This document shows positions 1-64,000 of a stretch of 64,000 bases of DNA, piece after piece. The notes beneath the pieces are model-generated. The model saw only the letters and a program-made list of their open reading frames with translations, ran no database searches and was not told where the DNA came from. Position 1 is the stretch's first letter; the number at the start of each line of letters is the position of its first letter. Source of the DNA: a virus; IMG/VR virus record IMGVR_UViG_3300050821_006345, positions 62,001-126,000 of that record; one strand, written 5' to 3'. A program made the translations under genes and the position numbers.

Positions 1-937
1 CGCGCGTAATCACCATCGCCTCGCGCATGGCCACTGTGTTTCCGTGGGTTGCGCCGGTTTCAGCGTGTTGCCCGGCTGCTGCTGCGAGCGCCGCTTCAGC
101 AAGTTGTTTCTTGACAAGTGCCGCCTCGCGTTCCGCGATGGTATCCCTGATCTGAATCGCACTGGAAGATGCCAAAACCGTCGCATACTTGGCTTGCGTC
201 GCCTCCAGTGCCACAGTTTCAACACCCGCAGCCTTCATCACTGGCAGCTTGGCAGATATTGCATCGTGCGCCTTCTTGATGGCAAGATACTCGGCCTCGG
301 TGGAAATCGTGAACGCGGCGGCAGCAGCCGTTGATGTGGTCTGTGCCTCGGCAACAGATGCAACCGATGTCGCCAAAGCCTTGTTGTCTGCTATGGTCAT
401 CTCGACATATTTGTCGTAGTCCTCCAGCGCGCCTTCAAGCTGCTCAATGCGGGCTTTCTGCACAACTGTGGCCTCTGATGCCTTGGTTCTCGCCGCCACT
501 AGCTTGGTTAACTGGTCTAATTCCACCAGCGCGGCGGCCTGTTGGAATTTGTTTCCAATGGCCAGACCTTCTGCGTTCGGCGACGACGGCGGAGGATTTC
601 TATATTCTGATAATGGCGTCCTTGGACTTGGATCACCCATTGCGATATTTACCGGAAGGCCATCTCCTCCAGCGTGCGACCCAGTGATTTTGATGTTCGC
701 TTCACGCTCCGCTTTTAACTCCCGCCAAGCAACCAACTGTGCTTCCAGTGATTCGGTGGTCTTGGCGATGGCCTGATCCTCGGCTGCACTGATGGTTAAC
801 GAAGAATCGGCACGCGACTTGGCCGCAGCTTCAGCCGCCTTGTTTGAAGCGGCAAGCTGGTCGAGCGTGGACTTTGCTTCCTTAGCCGCCGCTAAATCGG
901 CAGCTGTAGAAACTTTAATGATTATTTCATCTGGCAT
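1..937 (-). CDS. Tail tape measure-like protein, N-terminal part (runs off the window)
   Basis: The frame is open without a stop from an ATG at 937 to the first base of the window, about 312 residues. The product is rich in Ala, Lys, Glu and Gln with long heptad-like helical stretches and no Cys; it begins MPDEIIIKVSTAADLAAAKE. That composition, and its position after tail tube and tail assembly genes, fit the N-terminus of a phage tape measure protein, which sets tail length inside the tube. The hydrophobic middle and C-terminus would lie beyond the window. Another long coiled-coil virion protein is possible. Coding is certain; the function is inferred from composition and gene order. Confidence 0.7.
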   Translation of the reverse strand, partial: MPDEIIIKVSTAADLAAAKEAKSTLDQLAASNKAAEAAAKSRADSSLTISAAEDQAIAKTTESLEAQLVAWRELKAEREANIKITGSHAGGDGLPVNIAMGDPSPRTPLSEYRNPPPSSPNAEGLAIGNKFQQAAALVELDQLTKLVAARTKASEATVVQKARIEQLEGALEDYDKYVEMTIADNKALATSVASVAEAQTTSTAAAAAFTISTEAEYLAIKKAHDAISAKLPVMKAAGVETVALEATQAKYATVLASSSAIQIRDTIAEREAALVKKQLAEAALAAAAGQHAETGATHGNTVAMREAMVITR

Positions 938-997
938 CTGGCCGTAAGATTAAGCCAGATTCAGCCAAGACACAACCAGCCGATTACCGCGAGAAGA

Positions 998-1351
998 TTA
1001 GAACGGAGCCTGTGGGTCGGATGAAGATGTGCCGGATGAAGTCGTGTAGAATGGACGGACTGTATTGTTGTTAAAATCCACTTCCTCTGCCGGATTGTAA
1101 TTCGGAATTGGCTGAACTGTCGGCCAAGGCGATCTCGGCACAATTTGTGGGCGACCTGGCGGGATGTTTCGCGCCGCGTTGGTTTGTCCGGCACGACGAA
1201 TCAATTCTGGCTCTGCAAACGATGGTTTATTGCGCTTCTTTGGCCTCTTTTTGCCGCACTCATCGCAATAGTGGCCGGGAGGCACGTCTGGACAATAACG
1301 GCACTTCTCGGAGACTGGGGCTTCAACCGAAATGTTGGCGTCACTTGGCAT
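998..1351 (-). CDS. Small zinc-motif protein with Pro-rich tail
   Basis: 117 residues from an ATG at 1351 that overlaps the stop of the upstream zinc-ribbon gene by 11 bases. Near residues 17-33 it has a CxxC ... CxxC pattern (CRYC, then CDEC), a likely single zinc site, followed by a basic KKRPKKR patch and a Pro/Asn/Thr-rich tail with no predicted fold. I do not recognise the family. Its place just upstream of the tape measure gene is where many tailed phages encode tail assembly chaperones, but zinc motifs are not typical of those, so no function is assigned. A longer open frame extends to 1486, but it would swallow the upstream gene. Confidence 0.65.
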   Translation of the reverse strand: MPSDANISVEAPVSEKCRYCPDVPPGHYCDECGKKRPKKRNKPSFAEPELIRRAGQTNAARNIPPGRPQIVPRSPWPTVQPIPNYNPAEEVDFNNNTVRPFYTTSSGTSSSDPQAPF

Positions 1352-1490
1352 CGAGGTCTTTAATCTTTGGCTTCGGCACGGTGAAGCACTCGAAGCAATG
1401 AGCGCATCGAACCCGTTCTCCGGCCTCAAACTTCTGGGCGTCGACTGGTTCCATGACCAGCGTGCAGTTGGGACATTTGATTTCACTCAT
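1341..1490 (-). CDS. 49-residue zinc-ribbon protein
   Basis: ATG at 1490, stop at 1341-1343. The product has CPNC near its start and CAHCFEC about 25 residues later, a compact four-cysteine zinc-ribbon pattern, with a Lys-rich C-terminus (KPKIKDLDAK). The stop overlaps the next gene's start, so the two are translationally coupled. Size and cysteine layout recall small phage zinc-finger regulators such as Mu Com, but the similarity is only in layout. A nucleic-acid-binding role is a guess. Confidence 0.6.
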   Translation of the reverse strand: MSEIKCPNCTLVMEPVDAQKFEAGERVRCAHCFECFTVPKPKIKDLDAK

Positions 1491-1575
1491 AATTAAAAAG
1501 GCGACTGGCGGCAAACACGAACCTTACTTAAGATTTCAGGTCGCAATTGGCTTGCAATCACCAGTCGCCAAACTT

Positions 1576-2490
1576 TTACCGCATCCGCGCCCATTCGTCA
1601 AGTTGATTTGAAAACTTGGCAATGGTTTCATTTCCGGCCAGACGAAGATTCTCCAGATCTTCATCGCTTACACCGTCAATCGGAAACGGATGCTTCAGCA
1701 CCGGCTGGATGCGGACGTAATCCTTTCCAATCATCTGCTCCATTTGATAGTCCACGTCCTCGCTTCCAGCCTCAAACAGCATTTGAACAGTGGCAGCGGC
1801 GGCTCTTATCGCTCCGCCGTTTATCATCTTTTCGGGATTGATGGATGCGGAAGACGAGCCACAGCCAAGCGAAAGGATTTTTACATTAAAATCGTCTCCC
1901 CAGAGCTTCACCGCATCGGCATAGGCGCACAGCGAAGGATTATTTGCGACATTCCCACCGTCCCAGAACACCTTGTCGCTCCAAGCATCTGGGCAGGAAA
2001 ATGCGGGAAAGTAGGTTTGCGCCGCGCTGGTGGCTCTTGCAACCCGCCAAAGGAAGTCGTTCTGACCATCAAGGTAGTTTTTGAAGAAATACGGCTTCTG
2101 ACTCACCAGTTCAAGTGATGTCACCAATAGCTTTGTTTTGCACCCATTTAGCTTCTGGTGCGCCAGACGTGTCTGAAGCACCCTTTCCAGCTGTCTGGCA
2201 GGATAACGCGGCAGAATCAATCCAAGAGCCCTCCACCAATGCTTTTTGAAGATGACCTTGCCGTCGACGGTGAAGAACTTGATGGCTTCGGCAGCCGGAA
2301 CGCCAGAGGCAAGCAGGCAGGCGAGGATGCCGCCGATGGAAGTTCCAGCAATTAAATCAAACATCGAGGCAATCGGCCTTCCGGCACGTCTTTCCAGTTC
2401 CACGAGAATGGCAGCCGGGATCATTCCACGTTGACCGCCGCCATCTAAACTTAAAACTCGAACGATTTTATTTTTCTTTTTAGTTGCCAT
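1576..2490 (-). CDS. Patatin-like phospholipase
   Basis: 304 residues with the full patatin signature. The oxyanion loop is DGGGQRG (about residues 15-21). The nucleophile elbow is GTSIGG (catalytic Ser about residue 50). The catalytic Asp is in WDGGNVANNP (about residue 177). Patatins are Ser-Asp dyad lipid acyl hydrolases that release fatty acids from membrane phospholipids. There is no signal peptide, so it acts in the cytoplasm or is carried in the virion. It lies between the exported-protein cluster and the tape measure. Patatins are also effectors of CBASS anti-phage systems, but no cyclase or other CBASS gene is nearby. Possible roles are membrane disruption at lysis, entry, or competition with other phages. 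Confidence 0.88.
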   Translation of the reverse strand: MATKKKNKIVRVLSLDGGGQRGMIPAAILVELERRAGRPIASMFDLIAGTSIGGILACLLASGVPAAEAIKFFTVDGKVIFKKHWWRALGLILPRYPARQLERVLQTRLAHQKLNGCKTKLLVTSLELVSQKPYFFKNYLDGQNDFLWRVARATSAAQTYFPAFSCPDAWSDKVFWDGGNVANNPSLCAYADAVKLWGDDFNVKILSLGCGSSSASINPEKMINGGAIRAAAATVQMLFEAGSEDVDYQMEQMIGKDYVRIQPVLKHPFPIDGVSDEDLENLRLAGNETIAKFSNQLDEWARMR

Positions 2491-2646
2491 AGCTTCTTGC
2501 CGGTGTGGCTAGCGCATCTTCCTGAGACCATCTCTATCATTTTCTCGCCATAAAATTATGCGACCGGAAGGGTCTTGCGACCTAGCACCATGGCTATCGC
2601 GCGTCCACGATGTGTTCTGGCGGACTTCCGGCCACTGCCAGATTGG

Positions 2647-3261
2647 TTAAAATCCCTTGTTCACTTCCAGGCCGCCGCAAATGTATTTGGCCGTCCAGAA
2701 TCCCGCGCCGATCCGGTCTTCGTAAAATCCAACCGCGCCCAGGTTCCAGCCGCCGCCGAACGTGACGAAGTTCAGCTTCGCGCCGGCGGTGACAATTTCC
2801 GAAACGGAACCGTTGCCCGTGGCCATCAGCACATTGGCAAACGGCGTCGCCGCCACGTTGGTCATTCCAAAGTTTTTAAGCGGATAAATGACCGCCGAAA
2901 GCGTGATGCCGCCCTTGACCAGGTTGGCCTGGGCTGGAATGCCTGATTTTTTCGATGTCCAAAGATAATCGTAGCCGACGACCAGCCCGACATTTTGCGA
3001 CACATTGTAAATGTAATCGGCGAACGCAAGATTGCGGTTGCCGGTGGTTGCCCGTCCGCCGCCGATAGCGATGGCATAATTGGTGGAGACGGTCACGGAG
3101 TCGTAAAGTTCCTGCAACCCGGAACTGAATGACGGCATGGCAGGTGCGGCATTGGTGACAATGACCGGCTGCGCGTTGAGGTTGCTGGTGATGCCCACTG
3201 CGACCAGTGCGGCGATGGCAACTACTAATCTAATGCTAATTTTGTTTAATTTAGTTTTCAT
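2647..3261 (-). CDS. Exported outer-membrane beta-barrel-like protein
   Basis: 204 residues. The N-terminus has a clear Sec signal peptide (Lys-rich start, hydrophobic core, likely cleavage after LNAQ near residue 31). The mature part is Gly- and aromatic-rich with alternating hydrophobic residues and ends in Phe, as many outer-membrane barrels do. The ATG at 3261 follows an A-rich leader without a Shine-Dalgarno sequence. It heads the end of a run of small exported proteins. A phage-coded barrel could alter the host surface, for example to block superinfection. Alternatively it is cargo acquired from the host. The exact family is not recognised. Confidence 0.65.
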   Translation of the reverse strand: MKTKLNKISIRLVVAIAALVAVGITSNLNAQPVIVTNAAPAMPSFSSGLQELYDSVTVSTNYAIAIGGGRATTGNRNLAFADYIYNVSQNVGLVVGYDYLWTSKKSGIPAQANLVKGGITLSAVIYPLKNFGMTNVAATPFANVLMATGNGSVSEIVTAGAKLNFVTFGGGWNLGAVGFYEDRIGAGFWTAKYICGGLEVNKGF

Positions 3262-3269
3262 TTTGTTTT

Positions 3270-3632
3270 TTATTTCGGTTGTGCCGCATCAGCGGCGGGT
3301 TGTGGTTTGGCTGCGGGTTCAGGATTTATTTCCAGCGCGGCGTGCTTTAGCACCGTGCCGACAATGCCGGTCTGCATTGAGTCGGGAACGCCCTTGCGGA
3401 GCAAGCGGGCGGAAACCCACGCGATGAATCCGGCGCTGGTCAAGCCGCTCAAATTGATTTGGTCAATGCAGTCCACGAACAGCTTCACCAAGTCGGCCTT
3501 GATGTTCGCCGGAATTGGCGCAGATGGTTGCGAAATGGGCGCGGTGGCCGCCGGCGCATTGGTGTTTTGCGCCATGACTGCCAGTGAGCAGAATATGACG
3601 CCGACCGTTATGATTGCGATGGTGGTTTTCAT
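3270..3632 (-). CDS. Small exported protein, hypothetical
   Basis: 120 residues from the ATG at 3632, whose first bases overlap the stop of the upstream gene (ATGA). It has an N-terminal signal peptide (likely cleavage after AVMAQ), then a Pro/Ala/Thr linker, a helical segment of about 60 residues with a second hydrophobic stretch (SAGFIAWVSARLL), and an Ala/Pro/Lys-rich tail. No family is recognised. A longer open frame reaching 3911 is out of context. Coupling to the single-span membrane gene upstream suggests a shared envelope role, possibly in lysis, which is only an inference. Confidence 0.6.
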   Translation of the reverse strand: MKTTIAIITVGVIFCSLAVMAQNTNAPAATAPISQPSAPIPANIKADLVKLFVDCIDQINLSGLTSAGFIAWVSARLLRKGVPDSMQTGIVGTVLKHAALEINPEPAAKPQPAADAAQPK

Positions 3633-3964
3633 TGGACTTCTTTTTTTGGTTGATTTACCTGCTGGACTAAAACTGGCTGCGCTTTGCAGGTGGTGGTGAC
3701 GGCGCGGATTAGCTCGTCGTGGTATGCCTTGTTGACCTCTACCACGGTCGCCAGCTTCCCGTTTTGCAAATCCTGCCCCTGCTTGATCTGGCGCATATAG
3801 TCGCGCTGTTCTTTCTGAATTTGCTGGGCAAGGTCTTCCCTCTTGGCATCGTGAATGCGCGTCCACAGCATTCCAATTGCCCCTAGCACAACGACAATGA
3901 GGGTAGCCCATTGTCCAAGGGACGTGTCGCTGTGAACATTGACCGGAACTTGGGCGAACATCAT
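3629..3964 (-). CDS. Single-span membrane protein with coiled coil, possible lysis protein
   Basis: 111 residues: one hydrophobic span (about residues 19-35, WATLIVVVLGAIGMLW) followed by a charged coiled-coil region rich in Gln, Lys and Glu. This layout is shared by single-span holins and inner-membrane spanins, but also by many unrelated small phage membrane proteins. It is translationally coupled (ATGA) to the exported protein downstream. No recognisable endolysin is adjacent. Two Met codons at 3964 and 3961 are both plausible starts. Membrane topology is well supported; a lysis role is speculative. Confidence 0.6.
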   Translation of the reverse strand: MMFAQVPVNVHSDTSLGQWATLIVVVLGAIGMLWTRIHDAKREDLAQQIQKEQRDYMRQIKQGQDLQNGKLATVVEVNKAYHDELIRAVTTTCKAQPVLVQQVNQPKKEVQ

Positions 3965-3968
3965 AAAA

Positions 3969-4322
3969 TCAATTCAGTTGACCGTAGGCGGAATAAAATT
4001 TCGCAGCGTTGGTCATCGGCAGATCGCAGTTGGTGCAAAGGAGACCGGTGAATTCCACCGCCCACTGGTTGCGCGGCACCGTCAAATCAGTGCTGCTGAC
4101 GATGACCGCCGCGTAATTCGTGGGCGCATTGGCGGGCAGGTTCCAAGCCAGCCCGATATACGGCGTGACGGTGGAGAGCGCGATCACATTGGCGCGCGCC
4201 GCCGACACCGCGTTGGCACGGCTCGCCGCCATCATCTGCGCCGCGACCGGATTCCAATTCGTCTGCGCGGCCAGCGACAAGGCGAGCGTCAGGAGCGAGA
4301 GGGAAAGGAGTTTTGTTTTCAT
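3969..4322 (-). CDS. Small exported protein, hypothetical
   Basis: 117 residues with a short Sec signal peptide (KTKLLSLSLLTLALSLAAQ) and a mature part rich in Ala, Asn and Thr containing one CxxC pair (LCTNCD) that could form a disulfide in the periplasm. The start at 4322 has an A-rich upstream context and no Shine-Dalgarno. Its N-terminus resembles those of neighbouring exported genes only in being a signal sequence. No family is recognised; it belongs to the exported cluster at 2.6-8.8 kb. Confidence 0.6.
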   Translation of the reverse strand: MKTKLLSLSLLTLALSLAAQTNWNPVAAQMMAASRANAVSAARANVIALSTVTPYIGLAWNLPANAPTNYAAVIVSSTDLTVPRNQWAVEFTGLLCTNCDLPMTNAAKFYSAYGQLN

Positions 4323-4326
4323 AAAT

Positions 4327-4914
4327 TTATTTTGTGGCTTTCACATCTTCATCCCATGAGCGAACAAGCCCGCGCAGAATCGGATGAAATCCGTGTGCCA
4401 ACATTTCTTTATATGCTTCAGATTTTGACCAACCTTCAGCTTCGACGCGATATGCTCCGATGATAAGTCCAGTGCGGTCTTGGCCGTGTTCGCAGTGGAC
4501 ATAGACGCCCTGATGGTTATACTTGCTCAGTGCGATTAAATACATCGCAGCTTCAATGCTTTCCTTATTCGGTTTCCCAAGCGTCTGCTGCTCGAAATTT
4601 ATTGCACCTTCGGTTTGGAGGAACATTCCGTTAGTCAAAGCGTCAGCATCCGACGCTTCATTTGGTGTGTTCAATTTTACATCAACAAAAACACCTTGAG
4701 ATTTCAACCATGCCCAGCCTTCCGCGTTCGGTTGTCCGCCCCGCCACACGCCAGGCTCGACCAGCGCCAGATTTGGAATGCCGTGAGTTACCGGTGCGGT
4801 TTTGCAGCCGGTCAAACAAAGCACCAGCGCTGCGGCGAAAAGAATGACGCCAACCGTGCGCTGAAACATAGCGCTTAGCCACACCAGCGCAAGGATGAGG
4901 AGCGTGGGTTTCAT
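4327..4914 (-). CDS. Lipoprotein tyrosine / dual-specificity phosphatase
   Basis: 195 residues. The N-terminal hydrophobic stretch ends in LTGC, a lipobox, so the mature protein should be lipid-anchored. The phosphatase P-loop HCEHGQDRTG (about residues 140-149) matches the HCx5R signature, with nucleophile Cys and phosphate-binding Arg. The upstream WRGGQPNAEGW segment is typical of the DSP/PTP-like group found in bacterial phytase-like and cell-envelope phosphatases. A second Met at about 4869 gives a more conventional lipoprotein leader and may be the true start. A secreted phosphatase in a phage tail region is unusual. Its substrate is unknown; phosphorylated surface sugars or phosphate esters are possibilities. 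Confidence 0.85.
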   Translation of the reverse strand: MKPTLLILALVWLSAMFQRTVGVILFAAALVLCLTGCKTAPVTHGIPNLALVEPGVWRGGQPNAEGWAWLKSQGVFVDVKLNTPNEASDADALTNGMFLQTEGAINFEQQTLGKPNKESIEAAMYLIALSKYNHQGVYVHCEHGQDRTGLIIGAYRVEAEGWSKSEAYKEMLAHGFHPILRGLVRSWDEDVKATK

Positions 4915-4915
4915 T

Positions 4916-5008
4916 TTAATGGGCGAGACAAAATAACCAGCCGGCTACACTGATCGCGGTGATGATGCCAAGCGAAAAACTTTCAAAATCAAATTGTCCT
5001 TTTTTCAT
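4916..5008 (-). CDS. 30-residue membrane microprotein
   Basis: ATG at 5008, stop at 4916-4918. The product starts with a polar MKKGQFDFE stretch and then a hydrophobic segment (FSLGIIT, then SVAGWLFCLAH) long enough to span the membrane once. It fills the gap between the fibre gene and the phosphatase gene. Coding is supported only by position, frame and composition; the length limits certainty. A tiny holin-like or accessory role is possible but unproven. Confidence 0.45.
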   Translation of the reverse strand: MKKGQFDFESFSLGIITAISVAGWLFCLAH

Positions 5009-5017
5009 AAAATTGGT

Positions 5018-7714
5018 TTATTTGTGAACCACAGCGCCTTCAATGGTCTGGCTGGTTATTGTGGCGGCGGTGAATCCGAGTGTGAAGTTCGTCGGTGTTC
5101 TGGCGGTGACGGTTGCTCCCACCAAATCATTCGGCGCGGTTACGGTGTAATTTGTCGTCAGGTCAGGAAACCCGGAAATGTTCACCACCAGCGAAGTTGC
5201 CGCCGACAGGGTCGCGTTTGTTGAATAAGTCTGCGCCGATCCGGTGTAAGCCCCGACCGCCGAATACAAACCCGCAATCTCTGCATCCGACAACGCGCGG
5301 TTGAACATCTTCACGTCGTCTTCCGAACCGTTGTAAAATCCGGCGGCAGAATCAATGTAGCGGCCAATCGTCACACCCAGGCCGGAGTCAGCGTAAGTGT
5401 CAGTGACCGTCGCGCCGTCGCGCGCTCCGTTGATGTAGAATTGCATCACGCCGTTGCTGCGTTTCAGCGCCAGATGATTCCAGGCCGCGCCCGTCAGCGT
5501 GTTGCTGCCGGTCAGTTTAAATCCGCCGCCCTGATAAACCTGCGGATGGCCGCTGGTGTCGCAGGTGATCAGCAATGAGACCGTCCGCGCACCGCTGTCG
5601 CCGATCCTTGCCGTTTCCAGAATGGCCGGTGTCCCGGAAAATGAAGCCGGATTGAGCCAGAGCGAAATTGTGAAATCGCCCTGGCCGAACGGATAGCCGT
5701 CGGAACCGAGCGAATAGCTGCTGCTGCCATTGTAGGACAGCGCGCTGCCGGAACTCGTCGGATTGACGATGCCGGCCACCCAGGTCGTGCTGGTGTTGGT
5801 CAGAGTGTTCCAACTGAAATTGTTGTTGGCAGAATCAGCGTCAGTCGAGCCTGAACCCTCATCAAACGTCCAGTTGCGGACAGGCGTGACAATTGGTTCA
5901 AGCGTTTGCAGATAATTGGTGACAAGATACGATCTTTTGCCTTCGACAAAAAGATTGCCGATGCTCGTGTTGGTTCCCGCCAGATAAACCGGCTCACCCG
6001 CAATCAAATTGTTTGTGGCAATGTTTGAGAGCCTCGCTTCATCAAATTTCGAGTTCATCACAATTAATCCGTAGGAAAGGTTCATCAATTGGGAATTGTC
6101 AACGTAACTGAAATGCTGACCACAGTTCACATTGTTGATGATGGCGATTCCTACATTTCCACGCTGACCGTTGGCGTAAAAATAGTAGGGATTAAAATAG
6201 ACGGCGGGCAGTCCGAGATAGCCGAACACACCATTGATGGTAATGCGCTCCAGCCGGTTAGTGATGGTTAGGACGCGCACACCCGAGCCCGCATAGGCGT
6301 AATGATCAACATTGTTATTTGTGGTGGCGGAGACAAAAACATCCTCGACCAGCACGTCATTCATGCCGCCCCATGTGAAGGCTGGAATGCTCGTGTTGGT
6401 AACACCGTTGAGATAACCAAGCTGCTCATCCGGCGCGATGGTCACAGTATCATCACCGCCATTTCCGTGCATTCTGGCGATGTGAAGGAATCCGGTGTTC
6501 GGCCCCCAATTATGGCTCAAATCAGTCCCAAAAGAATAGTAAGTGGAATTTTGCCAGATGTCGTGTTGGTAAATGTTTTCTGAGTGTGAAGTCGTTATTG
6601 CAAAATTTGGGTTGCCATAAAAATAAATGTCATCGAGTTCGCAGTTTGTAATTGACGAAACAAAAACGCCCGCACCACCCCCGGTATAATTGCCGGCACG
6701 ATATTGGTTGGTTCCGTTTGCGTTTAGTGCAAAATTGCCGATGCGGATATTGAAGTTTCCGGGAACTTGGTTTGACCAGTTCAGGTTGGCAATTGCCGGG
6801 CAAGGAATGTTATTGTTCGTTCCCAAGTTGGTTGCCACAAAAAAACCAGAGCCCATCCCAACTCCAAGGAAGGCCACGTTGTTTGGAACAAAGATTGTTT
6901 TGTCAATCAACTCTGAATTGGAAATGGTCGTGTCATTCCAAAATGTGCCGCCGCCCGCCGCAGACAAGACCAGCAGGTTTGAATTGATGGCGGTGGACGC
7001 GCCGGTGCCGCCGCCGGTGTAAAAATTGCAGTTCTGCGGCACTCCGCATTGCGAGGCAATCATCCCACGGCCAGAATACCAAGCGTTCGTCACCGCGCCG
7101 GCGGCGGCGATGGCGGACACCGTGTTGGTGAATCCGGGCGTGTTGACCTGTGAAACATCAAACTTTCCAGACACGTTGTTGGACGTGACCGTGACCGAGG
7201 TTGGCAGCGCGCCAGCCGTCACGCCGGTCGCTGGAACGACATCCGCATTAGTCGCGTGCGTGGCCTGCGCCACCGCCGTGCTGACCTGACTGCCGAGAAT
7301 CGTGCCGGATAGATTCGCGGCGGATGTAGCCAACGGCACCGTGCCAGTCACCAGCGAACCCGCCACAGGAGCGGTATTGGTCGTCGCGGCGGATAGATTT
7401 CCAGAACCAACTCCAGCAGCAGGCACGGATACAGCGGTCGCCGCGCTTCCGGTCGTGCTGTTCGTCAGCGTGCCGATGAGGTTAGTGCCGTTTAACGGCG
7501 ACCCGTTCGTGAGCGTTCCACCAATCGGAAGGCCGTTTGTGCCAACCACGGAAGCAACGTTGGTGATGGTCTGGCCACCGGCGTCCAGCGGGGTCTGAAG
7601 CAGTCCGTTGGCGATGGGAAATTTCGCAGCGGACGCCGAAAGTGCAAATGACGCCAAAAACATGGCGACTGTAAGTCTTAATCGCATTCCGCCAATATAA
7701 TGTCTCAAAATCAT
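5018..7714 (-). CDS. Large fibre-like protein with beta-helix and LamG domains and a signal peptide
   Basis: 898 residues. Residues 10-29 look like a Sec signal peptide, with likely cleavage after SASA. Residues 30-215 are Thr/Asn/Ala-rich with repeated NLxGT and TNAxV-type turns, like phage tail-fibre shafts. Residues about 230-600 read as a right-handed parallel beta-helix with many Asn-rich turns. Residues about 615-790 form a LamG/concanavalin-type lectin domain (DGYPFGQGDFTISLWL ... NHLALKRSNG), followed by a short Ig-like tail. It probably binds host surface glycans. The signal peptide is odd for a virion protein and may indicate a secreted protein instead. A second Met at residue 10 gives a cleaner signal peptide. 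Confidence 0.75.
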   Translation of the reverse strand: MILRHYIGGMRLRLTVAMFLASFALSASAAKFPIANGLLQTPLDAGGQTITNVASVVGTNGLPIGGTLTNGSPLNGTNLIGTLTNSTTGSAATAVSVPAAGVGSGNLSAATTNTAPVAGSLVTGTVPLATSAANLSGTILGSQVSTAVAQATHATNADVVPATGVTAGALPTSVTVTSNNVSGKFDVSQVNTPGFTNTVSAIAAAGAVTNAWYSGRGMIASQCGVPQNCNFYTGGGTGASTAINSNLLVLSAAGGGTFWNDTTISNSELIDKTIFVPNNVAFLGVGMGSGFFVATNLGTNNNIPCPAIANLNWSNQVPGNFNIRIGNFALNANGTNQYRAGNYTGGGAGVFVSSITNCELDDIYFYGNPNFAITTSHSENIYQHDIWQNSTYYSFGTDLSHNWGPNTGFLHIARMHGNGGDDTVTIAPDEQLGYLNGVTNTSIPAFTWGGMNDVLVEDVFVSATTNNNVDHYAYAGSGVRVLTITNRLERITINGVFGYLGLPAVYFNPYYFYANGQRGNVGIAIINNVNCGQHFSYVDNSQLMNLSYGLIVMNSKFDEARLSNIATNNLIAGEPVYLAGTNTSIGNLFVEGKRSYLVTNYLQTLEPIVTPVRNWTFDEGSGSTDADSANNNFSWNTLTNTSTTWVAGIVNPTSSGSALSYNGSSSYSLGSDGYPFGQGDFTISLWLNPASFSGTPAILETARIGDSGARTVSLLITCDTSGHPQVYQGGGFKLTGSNTLTGAAWNHLALKRSNGVMQFYINGARDGATVTDTYADSGLGVTIGRYIDSAAGFYNGSEDDVKMFNRALSDAEIAGLYSAVGAYTGSAQTYSTNATLSAATSLVVNISGFPDLTTNYTVTAPNDLVGATVTARTPTNFTLGFTAATITSQTIEGAVVHK

Positions 7715-7736
7715 TTCACAACTCCGACTTTACCGC

Positions 7737-8273
7737 TTACGGTGCGGCCATCCAGTTCAGGACATAAAGACCTGAATCCGTTAATCCGTTCATGGTGAAC
7801 GTCCAGCCGTCACTGGTCGGTGAACCGGAAAGCGTGGCATATAAAACCAGTCCGTTCGCTGGCGACTGAACAGTCATTAAAACCTTGGTGGGAGTGAACG
7901 GCAGTGCCAGACCGGTCAGGGATGCGCCCTGCGAACTGTTGGGTATGGAATATGCTCCTGTTGCTGAATTGATGTAGACGACTGATCCTGTCAAAAGCTG
8001 ATCTACAGAGTATGTTCCAGTAGACGGAACCGAGATGTTGATGGTTGATGGACTGGATGAATTATTGTAGCCAAATGAAATTGTGTAAAGGCCAGGCTCA
8101 AGCGTCATCGACCAGTATCCGGTGGACGGATTGGTTTTGACCCTGGCCGTGAATGAGGCAATCAGAATCCCGCCAGCCATCGCGGTCGGTCCGGATGAGG
8201 AGATGGCCACCACCTCCGCATAAAGCGGGTCGGCGTCCACATCAAGGAGCGTTCCATATACTGTCACTGCCAT
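7737..8273 (-). CDS. Beta-rich tail-associated protein with repeated C-terminal domain
   Basis: 178 residues without a signal peptide. The N-terminal half looks like a carboxypeptidase-regulatory or Ig-like sandwich (YWSMTLEPGLYTISFG). The last 80 residues, from about GAYSIPN onward, closely match the C-terminal domain of the tail protein at 11330-12262: both contain SLTGLALPFTP or TLTGLALPFTP, then xMTVxS, then TSxGWxF and YVLNWxA. Such shared modules on separate virion proteins suggest a common docking or carbohydrate-binding domain. The stop of the upstream gene overlaps this start by 10 bases. The function is unknown. Confidence 0.7.
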   Translation of the reverse strand: MAVTVYGTLLDVDADPLYAEVVAISSSGPTAMAGGILIASFTARVKTNPSTGYWSMTLEPGLYTISFGYNNSSSPSTINISVPSTGTYSVDQLLTGSVVYINSATGAYSIPNSSQGASLTGLALPFTPTKVLMTVQSPANGLVLYATLSGSPTSDGWTFTMNGLTDSGLYVLNWMAAP

Positions 8274-8839
8274 AAAATCGCGTTTGTAATCGTGCCGCCG
8301 TTAATTATGAATGTGTCGTTCGTTGAAATCGGCTCGCAAAAATTATTCGTAACCGGAATCCAGTATCCGACTCCTGAATTGGTGTGGAAAAGGGTGCCGC
8401 CCGTTGCATATCCCCTCCAAAACCCCTTGCGCCCAAGATTTGTGTAAAGCACCCCGACAGAATATTGATTTGTCGGGTTTGATGTTGTTGTGAAAGATGG
8501 ATTGTTTGTGGCTGGCTGATAGCCAAGATTGACGCCTACCGTCGGGGTAACTGTTCCATCAGAGTTTGTCACCATTGAATTGGTCAATGGAGCGACGGAT
8601 ACAAACCCCTTTAGCACTGGAGTGTTGGTTGAAACCGCCCCTGAAAAAGTGCCGCTGAATGTTCCGGAGAGGTTTGCATTGGTGTCGTTGTTGGCAATCA
8701 GTCCGGTATTGGCCTTAAGCTGAGCAATATTGGTGGAGTTCACTACGTTGGTTCCGGCCCAATCCTGAATGTTCCAGTTTGCGGCAAACAGGCTGAATGC
8801 CAAAAAACAAAGCGCGAAAGATAGGGCAATTATTTTCAT
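8264..8839 (-). CDS. Exported Thr/Asn-rich fibre-like protein
   Basis: 191 residues. A signal peptide (IIALSFALCFLAFSLFA, then ANW) is followed by a Thr/Asn/Gly-rich repetitive body with LSGTFSGTFSGAV-type repeats and a possible knob near the C-terminus (GYWIPVTNN). The same exported, Asn/Thr-rich style is seen in the large fibre protein downstream, which suggests a shared appendage or surface role. The start overlaps the stop of the upstream gene. No specific family is recognised. Confidence 0.6.
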   Translation of the reverse strand: MKIIALSFALCFLAFSLFAANWNIQDWAGTNVVNSTNIAQLKANTGLIANNDTNANLSGTFSGTFSGAVSTNTPVLKGFVSVAPLTNSMVTNSDGTVTPTVGVNLGYQPATNNPSFTTTSNPTNQYSVGVLYTNLGRKGFWRGYATGGTLFHTNSGVGYWIPVTNNFCEPISTNDTFIINGGTITNAILWQ

Positions 8840-9831
8840 TATGACCAGCCTCCGGTTGATGGAACTGAATATGTTCCGGTTGTTTTAATCATGGTTTTTA
8901 TGTAAACGCCGCCTGTAATCATAACGTATTGGTCGCCAGCCTTGCCTGAAAGCAATGCCGAATTCGGGTCTGCTGATCCAGTGTATGTGGTCGGCAGCTG
9001 CGTTAACGCCTGAAGTGCCGCGATGTTGGCCGTGATGGTCGCCAGACTGATGCCGGTCGGATACCTTGCGTCACCAGCCGCCACCGTCAGGTAGGTCGGC
9101 GTGAAAACCGATGCTGGCGCGGGCATGGCAATGCCGGTGTCGATGATGGATGACTGGCCGTATCCGACCTGCTGCTCGGTCGAGTAATTCTCGTAAATCG
9201 TGGCCGTGATTGCGCTTGTGCCAGATCCGTTAAGCGTCGCCGTGGTTGCCGTGGCGGTGAACTGGCCGGAGGTGGTGAGCGTGGTCGAGCCACAGACAAT
9301 GGATGTGTCGTTTGCTCCTTTTGTCCAATAGTAGGATGCTCCGACGACCAGGCCGGCTGCGGTCGCTGCGCCGGCCACATAGCTGCCCGCTGGCGCATAG
9401 TTGGTGTCGCCGATGAAATTGCTGGTCGCAACCAAAGAAGCCCAAAGATACGCCTGCGATCCGGAGACGTAGATGTTCGTGGCCGCTCCTGTGAAAACCA
9501 CAATGCAGTGCTGGTCAGTTCCAGCGCTCCAGTTGTTTATGGTCAATCCAGTGTTCCATGCCACACCACCCTCTGGAAGATAGGAGGCCGTGCCAGCCAC
9601 GGCCTGCGTCAGAATCGGGCCATTCTGACCGTTGATGTCCATGAAGTTAACCGTCATGGTCGCCCAGCTGGTGATGTCAATCAAAGCCCCATTCAGAAAG
9701 AATCCAAGCTCGAACTGGATGTCCGCGCCGCGAACCAGCGATGGAATGCCTCCAGTGATCTGGTCAACCAGTGTTCCCTGCTGGGCAAGATCAACGGCGA
9801 TTCTTATTCTTTGGCGTTTCTGGCTGCTCAT
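8839..9831 (-). CDS. Tail / baseplate-like structural protein
   Basis: 330 residues, no signal peptide. The N-terminus (about 1-150) resembles the BppU/upper-baseplate style that describes an input polynomial-type function (FELGFFLNGALIDITSW). The middle is Ala/Thr-rich, and residues about 245-270 contain YLTVAAGDARYPTG, a motif common in phage fibre and baseplate proteins. The C-terminus ends in TGTYSVPSTGGWS. The start overlaps the upstream stop (ATGA). It likely links tail and fibres; assignment is by motif and order only. Confidence 0.65.
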   Translation of the reverse strand: MSSQKRQRIRIAVDLAQQGTLVDQITGGIPSLVRGADIQFELGFFLNGALIDITSWATMTVNFMDINGQNGPILTQAVAGTASYLPEGGVAWNTGLTINNWSAGTDQHCIVVFTGAATNIYVSGSQAYLWASLVATSNFIGDTNYAPAGSYVAGAATAAGLVVGASYYWTKGANDTSIVCGSTTLTTSGQFTATATTATLNGSGTSAITATIYENYSTEQQVGYGQSSIIDTGIAMPAPASVFTPTYLTVAAGDARYPTGISLATITANIAALQALTQLPTTYTGSADPNSALLSGKAGDQYVMITGGVYIKTMIKTTGTYSVPSTGGWS

Positions 9832-10259
9832 GGTGCGATATTAACGCTTGAAATTAACCCACCGCTGATGGAATACGAGTGGGAAGTTGTCCGTCCAGTG
9901 TGCTTGGACTCGGTGGTCTTCACCACAGCGTTCGTTAAATAGTAATTTGTGCCGCCAACCGTCTGGAAAACTACGGTGCCTCCTCCCGGAATTGTTGATG
10001 CGTGAAGCAGGATATATGATTCGGCCAGTTGAACCGTTGAAAAATATCTCGTAACACTGAACGAAACCGAGGTCTGCATATTTCCACGGTCGCTATCCCT
10101 TGCCGCCATCGCCCTTAACGCCTGCCGAACCTGTGTATTGCGTTCGGTGTGGATGGCCAGGCCATTGGGCGAACTTATGCCGCCGGGCGCGAGAATGAAT
10201 GTGGCCGGATTAGGAAGGGGTGTGCCAGCTGAAACTACTGCGTTGATGGTGACAATCAT
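9828..10259 (-). CDS. Conserved tail-region protein, hypothetical
   Basis: 143 residues, beta-rich, with no signal peptide or membrane span. Noted features are a SVSFSVTRYFSTVQLAESYIL segment around residue 70 and a C-terminal KTTESKHTGRTTSHSYSISG stretch resembling virion proteins that describe a per-element geometry. It sits between the tail tube-like gene and the baseplate-like gene and overlaps the latter's start by four bases, so it is probably a virion component. I do not recognise the family. Confidence 0.6.
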   Translation of the reverse strand: MIVTINAVVSAGTPLPNPATFILAPGGISSPNGLAIHTERNTQVRQALRAMAARDSDRGNMQTSVSFSVTRYFSTVQLAESYILLHASTIPGGGTVVFQTVGGTNYYLTNAVVKTTESKHTGRTTSHSYSISGGLISSVNIAP

Positions 10260-10274
10260 GTCTCATCGCCGTCA

Positions 10275-11276
10275 TTAGTTCACGGTGATCGCGTAAGCCG
10301 GTTGCAGCACGTTGGACGTCAGATAACGCAGCGTGGTGAACTGAATCTGTGGAACGCGGTTTGCAATCAGGCCGTAGTCATATCCAATCTGGAGTATGGA
10401 TGAGTTGCCAAGGGTTACGTTGGCCGAGCCGGACGGAGTTCCATTGGACGGAACGATTGAAAGCAAATTGCCAGACAGCAGGCTCTGGCCGCGATCGGCT
10501 CCGGTGTTCTGCATGTTCAGAATCGCAGTCAAAGTGGTTTCGGAAACAGTCAGAGGCGAGCAGGTCGCGGTCGCGACGTTATCGCCGACCGTGAAGTCCA
10601 CGATACCGTATTCGTCGGCCTCGACCGGCGTGGTTGACACGTTAAAGTTCACCGAAAATCCGTCCTTGGTATCATAAACCGCAAGGCTCGGAGATCCGGT
10701 CAGCGTCCAAGTCGGGACAGAATAAGAGGCGGTCGCTCCCCAGCCGCCAACGTAAGGCGTGGTTCGGATGGATGAAGGACTGAAGGCGTAGGAGCCGAAC
10801 GAAGCTGTGGCCTCGGTATAAAGACTGTTGTTGGTCGACCACAGAACGCCTTCCTTGCCAATCGCCGTGAATGTGATTGGCCCGACAATGGTCTTCACTG
10901 CGGAAAGCATCATTGATGGCTGCTTGGTCACCACTGCACCGTAGAACGTGTATTGATAGCCCGTCTTTGGGATGATCTGGATTTGCGGGTTTCCTGCGCC
11001 AATCAGCGAGTCTCCTGGATTCTTGCTGCCGTGCGGCCAGAGGACTCCGGCCATCGCCGTTGTAAGCTCGCCGGTTGGAGTCCATGTGATTTCAACTGAA
11101 CGCTGGTTGGTTCTCTTGTCCACGACGCCATAAAGCGAGGTGGCGATGTCGAACGTCTGGTTGGCAAGACGAACCTGAATGTCGCCCTGCGAGTAAAGTG
11201 TGGTTGGCGAGCCAACAGCCGGAGTGTAGATAATTACGGCTGGCCCACGGATGATAGATGCGCGTGTCAATGACAT
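10275..11276 (-). CDS. Tail tube-like protein
   Basis: 333 residues, no signal peptide. Most of the length alternates beta strands, with the motif EITWTPTGELTTAMAGVLWP (about residues 62-81) and a central segment on measurement/geometry-like strands. Position directly after a tail completion-like gene and before baseplate-like genes fits a major tail or tail tube protein, which polymerises into the DNA conduit. Its length (333) is larger than the usual 150-250 residues, so extra Ig-like domains are likely. The family assignment is inferred. Confidence 0.55.
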   Translation of the reverse strand: MSLTRASIIRGPAVIIYTPAVGSPTTLYSQGDIQVRLANQTFDIATSLYGVVDKRTNQRSVEITWTPTGELTTAMAGVLWPHGSKNPGDSLIGAGNPQIQIIPKTGYQYTFYGAVVTKQPSMMLSAVKTIVGPITFTAIGKEGVLWSTNNSLYTEATASFGSYAFSPSSIRTTPYVGGWGATASYSVPTWTLTGSPSLAVYDTKDGFSVNFNVSTTPVEADEYGIVDFTVGDNVATATCSPLTVSETTLTAILNMQNTGADRGQSLLSGNLLSIVPSNGTPSGSANVTLGNSSILQIGYDYGLIANRVPQIQFTTLRYLTSNVLQPAYAITVN

Positions 11277-11329
11277 GAAATTAAAATAAGCCGATTATCC
11301 GGTCTCGCAAACGAAAGATTACCGCGAGG

Positions 11330-12262
11330 TTATGGTGCAGTTGCCTTGGCCTCTTTGCTCGTTAATTGTCCAGCCAGCCATGCCGATGTCCTGATTTTAG
11401 TCCCGCTTGAAACAGTGGACATCGATGATGGCGAAAAGGCCGTCCAGTTCAGGACATAACTTGTATCGTCGGTAAAGCCGTTAAGATTGAATCCCCACCC
11501 GTTACTGGTGATTGACCCGAATTCAGAAGCATCTAGAATCAAGTCTCCGGTCAATGTGGAAACGGTCATCACAGCGGCAGAGGGAGTGAATGGAAGTGCA
11601 AGACCAGTTAGCGTCCCGGTGTTCACCCCGTTCGGAATTGAGTATGTGCCGGAAATCTGGTAGCCAAGCCAGACGGAGGCAGAGGGATTGCCCGGAGACG
11701 GAGTTGACCCGTCGGTGGTGTAAAAAATGGCAGCACCTGGAGTGGAGCAGGAAAGCGCAAAAGTATCGCCGCTGAAGGCAATGACCGGAGTGGCCACTTG
11801 GTTGATCGTGTAGTCAAAGCCTCCGGCGGTCTTGAATCGGACATCGTAGCAGAGGAGCTTGCCAACTGTGCCTCCGGGCGCGATTGTGATGCTGGGAGTA
11901 TCCAATACCACCACCTCACTTATTCCAAGAGGTTCAAACTGGTGCAGCGTTACGGCGACCATCTCGGCAACTTCAGAGGCTTGCTTTCCGGTTCCAGATG
12001 TTGACCGATTAAGAATGACGTTCTCTACTGTGCGGCAAATTATTTTGATGTCATTAAAATACGGCTTTAGATAATTCGGGAAAGCTGCGTTGGCTGTTGG
12101 AGTAATCACAATGACGCAAATGCCTAATTTCGCCAAGGCCGTCTGGATCGCATTTTCAATATCTCCAGTCTGCTCCGTGATTATGGTCACGTTGCTGAAG
12201 TAGGGTGTCGCGGCCAGTTGGTCGGCGCATCCCTGCTGGATTCCTTTTAAGATGCTGCTCAT
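11330..12262 (-). CDS. Tail completion-like protein fused to repeated C-terminal domain
   Basis: 310 residues. Residues 1-125 resemble tail terminator / minor tail proteins (an alpha-beta domain with ILKGIQQGCADQLAATPYF and a NVILNR strand pair). Residues 130-200 carry a chitobiase-like IFYTTDGSTPSPGNPS segment. The last 90 residues match the C-terminus of the protein at 7737-8273. The start ATG at 12262 overlaps the TGA of the ancestral frame of the disrupted HNH gene upstream. The first domain probably caps the tail tube; the second is an appended module of unknown use. Confidence 0.65.
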   Translation of the reverse strand: MSSILKGIQQGCADQLAATPYFSNVTIITEQTGDIENAIQTALAKLGICVIVITPTANAAFPNYLKPYFNDIKIICRTVENVILNRSTSGTGKQASEVAEMVAVTLHQFEPLGISEVVVLDTPSITIAPGGTVGKLLCYDVRFKTAGGFDYTINQVATPVIAFSGDTFALSCSTPGAAIFYTTDGSTPSPGNPSASVWLGYQISGTYSIPNGVNTGTLTGLALPFTPSAAVMTVSTLTGDLILDASEFGSITSNGWGFNLNGFTDDTSYVLNWTAFSPSSMSTVSSGTKIRTSAWLAGQLTSKEAKATAP

Positions 12263-13094
12263 TGCCTTAATGTAAATGGCTTTTGTTTAAAAGCAATTGC
12301 ATCGTTGCCGCTCCAGTTTATCTTGTATCCTTTTTCCATATTGTGAATCCACCATAGAGGCTGAAAATTTTGTAATTAAAACAGATGGCCTGTTGCATTG
12401 GATCGCTCAAGTCGAATGATGCAACCGGGCGGATATGATCCAAATTCCATTTTCCGTGTCCGTTTCCTCGGTTTGCCCAAGTCATTCCATCTTTGAATTT
12501 ACTTTCAATTCTCGCCTTAAAATCGTCCAGCGAACAGCCAAGAAGCTCGCGGGCTTTCTTGCTCTTGCCTTTCCCTTTAATGAAATCCGCAATCCTTCCG
12601 CGCAAAGAAATTGCAATTCTTAATTTAATGGCACCCGGAGTCATAGACTTCCGATATTTTCTTGCCCTCTCGCGCTCTTTAATTCTTGCCTCCGGCTTAA
12701 GCCGAAATTTTCTAGCTCTTGCTAAAATATTTTCCCTATCTCTCTTGTATCTCTCGCGATTGCGCGCTTGTATTTTTGCTTTTTGCAGTTCAGTTGGTGG
12801 CTTTACAGGTTTTCGATAAATCACGCCACCCTCATATTCCATTAAAGTGATTGCATTGGTGCAGTTTTCAAAATCGTCGGCGGCGTGTTCTGCGGCATAC
12901 TGGATGCGTCGTTTAGCTAGAATATCTTCACCTTTTTCCTCCCAGTATTTCGGCGCATATTCCGCCAGATACGCCTTCATATACGCGGAGTTCTTCTCCT
13001 TGTTTTTGCCGCGCCATTTCTGTTGCTGTGCCGCTCTTTTAGCCCTCACCGCCTCCCGCTGTTCCTCTGGATAATCTTCAATTCTCTTTGACAT
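12259..13094 (-). pseudogene. HNH homing-type endonuclease, frameshifted near its C-terminus
   Basis: From the ATG at 13094 the open frame runs to 12318, giving a basic, helical N-terminus and an HNH core (WNLDHIRPVASFDLSDP). The usual ending of this family, NFQPLWW, is missing in that frame but appears intact when one A is restored in the run at 12364-12371. The restored frame reads NFQPLWWIHNMEKGYK and ends at a TGA at 12259-12261 that overlaps the ATG of the next gene, just as neighbouring genes do. So a one-base deletion (or sequencing error) disrupts the gene. It is related to the intact HNH gene at 50048-51073. Confidence 0.8.
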
Positions 13095-13101
13095 GCCACA
13101 C

Positions 13102-13145
13102 ATTCTGCCTCACACTAAAACGAACGCAAGTGCCACATTGCCATT
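13102..13145 (-). promoter_or_regulatory. Promoter of the HNH gene, shared element
   Basis: A TTGCGT box (13124-13129), 16 bases, then CAGAAT (13102-13107), only 7 bases before the ATG at 13094. Directly upstream is the sequence AATGGCAATGTGGCACTTGC, which recurs in the same position before the HNH gene at 51073. Transcription would start at or next to the start codon, implying a leaderless mRNA. No transcript data are available. Confidence 0.5.
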
Positions 13146-13968
13146 AGGTTCTGGTAGCACCTCCACGTCCGCAAACAAGCGGCAGATTGTCCTTGTGCCG
13201 AAATGAGCCTTGCGGTAATCTTCCACTTGCCACGCGATCCAAGATGGATTTTATTACTGGCGTTAGATGCTGATTAAAATCCAGCTTGGCGGAACATAGC
13301 GGTCGAATTTCTAATTTGCCCGTCCGTTTGACCGAAAGGTCATGCTCTCTGCCAAGAGTGATTTTAACCGGACGGGCATTTCTTTTGCCGTCATTCATCG
13401 GCTAATGCACGATGAGCGGCCAACCAAATCCAACATCAAACCTGCCGAACCCACGGCAACGCTCCCGTTGAGCTTGGGAATGTTTGGTGTGTTTTGCGAA
13501 ATATAGAATAATGTCGGTAGGATGGCATTCCCCGACCAACTTCGAGACCGAGGACAAACTCGGCCCAATACACAACCCCGCCTTCGGGAAACCGGAGTGG
13601 CGGCAGTCTGATGCGGTAAAAATCACCGCCCGATACAAGCTGGGTGCGAAGGTCGGAAGCAAGATTGTCATACGCGAAAGAGGACAGACCCCAATCCTAT
13701 GAAATGGGGCGGTCAGGCGTAGCCAAAGCAAGAGTCCGCAAGATCGGCACACTAAACATTATCGGCCAGCAATCGCGGTCGCCAGCTAAACGAACATCAG
13801 ACACTCGTGATAAACCATTAAAACGGTGCGAGCAGGCTCTAACGCGGCGGATTGCGGCAGAAACCAGACCTGAAATGTCTCTGGCTAGTGGCCGCGTGTA
13901 TTATGGCCGACGTAGGTGTGGTTAGGCAGTTAGACGCTTAACCGTTACCGATGTTCTTCAGTTTCTGT
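13146..13968. other. Gene-poor stretch, no supported gene
   Basis: About 820 bases between the disrupted HNH gene and the RNase H gene. The longest frames are an 84-residue one on the minus strand (13144-13398) and a 72-residue one on the plus strand (13484-13702). Both have mixed composition, no recognised motif and no convincing start context. No tRNA, rRNA or terminator was seen. It could hold a decayed gene or an unrecognised RNA. Confidence 0.5.
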
Positions 13969-13997
13969 TTGAAATGTTAAAGATTTAACGGCATACT
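13969..13997 (+). promoter_or_regulatory. Promoter of the RNase H gene with palindromic spacer
   Basis: TTGAAA (13969-13974), 17 bases, CATACT (13992-13997), followed within about 13 bases by the GTG start at 14011. The spacer contains the perfect inverted repeat GTTAAA-GA-TTTAAC (13976-13989), placed where a repressor dimer would block RNA polymerase. Confidence 0.5.
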
Positions 13998-14010
13998 CCG
14001 ACCAGAATTT

Positions 14011-14439
14011 GTGGCAAAAATCATCAAAATCTACTTTGACGGAGGATGTTCTCCCAATCCCGGCCAAGCCTACGGGTCATTCCACATTTTGAACGGCGAC
14101 CAAGAGCTTTTCTACCGCAGTCGAGTTCCTTTCGGTTTCGGAACGAATAACTTTGCCGAATTCACCGCCCTGACGATGGCGTTAAAAACATTGGCAGACG
14201 ACATGGCCGAACATGACGCCGATCCGAAAGAATACAACCTCTTTATTGAATCCGACTCCAGAATTGTCGTCAACCGCCTGACCAAGAAGAACAAAATCCA
14301 CAAGAAACCCAGAATGGTGGAAGCCAGCACCAGAATGTTTAATCTGGCCTGTGGCTGCTTGGATTACATGAAGCGGTTCAAATCGGTTGAAGTCGTCTGG
14401 AAGAAGCGGGATGCCAACGTCGAGCGTTTTGGCCACTAA
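14011..14439 (+). CDS. Ribonuclease H-like protein
   Basis: 142 residues from a GTG start at 14011. It has the type 1 RNase H pattern: IYFDGGCSPNPG (first catalytic Asp, about residue 10), NFAEFTAL (catalytic Glu, about 50), FIESDSRIV (second Asp, about 90), and a final RDANVERFGH near the C-terminus in place of the usual NxxAD. RNase H cleaves the RNA strand of RNA-DNA hybrids and could remove primers. It is the only plus-strand gene in this part and is convergent with the gpG-like gene, overlapping it by four bases. It has its own promoter with a palindrome. Confidence 0.85.
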   Translation: MAKIIKIYFDGGCSPNPGQAYGSFHILNGDQELFYRSRVPFGFGTNNFAEFTALTMALKTLADDMAEHDADPKEYNLFIESDSRIVVNRLTKKNKIHKKPRMVEASTRMFNLACGCLDYMKRFKSVEVVWKKRDANVERFGH

Positions 14440-15209
14440 TAAACGTCGGTTGCCCGGATAAACGCCGGATCTTGGTAGATGCTTCCGGTTTCTTTAGGCA
14501 ATGTGACGTTGTGCAAATACGCCTTCAGCGAGTTAATCGCGGCCTCCGTCATCGCTTCCTCCGATGGCAGCACGGTCGGGTCGGGTTGTTGCGTCACCGA
14601 TTCCACCAGCCAGTAAAACACGGTTCCTTCACTGTGCTGAATTTTACGTCCACGAGGCTCGGTTGGCTCGTATTCGCCCTTGTAAAATTTGCCTCCTCGT
14701 TTACGTCTTCTCGATGCCGATCCGCTTCGCGTCTCCGCAAATTCATGGTTCTGCCAGTGTGCGCCAGTAACGTCGTCTGAATCATCGTCAGAGGCTTTAA
14801 GTCCTACGACGCCGATTTTACCGGATTTCTGTCGGCCAAAAAACGGAACAAGATTTGCGAATTCGGTCGGTGAATGGCCGTAGGCTTCGGGCGTTGCTGG
14901 GATCGAGAGGTAGTGTGCGAAAACGGGTTTAATCTCTCCGCCCAAAAGTCTCTGACGCATTCCGGTCTGATTGATAACGACCGATGCCTCGTCCTCGCCA
15001 TACTCCATCGTTATGCCATCCGCCGCCTTCTGGTAAAAATTCGATTTGAAAGCCTCGCCGAATGGATTGGTTCGGTCAAGGTTGAGATTCGACAAATACG
15101 CGCTTAAGTAAGCATGGACGCCATCGGCTGCCGCTGCGGTTGCTTCAGAGCGGTCGTCGCCTAGAGAAAGAAGCGCGCCTAAATTCGGAAGGTCGATGGT
15201 GTATGGCAT
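14436..15209 (-). CDS. Virion morphogenesis protein, Mu gpG-like
   Basis: 257 residues. The N-terminal 110 residues resemble the phage virion morphogenesis family (Mu gpG; tail completion), including QKAADGITMEYG and MRQRLLGGEIKP. The rest is a charged, partly disordered extension (ASRRRKRGGKFYKGEYEP). The family helps join head and tail. It starts two bases after the stop of the polyvalent protein gene, and the gp36-like gene is next upstream, the order expected of a head-tail connector cluster. Confidence 0.65.
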   Translation of the reverse strand: MPYTIDLPNLGALLSLGDDRSEATAAAADGVHAYLSAYLSNLNLDRTNPFGEAFKSNFYQKAADGITMEYGEDEASVVINQTGMRQRLLGGEIKPVFAHYLSIPATPEAYGHSPTEFANLVPFFGRQKSGKIGVVGLKASDDDSDDVTGAHWQNHEFAETRSGSASRRRKRGGKFYKGEYEPTEPRGRKIQHSEGTVFYWLVESVTQQPDPTVLPSEEAMTEAAINSLKAYLHNVTLPKETGSIYQDPAFIRATDVY

Positions 15210-15211
15210 GG

Positions 15212-17791
15212 TTAAGCCTTGTGTGGCCGAATTTGCCAGTCCACTTCAGAATGCTGTGCCAGATGTTTAATCGGAATCTTAAAGCTTGTTAAATCACGGC
15301 CTTCGCCCCAGTAGCTCGCCGCGTGGCTCTTGTCCGGTGAAACAAAGATGCCTTCTGGATATTCTCCTGCCTTAATCTTTGAAATGACATCCGATGGCTG
15401 GCTGGTATAAACGCGCACCTGCTTGTCTCCGATACCCATCGCCTCATTCACCAAGTCCATCGTTTCCGGAGTTGCCTCGTCGTTTCCTTCAAACATCTCC
15501 TTTTTGCCGTCCTTGCTTAATAGCAGTCCGACTGTGTTTGGGTCGTTCTTGGCCGAAATATAAACCGGAACCGGCCAGACGCCGTCAGGATTGTCGTCAA
15601 ACAACGCCTGACTGGTTACGAGCCTTCTGGTTAAGTCTTTTTGATTGAATGGAATATCCCCCATCAGTTTGTGAACTTCGTCGTTCAGGTCATTGGCCAG
15701 TTTCAGAACGTGGTCTCCAGCTGGCTTGTTCTCGAAGTCGGCCAGAGTTTCAAGATGAATCTGGTCGTCACTTTTCCTCCCACGGGAGAATCTGGACTCT
15801 CGGTCAAGGTTCTCCTTCACGTCGTCCCACGTTATCGGATGCGGTGATGATTCGCCTTTCGGCAGGCTTCCTCCAACTTGACCCACCCGTCCTTCGTGGC
15901 CTTCAAACGAATTGAGAAGCCGTTTTTTAAGTGCGGCCTTTCTGGTTCGTGAGTTGGCGAGTTTTACAACTGGCTTCGGAAACTGGCCAGCAACCGGCTT
16001 GCTTAAATCACCGCCCTTGATCCACTGCTCAAACTGGCCGAAATCCAATTTTGTAACAGCACCGATTCTCTCATGTCCCCTTCCATCGGAGAACGCCCGC
16101 TTGTAGCAGTCGGTCGCCTGCTTCTCGTCTTGAAAGCCAATCATGCACTTTCTCTCGTCTGGATTTCCAGTCTCCGCGTCCACTTGATCGATGACAAACA
16201 CGGAAGCGGTGTCGCTTGGATTGGTGGATAAATAGCAGTCCAGCAAGTCTCCATCTTGGGTGCCTTTTTTCGTCCCCTTCACCCCGCCATAATCACTCGG
16301 CATGACCACCGTCCAAACCTTGCCGTCTTTGCCGATTCCAGAACGGACACTTCCGGCCAGTGACTCAATACTAATTCCGAGCGTTTTGTAGGTGGTGTGG
16401 GTTTGGCGATAATTTCCGGCCTTGGATTGTTTTGGCGTGGGAACGCGGCCAAGTCCTTTGTGCGGCAGGGCGTTGGTGATTTTTAATTCTGGCCTTTTGC
16501 CAACAATCACTTCTTCGTATGTTCCCGTTAAGCCGACGTTGACAGCCACAATATCGTCCACTGGAATAGACTTGGTGATTATATTTCCGCCGTATTGCTC
16601 TGCACCAGACTTGGTTGTTGCCCAGTTCTTTGTGGCCTTCTGCTTCTGCAATCCTTCCGACCGATACAGCGTCATTGAATCTCCAAAGTTGCTGCGAAGC
16701 TCATTTCTTGTTGGCGTGAAGCAGTCGTATAATTCAGATGCGGAAACCCGGCTGTTTCGGCCATCCATTATGTTGTCAACCGCCGTGTTTGTTCCCATGC
16801 CAACTCCGATCGCAGCCTCGGTGATTGCGTTGTAAACATCCCGATTTTTCATCAGGTCGTTTCTGGCCGTTAAAACAACCGAGGATGGGATTGCGCTTTT
16901 CCGGTCGGCAGGAGACTTTATATCCTCGATGGTCTTCGGCCTTGCCAAGTCGTAACGCAGCGAGTTGGCCTCGGCGTTCAGTGCGATAAATCTGGACGCC
17001 TCCGATGCTGTTAAGCCGCCCTTTTGAGCCAGCGGCATGATTTCGGATTTGATGGCGTTTAATCGGCCAATCATAGTCGGCCTGTCGGTGACGTGGCCTT
17101 TTAAGCCAGATCCGACCCCGCCGTTAGCCACCACAACCACCGGATTTGCCTTCCAGCGGCCTATTACGGCGTTCAGAAGCTCGAACTGCGGCTTGGGGGA
17201 CACCGTTTTCGGCAAATAAGCGTTTAACAGGCCGTGTAGCGTTGCCCGGATGGTCTTGGGCGAGGCTTTGGCCTTCAGCAGGGCGGAAGCGGTGTTTTTA
17301 ATGGCCAGAGGAAGCGGAATGGCGAAGTTTTTAACCTTCTCGTCCATGTTTACATGATAAACATCAGCCGTCTTGTCTCCGAGAAGTTTTCTGGCAGTCA
17401 GCCTATGATTTCCATCGGCGATGTATTGCTTGCCTCCTTTTTGAACCACCACCGGCTTGTCAAGCTGGTCGTCTGATGGCTCGGATGCCTTTCTTGAGTC
17501 ATCTCCGCGTTCAATGATGTCTTTTACTTTTGGCTCAAAGAACTCGTTGGTTCCGGTAAGATCGTCCAGATTGACGGTTTTCACTGTTTTTGGACCGCGC
17601 AGACGACGCCTTAATTCTTCCGTATCGTAGGGTGCCGCATGATCGCCGGATTTGAATATACTGTGCGTCCAGTTTTTCTCATCTGGAAGCCGTGGCAGTT
17701 TTTCAAGAGATGATAGCGCGCCAGCCTTTCGCACCTCCCACGCCTTCTTGACGCCCACACTTGTGCCTGCGTTGAGTAGCTTCCGCTTCAT
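15212..17791 (-). CDS. Polyvalent multi-domain protein (ParB-like, ART-like, pyrophosphatase-like)
   Basis: 859 residues with no signal peptide. Several enzyme-like modules follow one another. At about 65-150 is a ParB/sulfiredoxin-like fold with the ADGNHRLTARKLLG motif. At about 370-435 is an ADP-ribosyltransferase-like segment (LYRSEGL ... ITKSIPV ... GTYEEVIVG). At about 475-595 is a segment like the inorganic-pyrophosphatase domain of phage polyvalent proteins (GDLLDCYLST). At about 790-855 is a second ART-like segment (VYTSQPS ... GIFVSPDK). Such proteins are thought to be packaged and injected to counter host defence. It sits between head connector genes, so virion packaging is plausible. 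Domain calls are from motifs only. Confidence 0.7.
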   Translation of the reverse strand: MKRKLLNAGTSVGVKKAWEVRKAGALSSLEKLPRLPDEKNWTHSIFKSGDHAAPYDTEELRRRLRGPKTVKTVNLDDLTGTNEFFEPKVKDIIERGDDSRKASEPSDDQLDKPVVVQKGGKQYIADGNHRLTARKLLGDKTADVYHVNMDEKVKNFAIPLPLAIKNTASALLKAKASPKTIRATLHGLLNAYLPKTVSPKPQFELLNAVIGRWKANPVVVVANGGVGSGLKGHVTDRPTMIGRLNAIKSEIMPLAQKGGLTASEASRFIALNAEANSLRYDLARPKTIEDIKSPADRKSAIPSSVVLTARNDLMKNRDVYNAITEAAIGVGMGTNTAVDNIMDGRNSRVSASELYDCFTPTRNELRSNFGDSMTLYRSEGLQKQKATKNWATTKSGAEQYGGNIITKSIPVDDIVAVNVGLTGTYEEVIVGKRPELKITNALPHKGLGRVPTPKQSKAGNYRQTHTTYKTLGISIESLAGSVRSGIGKDGKVWTVVMPSDYGGVKGTKKGTQDGDLLDCYLSTNPSDTASVFVIDQVDAETGNPDERKCMIGFQDEKQATDCYKRAFSDGRGHERIGAVTKLDFGQFEQWIKGGDLSKPVAGQFPKPVVKLANSRTRKAALKKRLLNSFEGHEGRVGQVGGSLPKGESSPHPITWDDVKENLDRESRFSRGRKSDDQIHLETLADFENKPAGDHVLKLANDLNDEVHKLMGDIPFNQKDLTRRLVTSQALFDDNPDGVWPVPVYISAKNDPNTVGLLLSKDGKKEMFEGNDEATPETMDLVNEAMGIGDKQVRVYTSQPSDVISKIKAGEYPEGIFVSPDKSHAASYWGEGRDLTSFKIPIKHLAQHSEVDWQIRPHKA

Positions 17792-17799
17792 GGCGTTAA

Positions 17800-18273
17800 T
17801 CAGAACTCCCGTTCAGCACGTCGGCCAAACCCACGATGGAAACCGCATGTGTTGAAGCTCGGCTTGGAATAGCCCAGAACTGTAGTGTCAAGGTTGTTTG
17901 GGTCTGCTGCCTCAACAATTAATTTTGCCTGTGCCACATCGTTGAATATCTGCCACGCCCGGTTCGCATTTACCCGACGGAAATTCTGCTCGTCGATGAC
18001 CGTTCCGGCGGCACGGCTCATGATGGCCAGAATGATGATGTCCACTGCCGGGCCAATGAGTGCTTCCGGCAGTGTGATGCCTGCGCCCATCGGGACATTG
18101 TTCAAATTTCTCGCGATCAGCGACCTTGCAGTTGTTACCACCTGATTGATAACTCCTGCGATGGGATCGCCCTGCGTCGGAGACTGTTCGAGCGCGGCTC
18201 CGCGAAACCCGTCAAGCTCAGGGCCAGATATTTTCAGAAGCAAATCATCGGTCGTTAAATTGCGCCATGCCAT
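17800..18273 (-). CDS. Head-tail connector, gp36-like (DUF1320)
   Basis: 157 residues from the ATG at 18273; the open frame continues to 18405 but the MAWRNLTTDDLLLKISGPEL start is the better match. This family (DUF1320, Mu gp36-like) forms a helical connector ring. Features include the start, an acidic-hydrophobic helical body and FRRVNANRAWQIF near residue 95. It precedes the polyvalent and gpG-like genes in transcription order, as in Mu-like head clusters. The last residues (FHRGFGRRAEREF) are basic. Confidence 0.7.
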   Translation of the reverse strand: MAWRNLTTDDLLLKISGPELDGFRGAALEQSPTQGDPIAGVINQVVTTARSLIARNLNNVPMGAGITLPEALIGPAVDIIILAIMSRAAGTVIDEQNFRRVNANRAWQIFNDVAQAKLIVEAADPNNLDTTVLGYSKPSFNTCGFHRGFGRRAEREF

Positions 18274-18398
18274 AATTGAATCAAGATTAAGCCACGTCTC
18301 GGCCAAACACAACCACGACATTTCACTTGCCAACCGGAAGCGGAATTGCCAATCTGATGGCCGATAATATATGAGAAATCCGAATGGCAAACAGGCAG

Positions 18399-18426
18399 TT
18401 GACAAACCGCAGCGGTGCGGTATTCT
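18399..18426 (+). promoter_or_regulatory. Promoter of the plus-strand operon
   Basis: TTGACA (18399-18404), 16 bases, TATTCT (18421-18426), the strongest sigma-70-like match seen. The ATG of the first small gene is at 18438, so the predicted start point lies about 5 bases before it. A GGAGG sequence at 18427-18431 would mostly fall outside such a transcript. Confidence 0.65.
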
Positions 18427-18437
18427 GGAGGCGTGAA

Positions 18438-18632
18438 ATGCGAAACAAAATCAAAAATCCAGCCGCTGTTGCCCTTGGCAGGCTTGGTGGAGCAAAAGCA
18501 AGCGAGAAGCAAAAAATGGCAGCTCGTGAAAATGGCAAGCGGGGAGGTCGCCCAAGGCATCACCAGAAAGGCCGGAATTTACGCGATCATCAACAACAAG
18601 ACGGGGAAGCGTTACATCGGCCAGACGAATAA
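18438..18632 (+). CDS. Small Gly/Lys-rich protein, partly overlapped by an endonuclease gene
   Basis: 64 residues in the frame MRNKIKNPAAVALGRLGG, followed by ENGKRGGRPR. This matches a common family of short basic proteins with an NPxAxALGRLGGxA start and a GGRPR end. After GGRPR the sequence loses family character, and there the GIY-YIG start (18532) begins in another frame. The likely history is an endonuclease gene inserted near the 3' end of this gene, or a new overlapping start. Its function is unknown; the family is often regulatory. It lies first in the plus-strand operon. Confidence 0.55.
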   Translation: MRNKIKNPAAVALGRLGGAKASEKQKMAARENGKRGGRPRHHQKGRNLRDHQQQDGEALHRPDE

Positions 18633-19410
18633 TTTCAGCTTTCGGAAAGGCAAGCACATCGGTTATCTGCGGAGCAACTCCCACATCAATCCACACCTTC
18701 AACGTGCGTTTAACTTGGACGGCGAGGAAAGCTTTGAATTTACGATTCTTGAAGTAGTGGTGGATGGAGACATTAATGCAGCCGAGGTGCGATGGATTGC
18801 TATGTTTAATTCAGACAATCCTGAATTTGGATACAACTGCACTTCTGGAGGCAAATATGCACCACTCAATCGTGCCGCACTGGATGCAATCAGTAAGAAG
18901 CTTTCTGGAAGACCGCTTGCTCCAGAACATCGAGCAAAAATAAGCGCATCCAACAAAGGCAGAATTATTAGTGCAGAAAGCCGAAGAAGGCTGTCCGTTA
19001 CGTTAAAGGCCAAATACGACAGATGCGAGATGCCTTGGTTTGTGCCTACATATTTTTCTGGAGAACAACATGGAATGTTTGGCAAAACACACACGCCAGA
19101 AGCACGCGCAAAGATTTCATCTGCGAGAATGGGCAAAACATATTATGAAGTAATGTCAAAAGAAACGGCAGATAGGTTGATAGCACAACGGAAGGCAATG
19201 GTCGGCGATAAGAATCCAAATTACATTCACGTCGATTTAGAAGCCGTGATTTCAAGAATACAGGGCGGTGAATTCGTAGAAGATATTGTTAAATCACTTG
19301 CTATTTCAAAGACACAATTGCACTATAAGTTCAAGCGAAAATACAACTGCCCGCCGGTTGAATACGTCAATAAATTAAAATATGAAAATTGCGACAATCG
19401 AAACAATTAA
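18532..19410 (+). CDS. GIY-YIG homing endonuclease
   Basis: About 293 residues from the ATG at 18532 (a longer frame opens at 18415 but overlaps the small gene). The nuclease core is GIYAIINNKTGKRYIGQT (GIY and YIG motifs) with a following Arg in FRKGKH. The middle carries NUMOD3-type repeats (SGRPLAPEHRAKIS, FGKTHTPEARAKIS), the C-terminus a helix-turn-helix-like segment (VEDIVKSLAISKTQLHY). This layout is typical of free-standing phage homing endonucleases of the Seg/Mob type. It overlaps the RNA ligase gene by 29 bases. It probably cuts DNA of related phages and spreads by repair. Confidence 0.88.
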   Translation: MASGEVAQGITRKAGIYAIINNKTGKRYIGQTNNFSFRKGKHIGYLRSNSHINPHLQRAFNLDGEESFEFTILEVVVDGDINAAEVRWIAMFNSDNPEFGYNCTSGGKYAPLNRAALDAISKKLSGRPLAPEHRAKISASNKGRIISAESRRRLSVTLKAKYDRCEMPWFVPTYFSGEQHGMFGKTHTPEARAKISSARMGKTYYEVMSKETADRLIAQRKAMVGDKNPNYIHVDLEAVISRIQGGEFVEDIVKSLAISKTQLHYKFKRKYNCPPVEYVNKLKYENCDNRNN

Positions 19411-20365
19411 GTCAGTCCGCAAGCATCCGAACGCGGATTCCTTGGATATTTGCTCGGTTCTGGGTTTTGAATGCATCACCAAGATCGGCCAGTTCAAAGA
19501 AGGCGATGTTGTAGCTTTCCTGCAACCAGATTCAGTGCTTCCGCCCGATAAGGAGTGGTCTGCGTTCTATCGCTCAAAATCAAACAGAATTAAGGCGATT
19601 CGCCTGCGTTCGTGCTGGTCGGAAGGCGTCGCTGAATCACTCGCAACCGTTGGCTATACTGGGCAGATTGAAATTGGCCGAGAAATCTCGCAGGACATCG
19701 GAGTCACCCACTACGAGCCACCACTGCCTCAAGACCTGTCGGCCAAGGGACTGCTTCCGTTCGGCATCCCGCCCACAGATGAAGAGCGAGTGAATAATCT
19801 CGAAGCGATTCCCTACGGCGAAATCGTGGACGTGACGCTCAAGATTGACGGACAAAGCTGGTCGGCATACAACGCCATGGCGCGCGATTCCGATGGCAAC
19901 TTCATGCCGCCAGTCTCCGGCGTGTGCGGGCGGCGACTGGAGTATAAATTGGACTGCGACAATCACTATACGCGCAACTTCAAAAAATACGCGCATATTT
20001 TTGGCAAAAACCACAATCTGGTGAACGTCTGCTTTCGTGCAGAACAATATGGCTTTGGAATCCAAAGCTCGGCCAACAACCCGCACAGTAAGCTTCCGGT
20101 GGATTTGGCATTTTATTCAGTCTGGATGATGAACGACCGCAGATACGCACGCAAAGGAGAGTCTTTTTACGCTTACGACTTCTTCCCCAAATTCGGAATT
20201 CCAACAGCGCCAGTCATTGAGCGGGACGTTGTTCTGACACCGGAACTGGTTGCAAAATACGCGGATGGCAAAGAGATTAACGGGCAAAGTTATGAAGGAG
20301 TTGTTATACAATGGAGTGGCGGATCGTTTAAGGTTTTATCAAAGGAATACGATTCAAAGAAATGA
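19382..20365 (+). CDS. RNA ligase
   Basis: 327 residues. A nucleotidyltransferase core has motif I LKIDGQSWS (catalytic Lys about residue 154), motif IV-like SYEGVVIQWSGG (about 300) and motif V FKVLSKEYDSKK at the end. The N-terminal 110 residues form an OB-like domain. This arrangement, with an N-terminal OB domain and motif V at the very C-terminus, is like the DraRnl group of RNA ligases, which seal nicked RNA. In phages such enzymes repair tRNAs or other RNAs cut by host defence. It is in the plus-strand operon with several uncharacterised small proteins. Confidence 0.85.
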   Translation: MKIATIETIKSVRKHPNADSLDICSVLGFECITKIGQFKEGDVVAFLQPDSVLPPDKEWSAFYRSKSNRIKAIRLRSCWSEGVAESLATVGYTGQIEIGREISQDIGVTHYEPPLPQDLSAKGLLPFGIPPTDEERVNNLEAIPYGEIVDVTLKIDGQSWSAYNAMARDSDGNFMPPVSGVCGRRLEYKLDCDNHYTRNFKKYAHIFGKNHNLVNVCFRAEQYGFGIQSSANNPHSKLPVDLAFYSVWMMNDRRYARKGESFYAYDFFPKFGIPTAPVIERDVVLTPELVAKYADGKEINGQSYEGVVIQWSGGSFKVLSKEYDSKK

Positions 20366-20607
20366 GAACGCCGGCCGACATGGTTAAATTCACCAAGCAG
20401 TCAGAAAATGATTATCTGATCGTTTTCGAGAACGGCATCTGCCTTGGTCATTTGCTGAAAGAGGTTGACGGCTACTTTGTTTATTATCCAGAGACTCGCG
20501 GCGGATTCATGGAGTCTTGGATTATGCGGATTATCGCAGATAAAATGGATGACCTGAACCGCGATTGGGACGAGACCGCGAGGCGCGAAATCGGAGGCCA
20601 ATCATGA
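20362..20607 (+). CDS. Small hypothetical protein of the RNA ligase operon
   Basis: 81 residues starting with an ATGA overlap with the RNA ligase stop. Acidic, mixed alpha-beta with two Trp residues and a C-terminal helix (KMDDLNRDWDETARREIGG). No known motif. Coupled to its neighbours on both sides, so it is probably translated. Confidence 0.65.
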   Translation: MRTPADMVKFTKQSENDYLIVFENGICLGHLLKEVDGYFVYYPETRGGFMESWIMRIIADKMDDLNRDWDETARREIGGQS

Positions 20608-20807
20608 GCGAACCCGCCAACAAGAAGCATTTCGTGGTCATCAAGCCGTATCAATACGATGGAGATGTTGCCTTTGGTTTCTGGAACTCATCGTTCAAAG
20701 CCTACGAGCTTGGCGATGGGGATTGTTACACGATTGACCAGCTGAAGGAATCGTGGTCGGATGCCAAGTTTCTTTCGTGGACTGAAATGGAGAACAAATT
20801 CAAGTGA
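20604..20807 (+). CDS. Small hypothetical protein
   Basis: 67 residues from the ATG at 20604, which overlaps the previous stop (ATGA). Noted features are an N-terminal KKHFVVIKPYQYDG strand and a Trp-rich C-terminus. No family recognised. The frame extends 39 bases further upstream, but the overlap start is the better choice. Confidence 0.6.
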   Translation: MSEPANKKHFVVIKPYQYDGDVAFGFWNSSFKAYELGDGDCYTIDQLKESWSDAKFLSWTEMENKFK

Positions 20808-20808
20808 C

Positions 20809-20952
20809 ATGGAACAACAGAATCTTCCGCCGCGTGCGGATTGCCGATTAAATGTCCGCAGTGCCGTGCCGTCTCGGTGCAAAATCGGCCCAAACGGAAG
20901 CTGCGAAGGATTCTCGGCCAATAAGGATACTGGAAAGAAGGATGGAGACTAA
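20809..20952 (+). CDS. Possible small protein
   Basis: 47 residues (MEQQNLPPRADCR ... KKDGD) two bases after the previous stop. Composition is not strongly coding and a competing frame here encodes a CPQC zinc-like motif, so either frame, or neither, may be used. Confidence 0.3.
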   Translation: MEQQNLPPRADCRLNVRSAVPSRCKIGPNGSCEGFSANKDTGKKDGD

Positions 20953-20996
20953 ATGGCCTGTAACGACGCGCTCTGCGATGGCGGCGGAGACAAGCG

Positions 20997-21182
20997 ATGA
21001 ACGTGATCCAGACATTTGAATTTGAAGCGAGAGGCGAGCGCACGGAACAGCCGCCATTCGTCAGCAGCAACTTGTTCCACATCACAACCAAAACACACAA
21101 TGAAAAATCCACATATAATCGTAGGCGCTGGACACCGCTGCCTCTGCGGGACATACGGCATACCGGGCGGCACACCAGATAA
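20997..21182 (+). CDS. Possible small protein
   Basis: 61 residues starting MNVIQTFEFEARGE, with an acceptable N-terminal half. The last 27 residues (from about 21100) overlap the next, better-supported gene in another frame and look like a shadow. Kept at low confidence because the region 20.95-21.1 kb would otherwise be empty. Confidence 0.3.
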   Translation: MNVIQTFEFEARGERTEQPPFVSSNLFHITTKTHNEKSTYNRRRWTPLPLRDIRHTGRHTR

Positions 21183-21489
21183 AGCATATCCGCTCGGCTG
21201 CTCGTCCGTGCTGGACGCGCTCGACAGAATCACTGGCGACGGTGCCAGCATCCTCAAGGCTGTAATCGTGCCGCTCGTAGAAGATAGACCGATGCCGATG
21301 GACGACAATATCGTGCTGGCGGGACACCTCTACGAACAATACTGCCAAGCTGTCGGTGGCTTCGCGTTCAACGGCGACCCGCTGCCGAATTGGGAAACAT
21401 TCCGTGGCGACCCGACAAAACAAAAACAGAGTGACGCATGTGTGGCTGTCGCCTCTTGCGCCTCGAACCGACTGTTGGCGGCGCAGTGA
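21100..21489 (+). CDS. Hypothetical protein of the plus-strand operon
   Basis: 129 residues from the ATG at 21100 (MKNPHIIVGAG), preferred over a longer frame that has poor composition upstream. It has CLC near residue 14, acidic patches and LYEQYCQAVGGFAFNG around residue 75. The stop overlaps the following ATG (TGATG). No family recognised. Confidence 0.55.
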   Translation: MKNPHIIVGAGHRCLCGTYGIPGGTPDKAYPLGCSSVLDALDRITGDGASILKAVIVPLVEDRPMPMDDNIVLAGHLYEQYCQAVGGFAFNGDPLPNWETFRGDPTKQKQSDACVAVASCASNRLLAAQ

Positions 21490-21704
21490 TGTGGAACTAC
21501 TGCATCGACCTGCCCGATGGCCAAGTTTGTGATGAATGTGGCCAGCGAAAGACGCGCGATATACGATGCAAAGCGGCTATGTTCGGTTATGCTCGATGCT
21601 CGCAGATCGCCGGACATTCTGGCCAGCATTTCTCCATGCACGGCGGAACGCCCCACCGCTGGGATCACAATAAACCAACCACGCCACCATCGACGCCTCC
21701 GTGA
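21489..21704 (+). CDS. Small cysteine/histidine-rich protein
   Basis: 71 residues. CDECGQRK and C-x8-C pairs plus several His (HSGQHFSMHGG) suggest a zinc-binding protein of a kind common in actinophages. The start at 21489 uses the overlapping TGATG; the stop overlaps the next GTG. Function unknown. Confidence 0.55.
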   Translation: MWNYCIDLPDGQVCDECGQRKTRDIRCKAAMFGYARCSQIAGHSGQHFSMHGGTPHRWDHNKPTTPPSTPP

Positions 21705-21931
21705 CGGCCAAAGAAAACCAAATCATCAAGGATTGCCGACGATGGCTCTGTCGGGCCGTGGTGGTTACTTTCACCGATGAAGACTACGACTGGCGTTATT
21801 TTCGCATCGAGCGGGTTTCCGGCCAGAAGATAGCCTTCACCGGCATGACGGACGCGGATGGAAACAAACACGACGGAGATTTCTTCTGGGTCAAGGCAAG
21901 CGAGATTGAAAGCGTTACACTGAGGGAATGA
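21701..21931 (+). CDS. Small hypothetical protein
   Basis: 76 residues from a GTG start that overlaps the previous stop (GTGA). A helical N-terminus (ENQIIKDCRRWL) precedes strands resembling a small SH3-like barrel, with FRIERVSGQKIAF and FFWVKASEIESV. The stop overlaps the DUF4031 start. Confidence 0.6.
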   Translation: MTAKENQIIKDCRRWLCRAVVVTFTDEDYDWRYFRIERVSGQKIAFTGMTDADGNKHDGDFFWVKASEIESVTLRE

Positions 21932-22263
21932 TTTACGTTGACCAACTTCGGATCTGGCCTACCAAAATTCGATGCTTCAAGAAAGGATCGTGCCATCTAT
22001 TTGCGGACACCGAGGAGGAGCTTCACGAATTTGCTGCTGAAATCGGCCTAAAGAAATCCTATTTCCAAAATGGACGGAATCTGGCCCATTACGACCTTAA
22101 TAAATCACGGAGAAAACACGCGCTTGCTCTCGGGGCAAGCGAGCTTGAAGGACGCGAACTGCTGGCCAAATGGAAGGAAATAAGGACTACTTCAATTGCT
22201 GGGCCTGTTGCGAGATGTTTGGTTGAAAATACGGGCCTGCCGGATAACTCCCAAGTCCGTTGA
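21928..22263 (+). CDS. DUF4031 family protein
   Basis: 111 residues. The start MIYVDQLRIWPTKIRC, the CHLFADTEEELHEFA segment and YDLNKSRRKHALALGA all match DUF4031, a small family common in phages and actinobacteria with no experimental function. The last 25 residues lie over the 3' end of the convergent gene at 22187-22573, a 77-base tail-to-tail overlap. It ends the plus-strand operon. Confidence 0.8.
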   Translation: MIYVDQLRIWPTKIRCFKKGSCHLFADTEEELHEFAAEIGLKKSYFQNGRNLAHYDLNKSRRKHALALGASELEGRELLAKWKEIRTTSIAGPVARCLVENTGLPDNSQVR

Positions 22264-22573
22264 TGTGATTCCACATAACGGCATCAATCCTTTGCTGGTC
22301 TGAAAATTGGACGTTTCTTAACTGACTATCTGCGTTGAATTGGGTCTCGATCTCGCCCTCCTTGGCCACGCGTTCGGAATGATCCGCCGCCACCGAGGCA
22401 AGCAACGCATCGTATTTCTCCTGAAGCTTCTCAAGGTTGTCAATCTTGTCTTCCAGAGGCTTTAGCCTGCTCTCGGCCACCGCAGCAACCATGCCAAGGA
22501 TGAGAAGAATGACAATGACAAATTGTATCCAGTTTGCGGCAGTCAATGCCTTGGCCTCGCTATTTCCGTTCAT
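22187..22573 (-). CDS. Membrane-anchored coiled-coil protein
   Basis: 128 residues: a short polar start, one membrane span (IQFVIVILLILGMVAAVA, about residues 16-33), then a coiled coil (LKPLEDKIDNLEKLQEKYDALL) and a Gln/Asn-rich tail. The fold resembles phage holin-like or envelope accessory proteins. It is a lone minus-strand gene between the plus-strand operon and the endonuclease gene, and convergently overlaps DUF4031. Function unknown. Confidence 0.6.
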   Translation of the reverse strand: MNGNSEAKALTAANWIQFVIVILLILGMVAAVAESRLKPLEDKIDNLEKLQEKYDALLASVAADHSERVAKEGEIETQFNADSQLRNVQFSDQQRIDAVMWNHINGLGSYPAGPYFQPNISQQAQQLK

Positions 22574-22742
22574 GGTTACAATTTCTGCCAGTTCAAGAAA
22601 TAATCAAATATAACATTGCCACGGCTAACGTCCGGCCTGTGAATTGTTTGTAATAATCACATTCAGTCGAAGATCGCTACTTCGTCAATGCAAATTCTCT
22701 TGTGTTTACGGACTGACGTCCTTCATTGAATATCTGGCCAAT

Positions 22743-23915
22743 TTATGCTCCAGTCGAACTTTGCTGATTCGGCACGTCCGTCTCCTGTGACGTAGAGCGG
22801 GCAGCTAAACGCTCGGCCTTCCTTCTAGCCTTGTATGCTCGGTTGTATTCCACCAATGCGGCTCCGGTCGGGCCGTTTCTGCGCTTCACAATTCCAAAAG
22901 CCTCTTCAGGAGTCCAGTTCAAATCTCTAATCCTATTGCAGATTTGTATTAAATCACCTCCGCGAATTGCAATGTGGTTCGCAATCGTGTCTGATTGTCC
23001 GGCAAGCGATATATTGGCCGATTGTGCATAGGAAGCGCATTCATTCAATTTAGCTAATTGCCTCGCCTCGACCTTTTGTTTCCGATAGCTTTTGTTGTAA
23101 TCGCGAGATCTGTGCATCCTTTCCTCCGGCGTTAATCCAGCGTCATTCCAAGCCCTTCTTCCGGGCGGAGGGTCGATGCGTAATGCCTCTTTTAATGTCC
23201 AACCAAGCCGATGAATCCTAGCGTGAACCAAAGGATATTTCTGGTGAAATTCAGATGCTAAACTTTTTAGGGATCGTTTCTCGCCATTCCAATCCACTGC
23301 CTTATCTGTTGGATTTCCTCCGCGAGATGAAAGCGGTGTGGCTACCGCCTGTTCTGGAGTCATTCCGTTCCGGATGCGCTTCCGAACGCACACTGGAGTC
23401 ATTCCATTTTCTTCAGCAACCTCGTTTAATGGCCTTTCCTGTCCTTGAAACGTAATAATTTCAAGCAGTGGATATGTGTGCGGCTCCAGCCCAACGGCCT
23501 GTTCCGGTGTTAAACCGCTTCTTAATTTTGCGCGAATGGTGGTGTGCTGAATCCCATATTCTGCGGCGACATCCATCAGATACCTTCTTTGTCCAAGAAG
23601 CGTGATGTAACTTGAAACACGGCGATTTCTGTTCTGATCGTCAGGAGTCGCCCATCGGCAGTTTTCTGGCGAATAACCAAGGTTATTGTTCTTTCTTTCA
23701 AGAGTCATTCCATCTGGTCTCGGCCACATATCGCGAATAAAATCTACAACGGAAATCCTCCACCTGTCACAAACGGTGATTCCACGGCCTCCGTAATCTG
23801 GATATCCACCATTGCGAGGACTGTAGCACCGGCTAATCATATTAGACCAGATGCCTTTCAACTCGGCGACTTTTACTATTTCACTATCCGACAGCGGTAT
23901 TGTTTCGTTTGGCAT
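22743..23915 (-). CDS. Homing-type endonuclease with repeated DNA-binding motifs
   Basis: About 390 residues from the ATG at 23915. Residues 10-90 carry the HNH-like signature GIWSNMISRCYSPRNGG ... DYGGRGITVCDRW ... GMTLERKNNNLGYSPENCRW, typical of phage homing endonuclease relatives. The rest holds at least four repeats with GMTPEQAV or LTPEQAVG, which read as small helix-turn-helix modules for DNA recognition. It is located directly after the capsid gene and its terminator, on the same strand, with its own promoter. It is probably a selfish element rather than a virion gene. Confidence 0.8.
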   Translation of the reverse strand: MPNETIPLSDSEIVKVAELKGIWSNMISRCYSPRNGGYPDYGGRGITVCDRWRISVVDFIRDMWPRPDGMTLERKNNNLGYSPENCRWATPDDQNRNRRVSSYITLLGQRRYLMDVAAEYGIQHTTIRAKLRSGLTPEQAVGLEPHTYPLLEIITFQGQERPLNEVAEENGMTPVCVRKRIRNGMTPEQAVATPLSSRGGNPTDKAVDWNGEKRSLKSLASEFHQKYPLVHARIHRLGWTLKEALRIDPPPGRRAWNDAGLTPEERMHRSRDYNKSYRKQKVEARQLAKLNECASYAQSANISLAGQSDTIANHIAIRGGDLIQICNRIRDLNWTPEEAFGIVKRRNGPTGAALVEYNRAYKARRKAERLAARSTSQETDVPNQQSSTGA

Positions 23916-23921
23916 GACGAC

Positions 23922-23949
23922 ACGATACCAGTATAACAAACTATTTCAA
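23922..23949 (-). promoter_or_regulatory. Promoter of the homing-type endonuclease gene
   Basis: TTGAAA (23944-23949), 16 bases, TATCGT (23922-23927), six bases before the ATG at 23915. As for other endonuclease genes here, transcription would start at or inside the start codon, implying a leaderless mRNA. Confidence 0.5.
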
Positions 23950-23974
23950 GTTAAATCTTCACATGAATATAACA

Positions 23975-24012
23975 GCAAAAAACCCGCTCAAACACAATGT
24001 TTAAGCGGGTTA
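23975..24012 (-). terminator. Rho-independent terminator after the capsid gene
   Basis: On the minus strand, a stem built from AACCCGCT and AGCGGGTT with an adjacent AAACA/TGTTT pairing and short loop, followed by TTTTTT. It lies 15 bases after the major capsid stop, so it would end the high-level structural transcript. Confidence 0.85.
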
Positions 24013-24026
24013 TGAAATTGCTACTG

Positions 24027-24965
24027 TTACGGCCCTGTCGGATTCAAACGCACGGCGGCAGCACTGTTAGTAGTGTGTATGTCTTCCGACCAGTCAAATT
24101 TGGCAACCTCTGCCCTACCGTCCTCGCGGACATAGCTACCCGGCACCATGAAGTTGTTGATCAGGCGGAACGTCTTCATGAAGCTAGGGTCGCGGCGCGT
24201 TGGATTTTCCTTGCGTGCGAAGATCAGGACGCTGGTGTCGAGCAGGAAGTTCATCGATGCTGCGATGCCTTCGCTGGCCGAGTCGTAAACCATGTAGGAC
24301 ACGCGGGTGTCAGGGTTGCCCAAGAACAGTCCAGAGGCGGTGTCCGGGGTGATGTTCGGGATTGCATTACCACCGGCGGTCACGAAACGTGAACGAACCG
24401 TTGGGTGATTCTTGAAATACATGTAGGCTGTGGCACCGAACAGAACGCCAACGCCCATCAACGAGCCGTATTTGGCGATCTTGATGACCGACAGGATGGC
24501 GTTGTCGATGTCGGAAACTGGGTCGCCTGTTCCGGCGCGAGTCCAGTCAACCGATGAGCCGCCTCCGACCGCAACGAGAGCCGCGTCAATGACGCTCTTT
24601 TCGTGGGCGAGGCCGGCGACTTCGGCGATCAGCGTGGCACCTTCCTGAAGGATGTTCTCCAACAGGTCTCCTTCCAGCTGTTCAAGATTGTCAACTGGAA
24701 AGTCCAGCGCGTGGGGGACGCAGTTGTAGGTCTTGTCCGTCATGTTAAACGAAAGCTCCACGGCACGTCCGCCGAGGCCACGGATGGTCTGGGGGAGGTG
24801 GAAGCGGTTCTTTTCGTCGTATTGCTTGTAGCGGCCAACAGAGGTCGCCACCGGCACGGTTGGCGCGAGGAATTCGGCCACGGGCTGGATTGAGTCCTGC
24901 GCCGCGCCCTGCGCGTATTGCTTCAGCATCGGGCTGCTGGAAATTGATTCGAGTCTTGATCCCAT
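24027..24965 (-). CDS. Major capsid protein
   Basis: 312 residues, no signal peptide. The body has the alternating helix and strand pattern of an HK97-fold shell protein: an N-terminal arm, a helical spine (NILQEGATLIAEVAGLAHEKSVID), and a C-terminal beta region (DTRVSYMVYDSASEG ... LDTSVLIFARKENPTRRDPS). It is followed by a strong terminator and preceded by decoration and scaffold-like genes, the usual capsid gene context. Its start lacks a Shine-Dalgarno and has an A/C-rich leader (CCAAACATTATG). Confidence 0.82.
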   Translation of the reverse strand: MGSRLESISSSPMLKQYAQGAAQDSIQPVAEFLAPTVPVATSVGRYKQYDEKNRFHLPQTIRGLGGRAVELSFNMTDKTYNCVPHALDFPVDNLEQLEGDLLENILQEGATLIAEVAGLAHEKSVIDAALVAVGGGSSVDWTRAGTGDPVSDIDNAILSVIKIAKYGSLMGVGVLFGATAYMYFKNHPTVRSRFVTAGGNAIPNITPDTASGLFLGNPDTRVSYMVYDSASEGIAASMNFLLDTSVLIFARKENPTRRDPSFMKTFRLINNFMVPGSYVREDGRAEVAKFDWSEDIHTTNSAAAVRLNPTGP

Positions 24966-25012
24966 AATGTTTGGTTATTTGGTGGTGGTGATGTGTTGGT
25001 TAAATTTGACCG

Positions 25013-25450
25013 TTATTTCTTATACGGCCCAATGGGGCGGATAAGCAGGTATTGGCCTGCGACACCGGCCTCTTCGGTGATTCCGAATACCCAGTTGCCG
25101 GAGGAGGCAGGAACGGCCTGGCCTGATGCATCTGATTGAACCTCGATGCCGCCATTGATGGAGCCGGTTGAAATCACCCTGATTTGCTGGTCGCTTGAAA
25201 GCGGCAGGCAAGTAACGATTTGAAGGTCGTTCGTTGATTCGTTGGTGCTGGCCGAGTCGCCGACATTGGTGCCGCCTTCGAGCAACACATAGTGGGGCTG
25301 TGCGCCAGCGCCGGTGGTGTTCACCGTGGTCGGAGACGTGGATGCGTTGAGTGAAACAAGCGTTCCCTCAAGTCCCGTCAGGTTCGCCGACGGAAGGCGA
25401 ACGATGCGTCCCTTGGTGGTGTTGGATTGAATGAATGAGCTGGCTGCCAT
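25013..25450 (-). CDS. Capsid decoration-like protein
   Basis: 145 residues, Ser/Thr/Gly-rich and beta-strand-like, with paired segments LVSLNASTSPT and IRVISTGSINGG. It is located directly upstream of the major capsid gene, where many siphophages encode a trimeric decoration protein that stabilises the shell. Start with an A-rich leader and no Shine-Dalgarno. Assignment rests on size, composition and position. Confidence 0.6.
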   Translation of the reverse strand: MAASSFIQSNTTKGRIVRLPSANLTGLEGTLVSLNASTSPTTVNTTGAGAQPHYVLLEGGTNVGDSASTNESTNDLQIVTCLPLSSDQQIRVISTGSINGGIEVQSDASGQAVPASSGNWVFGITEEAGVAGQYLLIRPIGPYKK

Positions 25451-25485
25451 AATTTTGTTTTAGTTATGTTTGGTTGGAGATTGGT

Positions 25486-26091
25486 TTAGTTGACGATCTG
25501 CTGGCCGGCGACCATTTCAGCGCGGGCGTTCAGAAACGCCTGATTCCAGCCCATGCCCTTGTTGGTGGCCTGAATTTCGCGGGCGCGGTTGGAAACCTTC
25601 ACCGAGAATTCCTCGGTTTCGCCGCTGTTCGCGTTCAAAATGGGTTCAGGCTGTGCGGCCTTGCTGGAGTTGTGCAGCGGAGCCTTGCGGGTCGGCTTCG
25701 GGTCAGCCACTGGCGCAGGTGCAGCCGCATTGGTCAGCTTGATGCCCTTCAGGAAGGCAAGACCGACTTCGCGGTTGTTCATCAGCATCGCCTTCACTCC
25801 GGCTTCGTCGCTGATTACATCCTTGAAACTCGCAACGTCGTTGTTCACGAGTGACTCAAGCATGGACTTGTTGGAGTTGGTCAATTTTTCATTGGCCGCA
25901 GTCAACTGCTCAACCTGCTTGGTCGAATTCATCAAATTTTGTTCAGCCGAAATAAGCTGACCATCGGTCAACTCTTTGTAGGCGACCATGCTGGAAGTAA
26001 ACTCGTTTACGGAATTCGCCAAAATTTCGTCTGAAGAACCGGCAGGAACACCCATCAAGGTTTCCAGTGTTTGCTTGTAATCAAGAGCCAT
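25486..26091 (-). CDS. Scaffold-like protein
   Basis: 201 residues, strongly helical and charged, with a Gln/Glu/Lys-rich coiled region (residues 30-110), a Pro/Ala linker (AAAPAPVADPKPTRKAPL) and a C-terminal helix (GWNQAFLNARAEMV). This resembles the internal scaffold domains of Mu-like Z proteins and of protease-scaffold fusions. It lies between the protease gene (disrupted from it by an endonuclease insertion) and the decoration gene. The start has a Shine-Dalgarno-free leader (GAAACAATTATG). Confidence 0.55.
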   Translation of the reverse strand: MALDYKQTLETLMGVPAGSSDEILANSVNEFTSSMVAYKELTDGQLISAEQNLMNSTKQVEQLTAANEKLTNSNKSMLESLVNNDVASFKDVISDEAGVKAMLMNNREVGLAFLKGIKLTNAAAPAPVADPKPTRKAPLHNSSKAAQPEPILNANSGETEEFSVKVSNRAREIQATNKGMGWNQAFLNARAEMVAGQQIVN

Positions 26092-26461
26092 AATTGTTTC
26101 GTAAATTGGTTTGTTGTTGTCTGGTCGCTACTTGCGGTTGCGAAAAATTTACAATGTGTTCTTGGCGTGTCAAAAATGACTTTACACACTAGCTATTTAT
26201 TGGATGGCAGAAATTGGCAGAAACCATTGAGAATAAATGGCGGAATAAGCGTCGATGGAGAAGTCGAGAAACTTTACCAAAAGGTCGGTCTTGGACAAAC
26301 CTCCACTTGCTATTGACTGGTCTGGCATTAGATTTTGGCCAGAAAAGAATTGTGTTAGTCCCACAATGAAACTACCATTACATCGCCGCTCAAGTGCCGC
26401 CGGATGCCGCAAGGCAACTTACCCGTCGGGGACTACACTCTGGGCGGCATTTTGATTATTT
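26092..26461. other. Stretch without a supported gene
   Basis: 370 bases between the scaffold-like gene and the split HNH gene. Short frames exist on both strands. One plus-strand frame reads PQGNLPVGDYTLGGILIIYE just before the HNH start and looks like a fragment of a real protein, so it may hold remnants of a gene disrupted by the endonuclease. No promoter or terminator is clear. Confidence 0.4.
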
Positions 26462-27423
26462 ATGAAGCAATACACGATTAATGGCAAAACACAGTCACTC
26501 GAAGAATGGTCTGCGGAAACAGGATTAGGAACATTCGCTTTGGCGTATCGAATTAAAAATTGGCCAGAAGAAGATTGGATGCTCCAGCAAAAGAGCCAGT
26601 TTAAGATTGGAAGCAACAATGCTTTAATTGGATTGAGGGTTGGTAAATTAACAATTGAATCTTGCGTTGAGCCTCCCAACAATGTGAATCGTGGAGAGGT
26701 ATTTGGACGTGTCTTTGCGACTGCGGAAACAAGAAGGACATTCATGGTTACAGCCTTACAAAGAAAGTTCCAGTGAGGAGTTGCGGATGCCTTCGGTCAT
26801 ACGACAGGGCTCTTGCCAAAAAGAAATCTTATTCATCTGAATACAAAATCGGCCAGAAGTTTAATGCTTTCACTGTTACAGGATGCGTCGAGCCATCCAA
26901 CGGCAACAACGGTGGCGGTGTGTGGACTTGTGTTTGCGATTGCGGGAAAACAATGGCTAGAACCGGAAGGCAGCTAATTTACGGCAAGGGACATCGCGGA
27001 TGCACCCGGCCAGATTTGTATCGAAGAAGCAATGCTGACGACAAAAGACAGTTAACCATTAGCAATCAATACACACAGCACAAAAAGCGGTGCAAATTGA
27101 AGGGAATTGAACATCTTGATTTTACAGACTGGGAATCTGTTGTTTTCAGGCCGTGCCATTATTGCGGACTGATTGACGAGCGGTCTTACACCAATAAATA
27201 CATACAATCTTACGGCGAAGAAATCATCAATCTCTATAAGGTTAAGATAAACGGTGTGGACAGGCTTGATTCATCCATTGGATACACGCTTTCAAATTGC
27301 GTTCCGTGCTGCTTTTTCTGCAATACCGCAAAATATGCACACGAAGAAAATTACTTCCTGTCTAGGATAAAGCAGATTTATGAATTCAGAAGACTTGGGG
27401 AATTTACACCGACAGCGCCTTGA
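26462..27423 (+). pseudogene. HNH endonuclease split by a frameshift
   Basis: Two adjacent frames (26462-26776 and 26773-27423) together make one protein. The first has a DNA-binding N-terminus (TINGKTQSLEEWSAETGLG) and the first zinc unit up to NNVNRG. Adding one G at about 26692-26700 lets the frame continue as GIWTCLCDCGNKK ... RSCGCLRS, a close copy of the second zinc unit (GVWTCVCDCGKTM). The nuclease core follows (CHYCGLIDERS, VNGVDRLDSSIGY, NCVPCCFFCNTAK). The plus-strand gene overlaps the protease gene's 3' end by 20 bases and separates it from the scaffold-like gene. Confidence 0.8.
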
Positions 27424-29134
27424 CGGGTAGGTTGGGCTTGTTGGTCAGCGCCACAGCCGAGAGTTCCTGTGGGATTAACCTGTCCGGCGTGCCGTCTTGA
27501 AGGCACATCGCCCTAGTAAAAACGGGACTCACAAAGCGGTATGTGCCGGAAGAAACAGCCCTGTCTCCTTCAGGAGTCAGCTTGGCGTGTCCCCACAATC
27601 CTGAAGCATCGTTGCGAAGGGCATCAATCCAGCCAGCGGCAGCCGTGTTCGGCGTGGTGTCTGAAGAATGGTCGAAATCCAAAATTATCATGTGGTTGGG
27701 ATCAACCGCACGTTGTGAATTGAATGCTGCAACCATCTGTGAGTGGCTGGAAGGAGAAAGAACTTGTGTAACGCCTGCGTTGGCATTCTCGTATTCACCA
27801 ACAGGGCTGAGATGCATCCACCCAGAAGGATCTGCCTTGAAAGCACTGTTTGACAGACGCTCTCCTTTTATCTCCACCGCCTTGCCCACAATCCTTTGCG
27901 CGTTGCTCAATTTTGCAGACCCGCTCCAGTCCGCTCCCGATTCCCATTGAAGGGTTTTCGGTGTCTGCACCTTGATGGTCTTGCTCTCTGGGTGATACGA
28001 GACAGTTGGAGGCGTGCGGTCTTTTCCTTCGGCACTGCGGTCGAGCTTTTGGTCAAATTGGGATGTCCGGTTGCCGCTGTGGTCTTCCGAAACGATTGAA
28101 AGATGGTCGGTGGCCGCGTCGTGGTTGACGTGGATTTTGCCCTCCGGCACATTCATTGAACCGTTGCCTTTGCGCGTAATCCACTCTTTATTCACGCCTT
28201 CGCTGGTTCCGCTGTTCACAATGGCCTTCTGCTCATCCGCCTTTTTCAGGTCGGATTTCTGCTCTTCCACCGTCGCCTGCTTTGGGTCGGTCACTGGCTT
28301 GGCCAGAGGAACGTCCTTGTTCATTATCTCGGTGTCTGGAGATGTAATGGGCGCAGGCATTGATGGTGCTTGAGGTGCTGGCATCGCATCATCGTTTAGC
28401 ATAGCATCGTCTGAGGCGTCGATGGGAGACGTAGAGTCGTTCTTTAATTTGGCAGGATTCGGCGCATTGTTGGCCATTACAGGGCTTTTCTTGAACCGCT
28501 CGATGGTCGACGCAAACGCTGGCTTGGCCGCGTTTAAGATTGAAGCTGGAATGAAGTTGGTTATGCGTCCCTGATGGTCGTAGGTTATCTGGCCGATTTT
28601 CGTGGACGAATTTCTGAATGAAGGGTCGCCAGCCTCCTCCGAGTGAAGCCGCGCCCGGCCCATGTGGTAGGCAATGCGTCCCATTGCGTTTGTTTTGCTT
28701 CCAAGCATGGAGTTCATTTCATCGCGATAATGAGTTGCGGCGGCCTTGTGTGCGTATTGTGCGGCAACGTGGTCTTTTGGTTTGCCGGTTTTGAAAGCCT
28801 TTTTAGTCAGTGTTTCTGCATTTTGTCCGGTGGCAAACGCGGACGATTCTTTATGCCTGCCAGAACCCGGCCCTCCGTTCAGCATAACGTCTTCACATTC
28901 TCCGCTGTTTCCAATGGAGGGATACTTCTTGGCCGCTTTTGCGCGGACTATTGCCTTCTCTTCTGGTGTGCCGAATTCAGACACGCGTGAAAGAGCTGCT
29001 CGTGCGTGACTTGGATTTTCGATTGGGTAGCGTCCGCCAGAAAGCGCGAAGTTTTCAGGCTTAATCTTTGAGCGCGCCTTGGCCGTCAGCTTGCCGTTCA
29101 GCATCGCCCACTTGTTGACAAGGTCGGTGAACAT
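27404..29134 (-). CDS. Capsid protease-like protein (Mu I-type C-terminus)
   Basis: 576 residues. The C-terminal 150 residues have the Mu-like protease I signature (ILDFDHSSDTT ... GWIDALRNDASGLWGHAKLTPEG ... LTNKPNLPVKAL). The N-terminal 70 residues (ALSGGRYPIENPSHARAALSRV) match a conserved N-terminal region of Mu-like prohead protein variants. The middle is a charged, partly disordered linker. The protein would process the head during assembly. The 3' end overlaps the HNH gene by 20 bases. Confidence 0.75.
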   Translation of the reverse strand: MFTDLVNKWAMLNGKLTAKARSKIKPENFALSGGRYPIENPSHARAALSRVSEFGTPEEKAIVRAKAAKKYPSIGNSGECEDVMLNGGPGSGRHKESSAFATGQNAETLTKKAFKTGKPKDHVAAQYAHKAAATHYRDEMNSMLGSKTNAMGRIAYHMGRARLHSEEAGDPSFRNSSTKIGQITYDHQGRITNFIPASILNAAKPAFASTIERFKKSPVMANNAPNPAKLKNDSTSPIDASDDAMLNDDAMPAPQAPSMPAPITSPDTEIMNKDVPLAKPVTDPKQATVEEQKSDLKKADEQKAIVNSGTSEGVNKEWITRKGNGSMNVPEGKIHVNHDAATDHLSIVSEDHSGNRTSQFDQKLDRSAEGKDRTPPTVSYHPESKTIKVQTPKTLQWESGADWSGSAKLSNAQRIVGKAVEIKGERLSNSAFKADPSGWMHLSPVGEYENANAGVTQVLSPSSHSQMVAAFNSQRAVDPNHMIILDFDHSSDTTPNTAAAGWIDALRNDASGLWGHAKLTPEGDRAVSSGTYRFVSPVFTRAMCLQDGTPDRLIPQELSAVALTNKPNLPVKALSV

Positions 29135-29139
29135 TGGAG

Positions 29140-29838
29140 TTATTGCACTGAAGGTGCTTGGGTCGTTACCACAAGTTCCGCAGCCGGAGTGGTCAAATCT
29201 TGGTCGCCGTAGATGATCGTTGCTGCTGGCTGGTTGTCTTGGCCGGAAGGTGTGTTGGCATCATCGTCGTCATCGTCAAGGTCGATGTTCATAATCGCAT
29301 CATCGTCGCCCATTTCGCTGTTGGCCAGTTTCACCCTCATGGCTGAAAGTGCCGAGTGGTAGTTGCCGCGAATGGAAGGATAAACCGAGTTCTTCACCTT
29401 TTTCTTGGCCAGCGCGTCGCCATTCTTGGCATCAATCTGCTTCTGAATGAAGGCCGGAAGCGTCTTCTTCGCGTTGGTGATGGTCTTTCCGTCCGGCCCG
29501 ACCGCAGGAGTTCCAGACTTTGGATTGGCCGTATCATGGCCACATTGACACGGAGATTGGCCGCAGGTGCATGGAGTCTTGCCGTCCATCATCTCAAGGT
29601 CGGCGTTCTGCTTCGCCACTGTATTTTCACCCGCCTCCTTGGTGGGCGGGTTCTCAATGGTGGGCTGGGGCACGTTTGGAGCGGTGTTCGGGCCGCTGGC
29701 GTTGCGGAGCTTCGCTGCGCCGTAGACGGTCGATCCGTTTAGGGCGGCGACCTGCGCGGTCACCTTGGGTGAAAGTCCGTTCTTGAGTTTGCGCTTTTCG
29801 TCGCGCAGGCCATTGTTGTTTCGGAAAGCAATTTTCAT
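29140..29838 (-). CDS. Hypothetical virion-region protein
   Basis: 232 residues with a basic N-terminus, a central CTCGQSPCQCGHD segment that could bind metal, a Lys-rich helical zone and an acidic run (DLDDDDDDAN) near residue 200. No recognised family. It sits between the protease gene and small genes at 30 kb. Its start is within a perfect 8-base inverted repeat that could mask it. Structural role unknown. Confidence 0.55.
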   Translation of the reverse strand: MKIAFRNNNGLRDEKRKLKNGLSPKVTAQVAALNGSTVYGAAKLRNASGPNTAPNVPQPTIENPPTKEAGENTVAKQNADLEMMDGKTPCTCGQSPCQCGHDTANPKSGTPAVGPDGKTITNAKKTLPAFIQKQIDAKNGDALAKKKVKNSVYPSIRGNYHSALSAMRVKLANSEMGDDDAIMNIDLDDDDDDANTPSGQDNQPAATIIYGDQDLTTPAAELVVTTQAPSVQ

Positions 29839-29860
29839 TGAAGGAATTTACCCCTTCAAT
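29836..29860 (-). promoter_or_regulatory. Inverted repeat over a start codon
   Basis: ATTGAAGG and CCTTCAAT pair perfectly across 8 bases, at 29837-29844 and 29853-29860, with an 8-base loop, and the start ATG (29836-29838) is in or beside the stem. A hairpin here would hide the start codon of the 29140-29838 gene, or the repeat is a repressor site. Confidence 0.4.
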
Positions 29861-29892
29861 CGGCCTGTGCAAATGCAAGATTACCGTGAGGC

Positions 29893-30135
29893 TTACTCGA
29901 CTGGAGGAACGACTTCTCCGGCCCTCGCCTTGCGCTGCGTCAGTGGAAGATTATCCTCCTTGTAGGCGAACCACGCTGCGTTAAACTGCTCGATCTCGTC
30001 CTTGGAGTTCAGTGCGATGATGCCGCCAGTTGTTAGGACTTCGTGGCTGCCCTGAATGGCTGGTCGGCTGCCGGTGACGTAGTGGAGGGAGATGTCTTTT
30101 GATCCGATTTTGATGGATTTAAATTTTTGGCTCAT
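29893..30135 (-). CDS. Small hypothetical protein
   Basis: 80 residues; a basic start (KFKSIKIGSKDISLHYVTGSRPAI), a mixed middle, then a charged helix. Likely a small virion or assembly protein; no family recognised. Confidence 0.5.
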   Translation of the reverse strand: MSQKFKSIKIGSKDISLHYVTGSRPAIQGSHEVLTTGGIIALNSKDEIEQFNAAWFAYKEDNLPLTQRKARAGEVVPPVE

Positions 30136-30200
30136 GATTTATGTTATTTGTAATGAACTGAAATTATAGGCTATTGCCGGCCGAACACAAGCCAATTCTG

Positions 30201-30395
30201 CTAATTGGAAAGAATTTCGGCGTAGATGCCCACGATGGTCATCTTTTCTATGGCCGTCGGATGCACGCGAGACTTCTCGGAGATTGAATCAAACCCATCG
30301 CCTATGTCCGCTGCGTCATCCAAGTCTCCTCCCTGCCTGTGTTCCGACCAGAACACCAGTGCCGTGGCAAACAAGAGCATTTCATTCGATGTCAT
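30201..30395 (-). CDS. Small hypothetical protein
   Basis: 64 residues, hydrophobic N-terminus (MLLFATALVFW), acidic middle, start overlapping the stop of the upstream gene by four bases. No family recognised. Confidence 0.5.
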   Translation of the reverse strand: MTSNEMLLFATALVFWSEHRQGGDLDDAADIGDGFDSISEKSRVHPTAIEKMTIVGIYAEILSN

Positions 30396-31030
30396 GGCTG
30401 GCGCATATCGTCGTGGTCGCCGTCGCCTTGCGTTGGCGTAAGCGAATCTGCCTCGGCAAGAATGGATGCACGAAGCGTTTCCTCGGATGGACGCGATACT
30501 CTGGCGGGCGGCCTTGGAGCAATGGTTCTCGCCGAGACAATCTCATCCATTTCGTTTCGCAATGCCTCTCTCATGGTCTCTGGAATCTGGCCAGTAGGAG
30601 CTACACCCGCATCGGACTCGCGTTTGTATTTAACCACTATCCCTTTCTGCTTCAGGTGAAATGGAACCGCGCGAGTGAATGACAATGCCTTCTCAAATTC
30701 TCCGCCGAACTTGTCCACCACCATCTTGGCGATTTCTCTGGCCGTTAATTCTGCGCCACGGTTAACCAGCAGGTCGCGGATGAACTTGGTCTTGTTGATG
30801 GCTGATTCTGTCGCAGGCCTGGCCACAGGAAACGCAGGAGTCTGCTTCTTGGCAACTTCTGCCAGCTGCTCTCCAGTCATCGGAATAAAAGTGAAGTTCT
30901 CGTAGATGCCGTATTCAACCGGCAGATGCTCGTTCATCCAGCGAATGCCTCCGGCAGGAAATACCTCCTCCATGCCGTCCTTGGACTGGCGGGCGTGACT
31001 TGCTCCAGATGGAAAAATGATTGGTGGCAT
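30392..31030 (-). CDS. Winged-helix-like protein, hypothetical
   Basis: 212 residues from the ATG at 31030 (the frame extends to 31204 but with poor composition). The segment RDLLVNRGAELTAREIAKMVVDKFGGEFEKALSF resembles a winged helix; the C-terminus is charged (EEIVSARTIAPRPPARVSRPSEETLRASIL). This could be a regulator or a DNA-binding accessory of DNA metabolism. Confidence in function is low. Confidence 0.55.
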   Translation of the reverse strand: MPPIIFPSGASHARQSKDGMEEVFPAGGIRWMNEHLPVEYGIYENFTFIPMTGEQLAEVAKKQTPAFPVARPATESAINKTKFIRDLLVNRGAELTAREIAKMVVDKFGGEFEKALSFTRAVPFHLKQKGIVVKYKRESDAGVAPTGQIPETMREALRNEMDEIVSARTIAPRPPARVSRPSEETLRASILAEADSLTPTQGDGDHDDMRQP

Positions 31031-31046
31031 ATCGTTGCGAAATAGT

Positions 31047-31511
31047 TTAGGAAACAGTCTCGGCGTTGGCAAGAATTTGTTTGTTCTTTTCGGTATCTTG
31101 CGCCCAAAAATCGTCTGGCATTGCCTGCTGCCCTGCAACATCCTCTGTAAGATTGATTTGCAGACGCAATGCTTCAGTAAGTTTAGCGATGTGCTTTGCG
31201 GCATGGGTCATTAGTGCTGCGTTGGCCTTCTGCATCTCATCCCATCCTTGCGGAGCAAACTGCACCCACTTTTCATAGCCGAACATCACGCGGATGTCAT
31301 TCGGAGATTGCGGGTGTGGAGTTGGATTGTAAGAGCCATCGCGATAACCGCTGACCAGCGTGAAGATTTGCTGTGTTCCTGGACGCAACTTATGCTCGAC
31401 GTGATTGGTGACTGGATCTGGAACGTCGCCGTAAAGCTGAAGTCCTGCACCAGAATCATACTGCCATCGAAGATTCTTGCTGGCCTTGCTGACGACTTCT
31501 TGCAAATTCAT
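31047..31511 (-). CDS. Hypothetical protein
   Basis: 154 residues starting MNLQEVVSKASKNLRWQYD; an aromatic N-terminal half and a charged helical C-terminal half (MTHAAKHIAKLTEALRLQINL). It has its own promoter just upstream, with the predicted start point very close to the ATG. No family recognised. Confidence 0.6.
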   Translation of the reverse strand: MNLQEVVSKASKNLRWQYDSGAGLQLYGDVPDPVTNHVEHKLRPGTQQIFTLVSGYRDGSYNPTPHPQSPNDIRVMFGYEKWVQFAPQGWDEMQKANAALMTHAAKHIAKLTEALRLQINLTEDVAGQQAMPDDFWAQDTEKNKQILANAETVS

Positions 31512-31520
31512 ATTGAAATC

Positions 31521-31549
31521 AGCTTAAGAATTTATGGCCGCAGAGTCAA
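31521..31549 (-). promoter_or_regulatory. Promoter, TTGACT type
   Basis: TTGACT (31544-31549), 17 bases, TAAGCT (31521-31526), nine bases before the ATG at 31511. One of a series of matching minus-strand boxes in this genome. Confidence 0.45.
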
Positions 31550-31551
31550 CT

Positions 31552-31872
31552 TTATTTATAGGTGCAATAGGCGAACGACGAGGAAATCGGCCACATGACC
31601 GACGGATTGCTTCTGGCGTATTTGATTGCCAGTTTCCTCGAGTGGAAAATCCGGCAAATTGAGAAGTGCGGTTTGCGGCTTACGGAAGGCTTCAGGTGCA
31701 GCGAATGAAAATGATGGTTCAGTGTTCTTTCCTCCGCAACCCACCTCTGACTCTTGTAATTCCAGATTCGGTTCGTGCGCGAATAAACAATCCACCGATC
31801 CTTGGCCGGAGGCCATTTACATTCTGGCGGCTTCCGATAATTCGGATTCAATGGATTGTCGTTGTCGCGCAT
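31552..31872 (-). CDS. Hypothetical protein
   Basis: 106 residues from the ATG at 31872, two bases after the HNH stop. Rich in basic and aromatic residues (RWIVYSRTNRIWNYKSQRWV; later NPSVMWPISSSFAYCTYK). The pattern resembles small phage proteins with a carbohydrate-binding-like core, but no family is recognised. Confidence 0.5.
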   Translation of the reverse strand: MRDNDNPLNPNYRKPPECKWPPAKDRWIVYSRTNRIWNYKSQRWVAEERTLNHHFHSLHLKPSVSRKPHFSICRIFHSRKLAIKYARSNPSVMWPISSSFAYCTYK

Positions 31873-31874
31873 TG

Positions 31875-32489
31875 TCAGACGAATAGCTGTGGATTCGGAT
31901 TGACGGTTGGAATGTTTCTGGACTGGCCGGTGCAAATCAAATGCACATTAGATGTTGATGCGTTAAATTTCCTCGCAATCTTCCTATATGACAATCCAGT
32001 TTCTTCTCTCATTTTGCGAATTTCACCCACTTGTTTGTCGGAAAGCTTAACCGACCCGTTGTTTTCTCCAATCTGGTCGTTTCCGTGGCGCACACGATCC
32101 TCCTGATTTTCGGTTGGCGTTGCCCACTTCAGGTTGTCAAGGCGGTTATCTGCTCTGTTCCCGTTTTTATGGCATCCGTAATATCCGTCTGGCCGAGGGC
32201 CAATGAATGCCAGAAGCACCAGCTCGTGAACACCATCGTGTTTGTGAGGCATTCCATCCATTGTCATAGTTACATATCTATAACCATTTATTAAGCCTCC
32301 CCACAATATATGCGGCTCATAGTTTCTGTTCGGAAGCTTCTTGCGGACGCGATCAGATGCAAGACTGTGCCTGCGGACTCTTCCCATGTTGGAGACATCG
32401 TATGGATAACCTGCGTGAGGAGATGGCATCCATATTTCTCCTGAAATTATTCTCGTGTCCCACGCCGTCCTGTTTGGATGTGACTTCAT
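31875..32489 (-). CDS. HNH homing endonuclease (NUMOD4 type)
   Basis: 204 residues. The N-terminus has a NUMOD4-like motif (HAGYPYDVSNMGRVRR), the core is HNH (HELVLLAFIGP ... CHKNGNRADNRLDNLKW), and the C-terminus carries a helix-turn-helix segment (SDKQVGEIRKMREETGLSYRKIA). The start overlaps the helicase stop (ATGA). It lies between the DEAD helicase and small genes, like other free-standing homing endonucleases of this phage. Confidence 0.85.
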   Translation of the reverse strand: MKSHPNRTAWDTRIISGEIWMPSPHAGYPYDVSNMGRVRRHSLASDRVRKKLPNRNYEPHILWGGLINGYRYVTMTMDGMPHKHDGVHELVLLAFIGPRPDGYYGCHKNGNRADNRLDNLKWATPTENQEDRVRHGNDQIGENNGSVKLSDKQVGEIRKMREETGLSYRKIARKFNASTSNVHLICTGQSRNIPTVNPNPQLFV

Positions 32490-33772
32490 AATGTGAACGT
32501 CCCGCCAACAAACTCATACCCAAGAGATTTATAAACTTCCAGCCTCTTTTGGGAGTGGCGGCTTGCTAAACTGTGGAAGCCGTCAGTCCAGTCATAAATC
32601 AGACCATATTCCTTGCCTGGGAAAGAACGCAAAACACGACCTGTTCTTTGGGTGACGCGCGCCGAACTACGTCCTGCTGAAAGCATGATTAAAACATTGC
32701 TCCGTGGAAAATTTGCGCCCTCATCTAGGAGTGATGTAGAGACGATGGTTTTTATTTCTCCGGAGTTAAACTTTTCCAATGCGGATCGGCGCGCTTTTAT
32801 TCCCATCTTGCTATGCACCACCACCGCGTCTGGAATCCTATCTGCGAGTTCTTTTCCATGTTCAACTTGGTTCACCAGCACAATCACGCTGTCGTTCTTG
32901 TGCCTGATGGCCATTCCAATCGCCTCCTCGTTCCGCGTCCGGTTTTCAACGATTCCAAGCTTGACCAGAAATTGCCATGCAATTTGCCCCTTCATTTCTT
33001 GCTCCATGCCGTAAAGCTCGCTGGCGCATTTATGGATTGATTCGGCGGACGCACCAGCAGAGCGAAGTCGGCCAATCTCCGCCTCCTTCTTTTTTAACGC
33101 TCCGGCCATCCACCAGTTCCTGCGCTTCTTGCATTCCATTATTATCTGAATGTCCATCATGTCGCCAATGCCTCGGTCTGTTCCGTTAAGCATAATCACT
33201 TTTGCAGGAGCAAGGTTGGTCTGCACGTCTTCTCGCGTGATTGTGTGGTGTTCTCCATCAAAGAAAGACATCAGTGTTTTATATGCTTCCTCGTCCTCTG
33301 GAATCGTGGCTGTGAATCCCCAAAACGCACCGCGACAGGTTTCGACTTGAGACTGCCACTGGAGTGCGGTTGCCAAATGATGAATTTCGTCCCCAATGAG
33401 GACGTCGCGATCTGACCAGTCGGTGTTCGCTGCTGCACACGCAACCTTCAGGTCAATCTTTGCACCATCACCTTCGTGGCATCGTGCTTCCCATTCAGCT
33501 TTTGCCTTGGTTGGTTCTACTTTTATGCCGTAGAAGATTTGAAGCATGGCCTCGTATGCTTGACCACATTGCTCTAATGTATTAGCAAGCCACCCCACCA
33601 TTGCCTTTCTGTTGCGATTCTTTGCCATCACCACGCGATGCAAAGCTCCTGCGGCAATGCAGGTCTTTCCAGAAGCAGCCGGGGCCTCAATTATGCCCCT
33701 CGGCCTCGACGCCAGCCACTCAATGGCCGGAGGTTGATAGACGCGCCACTGGAAGTCAGTGAATGAACTCAT
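32486..33772 (-). CDS. DEAD/DEAH-type helicase
   Basis: 428 residues of superfamily 2 type. The Walker A-like loop is APAASGKT (about residues 32-39), the Walker B variant is DEIHH (about 147), motif III is GFTATIP, and motif VI is QRTGRVLRS (about 380). The two RecA-like domains have a Cys/Lys-rich linker and the protein belongs to the Ssl2/XPB-like group common in phages, which unwind DNA. It is translated with an upstream 49-residue zinc protein (ATGA). It does not have terminase motifs. Confidence 0.88.
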   Translation of the reverse strand: MSSFTDFQWRVYQPPAIEWLASRPRGIIEAPAASGKTCIAAGALHRVVMAKNRNRKAMVGWLANTLEQCGQAYEAMLQIFYGIKVEPTKAKAEWEARCHEGDGAKIDLKVACAAANTDWSDRDVLIGDEIHHLATALQWQSQVETCRGAFWGFTATIPEDEEAYKTLMSFFDGEHHTITREDVQTNLAPAKVIMLNGTDRGIGDMMDIQIIMECKKRRNWWMAGALKKKEAEIGRLRSAGASAESIHKCASELYGMEQEMKGQIAWQFLVKLGIVENRTRNEEAIGMAIRHKNDSVIVLVNQVEHGKELADRIPDAVVVHSKMGIKARRSALEKFNSGEIKTIVSTSLLDEGANFPRSNVLIMLSAGRSSARVTQRTGRVLRSFPGKEYGLIYDWTDGFHSLASRHSQKRLEVYKSLGYEFVGGTFTL

Positions 33773-33918
33773 CGGTTACAAGGCGGTGGTTCTTTGTGGC
33801 AGCAAATTTCACCGCACTTTGGACAATAGTAATAAAATCCAAACGCACTCCATTTGGCAATTTCTTTGCAGCATTCGCTGGTTAGAATATCCAGCTTTTT
33901 AAGTTTTGGCCTTTTCAC
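33769..33918 (-). CDS. 49-residue zinc-ribbon protein
   Basis: GTG start at 33918, stop at 33769-33771 overlapping the helicase ATG. Cys pairs are CC near residue 16, then CPKC and ICC toward the end, with a basic N-terminus. The GTG overlaps the stop of the upstream gene (GTGA). Operon structure supports translation. Function unknown; helicase accessory is possible. Confidence 0.65.
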   Translation of the reverse strand: MKRPKLKKLDILTSECCKEIAKWSAFGFYYYCPKCGEICCHKEPPPCNR

Positions 33919-34103
33919 GGTCGCTTAATATCGGTGTGGCGGATGGTAAGCGTTGCGCCTTCCGATATGCCTTTGCCGTCCACTTTCACGGAGTAGAACT
34001 GCCAGCCTTTCGGCACGATGTTCTTTTCCTCGACGTAGGTCAAGATGTCCTGCGCGGTTAGCTCAACCGTTATCGTCGTGGCCAGTTCGGTGGATATTTT
34101 CAT
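33915..34103 (-). CDS. Small hypothetical protein
   Basis: 62 residues from the ATG at 34103 (a GTG at 34112 is the alternative). A compact beta-like pattern (TITVELTAQDILTYVEEKN) followed by a hydrophobic-basic C-terminus. The stop overlaps the zinc protein start. No family recognised. Confidence 0.55.
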   Translation of the reverse strand: MKISTELATTITVELTAQDILTYVEEKNIVPKGWQFYSVKVDGKGISEGATLTIRHTDIKRP

Positions 34104-34105
34104 GG

Positions 34106-34462
34106 TTAGCACCAGCCGAATTTGTCTGTGATTTTATTAAACGCGGAATACCGACGCTCTTGGTGGTCATCCATTAGCTTTTGCTCTGCATCCGTCCACT
34201 TCATAAAATCAGACGAGACTTTAGGAGGCTCAAAATACTTGCCGGTAAATACGTTTATCACGATGTCTTCCACTTCCATTTTGCGAATAATTCCATCGCG
34301 ACATTTGAACTTAACGGTTATGTCCTGCTTGCCTCCCGAATCAATGTCCATGTCTCGGTATGGCTCCATTAAGTCTGATAGAAGATTTTTATCCAATACT
34401 CCTCGCTTGGCACACGCCATGACTGAAGATTCAAAAGCTGAAAATGCGGCATTGTTTCCCAT
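34106..34462 (-). CDS. Hypothetical protein
   Basis: 118 residues from the ATG at 34462 (the frame extends to 34489, but the first codons look unlikely). Mixed helix-strand with an acidic-basic pattern, including VKFKCRDGIIRKMEVEDIVI and a C-terminal FNKITDKFGWC. No family recognised. Confidence 0.55.
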   Translation of the reverse strand: MGNNAAFSAFESSVMACAKRGVLDKNLLSDLMEPYRDMDIDSGGKQDITVKFKCRDGIIRKMEVEDIVINVFTGKYFEPPKVSSDFMKWTDAEQKLMDDHQERRYSAFNKITDKFGWC

Positions 34463-34466
34463 AATT

Positions 34467-35540
34467 TTACACGTTTTTACTGATTTCAAAAATAAGTTTG
34501 TTCGGCGATCCGGCCTCCACCAGACACTTCATGTTGGCGGCCAGCAGCGCGTCCTTAAGGTCTTGCGTCACCTTGGTCGAGGCGTCCTTCGGAAACACCA
34601 GCACCCAGTGCGTGCCGATGTTGGTGAGTGACGACCTCCACTTGGCGTCCCTGATGCCGATTTTAGCTCCTCTGGCCACGTTCTCAATCTGCCTGTAAAC
34701 CAGCTGCTGATCTTCATCGGTCTGGGTTGATTTTTTGCGCCACTTAAACGAGGCTTTTGCGGAGTTGGCCGTGCAGAGGATGTTCATCGTCCACAGACCG
34801 CCGGTGATTTGCTGAAGATCTGGATAGCCGAATCCAGCTGCGTAAAGCGCATCGCGCATCTCCCGACGCTCTTCCTTATTTGGTGTCTCGTCAAAGACAA
34901 CCCGCCATCTCAAGGTGCTATTTGGCGACCGCTCCCATTTCAATTTGCCGGCGAATTTCGGAAACTTGGCGTTAAGATAATCCTGAAGCACCATCCAGAT
35001 ATAGTTCTGCGGATCAATCTTTTTCACCGTCTCTTTCGGCTTCGTCGGCACAGTGGAAACCGGAGGAATGGCGTCGTCAACATCCTTGGCCTCGGTCGCC
35101 AAAGAATCAAAGAACTTCGACTCGACTCCGAGTGAATCCTTGATGGCATTATAAGTTGTCAGGGAAGATTCGGCATGGGACTTAACTGTGGATTCCATCC
35201 GCTTTACATAGGCTTCCACTTCCTCGTCGGAATTTGGCAGGAAATATCCATCTCCATCTGAAAGCACTGGAATCTTGTATCGCACGCGGAGCGACCTGAT
35301 TTCCTCCCTCACCACCCGGCACATGGTCTCGTAGAACTTGGCATGGAGGTCTTTGGCGTAGGCTGGATGAGATAGTTGCCAAGCATCGTTCTCGGCTATC
35401 TCCCGCTGGCCGATTCTCAAGCCTTCGCCCCAGTTGGCCTCAAGGATGGAGAGCATGACGACCTCATTGGGCTCAAGCATCTCGGTCGCGGTTTTAATCC
35501 GTTCCTTGACGCGGTCTTTTACTGGAAGCTGGTCGCTCAT
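34467..35540 (-). CDS. Hypothetical protein with duplicated RRM-like half
   Basis: 357 residues. The N-terminal 150 residues are helical and charged. The C-terminal half has two related modules: the first has RWRVVFDE ... EERREMRDALYAAGF and the second HWVLVFPKD ... KVTQDLKDALLAANM, each ending in a beta strand. This pattern resembles a beta-alpha-beta fold used in nucleic-acid binding. It sits in the DNA metabolism block next to the helicase operon, but the family is not recognised. Confidence 0.55.
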   Translation of the reverse strand: MSDQLPVKDRVKERIKTATEMLEPNEVVMLSILEANWGEGLRIGQREIAENDAWQLSHPAYAKDLHAKFYETMCRVVREEIRSLRVRYKIPVLSDGDGYFLPNSDEEVEAYVKRMESTVKSHAESSLTTYNAIKDSLGVESKFFDSLATEAKDVDDAIPPVSTVPTKPKETVKKIDPQNYIWMVLQDYLNAKFPKFAGKLKWERSPNSTLRWRVVFDETPNKEERREMRDALYAAGFGYPDLQQITGGLWTMNILCTANSAKASFKWRKKSTQTDEDQQLVYRQIENVARGAKIGIRDAKWRSSLTNIGTHWVLVFPKDASTKVTQDLKDALLAANMKCLVEAGSPNKLIFEISKNV

Positions 35541-35541
35541 T

Positions 35542-35706
35542 TTATTTACAACGCTTGCATTTCCGTCCGCTGCGGTCTCCGTCGCGCCACTGGCTTAACT
35601 GGACACCACAGACCATCGTGGCGACCATCTGCGGGCCGAACCACCTCGGACGATGGATTATTCCGCCATGGCGGTTGGTTAAATTTACTGGAGATGGTTT
35701 AGCCAT
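35542..35706 (-). CDS. Small basic protein
   Basis: 54 residues from the ATG at 35706: a Gly/Pro/Trp-rich N-terminus (HRPRWFGPQM) and a Cys/Lys-rich C-terminus (GRKCKRCK) that may bind zinc. It has a TTGACT promoter directly upstream. A plus-strand frame overlaps but lacks context. Confidence 0.5.
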   Translation of the reverse strand: MAKPSPVNLTNRHGGIIHRPRWFGPQMVATMVCGVQLSQWRDGDRSGRKCKRCK

Positions 35707-35722
35707 TTCATATCGTTGCACC

Positions 35723-35751
35723 AGTCTGCGAAAAACGGACGGACAAGTCAA
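35723..35751 (-). promoter_or_regulatory. Promoter, TTGACT ... CAGACT type
   Basis: TTGACT (35746-35751), 17 bases ending TTTCG, CAGACT (35723-35728). The same arrangement, including the TTTCG before the -10 box, occurs at 46420-46448. Confidence 0.5.
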
Positions 35752-36287
35752 CGAAGCATTTTAGCGTTTTTCTCGGCATAAAATGCTTTCCAGTGACGCT
35801 CGTCCATGAATGGCGAATAATGCGGAACGCCATCGTCCAATATCAGCCTCCATTCTCTCCAAGGAGCCCAAGTTTCTTCTGGCGGCAGATCCGGCTCGCT
35901 TGGCAATCCTGCGGAAGATAGAATTAGTGATCGATGATTTAAAACAGCACTCTGATACTTACTCGAATAAACACCATCGTCCACCATAGACTGCAATCGG
36001 TTTCTGTGAATTGCGTTATGGCAAAAATTACAAAGAGCAACCACTTGAGACATTGTAGCCACTCCTTCCTCCCAATAAAAATTATAGCATTCATGCGCTT
36101 CGAGCCACTGGCGGAATTTTGCATCCTGCTTCCTAACACCACAGGCCATGCACCGATATTCGGCCACCGAATACGTTTTCTCCCTCTCTTTGTCCCACCA
36201 AGTTTTGCCGTAAATCGTTCTTGGATTTACGCCGTGCAGTGGTTTAGGAAGCGTGGGGTGCAGTAAAAGAGACGGGTTTGGCACCAC
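35748..36287 (-). CDS. HNH nuclease, four-cysteine type
   Basis: 179 residues. A GTG at 36287 is chosen because a GGAGG sequence lies 6 bases upstream, one of few clear Shine-Dalgarno sites here. The core has CMACG, AHECYNFYW (the HE pair) and ALCNFCHNAIH, the classical zinc-stabilised HNH layout. N-terminal region is Pro-rich (PLHGVNPRTIYGKTWW). It is likely a free-standing DNA endonuclease; whether homing or DNA repair is unclear. Confidence 0.75.
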   Translation of the reverse strand: MVPNPSLLLHPTLPKPLHGVNPRTIYGKTWWDKEREKTYSVAEYRCMACGVRKQDAKFRQWLEAHECYNFYWEEGVATMSQVVALCNFCHNAIHRNRLQSMVDDGVYSSKYQSAVLNHRSLILSSAGLPSEPDLPPEETWAPWREWRLILDDGVPHYSPFMDERHWKAFYAEKNAKMLR

Positions 36288-36390
36288 GAAAAACCTCCGC
36301 AAGTATTATGTCAATGTTGTTTAATTCGGTATATGGGAAATCATCAAATCGCACTCCGGGAGGGCCAGTCTTAAATAGCTTTTGAACCAT
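36244..36390 (-). CDS. 48-residue protein upstream of the HNH gene
   Basis: ATG at 36390, stop at 36244-36246, overlapping the HNH gene by 44 bases in another frame. The product begins MVQKLFKTGPPGVRFDDFPY and has balanced composition. A TTGACT promoter ends five bases before the ATG. Coding is plausible; function unknown. Confidence 0.45.
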   Translation of the reverse strand: MVQKLFKTGPPGVRFDDFPYTELNNIDIILAEVFRGAKPVSFTAPHAS

Positions 36391-36395
36391 GATTT

Positions 36396-36423
36396 ACTTT
36401 AATTCTTTTACTATTAAAGTCAA
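36396..36423 (-). promoter_or_regulatory. Promoter, TTGACT type
   Basis: TTGACT (36418-36423), 16 bases, TAAAGT (36396-36401), with the ATG at 36390 only five bases beyond, so any mRNA would be leaderless or nearly so. Confidence 0.5.
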
Positions 36424-36436
36424 CAGCTTCATTGGC

Positions 36437-36724
36437 TTACATTCCCATCGCTGTTCTTGCCTTCGCTAAACGAGCTTGGGCCATGCCTAGCTTTATTCGT
36501 ATCGGCTTAACCTTTTCCATCGAAGAACCAGACAGCGCAGACAGTTGCTTCTTGAGGCTGGTCACCGTCTTCTTCTGAAACTCGAACTCGTCCTCCGGCG
36601 ACCTTGCAAGGCGATACTTTGACCGGAAGGCGACGGCATCGGTCTTGGCGGGCATGATGATTGTCCCGTTGGCAATCCCCTTGGCGATAATATAGCGGCA
36701 TTCATTTATGAATTCGGCATCCAT
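36437..36724 (-). CDS. Small helical protein, hypothetical
   Basis: 95 residues, mainly helical with charged residues (SPEDEFEFQKKTVTSLKKQLSAL) and a basic C-terminus. Start overlaps the upstream stop by one base. No family recognised. Confidence 0.5.
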   Translation of the reverse strand: MDAEFINECRYIIAKGIANGTIIMPAKTDAVAFRSKYRLARSPEDEFEFQKKTVTSLKKQLSALSGSSMEKVKPIRIKLGMAQARLAKARTAMGM

Positions 36725-37116
36725 TAGATTGGTGGTTCGGTGGCTTCAACTGGCTGGAAGATACCCGCCAGGTTTTCATGGACTTGGGGGGTGGTTTTGC
36801 TCTCCTGCTCGGCCAGTTTAACCTCAACGCAAGACGTGACCGAACCGTAGACGGCAAATGCAACGAGCCGAAAGGCGTCGACCAAGTTCGGCGCAGCCCC
36901 AACACTTTCCAGTCCGATCGGAGAGACTGTGAACACGAACCAATCGCGCTTGTCTTGGTTCTGGCGGATTACAAAAGCATCCCCCCCGGTTGGACATGGA
37001 TTGCTTCCGGTGTGCCGGATTGAATAGCTTCCGTCGGGAAGCTCGTCAATCGTGGCGATGTAGTTAACGAGCGCAAGCGACTCGATGGCAAACTGTTTTA
37101 TGGTTGCTGGTTGCAT
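36724..37116 (-). CDS. Small hypothetical protein
   Basis: 130 residues; a beta-rich middle with DELPDGSYSIRHTGSNPC and KRDWFVFTVSPIGLES, and an acidic/Pro-rich tail. The N-terminal MQPATIKQFAIESLALVNYI is hydrophobic-helical. No family recognised; it is in the DNA metabolism block. Confidence 0.5.
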   Translation of the reverse strand: MQPATIKQFAIESLALVNYIATIDELPDGSYSIRHTGSNPCPTGGDAFVIRQNQDKRDWFVFTVSPIGLESVGAAPNLVDAFRLVAFAVYGSVTSCVEVKLAEQESKTTPQVHENLAGIFQPVEATEPPI

Positions 37117-37120
37117 GAGA

Positions 37121-37375
37121 TTAAAGTGATTCTAATTCGGCGTGGATTTTCTTGATTCTTTCGGCCAAAATTGCAGAGCAGTCTGCCTTGAATTTTAACA
37201 GAACTTCTTTAGGAATAAACTGAAGACTTGGAGAGCCGCCTGTGGATCGAATGCTGGCGCGAAAATCTGACGCCGCATCATCAGGCGATAGTTTATCAAA
37301 TTGCTCAAGATCGTATGTTGCGTCTTCGGATTGTTGGATTAGTTCGTTGGCTCGTTTCAGTGCGTCTTTGGTCAT
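37121..37375 (-). CDS. Small hypothetical protein
   Basis: 84 residues from the ATG at 37375, mostly helical (DALKRANELIQQSEDATYDLEQFDKL) with a C-terminal LKFKADCSAILAERIKKIHAEL. No family recognised. A longer upstream frame is out of context. Confidence 0.5.
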   Translation of the reverse strand: MTKDALKRANELIQQSEDATYDLEQFDKLSPDDAASDFRASIRSTGGSPSLQFIPKEVLLKFKADCSAILAERIKKIHAELESL

Positions 37376-37413
37376 AATGTTAGAATTTACGTTTGATGGT
37401 TCATCGGGTGAAA

Positions 37414-37878
37414 TTATTCTGGCGTGATTTGTTTTGGGTCTCGCTTGGACTTCTCCCATTCAGGGACGGTCTGCGAAAGGTTTTTCTTGTTGGCGTTATA
37501 CCATTCCGATCCATCAACCTCTGTTATTTCTATCTCCGTCCTCTCCTCTTCTTTGGTCTTAACTTTGACCTGCTTGACCGTTCTATTGATTTCTGTTTCT
37601 GAATCGCCCTCCACGCATCCAGCATAGACAAGCGCATCTTCCAGAAACTTAATCCCGGCTTCAATGTTGGTTCTATCAAGCATGCGTCTGCGGAAGCTTG
37701 TAAAGCGGACGCGAGTGCGTCTTGGGCGATCTTCTTTTCCTTCGTCCGTCCCCAATGATTTAGGCTGAAGAGGTAGTTGAGGCTTGGGATTTTGTATTTT
37801 ACGACTATCTTCATTTGCTATTTGCTCCTCTATTCGTTGTCGAAGCTCTGGTGTTAATTTGCCAAGGTTGAGTGCCAT
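37414..37878 (-). CDS. RusA-like Holliday junction resolvase, C-terminal half in one frame
   Basis: 154 residues. The C-terminal 70 residues align with the catalytic half of RusA: a strand (RVRFTSFRRRM), LDRTN in place of the usual DxDN, then KFLEDALVYAG ... EGD and a final strand (RTEIEITEV). The N-terminal 50 residues (GKLTPELRQRIEEQI) are a helical extension. The usual RusA N-terminal strand and HW-type motif are not in this frame but in the overlapping frame at 37530-37814. The enzyme would resolve recombination junctions. It may depend on a frameshift, or the N-terminal half may be dispensable. Confidence 0.6.
   Translation of the reverse strand: MALNLGKLTPELRQRIEEQIANEDSRKIQNPKPQLPLQPKSLGTDEGKEDRPRRTRVRFTSFRRRMLDRTNIEAGIKFLEDALVYAGCVEGDSETEINRTVKQVKVKTKEEERTEIEITEVDGSEWYNANKKNLSQTVPEWEKSKRDPKQITPE
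37530..37814 (-). other. Overlapping frame encoding a RusA-like N-terminal half
   Basis: A 94-residue frame that starts inside the RusA-like gene and reads KIPSLNYLFSLNHWGRTKEK and DALASALQASA. This fits the N-terminal strand and helix of RusA-like resolvases, whose catalytic half follows in the other frame. After about residue 45 the reading becomes a shadow of the catalytic frame. It could reflect a frameshift mutation, programmed frameshifting, or chance. Not counted as a separate gene. Confidence 0.35.
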
Positions 37879-37881
37879 AGG

Positions 37882-38067
37882 TTACAGGTCGTCAATCTCG
37901 TCGCGGACTTCTTCTCCATCGTCCATGAGCCGCTTCAGTCTCAGGACAGTATATGGCCCATCTTGGTCGGTGCAGGCTCCGCCGAGTGTTGCGACGTCTT
38001 TTACCACTTCGATTGGCGATGTGACGACATCGAACCCAGTTTTAAGTATTTTGCCTAATAGCCCCAT
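37882..38067 (-). CDS. Small hypothetical protein
   Basis: 61 residues (MGLLGKILKTGFDVVTSPIE), with a weakly amphipathic N-terminus and an acidic C-terminus (DDGEEVRDEIDDL). Such short phage proteins with a GLLGKILKTG start are often seen near SSB or annealing genes; no function assigned. Confidence 0.5.
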   Translation of the reverse strand: MGLLGKILKTGFDVVTSPIEVVKDVATLGGACTDQDGPYTVLRLKRLMDDGEEVRDEIDDL

Positions 38068-38071
38068 AACG

Positions 38072-38455
38072 TTATTGTTTTAAGCCTTGAAAGATTCGAC
38101 TGCGCTTTCTGGCCGATTTTCTGGCCAGCGATTCCTCAACCACCTTCTGGCGGGCGTAATAGATCAGACAGGCCGCGATGTGCTTGCATTCAGACAAGAT
38201 GCCAAGCTCCGCCTGCTTGTGCTTCCGATATTCAAAGTCCGAACACGTGCAACTTCCATTCCTGACATCGTTGCCGAACTCGTCGGCCACCGGCAGCGTC
38301 TCAAGGTCGACGCGATATGCATGGTCAAGCCACGTCTCACCATCGGCAGGGATGGCGTCCTCCTTCTCGACGTGGTAGGAGAGCGACTCGTGGTCAATCG
38401 GCTCCACTCGAAGCGGAACCAATCGCTGGGCTTTGTCTGGATGGTCTTCAGGCAT
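38072..38455 (-). CDS. SWIM-type zinc-finger protein
   Basis: 127 residues from the ATG at 38455. The zinc pattern CTCSDFEYRKHKQ ... ECKHIAA matches the SWIM finger (CxC then CxH). SWIM domains bind nucleic acid or mediate recombination complexes. The C-terminus is basic (SARKRSRIFQG). It lies next to the RusA-like and methyltransferase genes. Its start lacks a Shine-Dalgarno. Confidence 0.7.
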   Translation of the reverse strand: MPEDHPDKAQRLVPLRVEPIDHESLSYHVEKEDAIPADGETWLDHAYRVDLETLPVADEFGNDVRNGSCTCSDFEYRKHKQAELGILSECKHIAACLIYYARQKVVEESLARKSARKRSRIFQGLKQ

Positions 38456-38534
38456 TGGCTGTAAATATAGAATAGCCTTTGTTTTGGCACAATAAATACT
38501 TGATGTTTTCTTTATAGGTGCGACAATTATCTGG

Positions 38535-39284
38535 ATGAAAGATACTAGAATCTGCCGATTTTGCGGCACCGAATTTGCTGCGAAACATTACAACGAGCAT
38601 CTTTGCTCGGATGAGTGCAGGCGCAAGATTAATCACAAGCACTCGCATCACTGGGAAGGCCGATGTGAGCGCTGCGGCACAGGATTCAAAACGCACAGAA
38701 AGTCTCAGAGATTTTGCTCGAAGGAGTGCTTTTACGCCACGAGGAACGAGGTTGTTTACAAAAACAAATGCGTGACGTGCGGATGTGATTTTGTAGTGGA
38801 TTCCGATCATAGAAGAAAACAGACCTGTAGCCGCGATTGCCAGTTGAAGTTTATGTCCAATATTTCAAAATCCAATGCCGGATGCTTATCTGGCCTCGTC
38901 GCCGGAAGGCAGACACAATCAAAACGGCGAACCACAGTGCCAGAAAAGATTGGCTTTTCAATTCTGGACGCCATCGGCGTTAAATATGTGCCGCAGAAAA
39001 TCATGTTTGATAAGTTTTGCGTTGATGCGTTCCTGCCAGAACAAAACGCCGTGGTTCAGTTTGATGGTGATTATTGGCACGGGCATCCAGAACGATTTCC
39101 AGAGCCAGACAAACGCCAGAGGAATCAGATTTCAAAAGATAAATCACAGGACGCATATTTTAAGAAGTGCGACGTTCGTGTTGTAAGGCTTTGGGAATGC
39201 GACCTTAAGAAACGGCCAGATTGGTGCAGTAATCATATTAGTTCCTCGCTTCAGTTGGCACATCTCCAATGTCCGCAATGTTGA
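38535..39284 (+). CDS. Homing endonuclease, zinc fingers plus VSR/EDxHD-like nuclease
   Basis: 249 residues on the plus strand. Three Cys-rich zinc units (CRFCGTEF, CERCGTGF, CVTCGCDF, each with a following CS.eC) precede a C-terminal nuclease of the very-short-patch-repair type (DKFCVDAFLPEQN, then VQFDGDYWHGHPE, then KKCDVRVVRLWECDL). This pairing is known in EDxHD homing endonucleases such as I-Bth0305I. It overlaps the 3' end of the ParB-methylase gene by 47 bases in the opposite direction. Confidence 0.78.
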   Translation: MKDTRICRFCGTEFAAKHYNEHLCSDECRRKINHKHSHHWEGRCERCGTGFKTHRKSQRFCSKECFYATRNEVVYKNKCVTCGCDFVVDSDHRRKQTCSRDCQLKFMSNISKSNAGCLSGLVAGRQTQSKRRTTVPEKIGFSILDAIGVKYVPQKIMFDKFCVDAFLPEQNAVVQFDGDYWHGHPERFPEPDKRQRNQISKDKSQDAYFKKCDVRVVRLWECDLKKRPDWCSNHISSSLQLAHLQCPQC

Positions 39285-40527
39285 ATGGTTGGCCGTTTCT
39301 GGTGATTTGATATTCAATGGAGTTCTCTCCTGCGAATCGGTGAATGCGCGAAATAATCCGGTCGACGAACTTCGGGTCAAGTTCAATGCCGAAGAAATTT
39401 CTCTTGGTCTTGATACAGGCGATTGCTCCGCTGCCAGACCCGGCAAAGAAGTCGATGACGTTATCTCCTTCGTGGCTAGAGTTCTTTGTTGCTCGCTCGT
39501 AAATGGCGACGGGTTTGGCAGTCGGATGTTGAATTTGTGTTGTCGGCCTGTCAATATCCCACACATTGTTTTGTGTTCTGTCCTCAAGGGGACAAAGCCG
39601 AGGTGCGCCCTCCTTCCACCCGTAGAAACATGGTTCCATCTTATTGTGAAAATCGCCCCTGGACATCACGGCGTGCGATTTATTCCAGATGATGGTATTG
39701 CTCCACCAGAAGCCGCACTCCGGAAGAACCTGCATCATTATTCCCCACTCCTTCGTGGACATGAATGAATAAATATGCGCGCCGGGAAGCATTGCGGCGG
39801 CGAAAGATGTAAACGCATCGCGCATGAATTGCCTAAAATCCTCCTGTGACATGGAATCATTCATTATCTGGCCAGATTCACCAGACTCCTCGACCGCGTT
39901 AGAAGACTGCGTGTAGCCAACATTATAGGGCGGATCTGAAACGGCCAAATGCGCCAATTCTCCGCTCATCACCTTGTTCACCACGTCAAGGCTAGTCGTG
40001 TCTCCACAGATAAGCCTAACTGTGGAATGGTCGGTTTTTATCTCATACAAATCTCCCACCACCGTCAGCGGCGTTCCCACCCCGCCTTCCGGCACGTCGT
40101 CGTCTCCTGCTGTCTGTGCGCCGCCGCCTTCGTCAATTCCAAATTCTTCAATGTCCACTCCCCATTCCATGAGTTTTTCAGAATCCCATGCGTTGTTCAA
40201 AATGTCTGCGTCAAAAATTCCATTTTGCACATTGTCTCTAATGCAAATTTCGTTTCGACGTTCTTCGGAAATATCCATGACCGCAACAGGCACCTCTTCC
40301 ATGCCGATGTGTTGGGCTGCTTTTAGGCGCATATTGCCGGCGAACACGACGTTGTCTGGAGTTATCAGCAATGGCCTCACAGTGAGATAATCTCTGTTGG
40401 CCCGCAGCGAGTCACACAGGATTTTGAAGCTTGGCTCGTCAATTGTCCTCGGATTATTTTCGAGAGGAATCAGCGTATTGGTGCGGACGTATTTTACTTC
40501 AAGTATTGGTTGGCGTTCAGTGGGCAT
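39238..40527 (-). CDS. ParB-fused DNA methyltransferase
   Basis: 429 residues. Residues 1-120 are a ParB-like nuclease domain (VRTNTLIPLENNPRTIDE, then GNMRLKAAQHIG). Residues 160-400 are an amino-group DNA methyltransferase with the DPPY catalytic motif (SDPPYNVGY, about 200) and the SAM-binding FAGSGSGAIAC near 360. The fusion is widespread in phages and protects or regulates DNA. It is followed by a small helical gene (40530-40787). Homology and motifs are strong. Confidence 0.87.
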   Translation of the reverse strand: MPTERQPILEVKYVRTNTLIPLENNPRTIDEPSFKILCDSLRANRDYLTVRPLLITPDNVVFAGNMRLKAAQHIGMEEVPVAVMDISEERRNEICIRDNVQNGIFDADILNNAWDSEKLMEWGVDIEEFGIDEGGGAQTAGDDDVPEGGVGTPLTVVGDLYEIKTDHSTVRLICGDTTSLDVVNKVMSGELAHLAVSDPPYNVGYTQSSNAVEESGESGQIMNDSMSQEDFRQFMRDAFTSFAAAMLPGAHIYSFMSTKEWGIMMQVLPECGFWWSNTIIWNKSHAVMSRGDFHNKMEPCFYGWKEGAPRLCPLEDRTQNNVWDIDRPTTQIQHPTAKPVAIYERATKNSSHEGDNVIDFFAGSGSGAIACIKTKRNFFGIELDPKFVDRIISRIHRFAGENSIEYQITRNGQPFNIADIGDVPTEARN

Positions 40528-40529
40528 GA

Positions 40530-40787
40530 TTAGTTTCCGTTAAATGATTTTCTTGCGGCGTCCATCTTGGCCAGTGGATCAGCCAGCTCTTGCCGGATAG
40601 TTTTCAGAAACGTCCGCAGTCCGGCTTCGTGCTTCCGCATATAAGCCTCGCCAAGAGTTTCATAGAACGCTTTAATAAATGATTCATCGCCATATCCAGC
40701 CATCGCATCAAGCGCACGGGCTTCCTGCTCGTTCACGGTAAATTGAATGGCGATGTCCAGCGTTGGTTTTGCGGTTATTTTTGCCAT
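40530..40787 (-). CDS. Small helical protein, hypothetical
   Basis: 85 residues (DIAIQFTVNEQEARALDAMA), helical, between the ParB-methylase and the gene at 40792. It resembles small phage proteins that follow methyltransferases, but no family is recognised. Confidence 0.55.
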   Translation of the reverse strand: MAKITAKPTLDIAIQFTVNEQEARALDAMAGYGDESFIKAFYETLGEAYMRKHEAGLRTFLKTIRQELADPLAKMDAARKSFNGN

Positions 40788-40791
40788 AGAT

Positions 40792-41361
40792 TTATCTTTC
40801 GTTCAATTCCACTTCCACGTCCCGTCCGTTGCTCTTGGCCACGACGCGGAGAATTCTCGTCAATGACTGCTCCACGGTGTCGAAGGAGAGTGGCTCGCAT
40901 CGTCTTTGGTTTGACGAGTGGGTTGTGCCGTCAAAGCCGTCGATCCAGAGACGGACAACCATCGTCTCCTGATTCACTTCCTTCACATCCACTTCGCAGG
41001 CCGGAAAAGAAACGTCGAGGATCGGATTAAGAACCTTCATCAGGTCAGCCGGCTTCCATTCCTTGTTTAATTTGAACAGCTGACGGGGCGCGCGTTTTGA
41101 TGTATCTGGCGTGGAAACGTGGACAACGCCGTCTTTTGCCTCGCCTCTCCACACGGCCATAGCATAGAGAACTTCCAGTGCGTTGACGTTCTTTCCGCCG
41201 GAACCGACGAGCTTCGGGTAGTCAACTTCAGAACACTCAACGCAGAACAGCAGCTTGTCACGCATCTCCTCCTCGGTGATTTTCAGCTTCTTGTGGTCGC
41301 TGGAGATGGACTGGACTAGGTTTTTGAAGGCCGCGAATCTTGGTGAATCTTTATCTGCCAT
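40792..41361 (-). CDS. Hypothetical protein with KH-like GxxG motif
   Basis: 189 residues. A segment (LVGSGGKNVNALEVLYAM, about residues 50-68) resembles the GxxG loop and helix of KH RNA-binding domains, and the C-terminal half reads as alternating strands and helices. It has a TTGACA promoter upstream whose bases are largely repeated at 48.46 kb. Function unproven. Confidence 0.5.
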   Translation of the reverse strand: MADKDSPRFAAFKNLVQSISSDHKKLKITEEEMRDKLLFCVECSEVDYPKLVGSGGKNVNALEVLYAMAVWRGEAKDGVVHVSTPDTSKRAPRQLFKLNKEWKPADLMKVLNPILDVSFPACEVDVKEVNQETMVVRLWIDGFDGTTHSSNQRRCEPLSFDTVEQSLTRILRVVAKSNGRDVEVELNER

Positions 41362-41377
41362 ACGTTTGTTGGCAGTA

Positions 41378-41407
41378 ATAGTAAGCCGAGGATGTGTGGT
41401 CTGTCAA
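41378..41407 (-). promoter_or_regulatory. Promoter, TTGACAGACCACAC type
   Basis: TTGACA (41402-41407), 18 bases, TACTAT (41378-41383). GTTTGACAGACCACAC is shared exactly with the promoter at 48436-48465, so the two genes are probably co-regulated. Confidence 0.55.
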
Positions 41408-42999
41408 ACCGTTTCTGTTTCAGCGATGATTTGCTCCACCAATTCTATGCGCTTTCCGATCCAGTTCATAACCGGAACCGCCATGCTGTTGCCCAGTGCT
41501 TTATATCTTGCACCGTCCGATGACATCTTTTTGCCGATTTGAAACAACGTAAAATCATCTAAAATCCCTGAAGTCTTTCGCACTCTCGGGGAGTCAATCT
41601 TCTGACTGCGTATCCTTTCACAACTCCGTGACGGTCTGCTGCCGTTAAATTTGGCGCAACCTCATTCATTGGCTCGGTTGCATTTCCTCCGTTCTCTGGC
41701 TTCCGGCCAATCCACGTTCCGGGTATGCCAAGCGCAGGAGTGATGATTGCCTTGCCTTCATCCACCCACTGATTGCCTCCCCACTTGCATCCATCGTTAG
41801 CGTTCAGTGTGGACATTAACTCCGGAATATATGCTCCGTGCCCATCGAGTTCAGTGGTGCTTCCACCGCCTTTTCTTTCACGCAAAGTTCCTGCCACTTC
41901 TTGAATCGCCACATAGGTCTGCTGCTTCATTCCGGGTTGTGCGGCCAAGGCTCCAGATACTTTTCCTCCTATTTCACGAACCTCGTCTCTTGAATTTTGT
42001 GCGAAGGCAATGACATCGCAATTAAACGAGCCTTCATACTTGCTCATATCCCGTGTGCCAAGACAGGCCGCAACTTCGGTTGGTCTGGCCTTGATTGATT
42101 TTCCAGAGTTCTGGTCTTGAATGTTGAATGCAACCGCCACAGCCACCCCATCTACTTGGCCGGACCGGATTGTAAATGCCGGATCGCCATCATCGCCAAT
42201 TCCGCATCCTTTTTTGTCCAAATCCAATCCAGAAATAGAGGTATCTGGCTGCTGTATTGGAATGGCGATTACTGGGTCTTGGCCTCTTGTTTCTCCGGTT
42301 CTTTCAAATCCCCTGCCACTTGCTCCAATGCACGGCGCAACGTCAAAGGCAGTGTCTTGCCCCGACGCTCTGCTCGGCGGAGAATTCCAGCACAGGCTTT
42401 CGCGCTCAAGTAAAACCGCTGCGGCACGATGCCAGAGTCCTCCAATATGTCCGACAACAAACACACGGCGGCGTCTTTGGGCCACTCCGAAGTATTGAGC
42501 GTCCAGAACGCGCCACGCGACGCCATAAGCCGATGGATGTCCGGAGAGGACGCCGCTGTTTGACCATCCTTCGGCGGGAGGCTCGACCGCTTGGCCAGTG
42601 ATGAGTCCCAGAAAGCTTGCAAAGTCTTTTCCTCCGTTGCTCGAAAAGACGCCGGGCACGTTCTCCCAGACCATCCACTTGGGCCGATACTTGGCAGCAA
42701 TTGCGCCAAAGGTAAGCATGAGGTTGCCACGTGGGTCCGTCCAGTCCTTTTCGCAGTCCTGCGACGCTGAAGGATTGGCACGGGGTTCCTCCAACGAGAA
42801 CATCAATGTCTGTTTCATAATTCCAATCGTTAAATTTTGTCATGTCGCCCAGATTTGGCACCTCTGGATAATGGTGTTTTAGAACGGCACACGGAAACGG
42901 CTCGATTTCACTTACAAATTGACATTCCCAGCCAAGCGGAAGCCAAGCGGCAGAAGCGGCCTCGATACCAGAACAGACAGATGCAAATTTGAGTTTCAT
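41404..42999 (-). pseudogene. Cytosine-5 DNA methyltransferase with two frameshifts
   Basis: The true reading runs from ATG 42999 to stop 41404 across three frames. Frame 1 has KFASVCSGIEAASAAW (SAM-binding start) and GGTPCQSFSVAG (PCQ catalytic motif). An extra G near 42733-42741 shifts the frame, after which the matching frame continues DPRGNLMLTFGAIAAKYRPK and WENVPGVFSS (ENV motif). It ends early at a stop beside 41561-41564, where one missing T hides the final motif; restoring it gives LDDFT ... YKALGNSMAVPVMNW. The full enzyme would be about 530 residues. Two independent single-base changes suggest decay, or sequencing error. Confidence 0.8.
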
Positions 43000-43002
43000 A
43001 TT

Positions 43003-44475
43003 TTATCTTTGCGGCACGTCGCCCTCAAAGTTGCTACACGACTCGAAGCGGGTGCAGTTTTTGGCGAACACCAGCTTAATCCGTCCGGTCGGCCCCTGCT
43101 TGTTCTTTCCCACGTCCAGACATACGCGGTAAATCGGCGCAAACTCGTCGGCCATATCTTCAGGGTCGCGGTAAAGCAGCCATGCTTGGTTCATGTCGTA
43201 TTCAATGTCTCCGGAGCCTCTGAAGTCGCTCATCTTCGGATGCCAGTTTGCACTTGCATCTCTTGGCTTCGTGATGGCTGAAATACACACTACTGGAACA
43301 TTGGCCTCTTTTGCAAGACGTTTCACGGCGTGGGAAGCTGCTGTTGTGCGCTCGTAAATCTCACCCTTGGCTTGAAATAACTGGAGGTAGTCGAGGAAAA
43401 TAATCTTTGCACCTCTCTGAATCATCCTTCTGGCCTTGGCGTGCATAGTGAACTCGTTTAATCCTCCGGATTCGTCAATCATCAGGCAATCTTTGGCAGC
43501 GTTGATTTTAAGCATCGCCACACCCAGTTTCTGCATATCTCCCTCGGTCGGTCTGCCGCGTCTTATCTCTGCGCCGTTAACGCGGGCATCAATGCAAGCA
43601 AGACGATGAATCACAGTATCTGCCGGATCGTCCAACGAGAAGTATCCAATCGGCACTCTCTGGTTGACGGCGAGATGCGACATCATGCAAAGCGCCAACG
43701 AAGTTTTTCCCGAACTGGGACTTCCCCCGACCATAATCATCTCTTGTCCGAGCATTCCTCCAATCAGGTTGTCCAAGTCTTGAAAGCCTGTCTGGAGGCC
43801 GAAATGCTGGTTGCCATTGAACGCCGCCTCATACTGGCCGATGACCCTCTGCTGCACCGCGCGTATGTCCACAAGGTCGGCCTCGCGGCTCACTGATTCA
43901 CGGATGCCAAGAATTTCCTTTTCCACCGAATCCACCAGCTCATCCACGTCGCCCTCGTAATCATAAATGCGCCCGACCACCCCGCTGCAAGTCTGGATCA
44001 ATTTACGCAGCAGATATTTTTCCCGGATTTTTTCGAGATAATACGATAGATTTGCCGCGCTCGGCACCGCATCCTGCAACTGACTCAAGTAGGCAATCCC
44101 ACCGACCTGTTCCAATAACTGCCGGTCCTTCAAATTCTGCTGCACCGTGATGAGGTCAACCGGCATCCGCGCATTGAACATCTCCGCCAGCGTCTCGTAA
44201 ATCGTCTGGTGACGCAGATCGTAGAAAGCCGACTTGCCGTCGTCCTTTAATTTTTCGATGCACTCGCCGATGCACTGGTTTGGATCCAGCAACGCGCAGC
44301 CGAGCACGCCCATCTCCATCTGGAGGTCGTGCGGTGGCAGCCGGCCTGTAGATGATCGACCATGAGATTGTCTCTGACGCCGCGAACGGCGAGTCGCCTC
44401 GGCATCCGCCATCTGGTCTTCTGCCGCAGCTGATACTGAATCTATTTCAGGCATTAGGATTGTGTCCTTCGCCAT
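43003..44475 (-). CDS. dnaB: DnaB-like replicative helicase
   Basis: 490 residues. An N-terminal domain (about 50-150; PHDLQMEMGVLGCALLDP) precedes the RecA-like core with Walker A GGSPSSGKTSLALC (about 247-260), motif 2 KIIFLDYLQLF (about 350-360) and an Arg-finger-like segment KNKQGPTGRIKLVF. The DnaB SLEM motif is changed to SLDD. The N-terminal 45 residues are a low-complexity extension. It drives replication fork unwinding. It is transcribed after the initiator-like gene at 44454-45200, which overlaps it. Confidence 0.9.
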   Translation of the reverse strand: MAKDTILMPEIDSVSAAAEDQMADAEATRRSRRQRQSHGRSSTGRLPPHDLQMEMGVLGCALLDPNQCIGECIEKLKDDGKSAFYDLRHQTIYETLAEMFNARMPVDLITVQQNLKDRQLLEQVGGIAYLSQLQDAVPSAANLSYYLEKIREKYLLRKLIQTCSGVVGRIYDYEGDVDELVDSVEKEILGIRESVSREADLVDIRAVQQRVIGQYEAAFNGNQHFGLQTGFQDLDNLIGGMLGQEMIMVGGSPSSGKTSLALCMMSHLAVNQRVPIGYFSLDDPADTVIHRLACIDARVNGAEIRRGRPTEGDMQKLGVAMLKINAAKDCLMIDESGGLNEFTMHAKARRMIQRGAKIIFLDYLQLFQAKGEIYERTTAASHAVKRLAKEANVPVVCISAITKPRDASANWHPKMSDFRGSGDIEYDMNQAWLLYRDPEDMADEFAPIYRVCLDVGKNKQGPTGRIKLVFAKNCTRFESCSNFEGDVPQR

Positions 44476-45200
44476 TCAAAATAGGCCGACTGGTAGGTTT
44501 CAAATTCACCACCAGAAGAGAAATCACTAACTTTGGGCGGTTTGGCAAGCGTGAACTCCCGGCCAGCGGCTCTAAAAACGGCTTCTCCAGCGGCATTGGT
44601 GGGTCTGGCGGTTAAAACGCGACCAATGGCGACGTCGTGCGATTGCGACCATGCCCTAGCCCGTTCCACCTCGCCGTTCCAGTTGTTCAGCATCGTCAGC
44701 AGGTCTTTGCGGGCATAAGTCTGGCTTTGCGGTGCGGCGTAGAACTTCTCCATTGAGAGCCAGTCAGCGTCGTTGGTTGCTCTTATGGCTGGAAGAATGG
44801 CAGAGTAAGCCTTCTGCTCCTTGGGCGTCATTGGCGTCTCGGCACGTCTCCGGAACAGCTTTTCCACACGAAGCTGAAGTGTGTCTTTCTCTCCCACTGG
44901 TCGTCTGGTGATTGGCCGACGCAGATTCACTTCACGCAGTCTCGCGATCCAGTTGTTTCCGGCCAGTTTTTCCAGCACGATATACCCGCAGTCTTTCAGG
45001 CGTCGAAATGACGCATCCACCTCCGTTGGCGTTGAAATTGAATTTTCGGCCAGAACTTCCTTTGATACCGGAGTCCCGTTCACCGTCTGGGAGAGCATCA
45101 GGTAAAGCCCGCGATCCGCCCAAGAAAGCCGCGCATCCCGCATCACCTCATCGCCCACCGCCAGTCTGATTGGCTTGGGATTTTCGATGACAATGCTCAT
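44454..45200 (-). CDS. Helix-turn-helix replication initiator-like protein
   Basis: 248 residues. Residues 20-85 (RDARLSWADRGLYLMLSQTVNG ... SKEVLAEN) form a winged-helix segment of the kind seen in phage replication initiators of the DnaD/GntR-like style. The C-terminal half is charged and helical with a Trp-rich end. Its 3' end overlaps the DnaB gene start by 22 bases, so it is probably the initiator or helicase loader. Its promoter would produce an almost leaderless mRNA. Confidence 0.65.
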   Translation of the reverse strand: MSIVIENPKPIRLAVGDEVMRDARLSWADRGLYLMLSQTVNGTPVSKEVLAENSISTPTEVDASFRRLKDCGYIVLEKLAGNNWIARLREVNLRRPITRRPVGEKDTLQLRVEKLFRRRAETPMTPKEQKAYSAILPAIRATNDADWLSMEKFYAAPQSQTYARKDLLTMLNNWNGEVERARAWSQSHDVAIGRVLTARPTNAAGEAVFRAAGREFTLAKPPKVSDFSSGGEFETYQSAYFEWRRTQS

Positions 45201-45209
45201 GAGGTGGAG

Positions 45210-45238
45210 ACTTTACAAAACAAAAACGATAGCTTCAA
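45210..45238 (-). promoter_or_regulatory. Promoter of the initiator-helicase operon
   Basis: TTGAAG (45233-45238), 17 bases, TAAAGT (45210-45215), with the ATG at 45200 nine bases further on. The predicted mRNA start is within about 3 bases of the ATG. Confidence 0.5.
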
Positions 45239-45243
45239 GTTAA

Positions 45244-45280
45244 TAAAGAAAGAAAAGCCGGAGGCGATTAACCTCCGGCC
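45244..45280 (-). terminator. Rho-independent terminator
   Basis: GCCGGAGG pairs with CCTCCGGC around a 7-base loop, and on the minus strand the stem is followed by CTTTTCTTTC. It ends the transcript of the gene at 45300-45692 just before the initiator promoter. Confidence 0.75.
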
Positions 45281-45299
45281 TGAAACCAACCGAAATCAA

Positions 45300-45692
45300 T
45301 CAGTCGTGGTCGGTGTAGGAATCAACCGTCACGCCGTCCTTCTTGGCAGTCACATGGCAATGGTCGCCAAACATGGCCAGCAGGCAGTCCTCGCCGATTT
45401 CACCAAGCAGCTCCGACACCTTGTCGTATGCGGCGCGCGGCAGCTTGCCATCTTCCTCATCATCGCCACGAATGCCGTTAATTCTTATGCAGTCAGCATC
45501 GGTGTAGGCTGTGAAATAAAGCTCGTCGCCGTCATTGAAGTAGATTGTATATTGGTCGTATCCGAAGCTTTCCATTGCTGGATACTTGTCGAACAGTTCA
45601 GCGGCAGCGTCTTTGAACACGGCCTTCGCCTCCTTGGTCATCTCCTCCTTGAGATCGGCCATCTTCTTTTTGAGTTCTTGAATTTTAGTCAT
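45300..45692 (-). CDS. Acidic hypothetical protein
   Basis: 130 residues with a coiled N-terminus (TKIQELKKKMADLKEEMTKE) and an acidic C-terminal domain (DQYTIYFNDGDELYFTAYTD, later GDDEEDGK). This resembles small DNA-mimic or accessory phage proteins; no family recognised. The start overlaps the upstream stop by eight bases. Confidence 0.55.
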   Translation of the reverse strand: MTKIQELKKKMADLKEEMTKEAKAVFKDAAAELFDKYPAMESFGYDQYTIYFNDGDELYFTAYTDADCIRINGIRGDDEEDGKLPRAAYDKVSELLGEIGEDCLLAMFGDHCHVTAKKDGVTVDSYTDHD

Positions 45693-46188
45693 AGGTCACT
45701 TGTCTTGTTTTGGTTATGGTTGGTTTGTCCAGCTTCTTGAATGAAGGCGGCGGTTCGCCATTGCCGTTGTTCATCCAGTCCTTCATTTCAATCTCGGCCA
45801 GATAGTCTTGCGCCGTGGGAATGTATCGGCCACGGAAATCCTCGGAAATATGGTTTTCCGCCAAATCGCGGGTTGACACCATTTTCCCATCGCTGTTTTT
45901 GATGCACGTTCCGTGAGTTCGGCTGTTGTTCAAAAATTGAATCATTTCATCTTCAAACTCCTTCGGAAGATTGTATTTCTTGCGGAGCTTTTCAATCGTG
46001 TCAAAGTCCACGCTGAACAACTTTTCCATGACGAATGTGCCAAAAGAGTGGTGGAAAATTGCGCGATGTCTGTTATCTCCGAGCGATGCTTTTGACGAGT
46101 CCATCATCGTGTGCAACGGCTCATAATCGGAAACAACTCCGCCGTAACGCTTGACGCTGGATTGAGCGTGGATGTGTGGCTTGCTCAT
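45685..46188 (-). CDS. DUF6915-like protein
   Basis: 167 residues from the ATG at 46188. The N-terminal SKPHIHAQSSVKRYGG and HHSFGTFVMEKLFSVD are typical of DUF6915, whose function is not known. Later a RGRYIPTAQDYLAEI segment recalls a small catalytic or binding motif. Coupled to the acidic gene downstream. Confidence 0.65.
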   Translation of the reverse strand: MSKPHIHAQSSVKRYGGVVSDYEPLHTMMDSSKASLGDNRHRAIFHHSFGTFVMEKLFSVDFDTIEKLRKKYNLPKEFEDEMIQFLNNSRTHGTCIKNSDGKMVSTRDLAENHISEDFRGRYIPTAQDYLAEIEMKDWMNNGNGEPPPSFKKLDKPTITKTRQVTYD

Positions 46189-46189
46189 A

Positions 46190-46402
46190 TTAGCCAAAAG
46201 CCGATTTAATTGGAATTGAGGATGTGTTTCCGCCGTTTTCAAACTCGGCGAAGTTCAAATTCAAATACAGGTGGTCATCGTGCGGGTGAACTGTCACGGA
46301 TACTGGATTGGCCAAATAATCACTGCCTTTCGGCCTGAATTTAATCTTAACCGAATTTAGGTCGGATTCAACACCGACGATTTGAGTGTATTGCACTTTC
46401 AT
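46190..46402 (-). CDS. Small beta-rich protein, paralogue of 61122-61331
   Basis: 70 residues from the ATG at 46402. It begins MKVQYTQIVGVESD and contains KIKFRPKGSD and FAEFENGGNT, each nearly identical to the protein at 61122-61331 (YTQIVGVESD, KIKFRPQGSD, FAEFNDGGNT). The two genes lie 15 kb apart in different operons, so one was duplicated. A TTGACT promoter lies just upstream. Function unknown. Confidence 0.65.
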   Translation of the reverse strand: MKVQYTQIVGVESDLNSVKIKFRPKGSDYLANPVSVTVHPHDDHLYLNLNFAEFENGGNTSSIPIKSAFG

Positions 46403-46419
46403 ATCTTTATCATGCAAAC

Positions 46420-46448
46420 AGTCTGCGAAACCATGACCTGTTAGTCAA
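46420..46448 (-). promoter_or_regulatory. Promoter, TTGACT ... CAGACT type
   Basis: TTGACT (46443-46448), 17 bases ending TTTCG, CAGACT (46420-46425). Matches the promoter at 35723-35751 in both boxes and the flanking TTTCG. Confidence 0.5.
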
Positions 46449-46452
46449 CCGA

Positions 46453-47235
46453 TTAACTCTGGCGAATCTGAATGTCCGTCTCCTGCCAGCACCTGATTCC
46501 GGCACACTGGAAGTTCTCGCCCAAGTCGGCCTTGATCGCCAGCTTGTTCTCGACCAGCGTGAAGTAGGAAGGATGATCGGCGTAGGCCGCAGCAGCGTCG
46601 GTCACTTCGTATCGCCACGGTTTCTTGTTGATTAACCCTTGCGGTTTGGCGACCGCTGGTGTTGGCATCATTGCCACAGAGATTGCCTCTACGGCCACGT
46701 CCTCGGCTTGGTTGCGAAGGTCGATGGCCTTTTGATATTCGACTGGATGTGTTATCTCGGCTACGGCCTCGGTTGCCGGAAGGGTGGCCTCAACGGTTAT
46801 TGCTTCTTGCTTAAGTGCTTCTTCCTCGGCCTGCAATCGGCGAAGCGTCTCGGCCTTTTGCCGTTCTTCCTCGGCCACACGAATCTCTTCTCGGTCGTTG
46901 AACTCCTTCAGCTCAAGTTTTACCAGTTTAATCTTGTTTTCAATTGGCCGGTTAAACCGCGTCTCAATGTCGAGGATGTTGGCCGCGATGTCCCTGACTG
47001 GTTTGCGGATGATCTGGCCGACTTTCTCCACCTCTTTAATCAGAGCGAGACCGTGCTGGCAGGCGAGAACGGCTTTGGCCTGCTGTTCCGGAGTCCTGAC
47101 GTGAGTGGCTAGAACGGCGTCCAATGCTTCACAAATGGCTCGCTGACGCGACGGAGCGTCTGGAGCAAGCGAAACGCCGCCCCCGACGGTTGAGAGTATT
47201 AGGCCGCGAGTTCTCGCGTCTTGTTCGTTTGGCAT
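46453..47235 (-). CDS. Coiled-coil protein, hypothetical
   Basis: 260 residues. The middle (about 80-160) is a long charged coiled coil rich in Lys, Glu and Ala (EERQKAETLRRLQAEEEALK). The C-terminal 60 residues are more compact with Trp-rich strands (WRYEVTDAAAAYADHPSYFT). Such proteins in phage DNA metabolism blocks often accompany RecT/ERF annealing genes, but the family is not certain. Start context is AAGATATG, as for many genes here. Confidence 0.55.
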   Translation of the reverse strand: MPNEQDARTRGLILSTVGGGVSLAPDAPSRQRAICEALDAVLATHVRTPEQQAKAVLACQHGLALIKEVEKVGQIIRKPVRDIAANILDIETRFNRPIENKIKLVKLELKEFNDREEIRVAEEERQKAETLRRLQAEEEALKQEAITVEATLPATEAVAEITHPVEYQKAIDLRNQAEDVAVEAISVAMMPTPAVAKPQGLINKKPWRYEVTDAAAAYADHPSYFTLVENKLAIKADLGENFQCAGIRCWQETDIQIRQS

Positions 47236-47246
47236 ATCTTGGTTAG

Positions 47247-47381
47247 TTAAAATCCTTCAAACTCTGGCAGATTATCGAAGACCTCTTTGTGCATTTTGAT
47301 TTGCTCGACCACCATGTCTGGTTCGTCGCCACAGCAATCTTTGGCATCTGCCTCGTTAAGATTGTAACGATGTGATTCCAC
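47247..47381 (-). CDS. 44-residue acidic protein
   Basis: GTG at 47381, stop at 47247-47249. MESHRYNLNEADAKDCCGD and a conserved-looking NLPEFEGF end. It overlaps the preceding small gene by 26 bases. Not seen in any recognised family, but the composition is coding-like and it leaves no gap. Confidence 0.5.
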   Translation of the reverse strand: MESHRYNLNEADAKDCCGDEPDMVVEQIKMHKEVFDNLPEFEGF

Positions 47382-47484
47382 CAAGTGTTGCCTTCCACAC
47401 ATCAATCAAAGAATCGTTGTAGTGCGGACAGTTCGGATGGTGGTTTGGAATCAGAAGTTTTCCTCCGATGGCCAGAGTATTCAT
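47356..47484 (-). CDS. 43-residue zinc-like protein
   Basis: ATG at 47484: a short hydrophobic start, then PNHHPNCPHYNDSLIDVW, a His/Cys cluster common in small phage proteins. A longer frame to 47556 would cross the candidate RNA. Function unknown. Confidence 0.5.
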   Translation of the reverse strand: MNTLAIGGKLLIPNHHPNCPHYNDSLIDVWKATLGGITSLQS

Positions 47485-47536
47485 TCCGTCCTGCGCCCAA
47501 TTTTGGCTATATTTCACACATAAATTAATTATGAAA

Positions 47537-47662
47537 TTAACGAGGCTCGACATCAAGAGTTTTCACTCCCCTGAGAAGGCCGTAGGGACGTAAGCGGATA
47601 ACCTGCAAATGTTTTGACGGAAATTGCCTTCTTCCTCACACTTGCACCCCGCGCCTCGTTAA
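47537..47662 (-). ncRNA. Candidate structured RNA
   Basis: About 126 bases without a gene between the OB-fold gene and two microprotein genes. Several nested pairings are present. The ends pair perfectly over 10 bases (TTAACGAGGC at 47537 with GCCTCGTTAA at 47653). Inside, AGAAGGC (47574) pairs with GCCTTCT (47626). A GNRA-type hairpin reads GAGT-GAAA-ACTC on the minus strand (47557-47568). A fourth small hairpin is at 47594-47606. The GNRA loop favours the minus strand. It could be an unrecognised noncoding RNA or cis-regulator; no known family was recognised. Confidence 0.45.
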
Positions 47663-47665
47663 AAT

Positions 47666-48382
47666 TTAGTTTACAGACCGTTCAGGAATGTAGCCGGAGA
47701 TGTCGTTCACCGGGAGTCTTGCGCCCAGCCCCTTCTTGTTGGCCTCGATGAACAGGCACGCCGTGGTCTTCTGGAGTGTCTCTGGAGTGAACTTCTCGCC
47801 TGTCTCCTCCATCAGCTTGCCGTCGATGTAGTTCGCGGCCATTCCGCAGAGGATGTAAAGGTTGGCGATTTGGGCAATTCCACCGCGAGCCTTGGTCACG
47901 TCCTCGGCAGTCGGCAGAGTGGTTGCAGTCAGTGTCTGCGTTGATGGAAGCTGTGCCGGTGTTGGAAACGGCTGCGGAACAGTTGCTGTCGTTACAGCCG
48001 ACTGCACAATCTGGCCGGGAACGATGGTCGCGTTTTTGCCGTCAATCTTCAGAATCTTTTCCAGCTGATGGCTGCGGTAGTTTTCCTTTTCAATGACGGA
48101 AACGCCGCGTCCGGTGCGGCCAAGCATGAAGGTGACTGACTGGCCGTTAAGGTGCGCCTGATCCGGCAGATTGCCGAACGTGAGCGGGATTGAGCCGCTG
48201 GCGTCGGTCAGGGTGGCGTCTTGGAATGAATACGGCCCGTATTTGCCGGTGCCTTCATTTCTACGGCCAATATTGCTGATGGTTCCGGCGATGGAAGTCA
48301 CCTGGGTGTCTTTGGCGAGGGTTGCGAGTTGAGCGACGTTGGAAACGGTCGCAGGTGGAATTTGTGGTCTGTCGAATGGCAT
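47666..48382 (-). CDS. OB-fold protein, single-strand DNA binding-like
   Basis: 238 residues. Residues 25-115 form an OB-type beta-barrel (SIAGTISNIGRRNEGTGKYGPYSFQD ... SIPLTFGNLPDQ), the type seen in single-stranded nucleic-acid-binding and replication protein A-like modules. A Pro/Thr-rich linker and a helical C-terminus follow. It shares a TTGACAGACCACAC promoter with the gene at 40792. Likely role: ssDNA binding in replication or recombination. Confidence 0.65.
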   Translation of the reverse strand: MPFDRPQIPPATVSNVAQLATLAKDTQVTSIAGTISNIGRRNEGTGKYGPYSFQDATLTDASGSIPLTFGNLPDQAHLNGQSVTFMLGRTGRGVSVIEKENYRSHQLEKILKIDGKNATIVPGQIVQSAVTTATVPQPFPTPAQLPSTQTLTATTLPTAEDVTKARGGIAQIANLYILCGMAANYIDGKLMEETGEKFTPETLQKTTACLFIEANKKGLGARLPVNDISGYIPERSVN

Positions 48383-48435
48383 GATGTTTCTCTGGTTAAT
48401 GATTTTTGTTCTTATTCGTTATTAACGATGCCGAA

Positions 48436-48465
48436 AATTTACACCAGAGAGGTGTGGTCTGTCAA
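48436..48465 (-). promoter_or_regulatory. Promoter, TTGACAGACCACAC type
   Basis: TTGACA (48460-48465), 18 bases, TAAATT (48436-48441), about 50 bases before the OB-fold start. The 16 bases GTTTGACAGACCACAC are identical to those at 41.4 kb. Confidence 0.55.
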
Positions 48466-48514
48466 ACGGAAACTAATCGTTGTCCGCAAGTGTCACAAAC
48501 GAAGGCGGTTGGAG

Positions 48515-50047
48515 CTACTTTACGCTCGCCTCGTATTCGGCAAACTCCGGCATTTCAACAATCAATTTTTCCAGCGCGTTGATGATTTTATCATCGCCCG
48601 TTTTCGCCACGTTCATTATCGCGTCCACAAACTTACCTTGCGCTCCACGAACGGCCAGTTTCTGATTGCGAAGCGACTGTGCCCAATCACCGTAAGCGGC
48701 ATAAGGATCGTTCGGATCGGGCTGTCCGTCTTGACCTCCGCCTTGCTGGTTCGGATCGCCGTTCGGATTATTTGGGTCTTGCGGCATCTCGGCCTCTTCC
48801 AGTGTGTAGCCGGTTTTTTCTTCAAGCTGGTCTTGGTCAATCTTGTAACCAATCTGGTTAAGCTGAACTGCGTCAAGGATGACTTGGCTTGGCTGCTCGT
48901 TCTCCATGTCGTCAAATGCCAGCTCAAAATAAACCATGTGATCCTGGCCGGGGAACTGCTCGTCGAGGATGTTCTTGTCGAACTGCTTCTGAAAACATTC
49001 GGAAATCTCGATGGCCTCGCCCATCGCGATGTCGTAGAAAGCTCCCTCGTGGGCAGAAGCCTGACCAGAACCTCCAGAACCAAGTCCGGCGTCTGACGTT
49101 AGCGACGTTAATAGACCTCCGGTGGCTGCAAGGACAATCTGCTGGTCTTGATAGTCAAGGTGGTCTCTGAAAGGATTCTTACCCCTCATCGCAGTATCGA
49201 GAGGAACAATTTTAGCTCCATTACCAATGACGCCACGTCCATCAGAAATAACCTTGTCGGCCATCTGCTGGTATTCCTCGGTTCTGCCTACTCCCGCAGG
49301 AAGCTCGATGAAGATGGGCGGGATGCCGAACGTCTCGATGAAGCCGTCCCAGTCCTTTTGAGAAAGATTCTTCCGCATGAAGCAAATTGTGGCGATTTCG
49401 TTAATCGGGTCATCGACTTCCCGAACGATAAAGTTTTCTGGGTCAATCTCGACGCCAAGTGTGGTTTGCAGAGATTTCGAGTTGTAGAGCCATGCTTTTG
49501 ACGGAAATCTGCGAACCCAATACCATTGTGGGACTGGCTCTAAATGGCAAACGTCGCCGTTTTCGTCGTAATGTTTTTCCAAATGGGAGAAGCCCATAAA
49601 ATCGGCGTCAGATAAAAATTCTATGGAGTTCTTTAGGTTGTCGATGTTATCGTAAGCCTCGTGAAGAGCCTCTTGCTGATTCTTGGCCTTCTTCTCATCT
49701 ACTCCGGCTTTGACTTTAATCTCCCAGTCAAGTTTGGCGAGTGCGCCCATGCGACGCTGGCGAACGGCGCGCAAGGTGGCGTCTCTTTTAGAAACGAAGC
49801 GGAACAACCAAGCCAAATCTGGATAGTATCCCCTTTCAGCCATTGAAAGGTAGTTTGCTACCCTGTGCATAGTCAGTCCGGCGAGAGGATTGATCGCCAC
49901 TCTACTTGGGAGAATATCGCGAGCATAGAGAGCCGGTGTGCCATAACCGTTTGACACCGGCTGCGCGAACGCCTTTTTTCTATAAACCTGCTGCATAGCT
50001 AAACGTAGTGCTCGAATCCTTTCCGCACAAGTGGAAGATTGCGCCAC
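48515..50047 (-). CDS. Portal protein (Mu gp29-like, DUF935)
   Basis: 510 residues from a GTG at 50047, right after the HNH stop. The N-terminal region (MHRVANYLSMAERGYYPDLAW ... RRMGALAKLDWEI) and the central block (MRKNLSQKDWDGFIETFGIP ... GVGRTEEYQQMAD) match Mu gp29-type portals, which form the ring through which DNA enters the capsid. The C-terminal 90 residues are acidic, Asn/Gly/Gln-rich. It lies 20 kb from the other head genes, among replication genes. Confidence 0.85.
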   Translation of the reverse strand: MAQSSTCAERIRALRLAMQQVYRKKAFAQPVSNGYGTPALYARDILPSRVAINPLAGLTMHRVANYLSMAERGYYPDLAWLFRFVSKRDATLRAVRQRRMGALAKLDWEIKVKAGVDEKKAKNQQEALHEAYDNIDNLKNSIEFLSDADFMGFSHLEKHYDENGDVCHLEPVPQWYWVRRFPSKAWLYNSKSLQTTLGVEIDPENFIVREVDDPINEIATICFMRKNLSQKDWDGFIETFGIPPIFIELPAGVGRTEEYQQMADKVISDGRGVIGNGAKIVPLDTAMRGKNPFRDHLDYQDQQIVLAATGGLLTSLTSDAGLGSGGSGQASAHEGAFYDIAMGEAIEISECFQKQFDKNILDEQFPGQDHMVYFELAFDDMENEQPSQVILDAVQLNQIGYKIDQDQLEEKTGYTLEEAEMPQDPNNPNGDPNQQGGGQDGQPDPNDPYAAYGDWAQSLRNQKLAVRGAQGKFVDAIMNVAKTGDDKIINALEKLIVEMPEFAEYEASVK

Positions 50048-51073
50048 TTAATTATTCTCTGTGGATTTTGACAATGCTGCTGTGCGAAGTGTTTTTAAGA
50101 AATCACCATCTGTTTCCATGTCGAAATGATCCTTCTTTGAATAATTATCCTTCGCCCAAAGCGGCTGAAGGTTCATCCAGAAAAAGCACACCTTCGCGTC
50201 TTCGTCTTTAGTCATATCAAAGTATGAAACCGGCACGCGATGATCTATATGCCATCCATAAACTCCATGATTGTCCCATGTCATTCCGGGCTTGAATTGT
50301 GACTCAATGTGGTGCACGAGATAATCTCGCGAGCATCCTACCAGTTCATTAATGTGATGCTTGCTCCCGGTCTCCTCGAACACCTGCCTCAACCTAGCAC
50401 GGAGCGATCTTGCTATCTTGTGCCTTGGAGATTTTTGGGTGCGGTAATAATACTCTAGGCAAAGAGCGTTTAACCGATCCATATTTTCACTTCGATATTC
50501 GGCATTTCGTTTACGGTCGCATTCGATGCACTCAGACATGCGGCCATCGGCGTGGCGATTGCTTTTCCTAAATTCTTCCAGAGGTTTTAATTCTCCGCAA
50601 ATCTTGCAGTTCTTCGGCAATTTTAACGCGAGGAATTTCTTCTTTTCGGCACGTCTGGATGCAGTGAGTGCAGTGGCCATTGGGCCAATCTTCTGGCGGT
50701 ATCGTTCCCTAGATTTCTCGGTTAATCGCACACTATTCTTGGCGCGAAATTCTGCATCTTTTATACTCTTGCAGCTACGGCACTCTCCGGCCAATCCATC
50801 GCGTGCGTGTGATGAAGTGCATTTGTTGAACTCTGTTGTTACCTTAAGATCTTTACACGCATAGCAAACTTTGGCTGGTAATCCATTGATTTCAAGTTTT
50901 GGCCGCTCGGCATCCGTCCGTTGACGTTTCAGCAGTCCCTTGCACTTCATTGAGCAACACTCGTTTGTGTTTTTCTTCTGCCACGGCGTGAATACTGTTC
51001 CGCAAAAAGCACACGGCTTTGGGATTCCCTTGCGGGTCGTTAGCGGCTTGTTTGGATTTCTTGGTCTTCCCAT
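50048..51073 (-). CDS. HNH homing-type endonuclease, intact
   Basis: 341 residues. The N-terminus carries several zinc-type Cys pairs (CAFCGTVFTPW, CYACKDLKVTTEF, CRSCKSIKDAEF, CKICGELKPL). The C-terminus has the HNH core DHRVPVSYFDMTKDEDAK and NLQPLWAKDN. It is the intact relative of the disrupted gene at 12259-13094 and has the same promoter element. Its stop is directly followed by the portal start, so it was placed between the portal and a downstream gene without breaking either. Confidence 0.85.
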   Translation of the reverse strand: MGRPRNPNKPLTTRKGIPKPCAFCGTVFTPWQKKNTNECCSMKCKGLLKRQRTDAERPKLEINGLPAKVCYACKDLKVTTEFNKCTSSHARDGLAGECRSCKSIKDAEFRAKNSVRLTEKSRERYRQKIGPMATALTASRRAEKKKFLALKLPKNCKICGELKPLEEFRKSNRHADGRMSECIECDRKRNAEYRSENMDRLNALCLEYYYRTQKSPRHKIARSLRARLRQVFEETGSKHHINELVGCSRDYLVHHIESQFKPGMTWDNHGVYGWHIDHRVPVSYFDMTKDEDAKVCFFWMNLQPLWAKDNYSKKDHFDMETDGDFLKTLRTAALSKSTENN

Positions 51074-51079
51074 GCCACA

Positions 51080-51124
51080 ATACTGCCTTCACCGCCCACT
51101 AAAGCAAGTGCCACATTGCCATTG
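51080..51124 (-). promoter_or_regulatory. Promoter of the HNH gene, shared element
   Basis: TTGCTT (51102-51107), 16 bases, CAGTAT (51080-51085), six bases before the ATG at 51073, preceded by AATGGCAATGTGGCACTTGC as at the 13.1 kb HNH gene. Predicted leaderless. Confidence 0.5.
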
Positions 51125-51135
51125 CCTTGCACGAC

Positions 51136-51167
51136 GAAAAAGGCCGGAAGCGGTTAAGCCTCCGGCC
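51136..51167 (-). terminator. Rho-independent terminator
   Basis: GGCCGGA pairs with TCCGGCC, with further pairing in the stem, and CTTTTT follows on the minus strand. It lies five bases after the stop of the gene at 51173-52054. Confidence 0.75.
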
Positions 51168-51172
51168 AGTGA

Positions 51173-52054
51173 TTAAGAGCAAACCGACGGAGCGGCATCG
51201 CAATGCTTTAACGAATCATCGTCTCCGTCATTCCATCGGATTGTTGCAGCGGTGTCCACCACCGGAGGCGCATTGAGAACCGTCCATTTGGTTGGCCGTT
51301 TCCAGAATCCAAACAGGTTGTCTTTCTGCGATGGTTCAAAGCTGGCCGAGAATTTCACTATCTGGCCTTTTTCAGGATGCTCGTTGCTTGGGCCGTTTCC
51401 GTAGACCTTCGCGCCGTTTCCAAGGTCAACCAGCACCTTGTCAATCGTGCCGCCATATCGCGAGTATTCATTCGGCACTTTCTTGACGTTCAGAATCGTT
51501 CCGGTGACTTCCTGCTTGCCGGTCGGACAAGTTCCGGTGGCCGAGGCTCGCTTGGCCTTGTCGTCCTCGTGCAGTTTGACCAGAAACTCGATCTGTTTAT
51601 CCGAGAGGCCATAGGAACGCAGCTTGCTGGCGATGTCTTGGGCGCAACGATTGATGCCCGTTCTCGCCCAGTCCAAGGCTGGAATCGCTTCAGGATGGTC
51701 GCGGCGGAACTCCTTCTCGCGGGCATTGCAAAGAGCGCGTTCGGCCATTGCGACGCTCGCATTCTCAATCGTGGAACTCTGGCCGCGCAGGAAGTCAATC
51801 TTGTTGGCGCACTGCCGACCGACGTAGTAAATCTCGGTCGTGGGCTTATGCTCGACGATACAGGCGTATTTAAGCTGCTGGCCGCAGCAGTCGCACCGGC
51901 AGCCATCGGTCGGAATAACCGCACGGTCAAAGGCCGCTTGGTCGTAAATCTCATATTCGTAAACCGCCCGGCCTTCTTCGTCCTCGTCGCACTGGTAAAT
52001 CACAGCGGCAACGGAAAGGTCTTTGATTGGCAGGACTTTGATTGTTGTTGGCAT
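51173..52054 (-). CDS. Zinc-motif phage protein, hypothetical
   Basis: 293 residues from the ATG at 52054. A cysteine-rich region (CRCDCCGQQLKYACIV) is followed by YYVGRQCANKIDF, a signature seen in mobile-element proteins. The C-terminal half holds an OB-like fold (EVTGTILNVKKVPNEYSRYGG ... VYGNGP). Family members are DNA-related but uncharacterised. It is the last gene before a terminator and has its own promoter. Confidence 0.65.
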   Translation of the reverse strand: MPTTIKVLPIKDLSVAAVIYQCDEDEEGRAVYEYEIYDQAAFDRAVIPTDGCRCDCCGQQLKYACIVEHKPTTEIYYVGRQCANKIDFLRGQSSTIENASVAMAERALCNAREKEFRRDHPEAIPALDWARTGINRCAQDIASKLRSYGLSDKQIEFLVKLHEDDKAKRASATGTCPTGKQEVTGTILNVKKVPNEYSRYGGTIDKVLVDLGNGAKVYGNGPSNEHPEKGQIVKFSASFEPSQKDNLFGFWKRPTKWTVLNAPPVVDTAATIRWNDGDDDSLKHCDAAPSVCS

Positions 52055-52069
52055 ATCTTTCATACGCCA

Positions 52070-52098
52070 CCATTTGCCACCTATGCCGTGAATGTCAA
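52070..52098 (-). promoter_or_regulatory. Promoter, TTGACA type
   Basis: TTGACA (52093-52098), 17 bases, AAATGG (52070-52075), followed by the ATG at 52054 (or 52063). Confidence 0.4.
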
Positions 52099-52139
52099 CC
52101 GTAATAATCACAATTCGCACAAGTCTTTGACACGTAAAA

Positions 52140-52173
52140 CAATAAAAGCGCAGAAAGATTGCTCCTTCTGCGC
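52140..52173 (-). terminator. Rho-independent terminator
   Basis: GCGCAGAA pairs with TTCTGCGC around a 10-base loop, followed by CTTTTATTG on the minus strand, 21 bases after the stop of the outer-membrane-like gene at 52194-52721. Confidence 0.75.
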
Positions 52174-52193
52174 CGATTGTTTGGATTATTGGC

Positions 52194-52721
52194 TTAAAAC
52201 TCGAATCCAATGCCAAGGCTGTAGCGAAACCCGCCGGAGCCTTTGGAAACGAAGTCGTAGTTAAGATTCGCCGCGATGTAGGAGTCGTCCGAGATGTAGT
52301 ATTGTGCGATAAACTCCGGCCCCGTGCGCCAGAAGTCTCCGTCGCCGTAGACGTTGCCAGCAGACCATCCGGGTTCGGCATAGAGATTGCTGCTCTTGAT
52401 ATGCATCACCCAGTCTGCATCCACGTCGGTTGATCCGGCAAGCTTTGGTTGCCAGTAAAGGCTCTGGCTTGCGCCCACCCACAACGCCCGAGCGGATTTG
52501 ATTGGGTCGGCTGAGATAGAAACGTCAAATCCTCCTTCTGTGTGGCCGCGAATCGTTGTTCCGTCGGCTCCCAGCGTCAGGTCGTATTTGGTCACGTCGG
52601 TCGTGTTGGTTGAATCCAGAGTCACTGGCTCGACGTTGGTTATGGTCTGGGCGTTGGCCGGGCAGCATCCTCCAAGGACGGAGGCGATGAAAGCCGCAAG
52701 GATAATTGTTAGTTTCTTCAT
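52194..52721 (-). CDS. Exported outer-membrane-like protein
   Basis: 175 residues: a hydrophobic signal (LTIILAAFIASVLGGCCPANAQ, possibly a lipobox at GGC), then a beta-rich mature domain with aromatic residues (WQPKLAGST, DFWRTGPEFIAQYY) and a C-terminal Phe. It resembles small outer-membrane beta-barrel proteins, as does the protein at 2647-3261. A phage-coded envelope protein could interfere with adsorption of other phages. Start context is AACAATATG. Confidence 0.65.
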   Translation of the reverse strand: MKKLTIILAAFIASVLGGCCPANAQTITNVEPVTLDSTNTTDVTKYDLTLGADGTTIRGHTEGGFDVSISADPIKSARALWVGASQSLYWQPKLAGSTDVDADWVMHIKSSNLYAEPGWSAGNVYGDGDFWRTGPEFIAQYYISDDSYIAANLNYDFVSKGSGGFRYSLGIGFEF

Positions 52722-52758
52722 ATTGTTATCGGTTGGTCGTTTCTGTTGGTTGAGGTTG

Positions 52759-53265
52759 TTAATTTACTGCATTCAAAAGAGCGAACTCTCCGAAATGTTC
52801 TATTGCTGCGTTGTTGTATGCTATTGCCGCGTCACTCTCCAAGGAGAAGACACCAAGATATTTTCCCTTCTTATTGACACAAATTGCGGCCTGCCATTTT
52901 TGAATTCTTCCAATCCACGATACACCTTTGAATTTGCTTTTGCAGCCCGGCGCCTTTCGTCGGTTTTGTCCGTTCTGAGCGCGTGTGGATGGACGAAGGT
53001 TTATTCGCTGATTGTTCAATCCGTCACCGTCTTTATGATCCACCACATCAACGCCAATTTCAGCCGCAATCAGTCGGTGCATTTTAATGTGTTTTTGAAT
53101 CGGATTTGCCTTACCACCGCCAAGATATGCGTTTCTGGCGGCATAGTAAATGGTTCGGTTTTTTAGTTTATAAGTTTCGGTTGACCATCCCCATTGATTA
53201 AGCCATTCAAAATCGCAATCATCAACCAGTGCGACCTTGCCATGCGTTAGTGGAATTTCCTTCAT
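52759..53265 (-). CDS. HNH homing endonuclease with AP2-like domain
   Basis: 168 residues. The N-terminus and HNH core (HRLIAAEIGVDVVDHKDGDGLNNQRINLRP) are followed by an AP2-type DNA-binding region (SKFKGVSWIGRIQKWQAAICVNKKGKYLG). This combination is a standard free-standing homing endonuclease in phages. It sits directly after the secreted protein at 53268, with its own poor context, as if inserted into a gap. Confidence 0.88.
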   Translation of the reverse strand: MKEIPLTHGKVALVDDCDFEWLNQWGWSTETYKLKNRTIYYAARNAYLGGGKANPIQKHIKMHRLIAAEIGVDVVDHKDGDGLNNQRINLRPSTRAQNGQNRRKAPGCKSKFKGVSWIGRIQKWQAAICVNKKGKYLGVFSLESDAAIAYNNAAIEHFGEFALLNAVN

Positions 53266-53267
53266 TA

Positions 53268-54338
53268 TTAATCGCTATTGAACGGTATCACGGCAGTGAA
53301 TATAAGAACCTTGGCAAGCACCATGGTCTGCTCCTTGGTGATGTTGTTTCCTGTCAGGTCGATGGTCACCGCCGAGTTGAGAGTGTCTCCATCAGCGTTC
53401 AATGTGTCCTTGTAATTCATCGTTCCCGTGAGGCCGGGAATCGTGGTGTCGGTGGTGAAGAACGCTGAATCATCGGCTGGTGCGGTAAACGCGGCATTTT
53501 CATTTGGTGGCGGCTCGTTTAGACGCATATCAAAATCATAATGCCCCAGTCCGTTGGCCTTGCGATTCGGGTCTTCCACCCATCGAATGGTTCCGGCGAT
53601 GCGGTCAATCTGGACACGGCCTGTCGGGTCGGTGTATTGGGCGGTCATGTTGTTAAGCAGCCAGCAATTTTTGTCGTAATCATAATACATTTGGCCATTC
53701 ATCGTCACCGGCTGATACCTTTGAGTAGGCCCTGCCGCAATCACGGTTTGCGAAAAGTCCATTTTGTCATACTTCTTAACCACCACAGTTGAGTTCTTGC
53801 CGTTGATTGACCGCGTGATGCTCACAGCTTCGCATTGGAATGTGTCCATCCAGTTTGATGGTCTGGACAATGGATGCCCGATGGCCACTCCGCCAAACTT
53901 GCTTGCGAATCCTCCTGCGTTTCCCATCGGCAGGATATCCACCGAAAGCGAGCCTTGGTCGTAATGGTAAACGCCATCGGATGAAATTGGCACCATTCCA
54001 TAGAGCTTTCCGATGTTCTTTGTCTGTGCCGGATTCCGTGGATTGACCACATCGCACGCCACGTCGTAATGAAGCGTTCGTGGCTGCGTCACTGCCTTTG
54101 AAATCCAGCCATCGATGATTTGCGGTCGGTCTGTCATCTTGCCGTGAAATAGGGCGGAGTTGGCGACGTTGATGTTGATGTCATACACGTCCTGAATCCC
54201 CTTGGTGTTGGGCGGACTCTGATGGGTGTTGAACACGATGCCCATGGTTCCCTTGATGAAGGTGGGCGGGAGGTTGCTCTGGGCGAATGCGCCGACCGCA
54301 AATGCGAGAATCAGGAATGTTGCGAATGTTGTTTTCAT
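53268..54338 (-). CDS. Secreted protein, hypothetical
   Basis: 356 residues from the ATG at 54338. A clear signal peptide (TTFATFLILAFAVGAFAQ) is followed by a beta-rich mature part with repeated Asp/Asn-rich turns (NINVANSALFHG; DYDKNCWLLNNMTAQY), and a C-terminal TVIDLTGN-like segment. No family recognised. It is downstream of a small TM protein and a coiled-coil membrane protein, so it may be part of an envelope-associated module. Confidence 0.6.
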   Translation of the reverse strand: MKTTFATFLILAFAVGAFAQSNLPPTFIKGTMGIVFNTHQSPPNTKGIQDVYDININVANSALFHGKMTDRPQIIDGWISKAVTQPRTLHYDVACDVVNPRNPAQTKNIGKLYGMVPISSDGVYHYDQGSLSVDILPMGNAGGFASKFGGVAIGHPLSRPSNWMDTFQCEAVSITRSINGKNSTVVVKKYDKMDFSQTVIAAGPTQRYQPVTMNGQMYYDYDKNCWLLNNMTAQYTDPTGRVQIDRIAGTIRWVEDPNRKANGLGHYDFDMRLNEPPPNENAAFTAPADDSAFFTTDTTIPGLTGTMNYKDTLNADGDTLNSAVTIDLTGNNITKEQTMVLAKVLIFTAVIPFNSD

Positions 54339-54372
54339 TTTCGTATCGTTTTTGTCTTTCGTTGGTGGTTGG

Positions 54373-54495
54373 TTATTGCTGCGACGTTTCTTGGCCGTCG
54401 TTAAAGCTGTCCGTGTTGTTTCCATGATGGGCGATGACATACACGACCAGCAAAATCACGATGACCACCACGCTGCCGATTATTTTGTATTTCAT
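54373..54495 (-). CDS. 40-residue single-span membrane protein
   Basis: ATG at 54495, stop at 54373-54375. Residues 5-22 (IIGSVVVIVILLVVYVIA) are a strong membrane span, followed by a polar tail (HHGNNTDSFNDGQETSQQ). It fills the gap between two envelope-type genes and its composition is clear. Function unknown. Confidence 0.6.
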   Translation of the reverse strand: MKYKIIGSVVVIVILLVVYVIAHHGNNTDSFNDGQETSQQ

Positions 54496-54512
54496 GTTGT
54501 TATTTGATTTGT

Positions 54513-55250
54513 TTAATGTTTGTTCTTGGGCATGGGAGCGTCAACAACCACCTCTGCGTCCGTCACCTGTTCAGGCGTCTTGCCGTCGTCAAGCGCCGTG
54601 TCTAGCGATGCTAGAGCAGTGTTGTAGTTGTTCTGAATCGCGTCAAACGCCGTGTCAGACTTCAGCTTGGCGTAGAACTCGCCTTCGGTCAGGCCGGATG
54701 ATTCGCGGGCACTGGCTGCCGCAAGACCTGCATCCCAAATCATTTTAGCACGGTCAATCTGGTCGCCAAAAAGGCCAAGCTGCTTGTGCGCCTCATTCCA
54801 CTTCTTGCAGCGGTCGACATACACGCGCTTCAGATCGGCCAAGTCGCCGCTTAACTTGACATAGCTTGGGTCGTTCTTGCCATACTTGTCTGCAATGGCG
54901 TCCACGCGGTCAGAGAAAGTTCTTATCTGGCCGTTAAGGTTTTCAATGGCGGTTTTGCGGTTGTCCAATGCGATGGTCTTGTCTCGCAGGTCGCCCTGAA
55001 GGGTCTGGATTGGATTCTTTGCGGCTTCGGCTGTAATGAGCCTTAATCGCAGGTTGCCAGCCTTTTGTGCAACCCATGGTGCGAAGAAGATGACGCCGCA
55101 GCCGATTGAGCCAGCCACAATCAGACCGACCAGGCCAGTGACGACGGTGGCTGCGATTGGAGCGAAGAAGAAGGCGGCGACACAAAGGAGTCCGACCTTC
55201 ACGAGGGTTTCTGTCCGTTTCCGTTTTTTATCAATATCTATTTGATTCAT
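54513..55250 (-). CDS. Membrane coiled-coil protein
   Basis: 245 residues. Two hydrophobic spans lie at about 15-60 (GLLCVAAFFFAPIAATVVTG; then GLIVAGSIGCGVIFF), followed by a long coiled coil (about 80-200) and an acidic tail. The layout recalls membrane-tethered PspA/IM30-like coils or phage envelope factors. It has a TTGACT promoter. Role unproven; an envelope role is plausible given the neighbouring exported genes. Confidence 0.6.
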   Translation of the reverse strand: MNQIDIDKKRKRTETLVKVGLLCVAAFFFAPIAATVVTGLVGLIVAGSIGCGVIFFAPWVAQKAGNLRLRLITAEAAKNPIQTLQGDLRDKTIALDNRKTAIENLNGQIRTFSDRVDAIADKYGKNDPSYVKLSGDLADLKRVYVDRCKKWNEAHKQLGLFGDQIDRAKMIWDAGLAAASARESSGLTEGEFYAKLKSDTAFDAIQNNYNTALASLDTALDDGKTPEQVTDAEVVVDAPMPKNKH

Positions 55251-55260
55251 GTTTAGTTGA

Positions 55261-55289
55261 AGGATGAGAAAATAATCGGCTTAAGTCAA
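55261..55289 (-). promoter_or_regulatory. Promoter, TTGACT type
   Basis: TTGACT (55284-55289), 17 bases, CATCCT (55261-55266), ten bases before the ATG at 55250. The same CATCCT appears at 63266-63271 with the same spacing. Confidence 0.5.
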
Positions 55290-55302
55290 CCGAAATTAAT
55301 AA

Positions 55303-56058
55303 TTAAATCAGGTCGCCTTGCGTGGACTTCACTTGGACTGGTGCGGAGATGAGCTGCGGCTGGTCTAGCTCGGCCTGAATGCGGTCGCGGCCAATCGCGC
55401 AGTATTCTTCGAGCAGCTCGCAGCCCACGAATTTTCTTCCCATGCGGACGGCCACGGCTCCGGTGGTGAAGCTGCCGCCAAACGGATCGAATATCAGGTC
55501 GCCCGGCTCGCTGCTAATTTCGATTAGTTGGGCAATAACGTGTTCGGCCTTTTCCGTTGGGTGCCCAAATTGCGGAGGCTTGACGTCAACGAACTTCACC
55601 TTCCGGTAATGGTCGTATGGGCTGATCGGAGAAAAGTAACAGTCCTTTCCCCTCATGAAAAGGCAAAGCTCGGTGTCTGGCAGATACTTGTTGTTCTTGG
55701 CCGGAATCGGGTTTCGTTTCGCCATGATAAGCAAATCCCACGATTCGATGCCTTCGGCCTTCATCCACGTCAGGTAGTCCAGCAGGTTATTCTTGGCCGC
55801 GAAGAAGTAGCCGTGGTTGCACACGCTCCAGATTTGCGGCATGAAGTTCTGCGGGACGAACGTGTCAATGTCAATTTTCCCAATGTTTGCCAGACCAGAC
55901 CGTTCTGCGTGGATTCCACCGCCAACGACGTTAATCGAATACGGAGGATCTGCACAAATCAATTTAACGCCAAGAGTCTTAATTTGGTCAATGAATGTTC
56001 GGCAATCTCCGTTAAGGATTTTTGCGCGTCCACAGGAAGATTCCCAGAAATAGTTCAC
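55303..56058 (-). CDS. DNA N-methyltransferase (DPPY type)
   Basis: 251 residues. LICADPPYSINVVGG (about 33-47) is the catalytic DPPY motif, and IFDPFGGSFTTGAVAVRMGRK (about 195-215) the SAM-binding motif. This is the N4-cytosine/N6-adenine methyltransferase family, here as a stand-alone enzyme. It overlaps the cytosine methyltransferase gene upstream by four bases. Both are likely to modify phage DNA against restriction. Confidence 0.88.
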   Translation of the reverse strand: MNYFWESSCGRAKILNGDCRTFIDQIKTLGVKLICADPPYSINVVGGGIHAERSGLANIGKIDIDTFVPQNFMPQIWSVCNHGYFFAAKNNLLDYLTWMKAEGIESWDLLIMAKRNPIPAKNNKYLPDTELCLFMRGKDCYFSPISPYDHYRKVKFVDVKPPQFGHPTEKAEHVIAQLIEISSEPGDLIFDPFGGSFTTGAVAVRMGRKFVGCELLEEYCAIGRDRIQAELDQPQLISAPVQVKSTQGDLI

Positions 56059-56678
56059 GTCTCAATGGCGGTTAAAAGGTCTTCCCATAACGCCCACGGA
56101 ACTACCGCCCGTTCCGCACTCCCTTTGATTCCTTGCGTGCCAGTCTTTGCACCTCTTGGCGCAGCCTCATGATCAGGATTTCCGTTGTGGCACATCGGTC
56201 TTGGATTCCAGTTCGGAACAGCTCCCCACAGGTCGGTCGGCTTCATTCGTTTGTCACCATACCGGCAGTAGGTGATGGTTGTTATTGGCAGGTCGGCCAC
56301 GCAAGGAAGCTTCCTTAACATTCCGCGTGGATTCTCAATCAGATAGCCTTTTGGAGGATTCAGTTCAAGAATCAGGTTCTTGGTATGCTCGACCAGTTTC
56401 TGGTGAAGAACAGCCTGTGCTGTTTTAGGGACATAAGCTTTTGCTCCGCCACCCCAATGATGTCCCATTGAGGCGACCGAGAAACTTTCGCAAGGCGGGG
56501 AAGCCCAAATGAAGTCAAAGCCAACGAAGTCTGAAGCCGTGCATTTAAGAATGTCCGCAGTGATGTCGCAGCCGAACTTCGGATTATTGTCGAGCGTGAC
56601 GTAGGTGTGGCCGCGAGCCTCAATCTTGCTTCGGCGTTGCGCTCCACCAAGTCCGGCAAACAGGTCAAGTATCCTCAC
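56055..56678 (-). CDS. Cytosine-5 methyltransferase-like protein, short form
   Basis: 207 residues, GTG start. DLFAGLGGAQ (SAM-binding motif I), ASPPCESFS (catalytic PC motif) and IENPRGMLR in place of ENV. The C-terminal target-recognition part is short, so it belongs to the compact phage Dcm-like group. Motif order is intact. It is the fourth methyltransferase in this window. Confidence 0.82.
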   Translation of the reverse strand: MRILDLFAGLGGAQRRSKIEARGHTYVTLDNNPKFGCDITADILKCTASDFVGFDFIWASPPCESFSVASMGHHWGGGAKAYVPKTAQAVLHQKLVEHTKNLILELNPPKGYLIENPRGMLRKLPCVADLPITTITYCRYGDKRMKPTDLWGAVPNWNPRPMCHNGNPDHEAAPRGAKTGTQGIKGSAERAVVPWALWEDLLTAIET

Positions 56679-56830
56679 TCCGGCCTTGCGGCCATTTTCT
56701 TGGCACGCTTAAGTTTGCGAATCAATGATGTTGCGGTGATGATTCCACAGCAAACCAGCTCGTCAACCTCGGCAATCAAATCCTCAATCGCCTTCTTTTT
56801 GGCCGCTTTTAATTTTTCGTTTTTGCTCAT
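56675..56830 (-). CDS. 51-residue basic protein
   Basis: ATG at 56830, stop overlapping the methyltransferase GTG (GTGA). Lys-rich helix (EKLKAAKKKAIEDLIAEVD), then CCGIITATS and a basic end (KLKRAKKMAAR). Likely a helical nucleic-acid-associated protein; no family recognised. Confidence 0.6.
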   Translation of the reverse strand: MSKNEKLKAAKKKAIEDLIAEVDELVCCGIITATSLIRKLKRAKKMAARPE

Positions 56831-57038
56831 AATTATCCAGTCTTTGTTTAAGTTTTCGCTCTTTTTTCAATCGCGCCTTCCAGATGGCCTCCAAGTCAAA
56901 TTTTGTCATTGGCCGACCCTTGTGGTTTCTCGGAGTGTTGGCATCCGGAATTTCCATCACGTCACCGTTTGAAAGCGGAATGGAAAGCATCGTGGTCGCC
57001 AATATCGCTGCGGCCAGTCCTGTTTGCTTCATTCTCAT
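56784..57038 (-). CDS. Small protein with hydrophobic N-terminus
   Basis: 84 residues from the ATG at 57038, which overlaps the upstream stop (ATGA). A hydrophobic start (TGLAAAILATTMLSIPLS) could be a signal or membrane anchor, followed by a basic helical tail (EAIWKARLKKERKLKQRL). Overlaps the downstream gene by 47 bases. Function unknown. Confidence 0.5.
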   Translation of the reverse strand: MRMKQTGLAAAILATTMLSIPLSNGDVMEIPDANTPRNHKGRPMTKFDLEAIWKARLKKERKLKQRLDNYEQKRKIKSGQKEGD

Positions 57039-57322
57039 TTGTCCTTCTTGGTTGGATTCTCGTCCTGAACCTGCTCGAAAATGTCCCAGAAGATTCTGGC
57101 CGCATAAAGCAGCTGCCAGATAGCCATGTCCGTCGATCCGTCGTCTGTTACATCGCACTGGCGAAAGTTCTTATGAAACCGCTCGTCAAGTTCCGGCAGT
57201 TTATCCTTCCACCGATTCAACAGATGCCACAAGGCACGTTCCGCAGGAATGTTCTTGTCCTTCGTGGCCTCGTCGTAAAGCTTAAGAAGCCTTTCGATGC
57301 GTGATTTTTCTTTTGGTGACAT
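57035..57322 (-). CDS. Small helical protein, hypothetical
   Basis: 95 residues, helical (RIERLLKLYDEATKD ... WHLLNRWKDKLPEL), with a TTGACT promoter upstream and start context AACGATATG. No family recognised. Confidence 0.55.
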   Translation of the reverse strand: MSPKEKSRIERLLKLYDEATKDKNIPAERALWHLLNRWKDKLPELDERFHKNFRQCDVTDDGSTDMAIWQLLYAARIFWDIFEQVQDENPTKKDK

Positions 57323-57345
57323 ATCGTTATTGTTTCAACGCGGAC

Positions 57346-57374
57346 AGATTGCGAAATCGGCCAGTCAAAGTCAA
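57346..57374 (-). promoter_or_regulatory. Promoter, TTGACT type
   Basis: TTGACT (57369-57374), 17 bases ending TTTCG, CAATCT (57346-57351). A second TTGACT follows directly (57363-57368). Confidence 0.45.
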
Positions 57375-57413
57375 TGTGAATAAGGCGGATGCTTAATGGC
57401 CTCCTGCGCCCGC

Positions 57414-57926
57414 TCAAATCTGGACGTGTTTCCACCTAACACCATGCACCACGTTCCATATTGCTCCGGGAACAACGCCAAACTCTTTAGCCAGCGCGCG
57501 GCCTCCGTTAAATGGACACCGCTTCTTAAAGCGACGTTTGATTTCACGGACTTTTTCTTCAGTTAAGATTGCGTTATATCTGTCCTCTCCGTTTTCCTTA
57601 TGTGATCGGCCTTTGGCAATCATATCTAGCGCATTGTCTCGCTCTGTTCCGGCGAATAAATGGTTTGGATTGCAGCACGGAGGGTTATCGCAAGTGTGGC
57701 AAATATCCATTCCTTCTGGAATTGCACCATTGTGCAATTCATACGAAAACCGATGCGCTCCGATTTTCCTATCTCCGATCCACATATCTCCGTAATGATA
57801 AAACGGTGGAGGCCCGTGGCGACTTCCTTGCCACTCCCAGCAATCATTTTCTCCGAGTCGCTGAACGTTGGCCCAAAAGTGCTGAATTAGCTCCTGCCGG
57901 TTTCTTTTTATGATTACGCTCCGCAT
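57414..57926 (-). CDS. HNH homing-type endonuclease
   Basis: 170 residues from the ATG at 57926 (MRSVIIKRNRQELIQHF); a longer frame reaches 58046. Core: CWEWQGSRHGPPPFYHYGD, HRFSYELHNG, CHTCDNPPCCNPNHLFAGT. These are the zinc-stabilised HNH motifs of a common phage homing family; a helix-turn-helix follows at the C-terminus (EKVREIKRRF). Its 5' end overlaps the small basic gene in another frame. Confidence 0.85.
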   Translation of the reverse strand: MRSVIIKRNRQELIQHFWANVQRLGENDCWEWQGSRHGPPPFYHYGDMWIGDRKIGAHRFSYELHNGAIPEGMDICHTCDNPPCCNPNHLFAGTERDNALDMIAKGRSHKENGEDRYNAILTEEKVREIKRRFKKRCPFNGGRALAKEFGVVPGAIWNVVHGVRWKHVQI

Positions 57927-58056
57927 TTTTCCATCTCTGCAAAGACGCAGCTCGCGCCTGACTGGTGGTTCTTGATTTAGATTTACCAACTCCCGCGCTT
58001 CCGCCCTTGGAGCCGATTGACTTAAGATAGTTTGTAATGGTTGCATTCGTTGTCAT
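57844..58056 (-). CDS. Small Gly/Ser/Lys-rich protein overlapped by an endonuclease gene
   Basis: 70 residues from the ATG at 58056. SIGSKGGSAGVGKSKSRT and QARAASLQRWKNAE match a family of small basic proteins. From about residue 45 the HNH gene's start lies inside it in another frame, mirroring the GIY-YIG case at 18.5 kb. The tail (KKKPAGANSALLGQRSATRRK) may be non-native. Function unknown. Confidence 0.5.
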   Translation of the reverse strand: MTTNATITNYLKSIGSKGGSAGVGKSKSRTTSQARAASLQRWKNAERNHKKKPAGANSALLGQRSATRRK

Positions 58057-58057
58057 A

Positions 58058-58085
58058 AATATACGCAAGCGGCTTGCGGATGCAA
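58058..58085 (-). promoter_or_regulatory. Promoter of the small basic gene
   Basis: TTGCAT (58080-58085), 16 bases, TATATT (58058-58063), almost touching the ATG at 58056. The spacer contains CGCAAG-CGG-CTTGCG, a perfect 6-base inverted repeat that could be an operator. Being so close to the ATG, the true start or promoter position is uncertain. Confidence 0.4.
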
Positions 58086-58088
58086 GTG

Positions 58089-58559
58089 CTAGATTTCACT
58101 TTTGTTCCATTGTCCCGCTTCACAAATCCAACCCCTCTGACGTGCCTCTGGAATATTTGAATGCACCCAGCGATGGCCTGCCTTGCTCATCGCGATCCAA
58201 AACCGCTGGTCGCGCAGCAAAGAGCCAAGGCGACCTCTGGAGTGGTGTATTTCAGTCAGTTTATCCGAAATCGGCCATCCGTAACGATTGCCATCTCGCA
58301 AATCGGCTATTGAGGCCACTACAGGACACCGTTCTCCACGCCCCACAGCCTCGCTGACGAACTTTCTCGCTTCTTTGGCGTAAAGACGCCGTTCGGATGC
58401 TTTCGTGTCAGAAACCGGCTTTATGCGCGTTTGGGTGCGTTTTATGGGAGTCCGCTTGATTGACTTGGCCGATTTTGGCTTGTTTGGCCGAATCTGGTCT
58501 GGAAACGCAGTTTGCCAAAGCGCAGGACGACCTTTCTTGACGTAGCCTCGCAGTGCCAC
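58089..58559 (-). CDS. NinG-like / HNH-fold recombination protein
   Basis: 156 residues. A basic N-terminus (KRTPIKRTQTRIKPVS) precedes EIHHSRGRLGSLLRDQRFWIAMSKAG and HRWVHSNIPEARQRGW, the signature of a phage HNH-fold family that includes NinG-like recombination factors. The usual zinc Cys are not all present (one Cys lies in ERCPVV). It probably acts on DNA in recombination rather than as a homing element. Confidence 0.6.
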   Translation of the reverse strand: MALRGYVKKGRPALWQTAFPDQIRPNKPKSAKSIKRTPIKRTQTRIKPVSDTKASERRLYAKEARKFVSEAVGRGERCPVVASIADLRDGNRYGWPISDKLTEIHHSRGRLGSLLRDQRFWIAMSKAGHRWVHSNIPEARQRGWICEAGQWNKSEI

Positions 58560-58901
58560 TTAACCGTTCCCCTCAAGCTCCGCCGGAAGCGAAGGTAGTT
58601 CCACGTATGTCCACCACGACCCTAATGTCTTGATTGGCTTCACATCCTCTTCCGACCATCCGAACAAAAGCATCTTGGGCTTTCCTTCGTCGATGTAAAC
58701 CACCGGACGCCAGTTCTCGGTCGGGTAGTTCTTCTTGTCGGCCCTCTTCCACTTGTCCTCAAAGACCTGAACGTCCACCACATCCTTGAACTCCCTCATC
58801 GCCCTCTGTTTCATTCGATAGTGCGATGTCTCCTCCTCGGTGAACAAAGCCTCGATGCGCTTTGAGCCGTCGGTGAATTTTAGCTCCACAAAGAATTTCA
58901 T
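58560..58901 (-). CDS. Small hypothetical protein
   Basis: 113 residues from the ATG at 58901. Beta-strand rich with Trp/Tyr (WRPVVYIDEGKPKMLLFGW) and a Pro-rich end. No family recognised. Confidence 0.55.
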   Translation of the reverse strand: MKFFVELKFTDGSKRIEALFTEEETSHYRMKQRAMREFKDVVDVQVFEDKWKRADKKNYPTENWRPVVYIDEGKPKMLLFGWSEEDVKPIKTLGSWWTYVELPSLPAELEGNG

Positions 58902-58905
58902 CTGG

Positions 58906-59409
58906 TTAGGAAATAACGTCGTCAATGGCCTTCTTCAAATCCGGCGTCCACCACGGAACATTCGTCATGTCCTGCTCGGAGATGAATCCCAAGAGTTGTG
59001 CCGCGAGGATCGTCCGCTCGATGATGCCTTGGCCGACCTCGAACGGATGCCAGCTTGTCACTGTGACGGTCGATCCTGTGGTTGTTCCGGTTTCCTTCGT
59101 CTTTTCATCCGTCAGAAACTTTTCAATCTCCTCGATGTCGGCCAGAGATTCGATTGTCTTCTTCCTTCTGATTCCGGCGCGCCCAATCTGGCCTTCACTG
59201 GTGGTGTAGGTGACGAAGTAGCGGTTGGTGGCCAGTTCCTGCTTCGTCCAGTTCTTATCCAGTTCGTCCATGGTCACTGGAATCTGAATCCCGGCGTCGG
59301 TTTGGAGCGTCACTTTTTTCATCACGGTATCATACACTTCCACGGCACCAAGCTGTGGAGGTTCGCCGTTTGATTTGTAAATGTCGCCGATTTCTATTTT
59401 AGTTTTCAT
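58906..59409 (-). CDS. Hypothetical protein
   Basis: 167 residues; a beta-rich N-terminal half (EIGDIYKSNG, AVEVYDTVMKKVTLQ) and a mixed C-terminal half ending in WWTPDLKKAIDDVIS. It lies directly before the glutamine amidotransferase gene in transcription order downstream, so it is the last gene of the amide-chemistry operon. Confidence 0.55.
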   Translation of the reverse strand: MKTKIEIGDIYKSNGEPPQLGAVEVYDTVMKKVTLQTDAGIQIPVTMDELDKNWTKQELATNRYFVTYTTSEGQIGRAGIRRKKTIESLADIEEIEKFLTDEKTKETGTTTGSTVTVTSWHPFEVGQGIIERTILAAQLLGFISEQDMTNVPWWTPDLKKAIDDVIS

Positions 59410-59412
59410 AAT

Positions 59413-60759
59413 TTAGGCCATTGAAATTTCTTCCGTCACAGGAATCCTGATAGATAGCTTGCGGCGATAGTATTGTCCGGCAATTGATCCAGCCTTGCCG
59501 CCAGCTGCGACGGTGACCGACCATCCTTCATGACGGTCGCTGCGCCATTCGTCGCCCTTGATAATCTGCTCTCCGTCCTCAAGCAGACGATAGCCGTCTC
59601 CGGCCACTATTGCTGGCAATTCAGATTTAACTCTGCGCCGATAAATCGTGGTCGGATACGGAGGCTGGCCGACAATGTGGCCGGGAGAGACTGTGATTGA
59701 CCAGATGCCCCTGACTCCGAGCCACTGGTCTCCAGTTTGAACGGCATCGCCATCCTTTAATTGAACGTATCCTTCTCCAACGTCAACCTGCGACTCTGGT
59801 TTTGCTTCCGACTTTTCAATCAGCATCTTCTTGCGTCGGATTAACTGTGCTGCTCCGGCTGGATTGCCAAGATACTGGTCGTGGACTCGACGCCAGCCAT
59901 CTGGCGCTTTTACCTCATCCGAACCAATAAGAATCTCGGCTGGCAGAAGCCTGCGATACCCTTCACCAACGTCCTCGTCCGGCTCGGCCTCGGCAGCGGT
60001 GCAGGCCGGACCACATGGTGTCTCGCCCCCGTTGGATTCTTGCGACCAGAAGTGGAAGCAGTCGGGACAGAGAAAACTGCCAGACCCATCAGCCTCGGCG
60101 TTAAACCTCCCGCACGATGGACACTGGATGTCACCAGCGGCTGGCGTCTCGTCCTCAATGTCCCACTCTCGCTGTGCGCCGCTGTATTTCGTCGCTCCAC
60201 CGTAAGGGCGATGGCTTGTGAAGTTCCAGTAGTTATTCGAGTATTCACAATCGCCAACCCTTGTGAACTGGCCGTAAGTTTTAACCGTTCCATCTGGCCG
60301 CAGAACCACGAACCTGTTTCCGGTTGAAATATGGTTGAGGATGCCCTCTCCGCGCATAGAAACAATCCGCGCCAGAACCATCGAGTCGGATGCGAACTCC
60401 GGATATTTCACTCCCGCAAGCTGCGCCATGTATTTCCAATCTTGGATTGTGCCGTTATGGAAGAACACCGGACAGTTGGTCACTCCGTCCATGTCGGCGT
60501 TGTGCTTTCTTTTGACAACGAATGGATGGCACAGGGCGGGAATCACCTTGCCGACCGATGCAATGCGGAAATGGAAGATGTGCGGGAACGGCTTGTTGGC
60601 GACCAAGTCCTGCATCTGTTCTGCGGTGATTCCCTTCTTGAAATGGACAAATCCATTCTCCGCCCACGCCACGCCGCCGCCGTGAGGATTCTTGTCCTGA
60701 CATTTATACAATGTAGGAAGGTCTGGGTCTTTAGTGGGAGCTACAACGATGACGCACAT
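59413..60759 (-). CDS. Class II glutamine amidotransferase with zinc ribbon and three repeats
   Basis: 448 residues. The N-terminal Cys2 (MCVIVVAPTKDPDLP) is the Ntn-hydrolase nucleophile that releases ammonia from glutamine. NPHGGGVAW, FHFRIASVG and FFHNGTIQDW are further class II amidotransferase motifs. Residues about 213-240 form a zinc ribbon (CPSCGRF ... CPDCFHFW). Three repeats follow, each GxGYRxLxxGE ... GDxW ... YRR, at about residues 275-330, 345-390 and 400-440. It sits at the end of an operon with an amidoligase, GGCT-like and alanine racemase genes. It probably supplies ammonia for amide formation, or amidates a substrate. Confidence 0.85.
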   Translation of the reverse strand: MCVIVVAPTKDPDLPTLYKCQDKNPHGGGVAWAENGFVHFKKGITAEQMQDLVANKPFPHIFHFRIASVGKVIPALCHPFVVKRKHNADMDGVTNCPVFFHNGTIQDWKYMAQLAGVKYPEFASDSMVLARIVSMRGEGILNHISTGNRFVVLRPDGTVKTYGQFTRVGDCEYSNNYWNFTSHRPYGGATKYSGAQREWDIEDETPAAGDIQCPSCGRFNAEADGSGSFLCPDCFHFWSQESNGGETPCGPACTAAEAEPDEDVGEGYRRLLPAEILIGSDEVKAPDGWRRVHDQYLGNPAGAAQLIRRKKMLIEKSEAKPESQVDVGEGYVQLKDGDAVQTGDQWLGVRGIWSITVSPGHIVGQPPYPTTIYRRRVKSELPAIVAGDGYRLLEDGEQIIKGDEWRSDRHEGWSVTVAAGGKAGSIAGQYYRRKLSIRIPVTEEISMA

Positions 60760-60770
60760 TTGATTTTATA

Positions 60771-61076
60771 TTAAATTATTGCCCGCTGGCCGTTTTGAGT
60801 CAGGCCGAACATTGTTAATCCGTTTGCCGAGTTGACTGCACCGACAAGGCCAATTTGGCCGGCCTCTGAAATTGCGCTCATGATTTCCTCTTTCGTTAGG
60901 CCGGTTCGGGTCGCCAGACCGCCGACGCCGTGAACCTTGAACTGCTTGTTGTTCTTCATCTCAAGCAGGACAATCCGCGTCTCCCGATTGAGGCAGAAGT
61001 TGCGCGGACGGGCAAGGCCGCGATTGTCTCCGCCGCCTTCCGTATTATCCTTTGTTGTTCTCATGTTGTCGCTCAT
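60771..61076 (-). CDS. Small hypothetical protein of the amide operon
   Basis: 101 residues from the ATG at 61076 (61088 is an alternative). A basic patch (NRGLARPRNFCLNRETRIV), then a winged-helix-like segment (TRTGLTKEEIMSAISEAGQIGLVG). No family recognised; position ties it to the amide-chemistry operon. Confidence 0.55.
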   Translation of the reverse strand: MSDNMRTTKDNTEGGGDNRGLARPRNFCLNRETRIVLLEMKNNKQFKVHGVGGLATRTGLTKEEIMSAISEAGQIGLVGAVNSANGLTMFGLTQNGQRAII

Positions 61077-61121
61077 AACGTATTCCATTAAGCATGGTAA
61101 AACAATCCGCTCGTTGCAAGG

Positions 61122-61331
61122 CTAATTGACAGGACCGATAGAAAGTGATTTCGTGTTTCCTCCGTCGTTGAACTCCGCAAAGCTCAAACTCAAATGTAAA
61201 TATGAGGCGTGGGGAGTAACTGTAACAGATTGTGGATTATCACTGGCGTCGCTTCCTTGCGGCCTGAATTTAATCTTAACCGAGACTTGATCGGATTCAA
61301 CTCCGACAATTTGAGTGTATGGCACATTCAT
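61122..61331 (-). CDS. Small beta-rich protein, paralogue of 46190-46402
   Basis: 69 residues with ATGA overlap with the alanine racemase stop. YTQIVGVESD, KIKFRPQGSD and FAEFNDGGNT match the paralogue at 46 kb. It is the fifth gene of the amide operon, so its duplicate may have a related use elsewhere in the infection. Function unknown. Confidence 0.7.
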   Translation of the reverse strand: MNVPYTQIVGVESDQVSVKIKFRPQGSDASDNPQSVTVTPHASYLHLSLSFAEFNDGGNTKSLSIGPVN

Positions 61332-62473
61332 ATTTTATCTCCGTTCACAAATTTCTTTTTCAGCCGAATACCAAAGTTGGTGAAAACGTCATAGGTCACC
61401 GAGTCCTTCAGCTTGGCCAGCTCATGGACACCGATGCGATCCGTTCCCTGACCGCCCATGATTGCCGCTTCGTCTCCAGTCTTGGCCTCTGGTATGCCGG
61501 TGACGTCCACCATCATTGAATCCATGGAGTTGCCACCGAGCGTCGGTGCTTTCTGGCCGTGAATTAAAACGTGGCCCTTGTTGCAAAGCCTCGGCATCCC
61601 GTCGCCGTAGCCCATCGGAAGCACAGCCACTCTCCGCTCTGACGTCGCCGTGTAATTCATTCCGTAACCCACGGTCTCGCCGCGTTTAACTTTCTGAATT
61701 GCGGCAATCTTGGCCTTGACGCTCATGACCTGACGGATGCCTTCAATCTTCCGGCAGCCAAAAGGAGTCACTCCTGTGTAAAGGATTCCAGAGCGCACCA
61801 TATCGTATTGGGCGTGGGGAAGATTAAGATGGCCTCCGCTGTTGCAGGCCGAAACGATGCCGGGACTGATTCCTGCTGATTCCATCCCGCCGAGAACTGA
61901 TTCAAACCGCTCCAGCTGAAGCATGGCGAACGTCTTGTCGGAAGCGTAAGACTTGGCGAAGTGGGTCATCGTGCCTTCAATCTGAATGTTGGCCATCAAA
62001 GCGACTTGAGAAATCAAAGGCATGGCCTCGTCCCACCGGACTCCGTATCGGCTCATGCCGGTTTGAATCTCAATGTGAACAGGAATCTGCCTTCCGATTT
62101 TCTCCGCAGATTGGTTTAATTTTGCGATGTTATTCAGGTCGCCGGAGCAGATGGTTATTCCATGCTCGGCGCAAAATTCAATTTCGGAAGGATGCCGCTC
62201 GTAGAACAGAACAATCTTGCAGGCATCTGGCAGAAGTCCGCTGCTCCGCAGTTTCCACGCCTCGTCAACAGTTGAAACAGCAAGCCCCCATGCTCCGGCT
62301 TGGAGTGCAAGCTGGCCAACCGTGACGGCATCGTGGCCGTAGGCGTCGTCTTTCAGCACGGCCAGATACTTTACCTTGGCCGGAATGTCGGCTCGGATTA
62401 GTTGAAGGTTCTTGCGAAGCTTGGCAACGTCAATCTCAACCCAAGCGGCACGGTCTGGAGGATTCACTGGCAT
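61328..62473 (-). CDS. alr: Alanine racemase
   Basis: 381 residues. The PLP-binding Lys41 is in YLAVLKDDAYGH, matching the VKANAYGH-type motif; the second catalytic base, Tyr270, is in VGYGMNYTA. Other family features are present: NSGGHLNLPHAQYDMVRSGI, the barrel end, and the C-terminal beta domain with VLPMGYGDGMPR. The enzyme interconverts L- and D-alanine, needed for peptidoglycan and for D-Ala-containing modifications. It overlaps the GGCT-like gene upstream by 10 bases and the small paralogue downstream by four. A phage-coded racemase is unusual. Confidence 0.92.
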   Translation of the reverse strand: MPVNPPDRAAWVEIDVAKLRKNLQLIRADIPAKVKYLAVLKDDAYGHDAVTVGQLALQAGAWGLAVSTVDEAWKLRSSGLLPDACKIVLFYERHPSEIEFCAEHGITICSGDLNNIAKLNQSAEKIGRQIPVHIEIQTGMSRYGVRWDEAMPLISQVALMANIQIEGTMTHFAKSYASDKTFAMLQLERFESVLGGMESAGISPGIVSACNSGGHLNLPHAQYDMVRSGILYTGVTPFGCRKIEGIRQVMSVKAKIAAIQKVKRGETVGYGMNYTATSERRVAVLPMGYGDGMPRLCNKGHVLIHGQKAPTLGGNSMDSMMVDVTGIPEAKTGDEAAIMGGQGTDRIGVHELAKLKDSVTYDVFTNFGIRLKKKFVNGDKI

Positions 62474-62982
62474 ACTTCCTCCAGTAGATGGCGGGCTTCT
62501 CTGGCATCGCGGTAGTTATCGCCACCCGGATCAGGAACTGATTGGAAATCCTCCAGTTCTTCAATGTAGGCGGATGGCAGATTGTTTTGTTTTGCTCCGA
62601 CAACGACAAGTTGCAGATACCAATCGTAAATCGGAAGCCCTCCGGCAGTCCGGTCGGAATTGTGAAAGGCGCAGACAACCACGCCAAGCTCCGGTGAATT
62701 GACGGACATCTCGAAAACCGAGTAGCCCTTTTCCATTTCAGAAAGCGCGGAAAACTCCGATTCCGGCATCTCGTAAATAACGCCCCAGACACTGGATGCC
62801 TCGGCCACGACCAAATTTGCCTTGCCGCACTGCATTCCGTTCTTGCGGGTGGATATTTTGCCGAAGCAAATCTTCAGGCCGACGGCCTTGCCAGTGCCAA
62901 TCTTCCTTGCACTTGGACATCTGGCCTGAATGCGCTCCTTGAGCAAATTCGATCCGTAGCTGAAATACTTAATCGCGTTCAT
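62464..62982 (-). CDS. Gamma-glutamylcyclotransferase-like protein
   Basis: 172 residues from the ATG at 62982. The start FSYGSNLLKERIQ matches the YGSN substrate-binding loop of the GGCT/AIG2-like family. VWGVIYEMPESEFSALSEMEKGY holds the conserved segment with the catalytic Glu. Members cleave gamma-glutamyl amides to 5-oxoproline, or act on related gamma-glutamyl-amine conjugates. It overlaps the alanine racemase start. In this operon it may trim or recycle the amide made by the amidoligase. Confidence 0.8.
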   Translation of the reverse strand: MNAIKYFSYGSNLLKERIQARCPSARKIGTGKAVGLKICFGKISTRKNGMQCGKANLVVAEASSVWGVIYEMPESEFSALSEMEKGYSVFEMSVNSPELGVVVCAFHNSDRTAGGLPIYDWYLQLVVVGAKQNNLPSAYIEELEDFQSVPDPGGDNYRDAREARHLLEEVCQ

Positions 62983-62986
62983 GTAA

Positions 62987-63214
62987 TTATTTTGAAGCCG
63001 CCGCGAGGCCCATGCCAATATACTTGTCAGCTTTTGGCTTCGTAAAATAAACAATCACGCCGCGTTTGGGAATGATTGGGAAATCCTCTGCCGAAAGCAG
63101 CCCACGAAGCAGGAATCTGTCTGTCACCAAACATTTTACCGGATTTTTTACATTGGCAGGAACCAAATCCTCTTCGCCAATTTTAGCCACGCTGTAACTT
63201 GATGTTTTATTCAT
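62987..63214 (-). CDS. 75-residue protein of the amide operon
   Basis: 75 residues from the ATG at 63214 (a longer frame to 63526 overlaps the amidoligase). NKTSSYSVAKIGEEDLVP, then IVYFTKPKADKYIG, a compact beta/alpha pattern. It is directly under the promoter at 63266-63294. Function unknown. Confidence 0.6.
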   Translation of the reverse strand: MNKTSSYSVAKIGEEDLVPANVKNPVKCLVTDRFLLRGLLSAEDFPIIPKRGVIVYFTKPKADKYIGMGLAAASK

Positions 63215-63265
63215 ATCGTTATTTTCTTTCCGCGTTTCGGATTCTTCACCCTCGACGCTGGACAG

Positions 63266-63294
63266 AGGATGCTTTATTGGCCAAAGCAAGTCAA
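63266..63294 (-). promoter_or_regulatory. Internal promoter of the amide operon
   Basis: TTGACT (63289-63294), 17 bases, CATCCT (63266-63271), after the amidoligase stop (63307) and before the 75-residue gene. It matches the promoter at 55261-55289. Transcripts would have a leader of about 45 bases. Confidence 0.5.
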
Positions 63295-63306
63295 CCGAAA
63301 TAATCT

Positions 63307-63966
63307 CTATTGCATCAGCTCCAGAAGCTCCGGAGGCAGCTCGCTCTTGCGGGCATGGCTCTGCGCGGTGAAGGCGACGTGGATTGGGCTGTTGGTCAGG
63401 TAGTCCTCGACGCACTTGACGATGCGGGTCACTCCGTCCACGGCAATGTTGACGTCCTTGAACGTCGGCAGCATCCGGCACTCCGCCGTCTTGTGAAGAC
63501 CCCAGCAGAAGTTCCATTGCGTCCATCGTTCACCAGTTCCCTTGGACGTGGCTTTGATCTGCATCTCCGGCTTCCATTCTTTTTTGCAGAACTTGTTTTC
63601 TCCGGCCAGCCGCGAGAAGAAATGCTTGTTGGTCGTCCGGCGTTTGCCCCATGCGGCCATCTCCTCAAGGAAGAATTCTTGGAAACGACGGTCGATGATT
63701 CGAGCGTAGTTAATCGGATTCTTCAGGCTGACATGGACGTGGAGGCCGCAGGTTGAGTTGGTGTGCGGCGGATAGACCCGCCTCATCCACTGGTCGAGTT
63801 CAATCAGATTCTCGGTCGGATGCGAAACATATTCTCTAGATGTTATGCCGGATTCGCTGAAGCTCACCGATCCGTCGGAGTGAGCCGAACCGGGTTCTGG
63901 TGGAGGAAGGTTTCCGCTGTTCCAGCCGCCCTCAATTTCAACGCCAACTTTGTGAATGTGGTTCAT
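63307..63966 (-). CDS. Amidoligase (Amidoligase_2-like)
   Basis: 219 residues from the ATG at 63966 (a TTG 12 bases upstream is the alternative). The signature is GVEIEGGW (metal or ATP-binding acidic residues), HSDGSVS (second acidic site), TSREYVSHP and CGLHVHVSL, in the order of the amidoligase fold, a relative of glutamine synthetase. Later QWNFCWGLHKTAECRML and VDGVTRIVKCVEDYL complete the domain. Such enzymes use ATP to join a carboxylate to an amine. It is the first visible gene of the operon with the GGCT-like protein, alanine racemase and glutamine amidotransferase. Confidence 0.85.
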   Translation of the reverse strand: MNHIHKVGVEIEGGWNSGNLPPPEPGSAHSDGSVSFSESGITSREYVSHPTENLIELDQWMRRVYPPHTNSTCGLHVHVSLKNPINYARIIDRRFQEFFLEEMAAWGKRRTTNKHFFSRLAGENKFCKKEWKPEMQIKATSKGTGERWTQWNFCWGLHKTAECRMLPTFKDVNIAVDGVTRIVKCVEDYLTNSPIHVAFTAQSHARKSELPPELLELMQ

Positions 63967-64000
63967 ATTAAGCTTCAAGTGGAATTACCGCGTAAATTAC

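Follow-up and report, generated by a model that had tools for sequence, protein, structure and literature searches.

Layout and viral setting of the locus

On the minus strand between positions 59413 and 63966 of the window (the whole stretch of 64,000 nucleotides analyzed, positions 62001 to 126000 of the 132,191-b IMG/VR virus record IMGVR_UViG_3300050821_006345) lie four enzyme genes and, interspersed with them, three small open reading frames (ORFs). The enzymes are an amidoligase, a gamma-glutamylcyclotransferase (GGCT)-like protein, an alanine racemase (Alr), and a class II glutamine amidotransferase (GATase). In the order of transcription, an Amidoligase_2-type, glutamine synthetase (GS)-like COOH-NH2 ligase (219 aa; 63307..63966) is followed by an open frame of 75 aa (MNKTSSY...; 62987..63214), the GGCT/AIG2-like protein (172 aa from an internal ATG; 62464..62982), a fold type III PLP alanine racemase (381 aa; 61328..62473), the small protein p69 (61122..61331), the open frame p105 (60771..61088), and a class II (Ntn, Cys2) GATase (448 aa; 59413..60759). 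The initial annotation had named the same four enzymes, and family searches, relatives, and catalytic residues bear it out, the catalytic residues being retained in all four proteins on sequence comparison. It had also described the genes as overlapping, which holds for GGCT and alr (10 nt) and for alr and p69 (4 nt) but not for the remaining genes, which are separate, with small ORFs between them.

The source is an uncultured bacterial virus, represented by a 132-kb record. The window also encodes a portal, a capsid, a maturation protease, and a DnaB-type helicase, and its G+C content is uniform throughout. A Pfam search with p105 returned zero matches, and its best PHROGs match was phrog_11942 (E = 0.02). 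Its neighbor p69 has a paralogue at 46190-46417, with similarity at the protein level and 87% at the DNA level over 93 bp, so that alr is embedded among true phage genes. The two paralogues (p69 at 61122-61331, minus strand) belong to separate gene clusters and share the pattern YTQIVGVESD...SVKIKFRP.GSD. A terminase gene with an intein lies toward the opposite end of the record, outside the window; this large terminase (record positions 940-3669) is split by the intein, which has a LAGLIDADG-like endonuclease domain. Also outside the window, an RtcB-type RNA ligase adjoins a protein with a WGR domain and an ATP-dependent DNA ligase domain (record positions 7670-8851 and 8854-9999). Within the window, residues 447-606 of an 859-aa protein (15212-17791, minus strand) match a region common to many dissimilar large phage proteins, with PHROGs matches to minor head protein, DarB-like antirestriction, and endolysin families, and patatin-like phospholipase motifs (SLDGGGQRG and GTSIGG) were seen by eye in a gene that opens the window (1576-2490, minus strand).

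Amidoligase, GATase, and GGCT-like protein

The amidoligase gene begins with an ATG at the 63966 end, and an alternative TTG at 63978 is likewise open. Its product matched PF12224 at E = 0.0015 (18.9 bits), under the gathering score of 22, and its identity stands despite this score because of its relatives, its conserved catalytic columns, and a fold search. A three-row alignment scanned against IMG/VR recovered 12 relatives on other viral contigs at 26-34% identity. A lack of the acidic ATP and metal sites, which would have spoken against the initial annotation, is not seen: Glu10, Glu12, Asp31, His76, His78, Asn152, Glu162, and Arg164 are invariant in an eight-row alignment, leaving the E.E / D / H.H / N / E.R sites of GS-like amidoligases intact. 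An AlphaFold (AF2) model of moderate confidence (pLDDT 69.6, pTM 0.74) matched numerous proteins annotated as phage amidoligases, among them the one from Pseudomonas phage tf (E values of 1e-5 to 1e-3), and weakly matched glutamine synthetase and YbdK (E values of 0.06 to 0.2). A tblastn search for the amidoligase in phage or plasmid records gave zero matches, and scans of IMG/VR with the single amidoligase, GATase, or Alr protein returned no relatives.

The GATase similarly scored under the gathering score of its Pfam family (GATase_6, E = 1.6e-4, 22.2 bits against 27), and its assignment stands because of its relatives and conserved catalytic columns. Cys2, Arg65, Asn102, Gly103, and Asp125 are conserved among relatives and supply the nucleophile, Arg, Asn-Gly, and Asp of a class II glutamine site. 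As the initial annotation had noted, the C terminus carries a CPSC...CPDC zinc ribbon and three GYRLL..GE...GDEW-like repeats, and a PDB sequence search with the GATase matched zinc ribbons only. The repeats (59413-59970, minus strand) form three tandem GYRLL..GE...GDEW...YRR-like units appended to the enzyme, and the strict motif is absent elsewhere among the record stretches searched. The GGCT-like protein matched AIG2_2 (E = 6.3e-11), phrog_2520 (GGCT; E = 6e-5), and human GGCT (E = 4e-15), and it retains the YGSNLL loop and a Glu aligned with the catalytic Glu98 of the human enzyme.

A GATase of the same family is the next recognized gene downstream, on the same strand, in 11 of the 12 amidoligase relatives, a count that represents fewer independent cases since L047/L048, L050/L051, and L055/L056/L057 are near-copies. 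In most of them the GATase gene directly follows or overlaps that of the amidoligase; in L046 a 71-aa ORF intervenes. Two of the 12 (L052 and L053) resemble our locus in combining GGCT, amidoligase, and a GATase with C-terminal CxxC motifs, but they differ from it in adding a PF14395 COOH-NH2 ligase and a RimK/R2K-like ATP-grasp protein and in having no racemase. Annotated phages with both amidoligase and GATase include MEP402 and a Christensenellales phage; in a Bifidobacterium phage, the protein upstream of the GATase gives no Pfam match. In phage C75C1 (OQ984151) and Podoviridae sp. ctfjg026 (MW202828), GATase and GGCT also occur together but are fused in one protein, with a PF12224 amidoligase gene ~0.9 kb upstream of the fusion in C75C1 and no racemase annotated in the stretch in either. 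The pairing of amidoligase with GATase is thus real and recurrent, often in the company of a GGCT.

In the collections searched, the racemase is peculiar to this phage. The initial annotation had called for a search for all four genes in related phages; the link between amidoligase and GATase was recovered, whereas no amidoligase-relative record has an alanine racemase. A search for the Alr C-terminal domain found it in none of these 12 records, which may be fragments, and detected it in 8 of 14 control genomes. The PF14395 ligase was not detected in our 132-kb record, which may itself be incomplete, and no RimK-type ATP-grasp was matched in it, although a divergent one could escape; both were detected in L052 and L053. 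Neither a D-Ala-D-Ala ligase homologue nor a QueC/7-deazaguanine homologue was found in the genome.

The alanine racemase

The racemase is identified unambiguously from its sequence, scoring 306.7 bits against TIGR00492 (cut-off, 168) and matching both Ala_racemase_N (8e-55) and Ala_racemase_C (3.4e-37). It shares the full-length two-domain fold and catalytic residues of bacterial Alr/DadX (TIGR00492; PDB 5irp and 8zpe), from which it differs in its viral location and in its distance: its best bacterial relatives are 34-40% identical, and none was found above 40%. Lys41, Tyr270, Arg142, Arg227, Asp318, and Tyr361 are all retained. From established knowledge of Alr enzymes, we take Lys41 to be the PLP lysine and Tyr270 the catalytic tyrosine, the pair that the initial annotation had pointed out. 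By motif, the carbamylated-Lys position is occupied by Glu135 and the Cys311 position by Ser316. A GGAGG sequence precedes the ATG, and the catalytic model of the VanT serine racemase scored 269.7 bits, under its cut-off of 460. The gene is apparently working, with alanine as the predicted substrate.

In a 28-sequence tree, Alr groups loosely with its best bacterial relatives on the longest tip branch of the group (1.32 changes/site). This branch and the identity of at most 40% to the bacterial Alr proteins found indicate that the gene was not copied from a host recently, and the retention of the active site despite such divergence points to a gene long resident under selection, or to one from a donor not yet sampled, as opposed to recent contamination.

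A PHROGs search with Alr gave no racemase match. Scanning IMG/VR with an Alr alignment returned 14 viral loci, seven of which (L021, L022, L025, L026, L027, L033, and L034) were read gene by gene: in five, alr lies beside a bacterial dnaB, in L021 beside a PemK-like gene, and the L027 locus is truncated on the 5' side. Match tables suggest that the remaining seven are mostly copies of these. A PF12224 search of all 14 records, run without a positive control, found no amidoligase. Two gut "phage" records, MT835478 and MT835527, were rejected as sources of a phage alr; in each, the Alr locus resembles that of a clostridial chromosome and has a PemK-like gene after it. Among the phage and IMG/VR matches whose neighborhoods were inspected, most are of bacterial chromosomal origin, as dnaB-alr loci or Firmicutes-type loci with a downstream PemK-like gene. 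None of the loci inspected showed a phage alr standing on its own. An IMG/VR scan with the single terminase protein returned no relatives, and six DnaB relatives were without a racemase. With most inspected viral alr loci representing host chromosome, the gene described here is apparently a rare real instance of a phage-borne alanine racemase.

Possible role in cell wall modification

The initial annotation had pointed to genome-mining work suggesting a link between amidoligase, GATase, and GGCT, and this association is already described as a phage cassette in PMC5498523, PMC10580990, PMC11318856, and PMC10945688. According to PMC5498523, RIO-1-like podoviruses have a "peptidoglycan modification cassette" that comprises a gamma-glutamyl amidoligase, a second amidoligase, an ATP-grasp protein, a GGCT, and a GATase; it is common to phiEco32, 7-11, PA11, tf, LUZ24, PaP3, and CW02, occurs in PSA-HP1 as well as RIO-1 (citing Iyer 2009 and Hardies 2013), and is hypothesized to change the cell surface and block superinfection. 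Parts of the cassette are reported in PMC10580990, PMC3890496, and PMC11318856, the last describing prophages of Clostridium clostridioforme LM41 with amidoligase and GGCT (phrog_2443 and phrog_2520) and, in the part covered, not mentioning a racemase. In keeping with the initial annotation, which knew of no phage version with a racemase, a search of open-licence papers found none described in such a cassette within the text covered; nor did the literature sections searched establish by experiment what a phage amidoligase makes or acts on.

As in the cassette of phiEco32, LUZ24, tf, PaP3, RIO-1, and PSA-HP1, amidoligase, GATase, and GGCT are here clustered on one strand. Unlike the phiEco32/LUZ24-type arrangement, the locus is without a detectable PF14395 gamma-glutamyl ligase or ATP-grasp protein, carries alr between the GGCT and GATase genes, and lies in a 132-kb record rather than a small podovirus genome (46,267 bp in tf). 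On balance, it probably represents a reduced variant of the known amidoligase-GATase-GGCT cassette that gained a built-in alanine racemase; the amidoligase/GATase/GGCT part is already known, and the racemase is the new element. The link between racemase and cassette comes from one genome, no relative carrying the racemase.

Going by related systems and by what is known of the families, glutamine would most likely be the source from which the GATase draws ammonia or a gamma-glutamyl group. The GS-like amidoligase would spend ATP on linking a carboxylate, most probably one on a wall precursor, through an amide or peptide bond, and the GGCT would cleave gamma-glutamyl amides for recycling or trimming. 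The racemase would make D-Ala from the L-Ala of the host, and this D-Ala would either serve the ligase as its amine substrate or sustain wall-precursor synthesis, so that the phage may supply its own D-alanine. A wall modified in this way would exclude superinfecting phages. We infer these activities, the substrates (D-Ala included), the wall as target, and superinfection exclusion from the enzyme families present. Because PF14395, RimK-type ATP-grasp, and D-Ala-D-Ala ligase proteins were undetected in the record, formation of a single amide or addition of a single D-Ala is likelier than assembly of a peptide in several steps. Much more tentatively, we speculate that phage-made D-Ala could be ligated by the amidoligase and GATase onto a wall-precursor carboxylate, with the GGCT trimming the gamma-glutamyl side. 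The initial annotation had proposed that the set makes, and can remove, a D-Ala- or gamma-glutamyl-containing modification; of this reading, the gene identities, the intact active sites, and the functional link between amidoligase and GATase are borne out, co-occurrence of all four genes in relatives is not, and the D-Ala-containing product is hypothetical.

It is possible, though less likely, that the racemase is instead an auxiliary metabolic gene in its own right that came to lie between cassette genes and tops up D-Ala for wall synthesis in the infected cell, chemically unlinked to the amidoligase. Phage gene order is mosaic, the racemase is missing from all cassette relatives found, and the amidoligase and GATase genes, adjacent in those relatives, are here split by GGCT, alr, and small ORFs. 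However, alr overlaps GGCT by 10 nt and p69 by 4 nt on the same strand, which suggests co-translation, and the inspected loci offered no example of alr standing free in a phage. A role of the set in host nitrogen or amino acid metabolism, with ammonia shuttled among glutamine, glutamate, and gamma-glutamyl compounds, is improbable. Such a role was proposed for the Planctomycetes phage ZRK32, which encodes the same enzyme types (GATase, amidoligase, glutathione synthase, and GGCT) and promotes growth on nitrate or ammonium, but the tests described in the portion of PMC10945688 covered concern the whole phage rather than single enzymes, and the other literature, in the sections covered, favors the cell surface. 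Moreover, the racemase would bring nothing obvious to nitrogen assimilation.

We think it similarly doubtful that the ligase acts on a host or phage protein, a DNA base, or a small metabolite rather than the wall. Amidoligase relatives are reportedly predicted to act on proteins and metabolites as well, going by the title of Iyer 2009 as given in citing papers, and class II GATase domains are found in 7-deazaguanine pathways too; yet the genome is without a QueC homologue, and an enzyme making D-alanine points to wall chemistry over proteins or DNA. Misassembly of bacterial sequence into a viral contig, which the mostly host-chromosomal neighborhoods of other viral alr genes might bring to mind, is hardly credible given the capsid, portal, and helicase in the same window, the terminase on the same contig, the even G+C, and the overlap of alr with cluster genes on both sides, one of which (p69) has a paralogue elsewhere in the phage.

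The reading of the locus as a cassette with a built-in racemase bears on the phages in which such cassettes recur, many in number and with a substrate that is hypothesized in the literature sections covered. A dedicated racemase hints at a D-amino acid and hence at wall peptides, making this version a testable hint at the chemistry of the cassette. If phage-made D-Ala were indeed the substrate, a D-Ala-containing amide would form in the host wall during infection. The small set of ligase, GATase, GGCT, and racemase suits reconstitution.
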